A DNA stretch of 30,594 nt, from positions 1 to 30,594 of the IMG/VR virus record IMGVR_UViG_3300045008_000167; one strand, given 5' to 3'. Within the stretch, counting starts at the first letter, position 1. Each line of letters starts with the position of its first letter. Shown piece after piece: positions 1 through 30,594 of the stretch. This DNA is from a virus. Made by a program: the position numbers and the translations under genes. Under the pieces are notes generated by a model that did not search any database, was not told where the DNA came from, and saw only the letters and a list, made by a program, of their open reading frames with translations.

Positions 1-1131
1 GATGACGATGAACGCAAGGCTCATCGCCGTGTCGCTGGCCACGCGGTTGTATTCCGTATAGTCCTCGAATGTGAGAGAAAACGACCCGGATACCTGCCCG
101 ATTTCGCCCGTGCGGATCGCCCGCACCTTGCCGTTGCCGGTAAAGGAGCGGATTATCTCCAGAACGCGGGGATTCGTGAGGTCGAACTTGTTGAGTTTGA
201 CGTTGGCCGTGTACGCCCCGCCTTGCGTCTGCAGATAGGCATATGCCTTGTGCGTCATGAACGGCGCAAGGGACGTAAAGGCAGGCGATGTTTTGGCCGT
301 CGTGGTTATCTCGTCCTGTCCCGTGAACTCGAGCGCGCAGGTGATGGGCTTGCCGGGCTCGGGAAGGTCGAGCTTCAGCGAGGAGCACGTCATGCCCAAG
401 GCCCAGCGCGAATTCGCCAGGTCGGGGCATGCCTCGATGGTAAATGATGACAGGTCACCATCGTTGTTGATGCAGGTGTGTGAATACACTGCCGATGGAG
501 GACTCATCGTCGAGAGCGCCGTGCCGCCGGTATCGGAATACGACAGGCCCGCCCCGATAACCGCGTCGAGATATTTCTGCGTATCCGCGCCGCCGCCCAC
601 CGCTGTGCGGAAAACGGCCGTGCCGGCGTAGGTGAAGCCGCTTGCGGGCGTGGGATTGGCGGCCCATGCTATGGTGAGGGTGCTATTCGGGGCTGCGGCG
701 GTGCCCTCGAATTCGGTGCTGAGCTCGCCCAGGAAATTGAGCCCCGAGGCGGTGTGCGCGAAGATGGGTGACACCTTGTATTTATACGCCCCGTCGGCAA
801 GCGTTCCGCCCGCGGCGGGCGTTGCGGTCGGCGTGCCCGCTATATTGGTATTTGCCGCGCTGGTCAGCGAGGTGAAGCCCGCCTTGAGCGGCCATCCGAG
901 ATTGACGCCATTGGCCTCGAAGGAGAAGCCGCCTGCGACGACAATATTCCCCGCCACTTCTATCTTGCGAAAAGGCGAGGATATGATGTCGCCGGGAACG
1001 TGGCGCTCAAGGGTGTACTTGATGCTCTCCTGCAGGATGTTGATGTAGGCGTCGGGATCAATCCTGGTCCCGAAGGTATCCTCAAGGCCGATGCCGAGGT
1101 GTCCGCGATATGCGAGTCCGGTGTTTCCCAT
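1..1131 (-). CDS. Tail tube (major tail) protein, 3' part cut by window edge
   Basis: The frame is open from an ATG at 1131 to the left edge, so at least 377 residues are present and the C-terminus is missing. The start has a GAGGAG site about 9 bases upstream and lies 2 bases after the previous stop. The N-terminus (MGNTGLAYRGHLGIGLEDTF) and later beta-rich stretches resemble siphovirus tail tube proteins, and the gene follows the tail-terminator-like gene, the usual tube position. Roughly residues 80-170 (AADGAY-type hairpin, then KYLDAVIGAGLSYSDTGG) look like an inserted immunoglobulin or fibronectin-III-like domain, as many major tail proteins carry on the outside of the tube. The family call rests on position and fold-like pattern, not on a diagnostic motif. 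Confidence 0.65.
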   Translation of the reverse strand, partial: MGNTGLAYRGHLGIGLEDTFGTRIDPDAYINILQESIKYTLERHVPGDIISSPFRKIEVAGNIVVAGGFSFEANGVNLGWPLKAGFTSLTSAANTNIAGTPTATPAAGGTLADGAYKYKVSPIFAHTASGLNFLGELSTEFEGTAAAPNSTLTIAWAANPTPASGFTYAGTAVFRTAVGGGADTQKYLDAVIGAGLSYSDTGGTALSTMSPPSAVYSHTCINNDGDLSSFTIEACPDLANSRWALGMTCSSLKLDLPEPGKPITCALEFTGQDEITTTAKTSPAFTSLAPFMTHKAYAYLQTQGGAYTANVKLNKFDLTNPRVLEIIRSFTGNGKVRAIRTGEIGQVSGSFSLTFEDYTEYNRVASDTAMSLAFIVI

Positions 1132-1133
1132 TG

Positions 1134-1460
1134 CTATTCACTCCTCTTCTTTTTGATATTCAAAGGCCTCGACTTCTGCGGGGCCTTGTCTTCCTGCGAT
1201 TCCGCCTCGATGGGCGATTCCGGCAGTGCTTCGGGAGGCTGCTCGGGAGGCTGCTCGTATCGCTTGAAGTGCTTGGGGCTGCTCTCCAGCAGCGCCTTCG
1301 CCTTGTCGGGCGCCAGCGTCACCGGTTCGCCCGGGCGAAATATGCCGAATCCGGGTACATCGACTGATTCAATGCCCTCGCCCCTCGGCACATAGACGAC
1401 TTGCTCCCCCTCGATGAGAGGCGGCGAAAACATCGAGTTTCTGTCCTTGATTTTATCCAT
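1134..1460 (-). CDS. Small hypothetical protein between tail terminator and tail tube genes
   Basis: A 108-residue protein that I do not recognise. The start ATG has AAAGGAG about 8 bases upstream. The N-terminal half is compact (VYVPRGEGIESVDVPGFG, then FRPGEPVTLAPDKAKALLES). The C-terminal half is a charged, proline- and glutamate-rich tail ending in a basic run, so probably disordered. Small proteins with a similar F-x-x-G-E-P plus loop-and-helix pattern often sit among head-tail completion genes, where they are usually unannotated. Its stop lies 2 bases before the tail tube start, so co-translation is likely. Confidence 0.6.
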   Translation of the reverse strand: MDKIKDRNSMFSPPLIEGEQVVYVPRGEGIESVDVPGFGIFRPGEPVTLAPDKAKALLESSPKHFKRYEQPPEQPPEALPESPIEAESQEDKAPQKSRPLNIKKKRSE

Positions 1461-1476
1461 CTGAAAATCTCCTTTC

Positions 1477-1989
1477 TCAGAATGCGTTCACGGTGGTTGC
1501 CTCGACCTCGACCTCGATTAGCACAAGGCTCGCCCGAGCCTCTTGATTTTCCCACATCACTTTGCCTCGCGAATCCATCGCAACACTGCGGGGGAATGCG
1601 TGATTTACGGCCAAATTTGCACTAGGGCCCGTAATGTATGAATAGAGCACGCTGCTTGGATTGTCGAGATTCACATTGTCGAGTATTTTCTCGCAGATAG
1701 TCTGCGCTCGCTCGAGGTCCGTCGTCTCGGCTACTTCGCCATCCACATGGCGTCGAATATACGACACCAGGAAATTGTATTTCGTGGTCAGGTTGCGCAG
1801 CGCATCGCCGAATTCCATTTTCCAGTCGCCGATTTCAACAATGATAGCATCGAGCCAGTCATTGATGTCGTCGGGCGTCGGATAACTTTCAAGAGATCCC
1901 TTTGCAACAACCTTCAGTTCGGAGGCGAATGACACGCCACCGAGAATGCGCACAAGCTCATCTGCAATAAGAGATGCATAGATTCTCAT
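1477..1989 (-). CDS. Putative tail terminator / tail completion protein
   Basis: A 170-residue protein placed between the HK97 gp10-like gene and the tail tube gene. That slot normally holds the tail terminator (gpU / SPP1 gp17-type), which caps the tail tube and joins it to the neck. The N-terminus MRIYASLIADELVRILGG resembles the first helix of such proteins, and the C-terminal half is beta-rich (ARASLVLIEVEVEATTV). The start ATG overlaps the stop of the upstream gene as ATGA, so translation is probably coupled. The assignment rests mainly on gene order. Confidence 0.5.
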   Translation of the reverse strand: MRIYASLIADELVRILGGVSFASELKVVAKGSLESYPTPDDINDWLDAIIVEIGDWKMEFGDALRNLTTKYNFLVSYIRRHVDGEVAETTDLERAQTICEKILDNVNLDNPSSVLYSYITGPSANLAVNHAFPRSVAMDSRGKVMWENQEARASLVLIEVEVEATTVNAF

Positions 1990-2474
1990 TGCAGTGCTTC
2001 ACCCACAGCTTTTGTAATGATTTCGATGCACTTGGGAAGGTTGGCCTTGTACGCTGGTATCAGAAAGGGATGCGCATCGCCCTCTACCCATATATACGGC
2101 CGGCGTTTCTTGAGGTCTTTCTCTGGAATCCCGAGTTTCCGCTTCATCCAGAGCCCCAAGGCGGTAAGCTCCTTGCGATCTCTGGTAACGATGGGCGCAT
2201 AGTGTGCCCTGGTCCCGAATTCCTGCCAGGGCGCGTACTTGAGTTTCGAGCCGACAACGGCTTCAAAACGCAGCCCGCCATACTCTCGTACCTCTGTCGT
2301 GAGGCTCCTGCGCAAGTCGCCCGAGACCCCGACATGCGCCTCCTTCTTCGCCTCTCGCTCCACGAGCGCTCCGGCCCGATAGAACGCCTTGGGCAGGGTG
2401 CGCTCGACAGTCCTCTCAATACGTTGAAACGCTTCTGCGACGGCGGCGCCATGAATCTCGAATCGCACATTCAT
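1986..2474 (-). CDS. HK97 gp10-like head-tail joining protein
   Basis: A 162-residue protein. The start chosen is ATG at 2474, which overlaps the upstream TGA as ATGA and begins MNVRFEIHG; a start 21 bases further upstream is also open but lacks that coupling. Features typical of the HK97 gp10 family are an N-terminal helix, the stretch ALVEREAKKEAHVGVSGDLR (small residues then a G-x-L-R turn) and the conserved APWQEFGT motif at about residues 82-89, followed by a HPFLIPAY motif near the C-terminus. This family acts at the head-tail interface or tail completion step of siphovirus assembly. Confidence 0.8.
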   Translation of the reverse strand: MNVRFEIHGAAVAEAFQRIERTVERTLPKAFYRAGALVEREAKKEAHVGVSGDLRRSLTTEVREYGGLRFEAVVGSKLKYAPWQEFGTRAHYAPIVTRDRKELTALGLWMKRKLGIPEKDLKKRRPYIWVEGDAHPFLIPAYKANLPKCIEIITKAVGEALQ

Positions 2475-2821
2475 CGCCGTTCTTCCAGAATGCACGTCTT
2501 ATAGCGCAATGTCGCTCGACCCGTATCCTCGATGAGTTCGCGTACATTGAACGCCTCGGCTGCCGCTATCCCCGAATATCCCGCAATAGCCGTGATGATA
2601 TACCCCTCCTCGAGGGTGACGTTATCAAAGGTGGCTGTGTACTTCGCCTTGGGCCAGCGTCCAAGGATGGTTTCTCGGTCTTGTGTGCGCAAGGGCTCGA
2701 TGCGGCACTTCACCAATATCGCTACCGTCGTCGGGGCCGTGTTCACCGGCTGCTTCGCGACCAATGCCTTGGGCTCTTTCTTGATCGTGCAGGTATGGAT
2801 AAGGATTCGATCTATCCCCAT
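2471..2821 (-). CDS. Head-tail stopper / head closure protein
   Basis: A 116-residue beta-rich protein (HTCTIKKEP, ILVKCRIEPL, YTATFDNVTLEEGYIITAIAGY). Size, position between connector and gp10-like genes and the beta-barrel pattern match the head closure family (SPP1 gp16 / phage head-tail adaptor), which plugs the connector after DNA packaging. The start ATG lies inside the end of the upstream gene (10-base overlap), with GGAG about 9 bases before it. Its own stop overlaps the next start as ATGA. Confidence 0.65.
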   Translation of the reverse strand: MGIDRILIHTCTIKKEPKALVAKQPVNTAPTTVAILVKCRIEPLRTQDRETILGRWPKAKYTATFDNVTLEEGYIITAIAGYSGIAAAEAFNVRELIEDTGRATLRYKTCILEERR

Positions 2822-3744
2822 ACAGCGAATCTCCGATATCGGTCGAGCACCGCCTTGATGTCCGCAGGAATGGCTCCCAGGTCGGTAGCCTTTTCATACT
2901 GCACCTGATAGCCGCCCGGCGTCTTCTCGCTGATGATGCCGCGGTTGGTTCGCTGCGTCATCTTCAGCCCCACGAGATGAATGGTCGCCTCCTCGAGGTC
3001 GTAAGGCAGCGTTCTAGTGACGGTCATCGTGATAGTGCCTGCGTGATTGTTCACCACGGTTGCGAGCGTTACAGTCGTCGAGGTGGGCGCTGCGCTGATG
3101 GTGCAGGATTCGGTTGCCGCAGGCGTTACGGGGGTCGGAGTTTCTCCGCTCCCCGTGCTCGTAATCGTCACGGTGTCGCCCTTCGCAAGGCAGGTCGTAT
3201 TCGCGACCGTGATGACCTTGCTGGTTCCCGCCGTAATCGGCCCCGTGACCACCCTCGAAACAAACCCGGGCAGTACATATCCTGCGAGAAGCGTGACATT
3301 GATGTTTTTCTCTTCACGCTGCGAATCGATGTCGTCGCCCACAAGGACGGGGCCTGCGTCTGCCAGCGTGCGGCCGCTGCGATTATAAAGCGTCGCCGTC
3401 CAGGTGCTTTCGCGATAGAGATAATTCTCGCCCTCACCCTCGCCCGAGAATATCTGATAGTCCTCGTCGTCTCCCGAAGTATAGGCCGAATCATCGACCG
3501 TCACCGTGGGATACGTGCTTTGCTCGAGGATGGGCCACTCGTCCATATAGAGGCGCTGGCGGTCGTAGCCCGCATATTTCTGCGCATGCACCTGTTTTGC
3601 GAACTTGCGCCCGCAGTAACGCTGGATGCTATCACTCACCGAATTGATGAGCATTTCAAGAAGGGCATCTTGCGCGCCCGCGGTGAGACTCAGCAGGGTT
3701 TCGCAATTGGTTATCGTGGTCAGGGCATTCGATGCGAGGGACAT
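2812..3744 (-). CDS. Head-tail connector (gp6-like) with inserted beta domain
   Basis: A 310-residue protein. The ATG at 3744 is preferred because AAGGAG precedes it by 6-7 bases. The N-terminal 60 residues (LLSLTAGAQDALLEMLINSV, then QRYCGRKF) match the helical start of gp6 / DUF3199-like adaptor proteins that form a ring under the portal. The C-terminus (EATIHLVGLKMTQRTNRGII, then IPADIKAVLDRYRR) completes the usual helical fold. Unlike ordinary members of about 100-200 residues, this one has an extra threonine- and valine-rich beta module at about residues 162-244 (TSKVITVANTTCLAKGDTVT). That insert looks like a surface-exposed decorating domain. Confidence 0.7.
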   Translation of the reverse strand: MSLASNALTTITNCETLLSLTAGAQDALLEMLINSVSDSIQRYCGRKFAKQVHAQKYAGYDRQRLYMDEWPILEQSTYPTVTVDDSAYTSGDDEDYQIFSGEGEGENYLYRESTWTATLYNRSGRTLADAGPVLVGDDIDSQREEKNINVTLLAGYVLPGFVSRVVTGPITAGTSKVITVANTTCLAKGDTVTITSTGSGETPTPVTPAATESCTISAAPTSTTVTLATVVNNHAGTITMTVTRTLPYDLEEATIHLVGLKMTQRTNRGIISEKTPGGYQVQYEKATDLGAIPADIKAVLDRYRRFAVWG

Positions 3745-3764
3745 TGATGACTCCTTGCATGGGC

Positions 3765-3826
3765 GCCGCATGCGGGATTCGAACCCGCACTCCCTTAAGG
3801 GGGCTCTACCATTGAGCTAATGCGGC
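3765..3826 (-). tRNA. Shortened tRNA-like element with reduced anticodon arm
   Basis: On the minus strand the acceptor stem GCCGCAT / ATGCGGC pairs perfectly over 7 bp, the D arm is GCTC-AATGGTA-GAGC and the T arm is GCGGG-TTCGAAT-CCCGC. All three are canonical. Between D and T arms there are only 14 bases (CCCCTTAAGGGAGT) rather than about 22, able to form just CCC-TTAA-GGG. The total is 62 bases instead of about 72. The 3' tail reads GCCCA, close to an encoded CCA. It lies between the fibre stop and the connector ribosome binding site, in the sense of transcription. It may be a decayed tRNA, or a retained tRNA mimic that RNase P or CCA-adding enzyme could recognise. A functional decoding tRNA is unlikely with this arm. 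Confidence 0.6.
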
Positions 3827-3864
3827 AAATATGGGCGGTACAAGGCCCCGCCCGAGGCGCTTTG

Positions 3865-5745
3865 TTATCGTGCCTGATTGAGATACAGATAGTCGATGTC
3901 CATTAGCTTCTGCTCTGCCGCTGCCTTGTTGTCGATATAGTACCAGGGCTTGAATGTCGCAAGCTGCTGTATGGTGCCGATATGGCCCGCTGCGACCTGC
4001 GTTCCATTGATGTACGCGGCAAAGGTCTCGTCAGCGTTGATTTTGATTTTGAAGGTGAACATTGTCCCTGCCGTGAGATCCACGCCGGTATCGGTCGTGA
4101 CCTCGCCACCGTTGTTGTTCTCGCTCACAAGGTAGATATTAGCGGGATCAACCGCCGTATCGAAGCGGAACATCAGGCAGTCATTTGCATCGACGTACCA
4201 TCCGACTTCGACTTTGCTGTTCGTGATATTGCTGACTGACAAGGCCGTTATCATCTCGGGCGCGTTGTTGGTATTGAAATTCGCGCTCGTATACGTGAGC
4301 GTCGAAGACCTCGATCCCGTAGCCGTTGTGTCGAGCTCCATCGTGCCATTCTCGTCGGTGATAATAGACTGCGTGCCCGCCGTACCACCGCCAGTGAAGT
4401 AATAGTTCATCGAGCTCGCCGCAAGGAGATTGGCCCCCTCGTCGAACTCGAAGACGCGATTGTATTTCGTGATGCGCATGGCGCCCGTCACGTTTACGTC
4501 GCCCGCCACATTCACATCCCCCGTGCTCGGGTTGAATGAAAGTTTCGTGCTCGCCACCTTGGCGGGCAGATTTCCCGTATTCGCCGTGACCCACAGAGGA
4601 TACATAGTCGCATTCGTTGTGGTATCGTCCGTGACGCCCACATTGGTTGAATTGGTGGCCGTGGTGGCGGTATCGGCATTTCCCGTGACATTACCGGTAA
4701 GCGGTCCTGCAAAGCCTGTTGCCGTCAATATACCCGAGGAAGGATTGAACGACAGTTTTGTACTGCTGACTTTTTGGGGCAGATTGCCTGTATTTTCCCT
4801 CACCCAAGTAGGATACATTGTGGCATTGGTCGTCGTGTCATCGGTAATGGCCGTATTTGTGGCATTTGTCGCCGTCGTTGCCGTATCGGCATTACCAGTG
4901 AGTGTCCCCGTGAGCGTTTGCGTCACGGTGAGGTTCCCGGGAACCGTTGCGGTGATGCCGGTTGCGCCGACGGTGATGGCCGAGGTATTGGCAGTGCCTA
5001 AGCCCAAGATGCCATTGGTTCCTGCTCCGTCCTTGGCGCCAGCATTCATTGTGATGTTCGCCCCATTCGCGTTCGTCGTGGTTGACGCGGCGGGGGCTAT
5101 GGTGCGATTGACCTCCTTGATGAACGCGATATCCGTGTCCACGACGCCCGCGACGCTTACGGTGTCGGTGGCGGCGTCGCCGAGATCCACATTTCCATTT
5201 GCCGTGAATGCCTCTGTGACGGTGAGAGCTCCGGCATTCGTCGTGGTGACGCCCGCACTACCGATGGTAATGGCGTTGGCTGTAGTAACGCCCAAGGACA
5301 GCGTACCCGCTGTGAGCCGGTCAAGGGAGGCGCCGACTGTGAGGGCGCCCGCACTCGACAAGCCCATGACCTGCGAGAAGCTCGGGGTAGTGCCTGCGGC
5401 GGCGTAATTCCACTTGAACGCGCCATTGGTAGCGTCCATTACAAGGGAAAGCGATTTCTTCCCCGTGACATTGCCTTGCCACGCGCTGCCATCGTAATAT
5501 GCGTTTTCGAGCATGTAAAGGTCTCCCGCGATGTTCTGCATGAACGCCGCCGGATTCGCGGCCACCGAGGGAAATACGCCAATAATGGCCGTGCCCGAGA
5601 GAGGGCCGGTCTGGTGCTCAAATGACTCGGTATCATAGCCCTTCTGTATCCAGACACCTGGACCATATGTATCGGCAAATACTGCGCCGAAAGTCAGAAG
5701 CATCATGAGCATGAAGTTCATGAGCATGAATTTCGCGAATTTCAT
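3865..5745 (-). CDS. Fibre-like virion protein with signal peptide and C-terminal lectin-like domain
   Basis: A 626-residue protein from ATG at 5745, with AAAGGAG upstream; longer upstream readings run through unrelated sequence. Residues 1-24 (MKFAKFM..LLTFGAVFA) look like a Sec signal peptide with an AVFA cleavage site, which is odd for a phage structural protein. The middle is low-complexity Thr/Ala/Asn beta repeats, including two copies of a module with TGNADTATTATN, DDTTTNATMYP and STKLSFNPS. Such repeats are typical of trimeric fibres. The last ~180 residues (TAGTMFTFKIKINADETF, AAYINGTQVAAGHIG) look like a concanavalin/LamG-type jelly roll. It sits between capsid and connector genes, so a head fibre or capsid-attached adhesin is likely; a tail fibre is possible. 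Confidence 0.65.
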   Translation of the reverse strand: MKFAKFMLMNFMLMMLLTFGAVFADTYGPGVWIQKGYDTESFEHQTGPLSGTAIIGVFPSVAANPAAFMQNIAGDLYMLENAYYDGSAWQGNVTGKKSLSLVMDATNGAFKWNYAAAGTTPSFSQVMGLSSAGALTVGASLDRLTAGTLSLGVTTANAITIGSAGVTTTNAGALTVTEAFTANGNVDLGDAATDTVSVAGVVDTDIAFIKEVNRTIAPAASTTTNANGANITMNAGAKDGAGTNGILGLGTANTSAITVGATGITATVPGNLTVTQTLTGTLTGNADTATTATNATNTAITDDTTTNATMYPTWVRENTGNLPQKVSSTKLSFNPSSGILTATGFAGPLTGNVTGNADTATTATNSTNVGVTDDTTTNATMYPLWVTANTGNLPAKVASTKLSFNPSTGDVNVAGDVNVTGAMRITKYNRVFEFDEGANLLAASSMNYYFTGGGTAGTQSIITDENGTMELDTTATGSRSSTLTYTSANFNTNNAPEMITALSVSNITNSKVEVGWYVDANDCLMFRFDTAVDPANIYLVSENNNGGEVTTDTGVDLTAGTMFTFKIKINADETFAAYINGTQVAAGHIGTIQQLATFKPWYYIDNKAAAEQKLMDIDYLYLNQAR

Positions 5746-5783
5746 TGCATTGTCAACTCCTTTCAAATTTGAGGAAAGATAGA

Positions 5784-5806
5784 AAGGGCGGGCTTTCACC
5801 GCCCCT
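5784..5806 (-). terminator. Hairpin upstream of the fibre gene
   Basis: On the minus strand AGGGGCGG pairs with CCGCCCTT across the loop TGAAAGC (one G-U pair), followed by the U-rich run TTTCTATCTTT. It lies in the gap between the 70-residue gene ending at 5811 and the fibre start at 5745. It could be a weak intrinsic terminator reducing fibre expression, or an mRNA end-stabilising stem. Confidence 0.5.
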
Positions 5807-5810
5807 GCTG

Positions 5811-6023
5811 TTACTTGCGCTTGCGTGCCCTCATCATCCGATCCTCTGGAGGCTCGGAGATCTGGCGATCTTCGTACTCCTCCTTGAAATGCTCGGCGAT
5901 TATGGGATTGAGCGGTCGAATGGCTCCTTCTTTCAGGAGTTGCTCGGCCCGCTCGCCCTCGTAGAATCCATCCTGTCCCACAAAGAAGGGATGCACATTT
6001 TTTAAGTGAGTATACATCGGCAT
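5811..6023 (-). CDS. Small hypothetical protein in the head gene cluster
   Basis: A 70-residue protein starting at ATG 6023 with GGAGGT 5 bases upstream. I do not recognise a family. The N-terminus MPMYTHLKNVHPFFVGQDGF is followed by acidic helices and a basic C-terminal tail (MRARKRK). It follows the decoration-like gene by 12 bases and precedes the fibre gene. Small head-region proteins of this size are common beside capsid genes, but no role can be inferred from sequence alone. Confidence 0.65.
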   Translation of the reverse strand: MPMYTHLKNVHPFFVGQDGFYEGERAEQLLKEGAIRPLNPIIAEHFKEEYEDRQISEPPEDRMMRARKRK

Positions 6024-6035
6024 GACGCACCTCCA

Positions 6036-6455
6036 TTATGCGACGGGCAGAGTATCAGAACCGCCGAGAATGATACCGACCGCTATGGGGAGCTTGGGAG
6101 AGGATCCGCCGGTCAGCGCAACCGTCGCATTGACTCTCACATATCTGTTATAGCCTGAAAGGTCTATATCGAGATATGCGCTGCCGCCGTTAGCGGTAAT
6201 CTGCGTGAGATCATGGGATGTCGACGGGTCGGCGAATCCCGATCCCTGCGCGGTCGAGTGCTCGATCTCTACATCGAAGGTGAAGGAGCTGGGAGAACCC
6301 GTCGCGGTTCCTGCCTTGGCGAAGACCACGCAGGAATTCTTGCCACGCCGATCAATGCCGGTCCCGTTGATCGTTTCGCTGCCAGCATTGGCAACGATCA
6401 TTCCGGCAGCGAGATTGGTAGCATCCAGATAGGCGCCGATGTCCTTGCTAAGCAT
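6036..6455 (-). CDS. Putative capsid decoration / head protein
   Basis: A 139-residue protein starting at ATG 6455 (MLSKDIGAYLDA), with CGGAGG about 9 bases upstream; the open frame extends further but through non-coding-looking sequence. It is beta-rich (SFTFDVEIEHSTAQGSG, YLDIDLSGYNRYVRVNATVA) and has the look of phage proteins encoded just after the major capsid gene, where decoration proteins are commonly found. The Y-N-R-Y-V-R-V-N pattern is common in such proteins of unknown function. A hairpin at 6502-6532 separates it from the capsid gene. Confidence 0.55.
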   Translation of the reverse strand: MLSKDIGAYLDATNLAAGMIVANAGSETINGTGIDRRGKNSCVVFAKAGTATGSPSSFTFDVEIEHSTAQGSGFADPSTSHDLTQITANGGSAYLDIDLSGYNRYVRVNATVALTGGSSPKLPIAVGIILGGSDTLPVA

Positions 6456-6501
6456 GTTCTTATGCCTCCGTTTCATTTTTTTTGAGATTGAAATTTGGAA
6501 T

Positions 6502-6532
6502 GCAAGCAGAGGCCGAATAAACCTCTGCTTGC
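6502..6532 (-). terminator. Strong stem-loop after the major capsid gene
   Basis: GCAAGCAGAGG and CCTCTGCTTGC form a perfect 11-bp stem with a 9-base loop, 13 bases after the capsid stop. On the minus strand it is followed by ATTCCAAATTTC rather than a clean U run. It is therefore better read as an mRNA 3'-end stabilising stem or leaky terminator. With the hairpin at 7854-7873 it brackets the capsid message. Confidence 0.6.
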
Positions 6533-6544
6533 GGTTGCGGAGTC

Positions 6545-7822
6545 TTAACTCCAGGTCACATCGTTCATATAGGCGACGCTCTCGGTGTGCCGGACAATGA
6601 AATCCACGTCCTGCAGCACGCGAATGAGGCTCACATTGTTCTGGAAGCAGGAATAGGTCGTGCCTCCGGAAACCCACGTTGCCACGTCGCTCAGATCGAT
6701 GCGGATTGATTCGCCCTCGGCGACAATCATATCCGTCATGTTCGCGAAGATGAGCTCGGAGGCCGTGCCCGGAGTAAGCGTGATGGGAAGGTTGGTCGAG
6801 AAGAATGCCCTATATCCTTCAAGGCGGCCGGTTCTCAACTCCTCGGCGAAGATCCTCACGCCAGTCGAAGAAACTTCCTTCATCAGAGCGGCCTCGGTGC
6901 GAGGAGGGCCGAAGAAGGCGCACTCATTCTTATCGATGCTCACGTTCGCATTCCCGAGGGCGGAGATGAGCGTCCACAGGTCGGCGATTTTTGTGGTGAA
7001 CGACGTGGGGGATGTCATGTTTCCTGCAACGGCGGCGGGCCAGTTAACCATGCCCTTGGGACTGTAAGCGGTTCCGGAACCCCGGAGGAATGCGGCGTCC
7101 TGCGCGGTGGCGATGCACTTTACGAAATCGTCGCGAATCATCTGCTCCGCCGAGACCGTTGCGCTCTTCGCGTTTAAGAGCTTGTTGGTCACGGGCGTCA
7201 AGGCCGCCACGGTCTTGAGCTCCGCGCGTACCTGGCCGATCGTCTGCTGCGATGTGGTAATCGACTGATCTTCCCCGATCCAGTATGCGGTAGCGCCGCC
7301 CGTGAGCTTGGTGAAATCCATGCTGTCGTCGATGGTCACGATTCTGGGACTCGCCGCGCGCACAACGGACTTCGCCCGCAGAAGCTCGATGATTTCTGCG
7401 CTCACAGCCTGGGGGAGAAGAAACCCTCCTGCTGCGCCAGTGCTGGTAGCGAGAGACTTGCAGAGCGCCTCATCCCGCTCGAAATTCTTGCGAGCGTAGT
7501 CGGCAGGGTGAATGCCCTGTTTCTTCTGAGCCACGGAAGCGATGGCCCGGAAGAGTCCGCCGCGGGCGAACTCTCTCTTCTGCTCGGCGGTCGGCGTGAT
7601 AATGAAATTGACCGATCCATCCCCCGGCATCGACTCCGACGTGAACCACTTGTTGAAGAATCCCTTGTCGCGGAAGTCCTTCTCCTGCGCTTCGAGGGCC
7701 GCCTTGACCTTGGCTTCGATCTGCGCATCCATCTCGGCTTTCGCCTCATCGAGTTTGCCCTTCATGAAGGCCGCATTCTCCTCGGCGATCTTTTTCCTTT
7801 CCTCGTCCGTTATCATATCCAT
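6545..7822 (-). CDS. HK97-fold major capsid protein with N-terminal scaffold-like region
   Basis: A 425-residue protein (ATG 7822; a second ATG at 7816 has better spacing from AAAGGAG and could be the true start). Residues about 1-60 are a charged coiled coil (EENAAFMKGKLDEAKAEMDA), matching the delta/scaffold domain of HK97 gp5 that is removed by the prohead protease. The core has the family signatures GGFLLPQAVSAEIIELLRAK and then SMDFTKLTGG, and further on NKLLNAKS, SGTAYSPKGMVNW and AFFSTNLP. Length and order agree with the Phage_capsid family. The protease gene immediately precedes it in transcription, with a terminator-like hairpin between them. Confidence 0.93.
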   Translation of the reverse strand: MDMITDEERKKIAEENAAFMKGKLDEAKAEMDAQIEAKVKAALEAQEKDFRDKGFFNKWFTSESMPGDGSVNFIITPTAEQKREFARGGLFRAIASVAQKKQGIHPADYARKNFERDEALCKSLATSTGAAGGFLLPQAVSAEIIELLRAKSVVRAASPRIVTIDDSMDFTKLTGGATAYWIGEDQSITTSQQTIGQVRAELKTVAALTPVTNKLLNAKSATVSAEQMIRDDFVKCIATAQDAAFLRGSGTAYSPKGMVNWPAAVAGNMTSPTSFTTKIADLWTLISALGNANVSIDKNECAFFGPPRTEAALMKEVSSTGVRIFAEELRTGRLEGYRAFFSTNLPITLTPGTASELIFANMTDMIVAEGESIRIDLSDVATWVSGGTTYSCFQNNVSLIRVLQDVDFIVRHTESVAYMNDVTWS

Positions 7823-7849
7823 TGCTCCTTTCGAGTTGTTTTGCGAACG

Positions 7850-7873
7850 AAAAAAGCCGCATCGCTGCGGCTT
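7850..7873 (-). terminator. Intrinsic-terminator-like hairpin between protease and capsid genes
   Basis: On the minus strand AAGCCGCA pairs with TGCGGCTT over 8 bp, closed by the GNRA tetraloop GCGA and followed by a T run (complement of A 7850-7855). It lies 28 bases before the capsid start, leaving no space for a separate promoter. Capsid expression therefore requires read-through, antitermination or RNA processing here. Confidence 0.75.
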
Positions 7874-7895
7874 CATCTGCCTGTGTCGGGGTTGC

Positions 7896-8846
7896 CTATT
7901 TCAGGTGATCGTATGCCTCGCGGAATTCCCTGCGGAATGCCTCTTCGTCGAATGCCTTGGGCTTCTCTGGTTCCTCATCGTCAGGATCCGTCGGCTCCAT
8001 ATCGTCGAGTATCTTGCGAATGCGATCCTTGCACTTCTCCACGAGGTCATCGCAGGCGCCGGCCAATGCCTTGTATTCGTGCTCCATCTTGTCGGCGATA
8101 TCGCCGAGCTCTGCTCGTCTACCCTTGCCGAGTTTCTTCTCCACGATGATGTCCTTGAGATGATCGGCTAGGTCCTTGAGTGATTCAAAATTGGAGAGCC
8201 AGGCGGCGGGGTCGGGACCATATTTCTGGAAAGCCTTGTGTTCGGTGCGAGAGAGAGAAATCCCGACCAGGAATTCGGAACCTGGCTCAATCTTCTCCAG
8301 GGGCGGCAATGCGACTCGCTGCTCGGGAGTAAGGCGCAATGGTTCGCCCTCCTGCAGATCCAACGCCTTGGCCATCAGTTGCAAGGTCGCAGGATTCGCC
8401 GGTACAGAGCACCCCGAGAGTTCAAGAAGCTCTTGCTTAATGAACTCCCAGCCGTAATCTCCCCATCGGTCATTCGGATCGAGGGGCTGGCGCTCGATGG
8501 GGCGAAAGCCGACACTGACGCCGGAGAGGAAGCCGCCCCTATAGAGTCGGAAAACCTGCTCTGCAAATGGATTTTCCGCGGCTGTAGCAAATTGAATCCT
8601 CATCAGCAGACGGGTTGATTCAATGCGGTGTTCGATGCATTTGCCCAGCGGTAATTCATAGCGGGAATGCGCCCACAGGAATACCGGATTTTTGTCATAG
8701 GCGGCGAAGTCCCATCCCGCCACCCGAATCACATCGCCGCATCTATCCCTGTCCTCTGTCGAGGCAACAAACCAGATAGTCCGATCCTGCTCATTAATCT
8801 CCTTGATTTCACAGGGAAAGGATCGTTTTATCATCTCCATCTGCAT
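7896..8846 (-). CDS. HK97-family prohead maturation protease with C-terminal extension
   Basis: A 316-residue protein. Its N-terminal ~180 residues show the prohead protease U35 pattern: FVASTEDRDRCGDVI, the DKNPVFLWAHSRYELPLG segment with candidate catalytic His at about 60, and RGGFLSGVSVGFRP with candidate catalytic Ser at about 108-111. This serine protease cleaves scaffold regions inside the procapsid. The C-terminal third is helical and very charged (ACDDLVEKCKDRIRKILDD, then acidic EPTDPDDEEPEKPK), longer than the minimal protease and possibly scaffolding-like. The ATG follows AAAGGAGATAG, and the stop of the upstream gene is adjacent. Confidence 0.9.
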   Translation of the reverse strand: MQMEMIKRSFPCEIKEINEQDRTIWFVASTEDRDRCGDVIRVAGWDFAAYDKNPVFLWAHSRYELPLGKCIEHRIESTRLLMRIQFATAAENPFAEQVFRLYRGGFLSGVSVGFRPIERQPLDPNDRWGDYGWEFIKQELLELSGCSVPANPATLQLMAKALDLQEGEPLRLTPEQRVALPPLEKIEPGSEFLVGISLSRTEHKAFQKYGPDPAAWLSNFESLKDLADHLKDIIVEKKLGKGRRAELGDIADKMEHEYKALAGACDDLVEKCKDRIRKILDDMEPTDPDDEEPEKPKAFDEEAFRREFREAYDHLK

Positions 8847-9227
8847 CTATCTCCTTTCGCTCAATCGGCCGAGCTCTTGGCGGCGACCGAATTCGAAAAT
8901 GCCGCCATTCACCTGCCCGAAATATCTGGCCCGTATTGCGGGAATCTCTATCAGGGGCGGTCCGCCCTCCAGTGCCATCTCGACGGCGTACTCGTTACCA
9001 TCCGCGCCTCGCAAAGTCCATCGATATTTGTTATCCGTGTCTCGCAGCACGATGTTGACGCCATCATATAGGCCCGCCTTGATTTCGAGCACATCCAGGC
9101 CCTCGCCAACGCCGTCATACTCGATACCGACGCACAGGGACTTGCCGGACTTGAGCGATTCAAGGACCGCATCACCCGCAGTCGTGGCGAACCTGTATCG
9201 CATATCGGTAGAGAAGTTGACGATCAC
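8847..9227 (-). CDS. Hypothetical protein between portal and protease
   Basis: A 126-residue protein starting at GTG 9227, which overlaps the portal stop as GTGA. It is predominantly beta (KSLCVGIEYDGVGEGLDVL, YRWTLRGADGNEYAVEMALE). I do not recognise its family. Its place between portal-MuF and the protease suggests a role in head assembly or a minor capsid component, by context only. Confidence 0.6.
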   Translation of the reverse strand: MIVNFSTDMRYRFATTAGDAVLESLKSGKSLCVGIEYDGVGEGLDVLEIKAGLYDGVNIVLRDTDNKYRWTLRGADGNEYAVEMALEGGPPLIEIPAIRARYFGQVNGGIFEFGRRQELGRLSERR

Positions 9228-11344
9228 GCCTCTGCCTCTAGGCGTTTCAAGATTGCCCGCTCCCGCTCATTCCACGCTTTGACGAGCTCGGCCTTGAATT
9301 TTTTCTCATGTGGGTCGAGCGCCTTGCAGTAAGCATCCCAACGCTCGATGTGGGCGGGACTACCATAGGCAATGGCTTTCTCGTCGAACGAGGGGAGGAG
9401 GCTGCATCTGCAATTGCAATCCTCGCTCGCAAGCCCAATGAGCCCAGGCGCGGGGCCGCTCCCTGCACCAACCACGAAATTCTGCGTCATCGGAATCGGC
9501 TCGGCATTATACCTTCCGTGCGCGCTGACATGTGTTTCTCTCGTGCGTTCGTCCAAGGCGGAAAGCCAGGACTTTTTCTCGATTCCCGCCTGCAGATATC
9601 CCTGCAGCGCCCCCCCATTCATCGCCCCGCCCATCTCCGTGCGGGCGATGAGCTCGGAGCGATATCCTCGGGCGTCGTCGAACACATTCGTCACTCGATT
9701 CATCAGGTCGGTCGTGCCCTCGCCCGCCTGATATCCCTCAACCAGCGTTGCCTTGAGGCTTTGCCAGGTTGTCGCCTCGAAGCTCTCATCGCTGGTCTTA
9801 ATGCGGTTGACTCGCTCGGCGAGAAATTCCACGACGGCCGGATTCGTCACATCGAATGCGATGCCAGCGCCAACCTCGATGACGGCGTTACTGCCTCCGG
9901 AGAGCACGGCCTCGGCAATGAACGACTCGCTGAGGTCGGCGGCCTTGGTCAGCCATTCCTCGAGCTCACCGATAACCCGATTCGCCCATTCCGAGGCGCT
10001 CATCTTAGTAACAACAGGCAGCGCCTTCTGCTCTGCCTTGGCGGGGAGTAGAGTCGAAGGCGCTTGTGATGCAATTGGTATCTGCGACAGGTCTGCCACA
10101 GCAATGAAGTTGCGGGGCACCAGGTAATATGCCGTGCCGTCCATCTCTTCATACCCCTCGAGGCGACGGAACTCGTCAACTCGCAACGTCCCTGCGCGCA
10201 TGTTTTCAAGATTACGCTTATGCTCGAATTCCTTATCGCTCGTGTTCGGCCGCTGCAATTCAAGAAATGCCCCGGCGGGCTTGAATTGTGGAAGAAGCTG
10301 GCGATTCAACGCCCGCTCGAACATCGTGATATGTGGAATAAGCGTCATCGAATTGAAGATGTAGATGCTCGTTTCCGCGGTGCTGCGGTTGACGTCGCCA
10401 GTGTCGCCCATCAATAGCTTAGGCGTGCCAATCACGCCGCCTATCGCTGCCCGCCGGAAAGTGCGGCTTTCGATGTGCTCACTGTCCTTGGCGTTCTGCG
10501 AAAGCTGATGGATTTTCATCCCGCCGCCGATAAAGGCAGGCTTGAAGGCATTCCAGAATCCGCCGTAATGGCTTTCCCACCACTGCTGCAGCTTCTCCAT
10601 CAGGCCCTTCTGGCCGTCCTCGAGGATACCGGGATGCTCAATTGCGATGCCCGGAACGGCGTTGCGCCAGTAAAAGTTTTTCTCGTGCTTCGCCGCGTAC
10701 TCGTCGGCTTCGGCTTCATCGGCACATGCCTCGGCGATACCCTTACCGCGGCCATACGGATCTTCAGGATCGGCGTACTTGAATGCGATGATTTCGCTCT
10801 GCGGCACCGGTGGGAGCATCTGACCACCGAAGCCCCGGCCAATCAATTGAATCCCGTAGAATGGACTTCCCAAAGACGGCGTTGCCACCACCCAATGAGG
10901 GGGTACCGGCCAGAGTTGCTTCGGCGGACCGTTCGGCACATCGCGTTCGATAATCCAGAACCATTCTCCCGCCATCGTCGCCCACGTGTCGCAGAGCATG
11001 ACAATCTGAAAAATATCAAGATATGGATTGCTGTCCAAGAATTTGAACAGCTCATGCTCTGGACCGAGCTCCTTCTCCTTGGACCTTGATGTCCAGAGCT
11101 TCGCGTTTTCCAGGGCGACGGCCAATCCGTATGCGATAGGTCGCTCCGCTGCAGCAATCCAAGGCGAGGAGGTCGCCATCTTGAGCCATTCCCGCTGCGT
11201 GCGTCTTGGGGCCTGAGCAAAGAGATGCGTAAACGACCGGGACAATGCAGACTTGAGATTGCTGGCACTCGTCGCCGCTCGAATAGCGATGTCTTCCATC
11301 CTGCGGTGCAGGTTTGCGCCCAGGCGTCGCAGGAAATTGCTCAC
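9224..11344 (-). CDS. Portal protein fused to MuF/SPP1 gp7-like minor head domain
   Basis: A 706-residue protein. The GTG at 11344 is preferred because it overlaps the terminase stop as GTGA and follows AGGAG; a reading from 11395 would overlap the terminase by about 50 bases. Residues ~40-430 are an HK97-type portal: KEKELGPEHELFKFLDSNP, MAGEWFWIIERDVPNGPPKQ, GGVIGTPKLLMGDTGDV, PHITMFERALNRQLLP. This is the dodecameric channel at the packaging vertex. After a linker, residues ~540-690 match the MuF domain: GYRSELIARTEMGGAMNGG, KSWLSALDERTRETH and SEDCNCRCSLLP. MuF proteins are minor head components, usually encoded separately; here they are one polypeptide. Confidence 0.9.
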   Translation of the reverse strand: MSNFLRRLGANLHRRMEDIAIRAATSASNLKSALSRSFTHLFAQAPRRTQREWLKMATSSPWIAAAERPIAYGLAVALENAKLWTSRSKEKELGPEHELFKFLDSNPYLDIFQIVMLCDTWATMAGEWFWIIERDVPNGPPKQLWPVPPHWVVATPSLGSPFYGIQLIGRGFGGQMLPPVPQSEIIAFKYADPEDPYGRGKGIAEACADEAEADEYAAKHEKNFYWRNAVPGIAIEHPGILEDGQKGLMEKLQQWWESHYGGFWNAFKPAFIGGGMKIHQLSQNAKDSEHIESRTFRRAAIGGVIGTPKLLMGDTGDVNRSTAETSIYIFNSMTLIPHITMFERALNRQLLPQFKPAGAFLELQRPNTSDKEFEHKRNLENMRAGTLRVDEFRRLEGYEEMDGTAYYLVPRNFIAVADLSQIPIASQAPSTLLPAKAEQKALPVVTKMSASEWANRVIGELEEWLTKAADLSESFIAEAVLSGGSNAVIEVGAGIAFDVTNPAVVEFLAERVNRIKTSDESFEATTWQSLKATLVEGYQAGEGTTDLMNRVTNVFDDARGYRSELIARTEMGGAMNGGALQGYLQAGIEKKSWLSALDERTRETHVSAHGRYNAEPIPMTQNFVVGAGSGPAPGLIGLASEDCNCRCSLLPSFDEKAIAYGSPAHIERWDAYCKALDPHEKKFKAELVKAWNERERAILKRLEAEA

Positions 11345-12783
11345 AAGAAGAAGGCTCCTGATTTCTGCCGCGCGGGAGCGGCAAAGGCGATGCACAGTGC
11401 ATCTGCTCTGTCCGGGCTTGCCACGTTTCGTTTTCTCATGTCTTCCTTGGATTCCAGCATTATCTGTCCTTTCGAGTTGGTCTTGTACCGCAAGCCGCTT
11501 AGTTGACCCGCTAGTTTCTTATCGGGAGGATGAGCTATGCTGCCCTCCTCGTAGCGTTTTCGCAGGCCCCAATAGTCTTCCGAGCGCTTATCCGCGAAGC
11601 GCTCGGCATTGCGGGCCCTATTGCCGCCGTTGTACTCCTCAATGCCAGGAACGCCCTGCTCCTTGAGCCGGTCATAAGGCCCTGCACCCATCCCCGGGAT
11701 GTCGATGCGGATTCGCTCTGCCCCGATCTCCCGCCGCCTGGAGACAATCACGCCCGCCGTTTCCATCGTGTCCTGTTTACGCCTGCAGTCCAGGGGTGCG
11801 GCAATTTCGCCGCACCTTGCAACCAGCACCGTTTCGCAATCGCCATACCTTGCCACGTCTACACCGAGCTCAACGGGATGATCTCTTTCTGCCCTCTCCC
11901 ACCATCGTTGTTCCCGATTAAGATTTTCCCATCGAATTTCAGCCGCCTCGATCCAGTGCAGCGGGATGAGTTGATCGGGCGACTCGCTCGGGAAATTGCC
12001 CCTGACCCGGCTCTGCCAGAATGACGATTCCTCGCCGAATTCTTCGAGGATATCCGCCACCCAGGAAGACGATATGAGATACGGCACTACGATCGGCGCC
12101 GCCCGCAAGAGGGCCATCTTCTCCGCCTTTGTCTCCAGGCTCTCGTATTCGGCCTTGAGCGGCGCCAGGTTCGGCGTGTCGAGGGCGTCGATGGTGATGC
12201 AATTGTAGAACGCCCGCTTCGAGTTGAAGGCATCGTAAAACTCGCCCTGCGGCCTTGTGGGATTCCCAAGGAGCAGGAGCCGGACTTCACCGCTCGCCAT
12301 AATGCCCCGGATAGCCTCGAAGATTGAGTCCGGCACGCCGCTCGCTTCATCGACCACCACGAGTATGCGCCTTGCGTGGAATCCCTGAAAGCGGTCAGGG
12401 TCGTCCGTGCTCAGGCCGAATGCGTACCAGTTATCCTTGATGCGCAACATCGGCGTCTTCATCGGCTTGCCGAAAACATGAGTCCTAGCTTTGGGGTACA
12501 GAGTCCGAATCTCTCCCCATAGCAGCTTATTGACCTGGCGCCACGTAGGCGCCGTGGTCAGCACAATGCTGTCGGAGAAGCTATTCAAAAACCAACAGAC
12601 GATTCCGGCAGCGACGTGCGTTTTTCCACCGCTGTGACAAGACTTGACGGCCGTTCTGGGGTTGTCCCGCACTGATTCAATTATTTCAATCTGCTTACAC
12701 CAGTATACCTCCTTAAAGACCGAGCCGAGCCACCACACTGGATCCCCGACTTGCCGATCATAGACTTCCAGATTCCTTGGCAT
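11341..12783 (-). CDS. terL: Terminase large subunit (packaging ATPase and nuclease)
   Basis: A 480-residue protein. Walker A is SCHSGGKT (residues 48-55), followed by LTTAPTWRQV. Walker B with the catalytic acid is ILVVVDEASG (140-149), and the coupling motif LLLGNPTRPQGEFYDAF follows. The C-terminal RNase H-like nuclease has GVDVARYGD (307-315), IRIDIPGMGAGPYDRL (about 358-373) and SPDRADALCIAF near the end, giving the three acidic metal ligands. It cuts and pumps DNA into the procapsid through the portal. The gene overlaps the small subunit by 26 bases and the portal by 4 bases. Confidence 0.95.
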   Translation of the reverse strand: MPRNLEVYDRQVGDPVWWLGSVFKEVYWCKQIEIIESVRDNPRTAVKSCHSGGKTHVAAGIVCWFLNSFSDSIVLTTAPTWRQVNKLLWGEIRTLYPKARTHVFGKPMKTPMLRIKDNWYAFGLSTDDPDRFQGFHARRILVVVDEASGVPDSIFEAIRGIMASGEVRLLLLGNPTRPQGEFYDAFNSKRAFYNCITIDALDTPNLAPLKAEYESLETKAEKMALLRAAPIVVPYLISSSWVADILEEFGEESSFWQSRVRGNFPSESPDQLIPLHWIEAAEIRWENLNREQRWWERAERDHPVELGVDVARYGDCETVLVARCGEIAAPLDCRRKQDTMETAGVIVSRRREIGAERIRIDIPGMGAGPYDRLKEQGVPGIEEYNGGNRARNAERFADKRSEDYWGLRKRYEEGSIAHPPDKKLAGQLSGLRYKTNSKGQIMLESKEDMRKRNVASPDRADALCIAFAAPARQKSGAFFL

Positions 12784-13273
12784 TGCACTCCCGCTCCGCC
12801 TCGCACTCCCGCAGCCATTCTTCGTGTGTCAGTTCAACGTTCTTCGTTTCGGACTTCTTCACGATGAGACCCAGGAGCTCGCATCGATTTGCGATACACC
12901 GCTCTACTCCGGCCAGATATGCAGGATTGCCGTCTCGCTCTTCTTGCCGGAGGCTCTGTTCTTCCTTGTCTTTACCTCGCTTAGCTTGCTTGATAACGCG
13001 CTGCTGCAAACTCCGCTCCCAAGCCGCCCAGTATGTGCGTTCCAGGTTGTCCCAATTGGCGACCTCTCGCGCTCGGCGCTCATCGAAGTTAACGACGCCA
13101 GATTCGAACCAGCGTTTCCTCAGTGCTACAAGGTCATACGCTATCTGACGAGGCGAGAGATGGAGCGTCTCCGCCATTTTCCACTGCGGGATCCCCTCGC
13201 AGTACATCCGTGAGAGCTCGAAAATGTCCCGCTCGTATTGCGCTTTTGAGCGCGTAGCCCCGCCCTTTCTCAT
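12758..13273 (-). CDS. terS: Terminase small subunit
   Basis: A 171-residue protein, start ATG 13273 preceded by GGGGG. The N-terminus (EDIFELSRMYCEG-like segment, then QWKMAETLHLSPRQIAYDL) is a helix-turn-helix typical of small terminase DNA-recognition domains. The middle is a long helix (WDNLERTYWAAWERSLQQRV) suited to oligomerisation, and a charged tail contacts the large subunit in this family. Position directly before terL supports the call. The pac or cos site is often inside or near this gene but no obvious one was identified. Confidence 0.8.
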   Translation of the reverse strand: MRKGGATRSKAQYERDIFELSRMYCEGIPQWKMAETLHLSPRQIAYDLVALRKRWFESGVVNFDERRAREVANWDNLERTYWAAWERSLQQRVIKQAKRGKDKEEQSLRQEERDGNPAYLAGVERCIANRCELLGLIVKKSETKNVELTHEEWLRECEAERECNAKESGSL

Positions 13274-13434
13274 GCAACCCCCATGGCGCTGCAATCGCCC
13301 TTCCCCAATTCAAGCGGATTCAATCTTTCCCAATATCGCACAATCGGCCTCAATCCAAGGAGCATGTGAGCGATATTGAGGTTTGACGTTGATCGCTTGT
13401 CGAGAATATCATGTATCCAGAAAGGCGGTGTCTC
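13274..13434. other. Divergent intergenic region between terS and the TudS-like gene
   Basis: About 160 bases separate the minus-strand terS from the plus-strand DUF523 gene. It contains an inverted repeat CAATATCGC (13331-13339) / GCGATATTG (13370-13378) just upstream of the plus-strand promoter, with nested CCTCAAT / ATTGAGG halves. It could be an operator, or part of a packaging recognition site. No promoter for terS was seen, consistent with read-through from 15131-15159. Confidence 0.4.
13383..13412 (+). promoter_or_regulatory. Sigma70-type promoter for the TudS-like gene
   Basis: TTGACG (13383-13388), an 18-base spacer and TATCAT (13407-13412) point rightward, each hexamer matching 5 of 6 consensus bases. 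Transcription would begin near 13419, about 16 bases before the ATG at 13435. The inverted repeat 13331-13378 lies just upstream. Confidence 0.65.
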
Positions 13435-13857
13435 ATGCGCAGTATCATCGTGTCTCGCTGTCTCATCGGGGATAGATGTCTATTTCACGGCTTCTATGCC
13501 ACATTCGCCAAAGATACCATCAGCCTCTTGGCGAATCGGTTCAAAATCATTCCTGTTTGCCCAGAAATGCTAGGGGGGATGTCCTGTCCTCGTCCACCAT
13601 CCCGACTCAGGGATGGCAGGGTCTTTTGCCACAAGAGAGACATCACTCACATTTTCGAATTGGGCCGAGATCGTGCCCTTGTCGAATTGAAAGGTAGGGA
13701 TGTTGTTATGGGCATAACTCTGCAAGGGTCACCCTCCTGCGATCCCATCACGGGAATCTTTGGCAGCGCGCTTGCGAAGCTTCTTCCCGTCATCGCTGCT
13801 CGCCGTGGAAATGGGTGGGAATCCATTCTGCTTGACATGCTCAAGGAACTTGGATAA
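13435..13857 (+). CDS. DUF523 / TudS-like [4Fe-4S] thiouracil desulfurase homologue
   Basis: A 140-residue protein, one of the few genes on the plus strand. The start at 13435 (MRSIIVSRCLIGDRC) has AAGGCGG upstream and matches the family N-terminus. Family motifs are the first Cys in VSRCLIGD (C9), PVCPEMLGGMSCPRPP (C42, E44) and GSPSCDPITGIFGSALAKLL (S99, C102). In characterised TudS three Cys hold a [4Fe-4S] cluster, and Glu and Ser assist removal of sulfur from thiouracil or 4-thio-UMP; the equivalent residues all appear present. It lacks the usual Gly after the third Cys. Its last 129 bases overlap the minus-strand ParB/PAPS-reductase gene tail to tail. It looks like a moron with its own promoter. 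Substrate in this phage is unknown. Confidence 0.8.
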   Translation: MRSIIVSRCLIGDRCLFHGFYATFAKDTISLLANRFKIIPVCPEMLGGMSCPRPPSRLRDGRVFCHKRDITHIFELGRDRALVELKGRDVVMGITLQGSPSCDPITGIFGSALAKLLPVIAARRGNGWESILLDMLKELG

Positions 13858-15069
13858 TTCCGGTTCTCCGCGATCTGCCATCTCAGAGAAATCTTTACAA
13901 GACGGACTCCATTTGCCCACGCCTTTTTTGGCCTCCCATTCCAAGAGCACTCGCCAGAGCCCAGGGAACCACTTCCGCAATGCGCTATAGAAAACTTGAC
14001 GCCCGCCAGGGCACATATAGCAAGCCGTCCGGGGAAACCCTAACTTATAGCCCCACCAAATAGGGATGCCACTCGCATAAAGTTTCTCTTGAACCTGCTC
14101 CTTTGTCCACTCAAACATAGGAAAATAGACCTGATAGCCACGATATTCCTTGAGTTGTGTTTTCCCCGACGCAGGCTTCGCCTCGCCCTTATTGCCTCCA
14201 CCTATCTGGAGAATATCTTCCGGAGACCCCAGCTCCGCCGCAAACGCATCTACGGGCAAATGCAACAGATCTTCCTGACACCACGGAAACTGATGAAACG
14301 GCCATCCCTTTTCGTCGAGAAGACAGAAGAAATCCTTCTTAGGCTTGAGGATGATATGCTGCACCCCAAGGAATTTGGCTACCTGCTTAGTATGGTACGC
14401 CATAGCGGGGAATTCTACGCCTATATCCACATAGGCGGCATAGACTGTTTGCGGATCGAAATTCCTGGCCGCCCATATCAATGCCATCGACGAGTCTACA
14501 CCACCAGAATATGAGCATACGACATGCTTTTTTCCGGCAAAAAGCTGCTTCTCTATCTCAGTGAGATCCAATTCTCCGGCAACATTAAATTGCTGAAAAT
14601 CGACAAGCGCAGACCTTCCCGCATCATTGTCGCCCTGCAGATCCCCCAGCATCTCCCCCAGCTCGTCCTGCGACCATAACCCCTCAAAGTTTACTCCCGC
14701 CTCAAGGTCAGCCTTTATCTGGTCGAAATTCCACTCCAGTGAAACCTCGCTGCTGCGATTATCTGCATATGCGAGCTCTCGGGCCTTGCCGCCCTGGGAA
14801 AGGTCCAGGTCGGTGCGCTGCACGACGACGAGTTCCTTCCCGTCCGTCTCCACGGTGCGTATCGGGAGCCCTATATCAACAGCGGTCTCAAGGGTCTTGT
14901 TACCTGCGATTACCACGCCGTGTTTGTCGGCGAGGATAGAGCGACCGGCCCCATACTTGCGCAATGAGTCATCGAGGACGCGGATACCCCGCTCGGTTCC
15001 CTTGTTGGCATTCGCAGGGTCGGATCGCAGGTCCTCTATGCTCTCAATTCGCTTCGCCTTCCTAGTCAT
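13729..15069 (-). CDS. ParB-like domain fused to PAPS-reductase-like (N-type ATP pyrophosphatase) domain
   Basis: A 446-residue protein starting at ATG 15069 with GAGGAG 4 bases upstream. Residues ~1-110 form a ParB/sulfiredoxin-type domain (GIRVLDDSLRKYGAGRSILA, then HGVVIAGNKTLETA). Residues ~180-400 form a PAPS-reductase/ATP-pyrophosphatase domain with PP-loop SYSGGVDSS (186-194), DIGVEFPAM, FPWCQEDLL and a C-Y-M-C motif at 350-353. The IbrB/IbrA proteins of E. coli pair these same two domains as separate genes, and DndC of DNA phosphorothioation has the second. Here they are fused. The reaction is unknown. It heads the late operon, right after the promoter and terminator at 15086-15159, and converges with the TudS-like gene. 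Confidence 0.85.
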   Translation of the reverse strand: MTRKAKRIESIEDLRSDPANANKGTERGIRVLDDSLRKYGAGRSILADKHGVVIAGNKTLETAVDIGLPIRTVETDGKELVVVQRTDLDLSQGGKARELAYADNRSSEVSLEWNFDQIKADLEAGVNFEGLWSQDELGEMLGDLQGDNDAGRSALVDFQQFNVAGELDLTEIEKQLFAGKKHVVCSYSGGVDSSMALIWAARNFDPQTVYAAYVDIGVEFPAMAYHTKQVAKFLGVQHIILKPKKDFFCLLDEKGWPFHQFPWCQEDLLHLPVDAFAAELGSPEDILQIGGGNKGEAKPASGKTQLKEYRGYQVYFPMFEWTKEQVQEKLYASGIPIWWGYKLGFPRTACYMCPGGRQVFYSALRKWFPGLWRVLLEWEAKKGVGKWSPSCKDFSEMADRGEPELSKFLEHVKQNGFPPISTASSDDGKKLRKRAAKDSRDGIAGG

Positions 15070-15085
15070 CGTGCTCCTCAAAATC

Positions 15086-15109
15086 AAAAAACCCCGACTT
15101 CTCGGGGTT
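15086..15109 (-). terminator. Intrinsic terminator immediately downstream of the late promoter
   Basis: On the minus strand AACCCCGA pairs with TCGGGGTT over 8 bp with loop GAAG, followed by a run of T (complement of A 15086-15091). It lies about 15 bases after the predicted start of the promoter at 15131-15159 and about 55 bases after the regulator gene stop. It can end early transcription and also attenuate the late promoter. Confidence 0.85.
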
Positions 15110-15130
15110 CTCGAAACTTTCACGCCTATC

Positions 15131-15159
15131 ATGATAACACACTTGACACGGAAGGTCAA
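15131..15159 (-). promoter_or_regulatory. Candidate late-operon promoter
   Basis: On the minus strand TTGACC (15159-15154), a 17-base spacer and TATCAT (15136-15131) form a good sigma70-type promoter starting near 15124. An inverted repeat CTTGAC (15142-15147) / GTCAAG (15155-15160) overlaps the -35, and the palindrome TATCATGATA covers the -10. Both look like regulator contacts. The sequence TGTGTTATCATGAT is almost identical to the XRE promoter at 30119-30132. Confidence 0.75.
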
Positions 15160-15163
15160 GATG

Positions 15164-15775
15164 TTAACTTTTTTGAGGGCGCTCTCCCATCATTCTCAGC
15201 GCATCGTACAGGTTCGCCTCGCTCCTACAGTCGACTTCCATTTTCTCCAGGATAATGTGGATCGACACCTCCCGCCTGCGCTCGTAGCTCTCCCGCGGCT
15301 TATACGTCGAACAGGACGGCTGCGAGTTTTCGATATCGCCCTCAAGCCAATCCTTCATCGCCCAGCAATAATATCCGTCGGCGTTGTTGCTGTTGGCTAT
15401 ATGAGCGCACGACAAGCAGCGCGGAACTCTCCTGTTCATACGAGCCAGGATTGAACGCGCCAACCCCGACTTACGCTTCTGTATCGCCGACTCCCCGCAG
15501 CGATAATGCTGCGCCAGGGCGAATTCGCTGAATCCCGCCAGATACGAAAGCAGCAAAAAATGATATTGCCGCTCATGCAGAGTCTCCAGAGCGCAGCAAA
15601 AATCCACCAGCGCGTTCGCCAGGCGGATCCTCGCATCGCTCGCGGAATGGGCGCGCTGTTCGCATTGATTCTCATCGTCGAGTTGCAGTTTTCCTCCGTC
15701 GAGGAAGCTCAGGAAGTATGGCAGATTGTCTAATATACCGCGAACCGATCCGATTGTGTAGATTTCCTGTTTCAT
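15164..15775 (-). CDS. Sigma-region-4-like regulator, candidate late-gene activator or antiterminator
   Basis: A 203-residue protein, ATG 15775 with GAGGAG upstream. Residues ~68-112 (LHERQYHFLLLSYLAGFSEF, ALAQHYRCGESAIQKRK) have the pattern of a sigma-70 region 4 / ArpU-like helix-turn-helix. A second part has C120, C123, C137 and C155 (CLSCAHIANSNN..YYCW), a possible metal site. ArpU-type proteins regulate late genes in Gram-positive phages. Its stop is 5 bases from the -35 of the late promoter, the classic place for a late regulator such as lambda Q or ArpU. Whether it activates initiation or works at the terminator is not visible from the sequence. Confidence 0.65.
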   Translation of the reverse strand: MKQEIYTIGSVRGILDNLPYFLSFLDGGKLQLDDENQCEQRAHSASDARIRLANALVDFCCALETLHERQYHFLLLSYLAGFSEFALAQHYRCGESAIQKRKSGLARSILARMNRRVPRCLSCAHIANSNNADGYYCWAMKDWLEGDIENSQPSCSTYKPRESYERRREVSIHIILEKMEVDCRSEANLYDALRMMGERPQKS

Positions 15776-15823
15776 CGCTTCTCCTCGTCTATTATGTTTC
15801 TACACAGTAAGCGCTGTATGCTG

Positions 15824-16651
15824 TCAGTCTTTAAAGCAGAATCCACTCTTGCTCGTTCCTACATCTCGAAAAGAATAATCTTTCTCAACAACTCCGGTAT
15901 CTGGATCGCCCCTGATATGATCGGCCCACCAGAAAGTTCCGCTGATTTTTCCCAGAAGCGGCTTCTCTGCTGTATAGGTTTTGAAATGACCTCTGCAAAT
16001 ATGGAGTGCTTGTTTAATGCCTGTTTTTTCTGCATTGCCTTCTTCGGCAAACACCTTTTTCATTGTTTCTATCTGGAGAACGTGATAACGCTCAGTATAT
16101 CCTCGTTCTCTGCGGCGCTTGCTTTTATTATGAGAAATAGGTATTCGTTGCTCTACAATATGGCAATTCTTGCAATGCAAAAAATTCATAGTCATTATTA
16201 AAACGCAATGGGGGAAAACCTCTTTTATTGTATTCAATTCAAGTCCATTACATATTTGATATCCAATTTTACTGCCATCAATTGGAAACCCCTTTCCATA
16301 TTCATCTAGCATAATTTCTACAATGGCAGGCATTGCAATGAAGCCATGCTGTTCTAGAACCCATGTTATCCGCAATATAGATATTTTTATATCAAATTTG
16401 AAAATTTCTATGTAAAATCCATTTCGATCTTGCGGAATACCATGTATTACGTTTCCATCCTCATTGGAAAATTCTGGTCTTCGCCACTCAAACCATGATG
16501 GATTAAATGGAGGCATAAGAGATATCGCATCGGTATAATAGTCGTATCTCTCCTTCGGCATCGAATAGACATATTTTGCCACATTAGAAACATCGAAGAT
16601 TCCATCTATGCGGGGGAATTTAAATTTTTTTCTTGCTTCATCTATAAACAT
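15824..16651 (-). CDS. Unknown protein in an AT-rich island, likely cargo
   Basis: A 275-residue protein starting at ATG 16651 with GAAGGAA upstream. Base composition is clearly more AT-rich than its neighbours, with many AAA and ATA codons, which suggests recent acquisition. The C-terminal part has a distinctive pattern: IKQALHICRGHFKTY, LLGKISGTFWWADHIRG, then GVVEKDYSF. I have the impression of seeing similar H-x-C-R-G-H-F proteins in other mobile elements without known function. A CKNCH-type pair (MNFLHCKNCHIV) could bind metal. It has no signal peptide or transmembrane segment. A defence, anti-defence or lysogenic-conversion role is possible but unproven. Confidence 0.65.
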   Translation of the reverse strand: MFIDEARKKFKFPRIDGIFDVSNVAKYVYSMPKERYDYYTDAISLMPPFNPSWFEWRRPEFSNEDGNVIHGIPQDRNGFYIEIFKFDIKISILRITWVLEQHGFIAMPAIVEIMLDEYGKGFPIDGSKIGYQICNGLELNTIKEVFPHCVLIMTMNFLHCKNCHIVEQRIPISHNKSKRRRERGYTERYHVLQIETMKKVFAEEGNAEKTGIKQALHICRGHFKTYTAEKPLLGKISGTFWWADHIRGDPDTGVVEKDYSFRDVGTSKSGFCFKD

Positions 16652-16710
16652 TTTTCTATTTCCTTCAAGAGTTCATCAGTACATTTCACATCTTCTTCAC
16701 CCCAATAGTT
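16642..16710 (-). other. In-frame coding-like stretch after the TAG of the small membrane gene
   Basis: After the TAG at 16711-16713 the same frame continues for 22 codons (NYWGEEDVKCTDELLKEIEK...) to a TAG at 16642-16644, overlapping the start of the next gene by 10 bases. The composition looks like a charged helix rather than random sequence. It could be read by leaky TAG suppression, started separately at an internal GTG, or be a remnant. Confidence 0.3.
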
Positions 16711-16857
16711 CTATAACTTTAGCGCCCATGCAATCAATCGCCAAAGGCCATACCCCACGAGGATGATTAGGAGAGCAATGAATGGTGCTATCACTAGCAC
16801 TCGCACCATTTCATCAAAGTTTTTTCTGTCCTCTGGACCTTGAATGTTGCACATCAT
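16711..16857 (-). CDS. Small single-span membrane protein
   Basis: A 48-residue protein, ATG 16857 (a second ATG follows at once), with AAAGGAG 5 bases upstream. A polar N-terminus (MMCNIQGPEDRKNFDEMV) is followed by one transmembrane helix (VLVIAPFIALLIILVGYGLW) and a short basic end. No family is recognisable. Small phage membrane proteins can be holin-like, superinfection-exclusion or anti-defence proteins, but the lysis genes are not nearby. It belongs to the AT-rich island. The gene ends with TAG. Confidence 0.6.
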   Translation of the reverse strand: MMCNIQGPEDRKNFDEMVRVLVIAPFIALLIILVGYGLWRLIAWALKL

Positions 16858-16872
16858 TATTGCTCCTTTCGT

Positions 16873-17097
16873 TTATATTTCCTCATCTCCCAAAGGCAGT
16901 ATCCCCTCCCGCATGTTATTCCATCGTTCCAGGAAATGCTGAGCTCGGTCCCGCTGTTCTCGGGTCATTATATATGGGTAGAGGCTGGGTATTTCTATTG
17001 GGCAAATCTGCACCCAGATTCCTCTGACATTCGAATGTGATGCGAATGCTGCAATCGACATATATTCTTTATTGGTCGCCTGTCGCTCCTTCCTCAT
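16873..17097 (-). CDS. Small hypothetical protein
   Basis: A 74-residue protein starting at ATG 17097, which overlaps the upstream stop as ATGA and follows GAAGGAGAAGGAG. The N-terminal half has no recognisable motif; the second half (MTREQRDRAQHFLERWNNMR) is a charged amphipathic helix. It is the last of the coupled small genes before the AT-rich island. No function can be inferred. Confidence 0.6.
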   Translation of the reverse strand: MRKERQATNKEYMSIAAFASHSNVRGIWVQICPIEIPSLYPYIMTREQRDRAQHFLERWNNMREGILPLGDEEI

Positions 17098-17234
17098 TGC
17101 TCCTTCTCCTTCCTGTACTCAATCGCCGCCTCGATGTATCGTGCCGCCAGAATCAGGTAGTGCGATGTACCTGGTTCGGCTGACTTCTTGGCCTCTTGGA
17201 TGAGATTCAAGATGTGTTCAAGTTCTTCTGTCAT
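17094..17234 (-). CDS. Very small helical protein, paralogue of 19898-20077
   Basis: A 46-residue protein (MTEELEHILNLIQEAKKSAE...). Its start overlaps the TGA of an upstream frame as ATGA, and its stop overlaps the next start as ATGA. It shares the pattern ELE-x-IL, then AEPGT-x-HYL-x-LA, then IE-x-AIE-x-R with the product of 19898-20077. Both are predicted as two helices joined by a Pro-Gly turn. The shared pattern, kept in two separate operon positions, is good evidence that both are real genes. Function is unknown. Confidence 0.7.
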   Translation of the reverse strand: MTEELEHILNLIQEAKKSAEPGTSHYLILAARYIEAAIEYRKEKEQ

Positions 17235-17318
17235 AACTGCCGAATCTGATTTTTCAGCCGTTTGTTTTCAGTCTGACATTCATCTATAATTTGCCTGCAG
17301 GCAGAGCAGATAGACCGA
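17231..17318 (-). pseudogene. Out-of-frame continuation of the small Cys protein
   Basis: One base out of frame with the 17280-17417 gene, the sequence reads ..SICSACRQIIDECQ then TENKRLKNQIRQL and stops with a TGA that overlaps the next ATG as ATGA. It has a C-x-x-C pair and a clear coiled-coil pattern, unlike the in-frame tail. No good start codon lies before it, so it appears to be the original C-terminus, reached by a one-base indel or +1 frameshift near 17313-17321. Confidence 0.5.
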
Positions 17319-17417
17319 CCCACCCAGCAGCGTAACAAGTTCTATTGCTTCAGCCTCGCAAGTGCCGCCCTCGCCTCGATAAATGCAGTAATCTTTCGAG
17401 CACTTCACTATAGGCAT
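17280..17417 (-). CDS. Small Cys-rich protein, probably frameshifted
   Basis: As written it is a 45-residue protein from ATG 17417 with GGAGG 9 bases upstream. The N-terminus (MPIVKCSKDYCIYRGEGG, then TCEAEAIELV) has a C-x4-C-x7-C pattern suggesting metal binding. The end in this frame (SVYLLCLQANYR) looks unnatural. The next frame carries a better continuation that reaches the following gene with an ATGA overlap (see 17231-17318). The intact product would be about 60 residues with five or more Cys and a coiled coil. Confidence 0.55.
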   Translation of the reverse strand: MPIVKCSKDYCIYRGEGGTCEAEAIELVTLLGGSVYLLCLQANYR

Positions 17418-17431
17418 ATTTCGTTGCCTCC

Positions 17432-18529
17432 TCATTCTTCCTCCTCGAACATTATCAACTGACAATTCACCTCATCATTAAGACAATGCGGAGAAAACCA
17501 TATAACCTCGCGCTTCCTGTTTTCTTTGCCTTTGGCATTTCCCGTGTGTGCCATTCCTCCAGGTGCCGTCCAATAATATGGGGTCCATCCATATTCAGCG
17601 AGAGATTCATGCTCTCCAACATATCCGCAAAGGGCGATATGCAGTAATGGATTACTCCCGTGCTTAATACAGTATTCACGCACATCATGCGCTACGGTAA
17701 GATTTTCTTCAGAATAGATATTTTTGTCGCGCTCCGCTTCGGAGGAATATGGTGGATCGAAGAATAGTCCTGTTAATCCCTGCCTAGTTGTTGGTGATGG
17801 ACCGCACACGCGTTGCCAATCACCGCAGCAGACGCGGACGCGCTCAAGTCTTTTTGCAAGAACTTCGAACCATGCGCATAACCCCTGTTCGCCCGAACCC
17901 GCATCACCCTGCCCTACGTGAAGATGGACGCGCCTCCGCTGCACACCCCGCCCTGTATCGCCGATATGGACGAGCTTCCGATTCACACCCTGCCCTGCAT
18001 CGCCGATATGGACGCGCCTCCGATGCACACCATGCCCTGCATCGCCGAGATGGACGCGCTTCCGATTTATACCATGCCCTGCATCGCCGAGATGGACGAG
18101 TTTCCCATTAACACTACCCCATGGACCATTGCCAGAACAAAACTCGCCACCAATCCAACACGCCATACCCCAGACCCACCAGCCTGCAATTCTTACATCA
18201 AAGTAATCGGGATCGCCCTCTATCTGTGATACCAAGTCGTTTTTGCGATTGACAAGCCAGATATGTCGGGCGTGTAAATCATTTTCGTTGACAGGCCAAT
18301 TCGCATAGTGAGCAACCTGTTCGGGGTCAGTCTTCAGAGCGCGCCAGAAGTTTGCAAGATAAGCATCTTTGTCGTTCACCGTTTCGATTCTTGGTTCGTG
18401 CGGACGATTAAGCAGTACCGCGCCACTTCCGAAGAATGGCTCGACGTAATTGGGTACATCGCCGAATCGCTGCCAGACGATAGGAGCTACTTGGCGCTTT
18501 CCTCCGAACCAGGGGAACGGTGCCTTCAT
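17432..18529 (-). CDS. D12-class N6-adenine DNA methyltransferase with internal 14-residue repeats
   Basis: A 365-residue protein starting at ATG 18529 with GAGGAG upstream. Motif I is near the N-terminus (PFPWFGGKR, residues 5-13), then YVEPFFGSGAVLL (29-40), ETVNDKD (49-55) and the catalytic DPPY (258-261), the order of Dam-type alpha-class enzymes. It methylates adenine in a short DNA target. The region where target recognition usually lies holds about five tandem copies of a 14-residue unit (RRVHLGDAGHGV-like, residues ~141-204), making the protein longer than a typical Dam of about 270-280 residues. Likely role is shielding phage DNA from restriction. Confidence 0.9.
   Translation of the reverse strand: MKAPFPWFGGKRQVAPIVWQRFGDVPNYVEPFFGSGAVLLNRPHEPRIETVNDKDAYLANFWRALKTDPEQVAHYANWPVNENDLHARHIWLVNRKNDLVSQIEGDPDYFDVRIAGWWVWGMACWIGGEFCSGNGPWGSVNGKLVHLGDAGHGINRKRVHLGDAGHGVHRRRVHIGDAGQGVNRKLVHIGDTGRGVQRRRVHLHVGQGDAGSGEQGLCAWFEVLAKRLERVRVCCGDWQRVCGPSPTTRQGLTGLFFDPPYSSEAERDKNIYSEENLTVAHDVREYCIKHGSNPLLHIALCGYVGEHESLAEYGWTPYYWTAPGGMAHTGNAKGKENRKREVIWFSPHCLNDEVNCQLIMFEEEE
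17918..18109 (-). repeat. 42-bp tandem repeats inside the adenine methyltransferase
   Basis: Four clear and one degenerate copies of a 42-bp unit encode VH(L/I)GD(A/T)G-x-G preceded by R/K-rich turns. Copies differ at a few positions, so the array is being kept in frame while diverging. Copy number could change by slippage or recombination without breaking the reading frame. Confidence 0.85.
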
Positions 18530-18572
18530 TTCTCCTCATCGCCTCCTTTCTTCCTCACACAACTCTGCACCG

Positions 18573-18980
18573 TCATGAGTTAAATCGCTTCGGCTTTGCA
18601 AGTGCCGTCCTCGCCTTGATATCAATCCACTTCTTTATCTCGTGAAACTCAAATTCTTCTTCCTCTAGCGTGTCGATGCGGAAGAACTTTCCACTCCAAT
18701 TCCGCCAATCCGCTTGCATCCCCTCGCTCTCTCCCAGCGTGGCATCATATAGGAGCGCATCACAGGATCGCATCCATTCGTGCCCGAGCTCTATCCCCAT
18801 CTGGCGCTCCTCGGGATTAGCGTCGTCGAGGAATTCTGTGAAATATACGTGTGGGGCCATTGGGATGCCGCCCAATAACATAACCTTCCGACAGAGATAC
18901 CGTGCCCGTTCAGCGAACTTCGCCTTCTCTTTGGGCGTCCGGCCTTTGAGCCGAGAGCAGATGAAAATATATGGTTTCAT
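18573..18980 (-). CDS. DUF7768/DUF4406-like nucleoside deoxyribosyltransferase-fold protein
   Basis: A 135-residue protein from ATG 18980, coupled by an ATGA overlap to the upstream fragment and preceded by repeated GAGGAG. Residues 1-12 (MKPYIFICSRLKG) form the first strand with nucleotide-binding loop. Then come KAKFAERARYLCRKVMLLGG, IPMAPHVYFTEFLDD and ALLYDATLGESEGMQADW. This is the typical Rossmann-like layout of phage DUF4406/DUF7768 proteins, related to nucleoside 2-deoxyribosyltransferases. The substrate is not known; a role in nucleotide metabolism or NAD-type signalling interference is possible. Confidence 0.75.
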   Translation of the reverse strand: MKPYIFICSRLKGRTPKEKAKFAERARYLCRKVMLLGGIPMAPHVYFTEFLDDANPEERQMGIELGHEWMRSCDALLYDATLGESEGMQADWRNWSGKFFRIDTLEEEEFEFHEIKKWIDIKARTALAKPKRFNS

Positions 18981-19123
18981 TCCTCCTCCTCCTCGATTCG
19001 GGCACCGAGCACCTCGCAGCAAAACTCGTCCCATTCAACGTATCCGACTGTACGCCATCCGAAGAGGTATTTTGTTCCCCAGATACCGCAGCCAATGCCG
19101 GAAAAGAGCGAGAGTTCATGCAC
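18977..19123 (-). pseudogene. Truncated N-terminal fragment of a C5-cytosine DNA methyltransferase
   Basis: A 48-codon frame from GTG 19123 (GGGAG upstream) reads VHELSLFSGIGCGIWGTKYL, then FGWRTVGYVEWDEFCCEVLG. This matches motif I and II of Dcm-type enzymes, normally over 300 residues. The frame ends after five Glu codons whose GAG repeats also serve as ribosome binding site for the next gene. The second Gly of the F-x-G-x-G-G motif is Cys here, so SAM binding is probably damaged. No other methyltransferase motifs follow in any frame. It is a relic of a lost methyltransferase or a very small product kept for translational coupling. Confidence 0.7.
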
Positions 19124-19361
19124 GTTTCTCCCTCCCCCGCCCCATAATAAGCACTCTCATCGCCTCGCCGAACCTCTCCTCCGGCACAGTCGCCCAAAAA
19201 GCACGACTGCCTCCAGGCCGAATATTCTCTTGCCTTGGCTTCGGAGCGATCAGCCAGCACTTCCGGCAGAGATCCGTACGGCGGCGCTCGGCGGCCTGTT
19301 TCGTCAGAAGTCGCGATTCGCCGCAAGCGGGGCAAATTACGGAGACTGTACGAGGGGTCAC
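19116..19361 (-). CDS. Small zinc-ribbon protein
   Basis: An 81-residue protein starting at GTG 19361, with GGAGGT about 10 bases upstream inside the end of the previous gene. Two CxxC-type knuckles (VICPACGES at residues 8-16 and LCRKCW at 31-36) suggest a zinc ribbon. The rest is basic (RPGGSRAFWATVPEERFGEA). It may bind DNA or RNA. Its stop overlaps the start of the C5-methyltransferase fragment. The family is not recognised. Confidence 0.7.
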   Translation of the reverse strand: MTPRTVSVICPACGESRLLTKQAAERRRTDLCRKCWLIAPKPRQENIRPGGSRAFWATVPEERFGEAMRVLIMGRGREKRA

Positions 19362-19901
19362 TTAAACACCCACCTCCTTCAACATTCCCTGCTTCGCCTC
19401 GACAATCCCCAGCAGCGGCCGCAGGTCCCACGCCCACCGACCGCCCCAGAGATGGCCGTCCTGTGCCACGCGCTGCCCATGCGTAACTTCAGCGACGGCG
19501 AAAGAGCGGGCCAATTCGTCCGAATCAATCGGCAGGCTCTTGCGAGTCATGCATTGCTCCTGCAGCACCCACCACTCCCAGGGAAACGCGTACAGTCGTT
19601 TTCCGGGCGTCCAGTAGACGAGTAAGTAAATGGGCATTTGTGCTTGTACCAATGCCGTCATATGTTTCGCTTGCGATTCTCGTATGCAGGCGAATGGCAG
19701 ACGGTTCTCCTTCATCGCCTTGAGTTCCAGAAATGCTATGCGGCCTTGCGAAGCGATAATGCAGTCGCAAGGCTTAACCGGCGAATATCGGATGTCGCTC
19801 CCATAGCCCATCGACGCCGGAAAATCAGGTATCTTGTAATACCACAAGCCGAGCACCTGCGCGCTCGTGGCAATTTTCTTCTGGACCTCTTTCTCGATCA
19901 T
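19362..19901 (-). CDS. RecU-like Holliday junction resolvase / PD-(D/E)XK nuclease
   Basis: A 179-residue protein, ATG 19901 overlapping the upstream stop as ATGA. The core KPCDCIIASQGRIAFLELKA has the catalytic D46, E59 and K61 of a PD-(D/E)XK nuclease. PFACIRESQAKHM supplies the downstream Q77 typical of RecU. The N-terminus (MIEKEVQKKIATSAQVLGLW) and the Y-Y-K-I-P start helix also fit. RecU-type phage enzymes resolve recombination intermediates before packaging. The motif YLLVYWTPGKRLYAF matches the following strand pair. The alternative is a related VRR-type nuclease. Confidence 0.75.
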   Translation of the reverse strand: MIEKEVQKKIATSAQVLGLWYYKIPDFPASMGYGSDIRYSPVKPCDCIIASQGRIAFLELKAMKENRLPFACIRESQAKHMTALVQAQMPIYLLVYWTPGKRLYAFPWEWWVLQEQCMTRKSLPIDSDELARSFAVAEVTHGQRVAQDGHLWGGRWAWDLRPLLGIVEAKQGMLKEVGV

Positions 19902-20077
19902 CTCTCACTCCTCACTTTCCTGGCTTCCGCCATCTCACTCAGCTTCCGCCGTGTCTCAATCGCCATCTCGATGTTGTGCATCGCCAGCGTCAAATAGTGC
20001 TTCGTCCCAGGTTCCGCGATCTTGCGCTCCTCGCCGATCCGCCAGAGGATCTGCTCGAGCTCACTCGTCGTTGGCAT
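19898..20077 (-). CDS. Small helical protein, paralogue of 17094-17234
   Basis: A 59-residue protein starting at ATG 20077 with GGAGG upstream, ending in an ATGA overlap with the RecU-like gene. It reads MPTTSELEQILWRIGEERKI, then AEPGTKHYLTLAMHNIEMAI. It shares the ELE-x-IL, AEPGT-x-HYL-x-LA and IE-x-AIE-x-R pattern with the 46-residue protein encoded at 17094-17234. It has a longer charged tail. The pattern of small helices with a P-G turn loosely recalls Acb2/Vs.4-type nucleotide sponges, but the typical W-A-N segment is absent. Confidence 0.7.
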   Translation of the reverse strand: MPTTSELEQILWRIGEERKIAEPGTKHYLTLAMHNIEMAIETRRKLSEMAEARKVRSER

Positions 20078-20180
20078 TTATTGCCTCCACCACCGAACAA
20101 AGCGTGCCCGTCAGCCCGCAGTCATCGTCGATTTCGTAGTGGCACCCCGGGCGCGGGTCGTCGTAGAGATGGCAGGTCAT
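20061..20180 (-). CDS. Very small Cys-containing protein
   Basis: A 39-residue frame from ATG 20180, overlapping the upstream stop as ATGA and the next gene by 17 bases. It reads MTCHLYDDPRPGCHYEIDDD, then CGLTGTLCSVV. C3, C13, C21 and C28 with H4 and H14 could bind one metal. Its coupling at both ends, with GGAGG for the next gene inside it, supports translation. No function can be assigned. Confidence 0.5.
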   Translation of the reverse strand: MTCHLYDDPRPGCHYEIDDDCGLTGTLCSVVEAINANDE

Positions 20181-20890
20181 GATGCACCTCCGAACGTCGC
20201 CTGTGCGAATGCGTAGACGCCTGCCCGCTGGGCCTCGCCCAATGCAAAATACTCACGGAGGGTCATCTGCGCCACCATATTAGTGAGCGCGGCGACACGG
20301 GCACGCTCGACGCGCTTCCGATCCAAGGTATTCTTCGACTCTCGCGATGTCGCCGGGGTGCCGGTCTGCCAGCGCAGGTGCGATCTCTCGGCGATCTTTT
20401 TATTCATTTTTGCCCTGTATGCCGCCGTTGCAACCGATACGCCCAAGACGAATTGCGGCCACAGGATTGCATCAATCTCGGCGATAGTACGTTTTTCGGC
20501 ACGTTTCTCGGGAGGTGTGTTCCCCGATGAGTCGGGGAGGCCGCCCGTTCTCTCATTCCGCTGCTCCCATCGGGCATGCGACTGCGCCACCTTGTTATGC
20601 GTGCTCCGATAGCCCAGCGCGTGAGACACAGCATTCACACTCCGCCCATCGCCGAACATCGGCCAACACTTTACATCCCACTCGTCGGGCGTCCACTTGC
20701 TCCGGTCGTCCACGGTCCTCGCCTCCTCGAATTTCTGTTGCTGCTCCAGCGCCGCCAAGGCGGCCTCGTCGAACCTCCGCCCGCACGCCAGGCAGACATA
20801 CTCGACGGTCTGCGGCTCGGCGATGGTGAGCTCGTCGCGGTCATCATTTTCGTCAGGGATGAGGGTGCCGGTGCAGCGGGGGCAGGTCAT
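20177..20890 (-). CDS. Zinc-ribbon protein with two repeated SANT/Myb-like helical units
   Basis: A 237-residue protein, ATG 20890. The N-terminus has a zinc ribbon: TCPRCTG (C3, C6) and YVCLACGRRF (C33, C36). Residues ~66-109 (WTPDEWDVKCWPMFGDGRSV, ..GYRSTHNKVAQSHARW) and ~135-174 (TIAEIDAILWPQFVLGVSVA, ..MNKKIAERSHLRW) appear to be two diverged copies of a tri-helical DNA-binding unit resembling Myb/GcrA domains. It is therefore probably a DNA-binding regulator or replication accessory protein. It is coupled to both neighbours by ATGA overlaps. Confidence 0.65.
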   Translation of the reverse strand: MTCPRCTGTLIPDENDDRDELTIAEPQTVEYVCLACGRRFDEAALAALEQQQKFEEARTVDDRSKWTPDEWDVKCWPMFGDGRSVNAVSHALGYRSTHNKVAQSHARWEQRNERTGGLPDSSGNTPPEKRAEKRTIAEIDAILWPQFVLGVSVATAAYRAKMNKKIAERSHLRWQTGTPATSRESKNTLDRKRVERARVAALTNMVAQMTLREYFALGEAQRAGVYAFAQATFGGAS

Positions 20891-21183
20891 TTCGCATCTC
20901 CCTCTTCAAATGGCCATAACATATGCCGATTCTGCCTATAGTTCTGTTCGATTAATTTAAGCCCCAATACGAAGATAAAAGCAAATGATTCTTGCCGTGT
21001 TACTTTTGCAATTAAGGACACACCAGCGATTATCTCCATTGCCTGAGATTTTACGGGCACGTGAAGGCCAAATTCTCTGTAGCCTGGAATGTTGTTTTTC
21101 TTGGCAATTCGCCGTACAGTACTCGGGCTCACTCCTAATTCGTGCGCCAGTTCTTTGACTGTTCTCATTTTCTTGCTTTGCAT
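20887..21183 (-). CDS. Small MerR/Xis-type helix-turn-helix protein
   Basis: A 98-residue protein, start ATG 21183 in a TGATG overlap with the previous small gene (a GTG one codon upstream is also possible). MRTVKELAHELGVSPSTVRR followed by IAKKNNIPGYREFG is a clear helix-turn-helix. The second half (AMEIIAGVSLIAKV, FAFIFVLGLKLIEQNYRQNR) is hydrophobic and may mediate dimerisation. The downstream part is more AT-rich than neighbours. A transcriptional regulator or accessory DNA-binding factor is likely. Confidence 0.7.
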   Translation of the reverse strand: MQSKKMRTVKELAHELGVSPSTVRRIAKKNNIPGYREFGLHVPVKSQAMEIIAGVSLIAKVTRQESFAFIFVLGLKLIEQNYRQNRHMLWPFEEGDAK

Positions 21184-21272
21184 CACTTCCCATGCTCTCC
21201 GTCTCGAGCATCCCCTGAATGACCTTCGTTCTGGGCCTTCAGGTAGGCGATCTCCTCGTTAGTGATCATCAT
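21183..21272 (-). CDS. Possible 29-residue peptide in the coupled operon
   Basis: A frame from ATG 21272 (double ATG) reads MMITNEEIAYLKAQNEGHSG, then a charged tail. The start overlaps the methyltransferase stop as ATGA and follows GGAGGAGG. The stop overlaps the next start as TGATG. Both junctions are perfectly coupled, which supports translation, but it could serve only as a ribosome bridge between genes. Confidence 0.45.
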   Translation of the reverse strand: MMITNEEIAYLKAQNEGHSGDARDGEHGK

Positions 21273-22312
21273 ACTGCGTCCTCCTCCTGGAACTGCATCT
21301 TGAGCTGGCTGGACTCCCGGGAGACACGCTCCCGAATGATCTCGCAATTTGCCAGCGAGAGCTCTATGCCGATCCAGCGCGCCCCATTACGCTCGGCATA
21401 CTCTGCGACGGTGCCTGAGCCCATAAACGGATCGAGCACCACCCCGCCAGGCGGCAGAGTCGCCGCGAGTGGCCGCCGCAAGAGCTCAAGGGGGAACGTG
21501 GCCGTGTGGGCTCCCTCGAAACCGGAATTATGGATCCTCCAGATTGCGCGGGCTAGGCGACCATCTGCATTTGGAGCCATTGGCTTTCCCCGGTGCTGCG
21601 CAGCCATTGTGCTATCTTTATTGGCAGTGAATGAGCGTCCGGCCCATTCTGTTTGAGGCTCCCGCTGCGTCTGAAAAAAATATTTCTGGCCAAGCGTAAA
21701 AAAGAAAATATCCTCAAAATTCTGAACAAACCTGTCTAATGCACTCTCGGGCTTAACGTTGATCTTTTCCCAAATTATGTGATTACGATAACACCATCCA
21801 CGGTCAAGCATCTCGACGACAAGGCGTTCTGGTATTCCACACCTAGATTTCTCGGGAACATCCTTCGTGCTCGGTTTATTCCAATTGTTTTGTTCGACGC
21901 CCTCGCGTTTGTTTTTCCAATCGCCTCCGCCGCGCCCGGATCCGGCATAGGAGTCTCCGATATCGATCCAGAGAGCTCCCGACGGTTTGAGGATACGCCG
22001 CAATTGGTCCAAAATATCGGCGATATGCTTCGTGAATAGTCGTAGGCTAGGCTCTAACCCCAGCTCTCCGTACCATGCACCGCACAACGAGCAGAAAGCC
22101 CCACGCCCCGCCTCAATGTCTTTGATGTTCTGCTCATGCGCGCAACCGGGCTCGCCGTCCCATATCTGCGGCTCCGTGCCGTAATTGCGGAGGCCCCAGT
22201 AGGGCGGCGAGGTGAAGCACACATCGACGCTTTCGGGCTCGAGCTCGGCAAGGACGGCGAGAGCGTTGCCCTGGTAGAGGCTGCCGAGAGGGGTGGCGAA
22301 GTAGGGATTCAC
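21269..22312 (-). CDS. Beta-class DNA methyltransferase (N4-cytosine or N6-adenine)
   Basis: A 347-residue protein starting at GTG 22312 (GTGA overlap). The catalytic motif comes first, FTSPPYWGLRNYG (about residues 33-45), and the SAM motif last, VVLDPFMGSGTVAEYA (about 292-307) followed by WIGIELS; this order defines beta-class enzymes. The serine form TSPPYW is frequent in N4-cytosine methyltransferases but also occurs in N6-adenine ones. A probable zinc site (CAHEQ..FCSLCG, about 57-82) is inserted after the catalytic motif, as in several phage enzymes. No restriction endonuclease is adjacent, so it is an orphan likely to protect phage DNA. Confidence 0.9.
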   Translation of the reverse strand: MNPYFATPLGSLYQGNALAVLAELEPESVDVCFTSPPYWGLRNYGTEPQIWDGEPGCAHEQNIKDIEAGRGAFCSLCGAWYGELGLEPSLRLFTKHIADILDQLRRILKPSGALWIDIGDSYAGSGRGGGDWKNKREGVEQNNWNKPSTKDVPEKSRCGIPERLVVEMLDRGWCYRNHIIWEKINVKPESALDRFVQNFEDIFFFTLGQKYFFQTQREPQTEWAGRSFTANKDSTMAAQHRGKPMAPNADGRLARAIWRIHNSGFEGAHTATFPLELLRRPLAATLPPGGVVLDPFMGSGTVAEYAERNGARWIGIELSLANCEIIRERVSRESSQLKMQFQEEDAV

Positions 22313-22524
22313 GCCCTCTCCCTGACCCGCAGTGTCGCCAGCAAGTTACAACTCCTGCGGGACAGATCTCCACTCGTGCTGTACGCACAATCAGCCAGCG
22401 CCTCTTTCACAGTGTCGTATTCCTCCAGGGAAATGAGTTGCGGGATAGGGGCCGCTCGCCGAGCGGCCATTGCGGCATTGAATTGCTCCTCGCTGACAAT
22501 GGGATTACTGCCAAGGTTGGTCAT
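22309..22524 (-). CDS. Small hypothetical protein after the helicase gene
   Basis: A 71-residue protein from ATG 22524 with GAGGAGG about 11 bases upstream, overlapping the helicase stop by 20 bases and the methyltransferase start by 4. The segment VSEEQFNAAMAARRAAPIPQ is helical, then QLISLEEYDTVKEALADC. No motif or family is recognisable. A longer reading from further upstream exists but overlaps the helicase deeply and is not credible. Confidence 0.55.
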   Translation of the reverse strand: MTNLGSNPIVSEEQFNAAMAARRAAPIPQLISLEEYDTVKEALADCAYSTSGDLSRRSCNLLATLRVRERA

Positions 22525-23866
22525 TACGTTCTTCCTCCTCGTCATATCGAGTTTCAAGCTCCTCGAACGTCGGGATTTCCTCTCGCCAAGCCATCTTGAT
22601 GGTTCCCGACTTTCCGAGATTGTTTTTGGCGATGATAATTTCAGCCACGTCGCCGTCTTTCGAATCGCGGTAGTAATACTTGTCCCGATAGAGGAACAGC
22701 GCCATGCGGCAGTCCTGTTCGATCGCTCCGCTGCCTCGCAGGTCACTTAGCATCGGACGCTTATCCTTGCGATCCTCGCACTTGCGATTAAGTTGAACGA
22801 TGAGGATTACAGGTATATCGTACTCCTTAGCCAGGCGAACGAGGCCCTTCGATAATCGCCCCAGATATTGCACGTAATTTTCCTGCTCGCCCTGGGGGTC
22901 ATCGATGAGCTCGAGCCGGTCAATAGCCACGGCGCCGATGGGACCATGTTTGACGACAAACCTCCGTACCTGGTCCCGTATCTCATCGATACTGCTCGGC
23001 TGGTCGGTGTACCAGATCTGTCGGTCGTAAAGTATATTGCATCCGGCATTGATTTTTCGCAGACGCTCCTGATCGAGGGGCCCGCGGATTATTTCGCTCG
23101 AGCTCACGCCTGCGGCGATGCCGATGGATTTCGCCACAAGAAACATTCCCGGGTCCTCCAATGTGAAAAAAAGAAATGGAGCGGTGCGACTAACGTTGAA
23201 CCCTATTTTTTCGACCAGCGACGTTTTCCCCATGCCAGGGCGCCCTGCTACGACGACCACAGTGCTGCGATAGATGCCACCAGTCACGCGGTCGAAGGAT
23301 GTGATGCCTGTCTGCACAAGCTTCGCCGAAGCGATGCCCTGGGGGTAGCATCGCTCTATTTCCGCCGACAGATCCTTCACCCCCTCGCTGATGTGCACCA
23401 GTTCATTACTCCGGCGCTGGAGCGTGATGTCCATCAGCGCGTCCTTGCATGCATCGAATTCGGCCTGAAAATCCTCGGCGAACGCAGCGCCGTGCAGACG
23501 ACGCCCCAAAATCATCGCTTGACGCCGAACGTGATGCTCATGCACGATTCGACCGTAATGCTCAATATTGGCGATAGTGGGGAGTATGTTCGTTATCTCG
23601 AAAAAATACGCTGAACCCCCAGCCTCATCCAGTTGTCCGCGCTCCCTCAAGTCGTTTGAAACCGTGATGATATCCACGGATTCGCCACGCTCATGCAGCC
23701 TCCGCACAGTCGAATAGAGCAGTCGATGTCGGCTCAGATAAAACGCTTCGGGACCGTGAATTACGGGCGCAAGCGCATCAATAGCGGCGACATCGACAAG
23801 GCAAGCTGCGATGCAGCACTGTTCGGCTTCGGCGTTGTGAGGAGGAACCTGGGCTGAGATGGTCAC
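22505..23866 (-). CDS. dnaB: DnaB-type replicative DNA helicase
   Basis: A 453-residue protein. Residues 1-110 are the DnaB N-terminal domain (PPHNAEAEQCCIAACL, YLSRHRLLYSTVRRL, VDIITVSNDLRERGQLDEAGG). The RecA-like ATPase has Walker A GRPGMGKTS (208-216), LFFTLEDPGMFL, the Walker B-like AIDRLELIDD, IVQLNRKCEDRK with the polar Q-L-x-R sensor, and LRGSGAIEQDC. This hexameric helicase unwinds the phage replication fork. The linker and core are typical although H-motif residues vary (LEDP instead of the usual LEM). Start ATG 23866 overlaps the organizer stop as ATGA. Confidence 0.93.
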   Translation of the reverse strand: MTISAQVPPHNAEAEQCCIAACLVDVAAIDALAPVIHGPEAFYLSRHRLLYSTVRRLHERGESVDIITVSNDLRERGQLDEAGGSAYFFEITNILPTIANIEHYGRIVHEHHVRRQAMILGRRLHGAAFAEDFQAEFDACKDALMDITLQRRSNELVHISEGVKDLSAEIERCYPQGIASAKLVQTGITSFDRVTGGIYRSTVVVVAGRPGMGKTSLVEKIGFNVSRTAPFLFFTLEDPGMFLVAKSIGIAAGVSSSEIIRGPLDQERLRKINAGCNILYDRQIWYTDQPSSIDEIRDQVRRFVVKHGPIGAVAIDRLELIDDPQGEQENYVQYLGRLSKGLVRLAKEYDIPVILIVQLNRKCEDRKDKRPMLSDLRGSGAIEQDCRMALFLYRDKYYYRDSKDGDVAEIIIAKNNLGKSGTIKMAWREEIPTFEELETRYDEEEERNDQPWQ

Positions 23867-24645
23867 GGATTCAAGATCTCGTAGAAGTGTGAGTTGCGCT
23901 CTTCGACGGGGATATCGTTCGGGTCGTCGGGGACACGGTCGCCCACGGCTTTGACATCAGCGCGCTCAACATTCTCGATGAATTTGTCGAGCCACGCCTC
24001 TGGTTTTTTCAGCGTCAATCCTTGAGCGATGACCGCTCGTTCGGCGCGATGGAGCAGGGAGAGTAATCGGTCCTCGGAGTAGGTTTCGAGTAAGGCTCTG
24101 ATATACGGGGCCCTTACTCCTCGAAAAACACGACAACGACCGAGCCATTCACCAAGGCGACCACTGATTGTTAAGGAGGGGGTAGGGGGTGGTTGTTCTT
24201 CTCTGATCTTTTCTTCTCTACTCTTCTCTACTCTACTCTTCTCTTCTCTTCTCTCGCTCTGCACATTTTGCGACGTATTTGCGACGTGTTTAACACGTGC
24301 AGCGCACATTCTCTCTCTATTTGCCTCCCGACGGCGCCACAACTTGCCTCCGTACTCCTCCCAATCGTGAACCTTCCCGTCAGGGTCAACAAACCCAGGT
24401 TGTCCTCCGGTCCCGCAATCGGTCAGTGCTCCCCTCAGCGACGCCTTCTTGCCGGTCCATCCGCACCCATCGTCGATGTCTTCGTCGGTGAAAGGGGAGG
24501 TATCTCCATCGGGAGCGTATAGGATGACCCACCACCAGAATACGTGCAAAAGCCCGATTGTTTCTCGGATATTGAGGCCCAGAAGACGGGCCAATTTTTT
24601 TGTCTTTGGGTGATCTCGAAGTTCGGTGTGACTTTCTATGTACAT
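23863..24645 (-). CDS. Replisome organizer / replication initiator-like protein
   Basis: A 260-residue protein from ATG 24645 with GGAGG 11 bases upstream; a TTG at 24693 overlapping the previous gene is less likely. The N-terminal domain (YIESHTELRDHPKTKKLARL, LGLNIRETIGLLHVFWWWV) is the winged helix found in phage replication initiators. A charged low-complexity linker (EEKSRVEKSREEKIREEQPP) is followed by a helical C-terminal part (WLGRCRVFRGVRAPYIRALL). It directly precedes the DnaB-type helicase, so it likely binds the origin and recruits or loads the helicase. The linker DNA is a long purine tract. Confidence 0.75.
   Translation of the reverse strand: MYIESHTELRDHPKTKKLARLLGLNIRETIGLLHVFWWWVILYAPDGDTSPFTDEDIDDGCGWTGKKASLRGALTDCGTGGQPGFVDPDGKVHDWEEYGGKLWRRREANRERMCAARVKHVANTSQNVQSERREEKSRVEKSREEKIREEQPPPTPSLTISGRLGEWLGRCRVFRGVRAPYIRALLETYSEDRLLSLLHRAERAVIAQGLTLKKPEAWLDKFIENVERADVKAVGDRVPDDPNDIPVEERNSHFYEILNP
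24194..24260. repeat. Long polypyrimidine/polypurine tract in the replication initiator gene
   Basis: About 65 bases of the plus strand are almost pure C/T, with repeated CTCTTCT and CTCTACT units, giving purine repeats on the coding strand that encode the Glu/Lys/Arg linker. Phage origins are often inside the initiator gene, so this is a candidate origin or unwinding element, or simply a codon-biased charged linker. Confidence 0.55.
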
Positions 24646-24674
24646 GGCGAGGGCAGCCTCCGAAAATAAAATCC

Positions 24675-25346
24675 CTAGTCGCTTATATTCCAATCAATTT
24701 CTTCCGCGATTGCCTCGGATTCTACTACAATCGGTTCACTCGGTGCAGACGCCTCGGGCTCCCCATCCAGCGGCAGCGAGAGTTGCGCGCCGGGGCGAGA
24801 CTCTTTCACGGCCTTGGAGAATATCATCGACGGCCCCTTGATGCGGGCCAGCTTCATTTCGAGATCCTCTATTTTCTCCTGGATCTTTACTTTGCGGTCG
24901 AACAGGTGCCCGAGCTCGTCCTCCCATTGCTTGACGGCGAAGGATAGGCCCGCTTCGGCGGCGTCGGCCACGTCGCGAGAGATGATGATCTTCGGAATGT
25001 CGTTTTTCGCATCTACGGGCAGTTCGGTGACCTCGACGACCTCTGAATCCTCCGCTGCCTCATCATTCGAATCCTGACCCCCTTGGGCGCCGTCCTGGTC
25101 ATTTTCTGAGGGAATCTCTCCCGAAGGATCGCCATCGTCGAGCGGGGGCAGCTCCGCAAAATTGCACCTCGGGCAGGCACTTCCATCGTCCAGATAGCCG
25201 CCCACGCAGCCAGGCGGGCATGTCCTCCCATGCTCCGTGCCGTCCTCGTCAACGCTCTCGACGATCAGCCCGTCCCTGCAGTTGGCATGAGGGCAGGGGG
25301 GCTTCTCGATCGGCAATTCCATTGTTGGGGTCTTTTTTCTAGGCAT
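24675..25346 (-). CDS. Cys-rich protein with acidic linker and coiled coil
   Basis: A 223-residue protein, ATG 25346 with GAGGAGGT upstream. The N-terminus has three Cys clusters: PPCPHANCRDG, TCPPGCVGGY and SACPRCNF, likely one or two zinc sites resembling a DnaJ-type zinc finger. A very acidic stretch follows (PLDDGDPSGEIPSENDQDG), then a helix with coiled-coil pattern (WEDELGHLFDRKVKIQEKIE). No known family was recognised. Position between Cys-rich small genes and the replication initiator suggests a DNA metabolism accessory. Confidence 0.65.
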   Translation of the reverse strand: MPRKKTPTMELPIEKPPCPHANCRDGLIVESVDEDGTEHGRTCPPGCVGGYLDDGSACPRCNFAELPPLDDGDPSGEIPSENDQDGAQGGQDSNDEAAEDSEVVEVTELPVDAKNDIPKIIISRDVADAAEAGLSFAVKQWEDELGHLFDRKVKIQEKIEDLEMKLARIKGPSMIFSKAVKESRPGAQLSLPLDGEPEASAPSEPIVVESEAIAEEIDWNISD

Positions 25347-25348
25347 TG

Positions 25349-25531
25349 TTATACCTCCTCAAATTTCAATTGCATTTGTCCTTGGGCCCTTGCCTGCTCC
25401 TTCGCTGCGCAGAGTTTGACATATTTCGGACACTTGCCGCCACCTTGGGCGACCATGCATCTATATGAGCGGTCGCGAAATACGCATGATGCTGGCTCAT
25501 GCAAGCAGGTAGCGGTGCCCTCATTCGCCAT
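25349..25531 (-). CDS. Small Cys-rich protein
   Basis: A 60-residue protein from ATG 25531 with GGAG 7 bases upstream, overlapping the HD-domain gene stop by 11 bases. It has five Cys (TCLHEPASCVFRDRSYRC, then KCPKYVKLC), compatible with an Fe-S or zinc site. The spacing C-x6-C-x8-C..C-x6-C does not match a family I know. Conserved small proteins of this type often accompany phage nucleases as Fe-S partners, but no such link is shown here. Confidence 0.6.
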   Translation of the reverse strand: MANEGTATCLHEPASCVFRDRSYRCMVAQGGGKCPKYVKLCAAKEQARAQGQMQLKFEEV

Positions 25532-26108
25532 TTTCACGCTCCATGATGTGCGTCGCCAGCATGTCGGCGACGTGGAGAAGGGTGACGAGGGGCCACATCT
25601 TCTGAGCTGCACTCAGGGCCTTCTGGGCACCAGCATCTCCCTGGACCGCCCAGGGTCCCATGTGCCAGCGGATTGCGGCGAGTTCTTCGTTGCTGATGGG
25701 AACACCGAGCCGCAGGAGGAGAAATGCGCTCTTCTCGCCGTGGCCGAGTGGGAGCTGATCGGCGTAACAGTAACGCTCGTAAGACTCCCACTTCGAGTAC
25801 GGATCCTTCGGGTTGATCTTCCTGTTGGCGATCTCGATGGCGTAAAAATTGGCCTTACATAGGTCGTGAAGGAGTCCGCAAACCGTGATGGTGCGCAGTG
25901 TGAGCCATGCATGGTCCGGGGCCATATCAAGGAGTCGGCGGAAAACGTTCAGGCTGTGCTCGGCCAGTCCCCCGCGCTCCGCCAGGTGGTGCGACCGCGA
26001 GCACGGCGCCGTGAAGAAGTCGCTCTCGCAAAGATAGTCTAGTAGGTCAGGATTCTCGAACTTGAGTAATTCCAGAATCTTGGCTTTATTTTCGTCAATG
26101 TTAATCAT
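25521..26108 (-). CDS. HD-domain phosphohydrolase
   Basis: A 195-residue protein from ATG 26108 (MINIDENKAKILELLKF) with AGGAGG upstream; longer readings run over the upstream gene. It has the HD superfamily pattern: H40/H41 in SRSHHLAERGGLAEHSLNV (H51), the HD pair in CGLLHDLCK (H81-D82), then GHGEKSAFLLLRLG (H123) and AIRWHMGPW (H149). HD proteins hydrolyse phosphate esters in nucleotides or RNA, and the H-x-GG-L-x-EH spacing resembles the YhaM/dNTPase-like group. A dNTP pool or RNA-turnover role is likely. The exact substrate is unknown. Confidence 0.8.
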   Translation of the reverse strand: MINIDENKAKILELLKFENPDLLDYLCESDFFTAPCSRSHHLAERGGLAEHSLNVFRRLLDMAPDHAWLTLRTITVCGLLHDLCKANFYAIEIANRKINPKDPYSKWESYERYCYADQLPLGHGEKSAFLLLRLGVPISNEELAAIRWHMGPWAVQGDAGAQKALSAAQKMWPLVTLLHVADMLATHIMERENGE

Positions 26109-26382
26109 GCAATGCCTCCTTATATGCCCGTAATATCTCGGTCTTGATTTCGGCCTCCAACCTGCGAGATGGTTGTAGGATGGGCGGCTCCTCGTCCACC
26201 CAGCGGAAGCCCTTGTATACTTGTCTGTGGGGCAGCGAGATGAGTATGCGATCACCGTGGGGTGGATAGTGCGTGATTTGCACATGGTTGACGGTGAGAC
26301 CGTAATACCGGAATGAGGCCGTGGCGAGATGGCCGCGACACCCATCCGGAATGGCGATCCGCACGTCGCTCACTCCAGGCAC
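26101..26382 (-). CDS. SpoVG-like protein, second of a tandem pair
   Basis: A 93-residue protein. GTG 26382 is preferred because GGAGG lies 7 bases upstream; GTG 26373 in a GTGA overlap is possible. VSDVRIAIPDGCRGHLATAS, then FRYYGLTVNHVQI, ILISLPHRQVYKG and ETLEAEI-type final helix (RRLEAEIKTEILRAYKEAL) follow the SpoVG layout of beta-sheet plus C-terminal helix. SpoVG proteins are small nucleic-acid-binding regulators found in Gram-positive bacteria and phages. It appears to be a diverged duplicate of 26370-26636. Confidence 0.65.
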   Translation of the reverse strand: MPGVSDVRIAIPDGCRGHLATASFRYYGLTVNHVQITHYPPHGDRILISLPHRQVYKGFRWVDEEPPILQPSRRLEAEIKTEILRAYKEALHD

Positions 26383-26636
26383 TTGAGGGCCTCCTCGTAT
26401 TTCTGGAGGAGGGCCCTGGAAAGGTCATCCTCGAGTTCCATAGTGAGCGGGGCGTTGATCTTGATGATCTCGTCCGTGGACGCCGCGTAGAAGAGCGGAG
26501 GGACGACCACGGGACCGTTTGCGCCGCGCATCACCCGCCAGAACCGGAAGAACATGTCCCCGTACCGAAAGTTGGCTTTTCCGAGGAGCTGAGGGTCGTC
26601 CTTGAGGGCGACAACGCAGACATCGGTGATTTCCAT
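26370..26636 (-). CDS. SpoVG-like protein, first of a tandem pair
   Basis: An 88-residue protein starting at ATG 26636 with GGGAGGGGG upstream. The N-terminus MEITDVCVVALKDDPQLLGK matches the SpoVG start (V-T-D-V-R pattern). It continues with FRYGDMFFRFWRVMRGANGP, VVVPPLFYAAS and a C-terminal helix DLSRALLQKYEEALK. Size fits the family (80-100 residues). The tandem copy downstream shares the same order of elements. A DNA- or RNA-binding regulatory role is likely. Confidence 0.7.
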   Translation of the reverse strand: MEITDVCVVALKDDPQLLGKANFRYGDMFFRFWRVMRGANGPVVVPPLFYAASTDEIIKINAPLTMELEDDLSRALLQKYEEALKCLE

Positions 26637-26653
26637 GACCGTCCCCCTCCCTC

Positions 26654-27856
26654 TTAAAATTCGATATCTTCGATGGCTATGTTCTCTACGCCATCGTTAT
26701 TATCGTTCTCGTCCCATGGCGATTCATCATGCTTGAGCTCCTCGGGAGTGGTGTCCTCCTGGGCTGCCTTCTGCCGCTCGATGCGCTTCTTCAACTCGAG
26801 ATCCTCGGAGGCGGCTTTCCGCTCCTGCTCGGACCTGATCATCTCTGCGCAGGCCCTGCAGACGGCCTTCCCGAACTTCTCGCGGCCCGATGCCGCAACG
26901 GCGAGCGTGAGCTTCATTTTTCCGCAGCCCTCGCAGACCACGAAATCGCCCTGGGCATTGCCGCCCTTGTCGTCCTTCTTCTGCTTTGGTCCGTCCTCGA
27001 GGTCCTGCGTGAACAGGCCGCTGCTCCGCGTGGCGCTGAGTGTGGCATCGACCAAGCCGCGCTTCTTCGCCATCTTCAGCACGGTGTTCCACAAGGCATA
27101 GGGATCGTCGTTCTCCATGCGGTAGAACGTGTATGCCCTCTCGCCCTTGCTCCGCTTCTTCGACATCAGCGCGCTCTTGTCGATGCCTCTCGGGAGCTCC
27201 CATTCGGGGACCCACCGCCACCGGTAGCGCCCTTCCATGGTGTTTGCCTCGCCGACCCCCTCGGCGATGGGCTCGCCAGTGCGTTTCGAAACGAGACGGA
27301 TCACAACCCGGGCTCGGTAGTATCCGGTACCCAAGTCCTTTTCCTCCGTCACGTCCTTGACGACGATCCCGAACCCGTAGAGCTCGTTCAACTTCTCCGC
27401 CCCTGGCTTCATCAGGGTCTTCTTATCTCCGGTCCCAGGGATGACGCCATAGTCCGTCCCTTCGACCATTACATCCTTGACGAACTCCTGGACGATGGAC
27501 ATCATGCCCTTCATCTCCTGGAGTTTTGCCGTCATCAGGGTCAATGATCCCTGGGGTTGCGTCGTCATCAGTCCCATCTCCTGGGCCTGCTGCGTCTTCA
27601 TCGGAATCGCGTTGCTTGCCATTTCCACGACTTCTTCCTCCTTCGTTTTTTCGTATTGAACGAGGGCGCCTTCGGGTGTTTTCGCCTCGCCCAGAATCTC
27701 CAGGGTCGCCCTCATCAGGTCTCCCCAGCATGCCGCTCTGTGCGGCTCCTGGCCGCCGCACATTACGGTGTGCCCGTCGAGTATGCGATAGTCTATCAGG
27801 CGCGGCCTACGCCTGATGATCTTGGCAGGATCAACCCCGGGATGGAGTCGCAACAC
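26654..27856 (-). CDS. Phage recombination-type protein, candidate single-strand annealing factor, with zinc finger
   Basis: About 400 residues. GTG 27856 gives the best spacing from GAGGAGG; GTG 27859 is also possible. The conserved core GTDYGVIPGTGDKKTLMKPG, AEKLNELYGFG, GEPIAEGVGEANTMEGRYRW and LWNTVLKMAKKRGLVDATLS, then SGLFTQDLED, is a family common in prophage replication/recombination clusters and usually left as hypothetical or annotated as a recombination protein. It likely binds single-stranded DNA. A C-x-x-C pair (VCEGCGK..AVCRACAEM, near residues 305-335) forms a probable zinc finger, followed by an acidic tail. The annealing function is an inference from context. Confidence 0.65.
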   Translation of the reverse strand: MLRLHPGVDPAKIIRRRPRLIDYRILDGHTVMCGGQEPHRAACWGDLMRATLEILGEAKTPEGALVQYEKTKEEEVVEMASNAIPMKTQQAQEMGLMTTQPQGSLTLMTAKLQEMKGMMSIVQEFVKDVMVEGTDYGVIPGTGDKKTLMKPGAEKLNELYGFGIVVKDVTEEKDLGTGYYRARVVIRLVSKRTGEPIAEGVGEANTMEGRYRWRWVPEWELPRGIDKSALMSKKRSKGERAYTFYRMENDDPYALWNTVLKMAKKRGLVDATLSATRSSGLFTQDLEDGPKQKKDDKGGNAQGDFVVCEGCGKMKLTLAVAASGREKFGKAVCRACAEMIRSEQERKAASEDLELKKRIERQKAAQEDTTPEELKHDESPWDENDNNDGVENIAIEDIEF

Positions 27857-27867
27857 CACGTACCTCC

Positions 27868-28581
27868 TCACTCTGCCATGTCCCCCGCCCGGGTCTCATC
27901 GATCTCGGTGGCAACTTGCTCCGCCCGATCGAACAGTCCCTCCGGCGGATTCGCCAGCGCCTCCTCGTGCGTCATCTGCACGGTGGGGCGGCCAGGGTTG
28001 GCCGCGCGACGCTGCTCCGGTGTGGGCGGTATGGGGCAAAAATCGGCCCCGCCATTCGTTGCGCATCGTGTGCATATTTGCGCGTTCAAGCGGCCGCTGT
28101 TGCGACAGGCGCCGCAGCGCTCCCGGATGGCATCGCCTAGGCCGCGGATGCATAGAGCGAGTTCCCGCTGGGCTTGCAACACCAGCACCGCGGCGCGGGT
28201 CACGTCCTCGTGAATGAGATGTGCGGGAGTAAGCACCCTGCGTCTGCAAACCGCGGGGATCGCGAGGAGCGCTATCTGTGCGAGGCCGTGAGCCTCCTCC
28301 TCGCAGGCGCACAGATCGAGGTCCTGGACGGCCTGATCGAGGGCAATGAGTCCGGCGGGGGAGATTGTGCCCCATGCCTCTGGGCCAGAGGTCTCGCCCC
28401 GTACGAGCAATCCATAGAAGACGCCGGCGAGTTCTGCGGCAATTCCCGGGTTGCGGCCGCCCCGGGATACTGAGGCGATTGCATCAACGAGCGCCTCGAC
28501 CGCCTCCTTGCTGACAGGAATGGCGGGCGGCTCGCCGATGGCGGGGCAGCCGTTGCAAAGGAGGGTGCAGGCGTCAGCCAC
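27868..28581 (-). CDS. Cys-rich helical protein of unknown function
   Basis: A 237-residue protein from GTG 28581, overlapping the upstream stop by 8 bases; the frame stays open further but upstream sequence belongs to another gene. It starts VADACTLLCNGCPAIGEPPA (three Cys), then a long alpha-helical region (SKEAVEALVDAIASVSRGGR, ALDQAVQDLDLCACEEEAHG). A second zinc-like motif follows (ERCGACRNSGRLNAQICTRC). The pattern CxxCxxxG..CxxC resembles a DnaJ-type zinc finger. It may bind nucleic acid. Not recognised. Confidence 0.6.
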   Translation of the reverse strand: MADACTLLCNGCPAIGEPPAIPVSKEAVEALVDAIASVSRGGRNPGIAAELAGVFYGLLVRGETSGPEAWGTISPAGLIALDQAVQDLDLCACEEEAHGLAQIALLAIPAVCRRRVLTPAHLIHEDVTRAAVLVLQAQRELALCIRGLGDAIRERCGACRNSGRLNAQICTRCATNGGADFCPIPPTPEQRRAANPGRPTVQMTHEEALANPPEGLFDRAEQVATEIDETRAGDMAE

Positions 28582-28798
28582 GGGGCACCGCCGTTCTGGC
28601 CGCCTCGCGCACGATAGCCGCTGCTCCGGCGAGCACGTCGGGGACATAGCGGCAGGGGGTCTGCGTGCAGACGAGCGCCCCGCTGTGGGCGCATCCGTCG
28701 CAGGAGATGATTCCGCACTCGTCGCAGTCGCGGTCCGCCTTAGGCGCACCGCACTTGTAGCAGGTTGCCGTTGCTGTTGCCGTGGTTGTGTTCTTCAT
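28574..28798 (-). CDS. Small multi-Cys protein
   Basis: A 74-residue protein from ATG 28798 with GGAGG 7 bases upstream. After a threonine-rich start, it has about nine Cys in pairs (CYKCGAPKADRDCDECG, ISCDGCAHSG, CTQTPC), similar to B-box or RING-like zinc-binding modules. The C-terminus is a helix. The start codon overlaps a strong promoter-like sequence on the other strand. Function is unknown. Confidence 0.6.
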   Translation of the reverse strand: MKNTTTATATATCYKCGAPKADRDCDECGIISCDGCAHSGALVCTQTPCRYVPDVLAGAAAIVREAARTAVPRG

Positions 28799-28799
28799 C

Positions 28800-28828
28800 T
28801 TGACGCCTCCTTGTCGTTTTGATATAAT
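28800..28828 (+). promoter_or_regulatory. Near-consensus promoter pointing antisense to the early operon
   Basis: TTGACG (28800-28805), a 17-base spacer and a perfect TATAAT (28823-28828) match 11 of 12 consensus positions. It reads rightward, opposite to all genes here, and no convincing plus-strand gene follows. On the other strand a weaker promoter (ATGAAA, 17 bases, TATATC) overlaps it and could drive the 28798 gene. Confidence 0.55.
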
Positions 28829-28843
28829 GGGGGCGACGCCCCC
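28829..28843. promoter_or_regulatory. 15-bp GC-rich palindrome at the promoter start point
   Basis: GGGGGCG-A-CGCCCCC is a perfect inverted repeat covering the predicted start of the plus-strand promoter and the spacer of the weaker minus-strand one. It is a likely operator; as RNA it could also form a short hairpin. Confidence 0.5.
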
Positions 28844-28882
28844 TTTCATCGGCCTGCAGTTCGTGCTGCGGGCCGAAACGTT

Positions 28883-29167
28883 TCATGGGGTGAGTATCTG
28901 GATGATGACACCGCCGCTTTTGCGGAGCTGCTCGACCTGCTCGACCTCCTTGCGGCGTTCGGCGCGCAGCTCGTCGAAGATTACCCGCTGCCGCTTCGAC
29001 ACGGCGAGACTGATGCGGGCTGCCGTCTCCTGGACCCGTTCGAGCTGCTCCAGCGTGAGCGCTGAGGCGACCTCGTTCATCAGGCCCTCCTCGAGGGTAT
29101 CCACAATGGGATTCCCCGAAGAGAACTGCCCGCCGGAACGGGGCTGCTGGTCGTGATTGGCATTCAT
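28883..29167 (-). CDS. Small helical hypothetical protein
   Basis: A 94-residue protein; its start overlaps the upstream stop as ATGA. The N-terminus is polar (MNANHDQQPRSGGQFSSG). The rest is a long helix with a charged coiled-coil pattern (LTLEQLERVQETAARISLAV, RQRVIFDELRAERRKEVEQV). No family is recognised. An 84-base gap with a promoter-like palindrome follows its stop. Confidence 0.55.
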   Translation of the reverse strand: MNANHDQQPRSGGQFSSGNPIVDTLEEGLMNEVASALTLEQLERVQETAARISLAVSKRQRVIFDELRAERRKEVEQVEQLRKSGGVIIQILTP

Positions 29168-29505
29168 CGCGCCCCCTTTTCTTCAGCGATAAAGTCTTCG
29201 TAGTTTTTCCGCCACGCCGTGAACGCGGCGGCGTAAGGAGCTATCGCGCGCTTGTATTGCTCAAAGCGCCTTTTTGTTCCTTGCAAAAACCAATCCACCA
29301 CCGGCTCCCGCAATTCATAGAGAGCGGACAGTTTTTTTACGTCCGTCTCCCTCCGCTCTCCAAAAATAGCCTGCTGCTCTTCCTTAAAGGCTTTGAGGGA
29401 TTCTTGAATGTCCCATTCGAAAGCGGTTTTGTGCGGAAGCACCTCGGCCTGAAATTGTGCCACTCTCTGCTCGTACGTCATATGACACAATACCTCCATT
29501 TTCAT
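29164..29505 (-). CDS. Small helical hypothetical protein
   Basis: A 113-residue protein from ATG 29505 (ATGA overlap with the excisionase-like gene upstream); ATG at residue 9 (MTYEQRVAQFQAEVLPHK) is an alternative start. It is rich in charged and aromatic residues (ALYELREPVVDWFLQGTKRR, FEQYKRAIAPYAAAFTAWRK), predicted mostly helical. No motif is recognisable. Coupled with 28883-29167, it may be part of an accessory or host-takeover pair. Confidence 0.55.
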   Translation of the reverse strand: MKMEVLCHMTYEQRVAQFQAEVLPHKTAFEWDIQESLKAFKEEQQAIFGERRETDVKKLSALYELREPVVDWFLQGTKRRFEQYKRAIAPYAAAFTAWRKNYEDFIAEEKGAR

Positions 29506-29705
29506 CTGACTCTCCTGTATGTTTTAGGGCCGCGTTCCTGACGGTCCCGAATCCAGGTGCGCAGATACTCCTGATCGATGCGCACGCAGCGCCCGACGTG
29601 CACCGGGTACAGGAGTTTCGAGGAGATCCATCCCTCGACGGTGCGGGGGGACACGTGAAGGATTTCCGCTACCTCTTGTATGGTCAGGAGGTGCTCGATT
29701 TGCAT
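29502..29705 (-). CDS. Excisionase-like helix-turn-helix protein
   Basis: A 67-residue protein from ATG 29705 with AGGAGG 4 bases upstream. LLTIQEVAEILHVSPRTVEG then WISSKLLYPVHVGRCVRID is the winged-helix HTH_17/Xis pattern, ending in a basic tail (DRQERGPKTYRR). Such proteins bend DNA at attachment sites or regulate early genes. No integrase is in the window, so a regulatory role is equally possible. Confidence 0.8.
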   Translation of the reverse strand: MQIEHLLTIQEVAEILHVSPRTVEGWISSKLLYPVHVGRCVRIDQEYLRTWIRDRQERGPKTYRRVR

Positions 29706-29893
29706 GGCGCCTCCTGAAAATTTTTCATCGCACCGATCCGCTCCCTCGCGGATCTGATATCATGTTCAATGTGAGGTACCGCCCCGGGAGGCGGGGGCTG
29801 GGGAGGTGAGGTCCTCCCGGGGCGGTCGAGGGAAACGCTGCCGCCCGCGTGGGAGGGCATGGCGGCAGTATTGAGATCGGAGGTGATAGTCAT
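29684..29893 (-). CDS. Small proline-rich protein coupled to the XRE gene
   Basis: A 69-residue frame from ATG 29893, overlapping the XRE stop as ATGA and preceded by GAGGAGG. It reads MTITSDLNTAAMPSHAGGSV, then a proline-rich stretch (SPPQPPPPGAVPHIEHD) and a helix. Low complexity and lack of motifs make function unclear. The coupled junction is the main support. Confidence 0.45.
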   Translation of the reverse strand: MTITSDLNTAAMPSHAGGSVSLDRPGRTSPPQPPPPGAVPHIEHDIRSARERIGAMKNFQEAPCKSSTS

Positions 29894-30090
29894 GCGGCCT
29901 CCTCGCCGAGGATGTAGGCACAGGAGACGCCGAGGACCTCGGAGAGCCTGCGAAGCGTTCCGAGGTCAGGGGAAGACATGCCCACTTCCCAGCGCGCTAC
30001 CGTGACGCGATCTACGCAGAGCTTCTCGGCTAGAGCCTCTTGCGTGAGACCATTTGCCTTTCTCGCTGCCGCGAGCCCCGGTAGATTCAT
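29890..30090 (-). CDS. XRE-family (Cro/CI-like) repressor
   Basis: A 66-residue protein from ATG 30090 with AGGAGG upstream. It is a single helix-turn-helix domain: LAAARKANGLTQEALAEKLC, VDRVTVARWEVGMSSPDLGT, LRRLSEVLGVSCAYIL. It is the size of Cro rather than CI because it lacks a C-terminal dimerisation or cleavage domain. Its own promoter (30122-30150) contains an inverted repeat with GTTACC halves, so it is probably self-regulated. It may also act at the late promoter, which carries a matching sequence. Confidence 0.85.
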   Translation of the reverse strand: MNLPGLAAARKANGLTQEALAEKLCVDRVTVARWEVGMSSPDLGTLRRLSEVLGVSCAYILGEEAA

Positions 30091-30121
30091 AGGTAACGCC
30101 TCCTGCTACATTTTCGGAATC

Positions 30122-30150
30122 ATGGTAACACAATCCGTTACCCGTGTCAA
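30122..30150 (-). promoter_or_regulatory. XRE promoter with embedded operator
   Basis: On the minus strand TTGACA (30150-30145), 17 bases and TACCAT (30127-30122). Between and over the hexamers lies the inverted repeat GGTAAC (30124-30129) / GTTACC (30137-30142) with a 7-base centre. Further half sites lie at 30092-30097 (GGTAAC) and 30155-30160 (TGTTAC). This layout is typical of an autoregulated phage repressor. Confidence 0.8.
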
Positions 30151-30184
30151 TAGGTGTTACAAAATATTCTCAGAATGATCATGA

Positions 30185-30198
30185 AAGTGTGGACACTT
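30185..30198. promoter_or_regulatory. Inverted repeat in the early intergenic region
   Basis: AAGTGT-GG-ACACTT lies 9 bases past the stop of the gene ending at 30207 and 35 bases upstream of the XRE -35. No T run follows, so an operator for another DNA-binding protein is more likely than a terminator. Confidence 0.45.
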
Positions 30199-30206
30199 CA
30201 TGGCGC

Positions 30207-30392
30207 TCACCTCCACGTCTTGTGAACGGGGACCGACTGCGCTTCAGCCCACTTTTCGAGGGTCTTCTCCTCGAAACGGATACTCCCACATATCTTGACG
30301 TAAGGGATCTTCTTCAACTGAATCCAACCCCTCAGGGTGGGAACGGGGGTTGAAAGCAATTGCGATGCAGATTTGATGTCGATCAGCTTCAT
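30207..30392 (-). CDS. Small excisionase-like DNA-binding protein
   Basis: A 61-residue protein from ATG 30392 with AAAGGAGG upstream; the open frame continues further but over repeat-containing intergenic DNA. MKLIDIKSASQLLSTPVPTL then RGWIQLKKIPYVKICGSIRF is an HTH_17-type winged helix, with EEKTLEKWAE as the final helix. It may be a Xis, a copy-control protein or a regulator acting at the nearby 11-bp repeats. Confidence 0.7.
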   Translation of the reverse strand: MKLIDIKSASQLLSTPVPTLRGWIQLKKIPYVKICGSIRFEEKTLEKWAEAQSVPVHKTWR

Positions 30393-30484
30393 ATCGGGGG
30401 AACCTCCTTTGGAGACTTTCTGGAGAGTTCCCGTGCACGGGTGCCCTTCACCAATATCATAGCAGGCCGCCTCCTGCCGTGTCT

Positions 30485-30528
30485 CCCGACAAGTACCCGA
30501 CAAGTACCCGACAAGTACCCGACAAGTA
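30485..30528. repeat. Four perfect 11-bp direct repeats (iteron-like)
   Basis: CCCGACAAGTA is repeated four times without spacers, 93 bases upstream of the excisionase-like gene. A period of 11 bp is close to one helical turn, so all copies face the same side of the DNA. The unit length is not a multiple of three, arguing against coding repeats. Likely binding sites for a replication, excision or regulatory protein. The rest of 30393-30594 shows no clear gene or promoter. Confidence 0.85.
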
Positions 30529-30594
30529 CTGAAATTTTTCGTAACAGGGAGGGATGGAGACCTATTCGCCTGATAATACACGAGAATGATTCAA

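Follow-up and report, generated by a model that had tools for sequence, protein, structure and literature searches.

A gene for a loop-deleted TudS-like desulfidase and a gene in which a ParB-like domain is fused to a PP-loop/PAPS-reductase-like (PAPSr) domain are coupled in viruses and prophages. The pair was followed up from an IMG/VR virus contig of 30.6 kb (the window, here the whole stretch of DNA analysed). TudS genes lacking one loop adjoined a ParB-PP-loop gene in 37 of 38 testable clusters from viruses and prophages, as against none of 67 testable clusters of looped TudS, 62 of them cellular (Fisher p 1e-27, a descriptive figure since the sequences are related). The original prediction, made from the window alone, had joined a DUF523 gene to a ParB-PAPS reductase and added that the link could be accidental; co-occurrence of the two proved strongly positive and the pair recurs across unrelated viruses, so that reservation was dropped. 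The favoured interpretation, held tentatively at a probability of about 0.4, is a mobile viral sulfur cassette of two genes: the ParB-PP-loop enzyme would place sulfur on nucleic acid, and the trimmed TudS would act on the same mark.

The TudS-like gene lies at 13435-13857 on the plus strand and encodes a single-domain protein of 140 aa. Its open reading frame spans 13411-13857, with ATG 13435 as the likely start and 13411 as an alternative. The protein matched PF04463 (2-thiour_desulf, DUF523) at 67.1 bits against a Pfam cut-off of 34.7, and no DUF1722 was found in it with Pfam. All 31 aligned members matched PF04463 and no other Pfam model. In TudS the cluster cysteines are Cys 10, 43 and 104, and the catalytic residues are Glu45, Ser101 and Ser103 (PMC10611767). 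The intact C9, C42, C102, E44 and S99 that the original prediction had read from this plus-strand gene are all present in the sequence, together with S101, which corresponds to Ser103 of TudS. Structure prediction agreed, with an AF2 model (pLDDT 94) that has the TudS fold and finds solved TudS structures (PDB 6z96/6z92) as its sole matches (TM 0.80-0.82, E<=5e-7).

Loop state was scored by alignment to PDB 6z92. This superseded classes built on regular expressions, by which many cellular proteins and the viral L042 had been called loop-deleted. Residues 109-122 (TudS_A numbering), including Tyr110, are missing from the window protein and from all 43 loop-deleted viral sequences, and are present in 78 of 80 cellular TudS. 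Since this loop is missing, the window protein is classed by sequence as a member of a divergent PF04463 subfamily, and belonging to the family does not in itself demonstrate thiouracil desulfuration. Tyr110 and Tyr18 sandwich the thiouridine sugar in docking models (PMC10611767); in loop-deleted members Tyr18 is mostly Trp and Asp19 mostly His. C10, C43, C104, E45 and S101 (TudS numbering) are conserved across the aligned viral members with one exception, and loss of cluster cysteines among homologues, a concern raised with the original prediction, was confined to that sequence. The exception, L235 (4719-5123), is a paired loop-deleted TudS whose third cluster Cys is Gly (SPSGD), by natural loss or sequencing error. 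With the sugar-holding loop lost and the cluster and catalytic residues kept, loop-deleted TudS may perform the same chemistry in a more open site, on a different or larger substrate. Loop loss was seen in two cellular proteins, L182, which is paired and lies in a probable prophage, and L194, a chromosomal-looking gene that has no PP-loop partner on its 4.4-kb contig. L194 (968-1957) is a short-loop TudS fused to what appears by eye to be a ModE-type HTH tail, and is possibly a regulator using its TudS domain as a sensor. Other apparent fusions of TudS (the long frames of L011, L022, L025 and L042) were set aside as open-frame extensions in which no convincing extra domain was seen by eye.

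The partner gene occupies 13729-15069 on the minus strand and encodes 446 aa. Its frame is open over 13729-15159, and a Shine-Dalgarno sequence (GAGGAG, at about 15074-15079) supports a start at ATG 15069. The fusion matched PF01507 (PAPS_reduct) at 44.7 bits and phrog_424, phrog_498 and phrog_620, the last two through its ParB-like N-terminus. ParB homology was borne out by the family profile, which matched ParB 4umk and Noc 7nfu at E<1e-10; the ParB part and the linker are poorly modelled in the predicted structure. The window ParB domain shares 49-66% identity with ParB domains from phages. Two of these (L039 and L040) are fused to N6/N4 DNA methylases, so this part seems to be a module that DNA-modifying enzymes have in common.

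The PP-loop motif (S188-GGxD-S193) and C264, C350 and C353 show little or no variation across the paired family. Both features also occur in phage PAPSr proteins without TudS, which ruled out their use as marks of the paired enzyme. A Foldseek search with the PP-loop protein returned CysH (6vpu) and an APS reductase (2goy), and also TtuA and LarE, and the profile touched GMP synthase, QueC and NAD synthase. No NCBIfam equivalog model, including that of the sulfate-assimilation reductase (CysH) family, reached its cut-off for the window protein. Because the ATP-type SGGxDS loop is intact, family knowledge favours adenylation chemistry over PAPS reduction for this enzyme.

A single-sequence scan already showed the two nearest IMG/VR relatives of the window TudS (38% identity) lying tail to tail with a ParB-PAPSr gene. 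The wider scans behind the tallies were read with profile HMMs made in this analysis and with loop state from the 6z92 alignment; clusters were formed at 90% identity, and a record was testable if long enough for its neighbourhood to be judged. Among the 37 paired clusters, 28 were convergent, 7 codirectional and 2 divergent. The one unpaired cluster, L011, was dismissed as a counter-example because its 62-kb contig does carry the ParB-PP-loop gene, at the opposite end. Three further loop-deleted TudS clusters end at a contig edge and stand outside the 38. Seen from the other gene, TudS was present in 35 of 37 testable clusters of PP-loop genes scoring >=200 bits and in 0 of 28 scoring <100 bits. 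The PP-loop HMM had been trained on paired members, and two tests blind to TudS were therefore added. A PAPSr-only search that used no TudS information covered 399 + 297 + 289 cellular genomes (about 980). It yielded three strong copies from two genomes, of which one had already come up in the TudS scan. Each of the three adjoined a loop-deleted TudS; a weak copy had no adjoining TudS, and the 399 genomes, all of one phylum, held no strong copy. For new viral contigs the prediction was written beforehand, and TudS stood beside the PP-loop gene in 6 of 8 strictly testable cases, with L243 and L264 as the exceptions. A natural comparison set for what TudS contributes is formed by L243/L290 and L264, ParB-PP-loop fusions in the same pre-terminase position without TudS. 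A viral loop-deleted TudS without a PP-loop gene was never found in records long enough to judge. Since the PP-loop enzyme occurs without TudS and no viral loop-deleted TudS turned up by itself, the dependence is one-sided: TudS needs the PP-loop gene and not the reverse.

Some members of the paired set deserve separate mention. Among the best isolated-phage matches of both window proteins was Methanoculleus virus Blf4 (L4768), where they fall in adjacent genes. In this cultured lytic archaeal virus the pair (gp05-gp06, L004 1242-2939) is codirectional and lies beside the terminase. In its record gp05, which is a ParB-PP-loop protein, is annotated as a 'DNA modification methylase', and the TudS as hypothetical. 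An Akkermansia MAG (genome G010; L182, L224 and L225) holds the cassette twice, on separate contigs and in all but identical form, probably in related prophages. In L026 (4798-5943), in-frame stops (one TGA and one TAG in the full match) part the ParB from the PP-loop half, and the gene is split, broken or recoded.

As a rule the pair immediately precedes terminase or portal genes, whose strand also carries the PP-loop gene. These adjoining genes fall in at least five unrelated PHROGs (9, 38, 2 and 15, and portals 21 and 64). The trees of the two partners conflict, which indicates that partners have been exchanged. In the TudS tree the window grouped with L006-L008 (support 100), and in the PAPSr tree it was excluded from the L006-L008 group (AU p=2e-8, for a group named after quick trees had been viewed). 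L003 likewise joined L012 in the TudS tree (96) and L002 in the PAPSr tree (99). Strict co-evolution of TudS and PAPSr was rejected, their distances correlating weakly (Mantel r 0.22, p 0.003). That partners have been exchanged and then found together again argues for selection on the combination.

In the window, the TudS gene converges on the ParB-PP-loop gene as originally described, and the coding sequences overlap by 129 nt from stop to stop (13729-13857). Antisense control through this overlap, also part of the original prediction, is only a possibility, given that 9 of the 37 paired clusters are not convergent. The promoter assigned to the TudS gene (TTGACG-18-TATCAT, 13383-13412, plus strand) held up in part: it is a sigma-70-like candidate matching the consensus at 10 of 12 positions, but such sites are just mildly enriched in the window (5 observed against 2.2+-1.5 in shuffles), which leaves it plausible and unproven. 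On the minus strand, the leader of the ParB-PP-loop gene (15070-15159) holds an extended -10 promoter candidate (TTGACC-17-TATCAT with TG, 15131-15159) followed by a strong hairpin resembling an intrinsic terminator (15087-15112; fold z-score -3.74 over 15070-15124) about 18 nt before the start codon. By its sequence this leader looks like an attenuator or antitermination gate heading the late operon. Just upstream of it, an HTH-like stretch was noted by eye in a 203-aa gene (15164-15775) whose product could be the late regulator.

After the ParB-PP-loop gene, the minus strand runs through a small HTH-like gene, the terminase large subunit, the portal and head genes. The small gene beside TudS (12758-13294, minus strand; weak phrog_645) precedes the large terminase and probably encodes the terminase small subunit. 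The terminase large subunit (11341-12783, minus strand; phrog_2, E 5.9e-40) and a portal protein with a Mu-F-like head morphogenesis domain (9224-11395, minus strand; PF04860 and PF04233) make up the packaging module downstream of the pair. To call the TudS gene a moron, as had been done, undersells the arrangement, since a conserved cassette of two genes leads into the packaging module.

Elsewhere in the window, a DUF7768 protein (18573-19034, minus strand) is similar to nucleoside 2-deoxyribosyltransferases and is another possible base-handling enzyme of the same virus. A D12 methyltransferase gene (17432-18529, minus strand) contains a 42-bp tandem repeat (17922-18114, 4.6 copies, 86%) encoding 14-aa units (GDAGHGVNRKxVHL...) in mid-protein. 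TCTTC is repeated 11.6 times within the replication-initiation gene (24197-24254), and a perfect 11-bp repeat (CCCGACAAGTA, 4.1 copies, 30485-30529) lies near the contig end, where iterons are possible.

Both proteins are variants of known enzymes, TudS on one side and SspD/DndC-like PP-loop enzymes on the other, and their combination was absent from the open literature searched. Stand-alone TudS (DUF523, a thiouracil and 4-thio-UMP desulfidase, PDB 6z92-6z96) has the same fold, three Cys and equivalents of Glu45 and Ser101; the viral protein differs from it by the lost loop, the exchanges at positions 18 and 19 and the pairing with ParB-PP-loop. The phosphorothioation writers DndC, SspD and BrxP share the PP-loop PAPSr-like domain, and DndC the three-Cys site; here the domain is instead fused to ParB and has a desulfidase partner. 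Those of SspD and BrxP were the defence models nearest to the PP-loop protein, and they matched weakly (window SspD 2e-7 and BrxP 3e-7; L010 SspD 6e-11; no DndC model). PADLOC, applied to 12 window proteins outside the head and small genes, detected no Dnd or Ssp partner (DndD/E or SspB/C, cysteine desulfurase). IbrA and IbrB carry PAPSr-like and ParB-like domains in separate genes. Compared by domain types alone, the present system has the same types but is fused and coupled to TudS. Phage fusions of ParB to DNA methyltransferases (phrog_498; with a methylase in L039 and L040) occupy a similar genome position, and differ in their catalytic domain, which here is PP-loop/PAPSr instead of a methylase. 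In open-access PMC text no paper coupling DUF523/TudS with ParB-PAPSr was found. PAPS is absent from the main text of a ParB-CTPase survey (PMC12704722), and neither the PP-loop gene nor TudS is discussed in those passages of the Blf4 paper that the search retrieved.

From these domains and their arrangement we infer sulfur chemistry on nucleic acid and the substrate. In the proposed mechanism, the PP-loop domain would use ATP to adenylate a nucleic-acid target on which sulfur would then be placed, with a three-Cys Fe-S cluster possibly relaying the sulfur, much as in DndC/SspD or TtuA-type enzymes. The ParB domain, found on DNA methylases in related phages, would direct the enzyme to phage DNA at a late stage of infection, shortly ahead of packaging; the target is probably phage nucleic acid, with DNA the probable form. 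The trimmed TudS would act on the same sulfur group, most likely by removing it, either as an eraser or in cleaning up mis-placed or recycled thiolated nucleotides. Writer and TudS would be under separate, often convergent expression. The intact SGGxDS and three Cys, the desulfidase active site, the convergence and the one-way dependence all fit the opposite arms of a sulfur system that the original prediction proposed; against this, SGGxDS and the three Cys are also found outside the pair. A narrower version, a virus-encoded sulfur writer-eraser for DNA bases in which the ParB-guided PP-loop enzyme thiolates genome bases before packaging and the loop-deleted TudS reverses this, is at present doubtful. 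To our knowledge, reversible thiolation of viral DNA bases of this kind has not been described in any virus.

The main rival, unlikely in its own right, makes TudS a sulfur donor. The TudS [4Fe-4S] cluster would take up sulfide from 4-thio-UMP, set free as host tRNA decays, or from another thionucleotide, and TudS would deliver it to the PP-loop enzyme's three-Cys cluster, standing in for a cysteine desulfurase. TudS prefers 4-thio-UMP and forms a [4Fe-5S] intermediate (PMC10611767), and DndC, whose three Cys bind a 4Fe-4S centre, obtains its sulfur from a cysteine desulfurase (PMC10853773). The genes are adjacent, and the seven codirectional clusters of the 37 suit co-expression and a donor as well as an eraser. 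However, no viral member retains the Tyr110 loop, which contributes to gripping the nucleotide's sugar; genes that converge and overlap are ill suited to making both proteins together; and some PP-loop genes have no TudS. An eraser or clean-up role is preferred because TudS depends on the PP-loop gene, 28 of 37 clusters converge and the mononucleotide-binding loop is gone.

It is distinctly unlikely that the system is aimed at the host, with TudS de-thiolating host s4U-tRNA or free thionucleotides, thereby altering stress or defence, and the PP-loop enzyme altering host nucleic acid. The precedent is RudS, a TudS-DUF1722 protein for tRNA s4U de-modification that likewise has a TudS domain, acts on nucleic acid and occurs in a phage (1H12; PMC11417400). 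Unlike RudS, the viral proteins have no DUF1722, all 31 aligned members being PF04463 alone, and the phage RudS_vir keeps a loop at the site deleted here and has no ParB-PP-loop partner in the stretch examined. The failure to find viral loop-deleted TudS alone also speaks against a host target, as do the position beside packaging genes and the methylase-type ParB domain, which point to phage DNA. PP-loop enzymes are chemically diverse, and the fusion could make a non-sulfur modification or carry out an ATP-dependent acyl or amide transfer with TudS as an Fe-S or redox partner; this is given a slim chance, with the TudS cluster ligands and catalytic Glu and Ser conserved and PAPS-reductase/SspD the closest family. 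Accidental neighbours at a terminase-upstream hot spot collecting unrelated cargo are highly improbable: such sites are a common kind of cargo site, and a ParB-methylase also lies near it in L030 and L024, but against this stand the counts of 37/38 and 0/67, re-pairing in different orientations and independent confirmation in prophages.

The preferred sulfur cassette bears on how such genes are read. An orphan viral PAPS-reductase-like gene is commonly listed in virome studies as 'cysH' sulfur-metabolism cargo; at least for the ParB-fused branch, the gene would belong to nucleic-acid chemistry instead. A new TudS subfamily is defined, with a predictable change of substrate. The question is testable now, since the cultured Blf4 of Methanoculleus bourgensis carries the pair. 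The pattern across bacterial and archaeal viruses points to an undescribed viral system for sulfur on nucleic acid. If the writer-eraser version is true, viruses mark their genomes with sulfur and also encode an enzyme for taking the mark off; this would bear on how phages evade restriction, and on phosphorothioate or thio-base defence.
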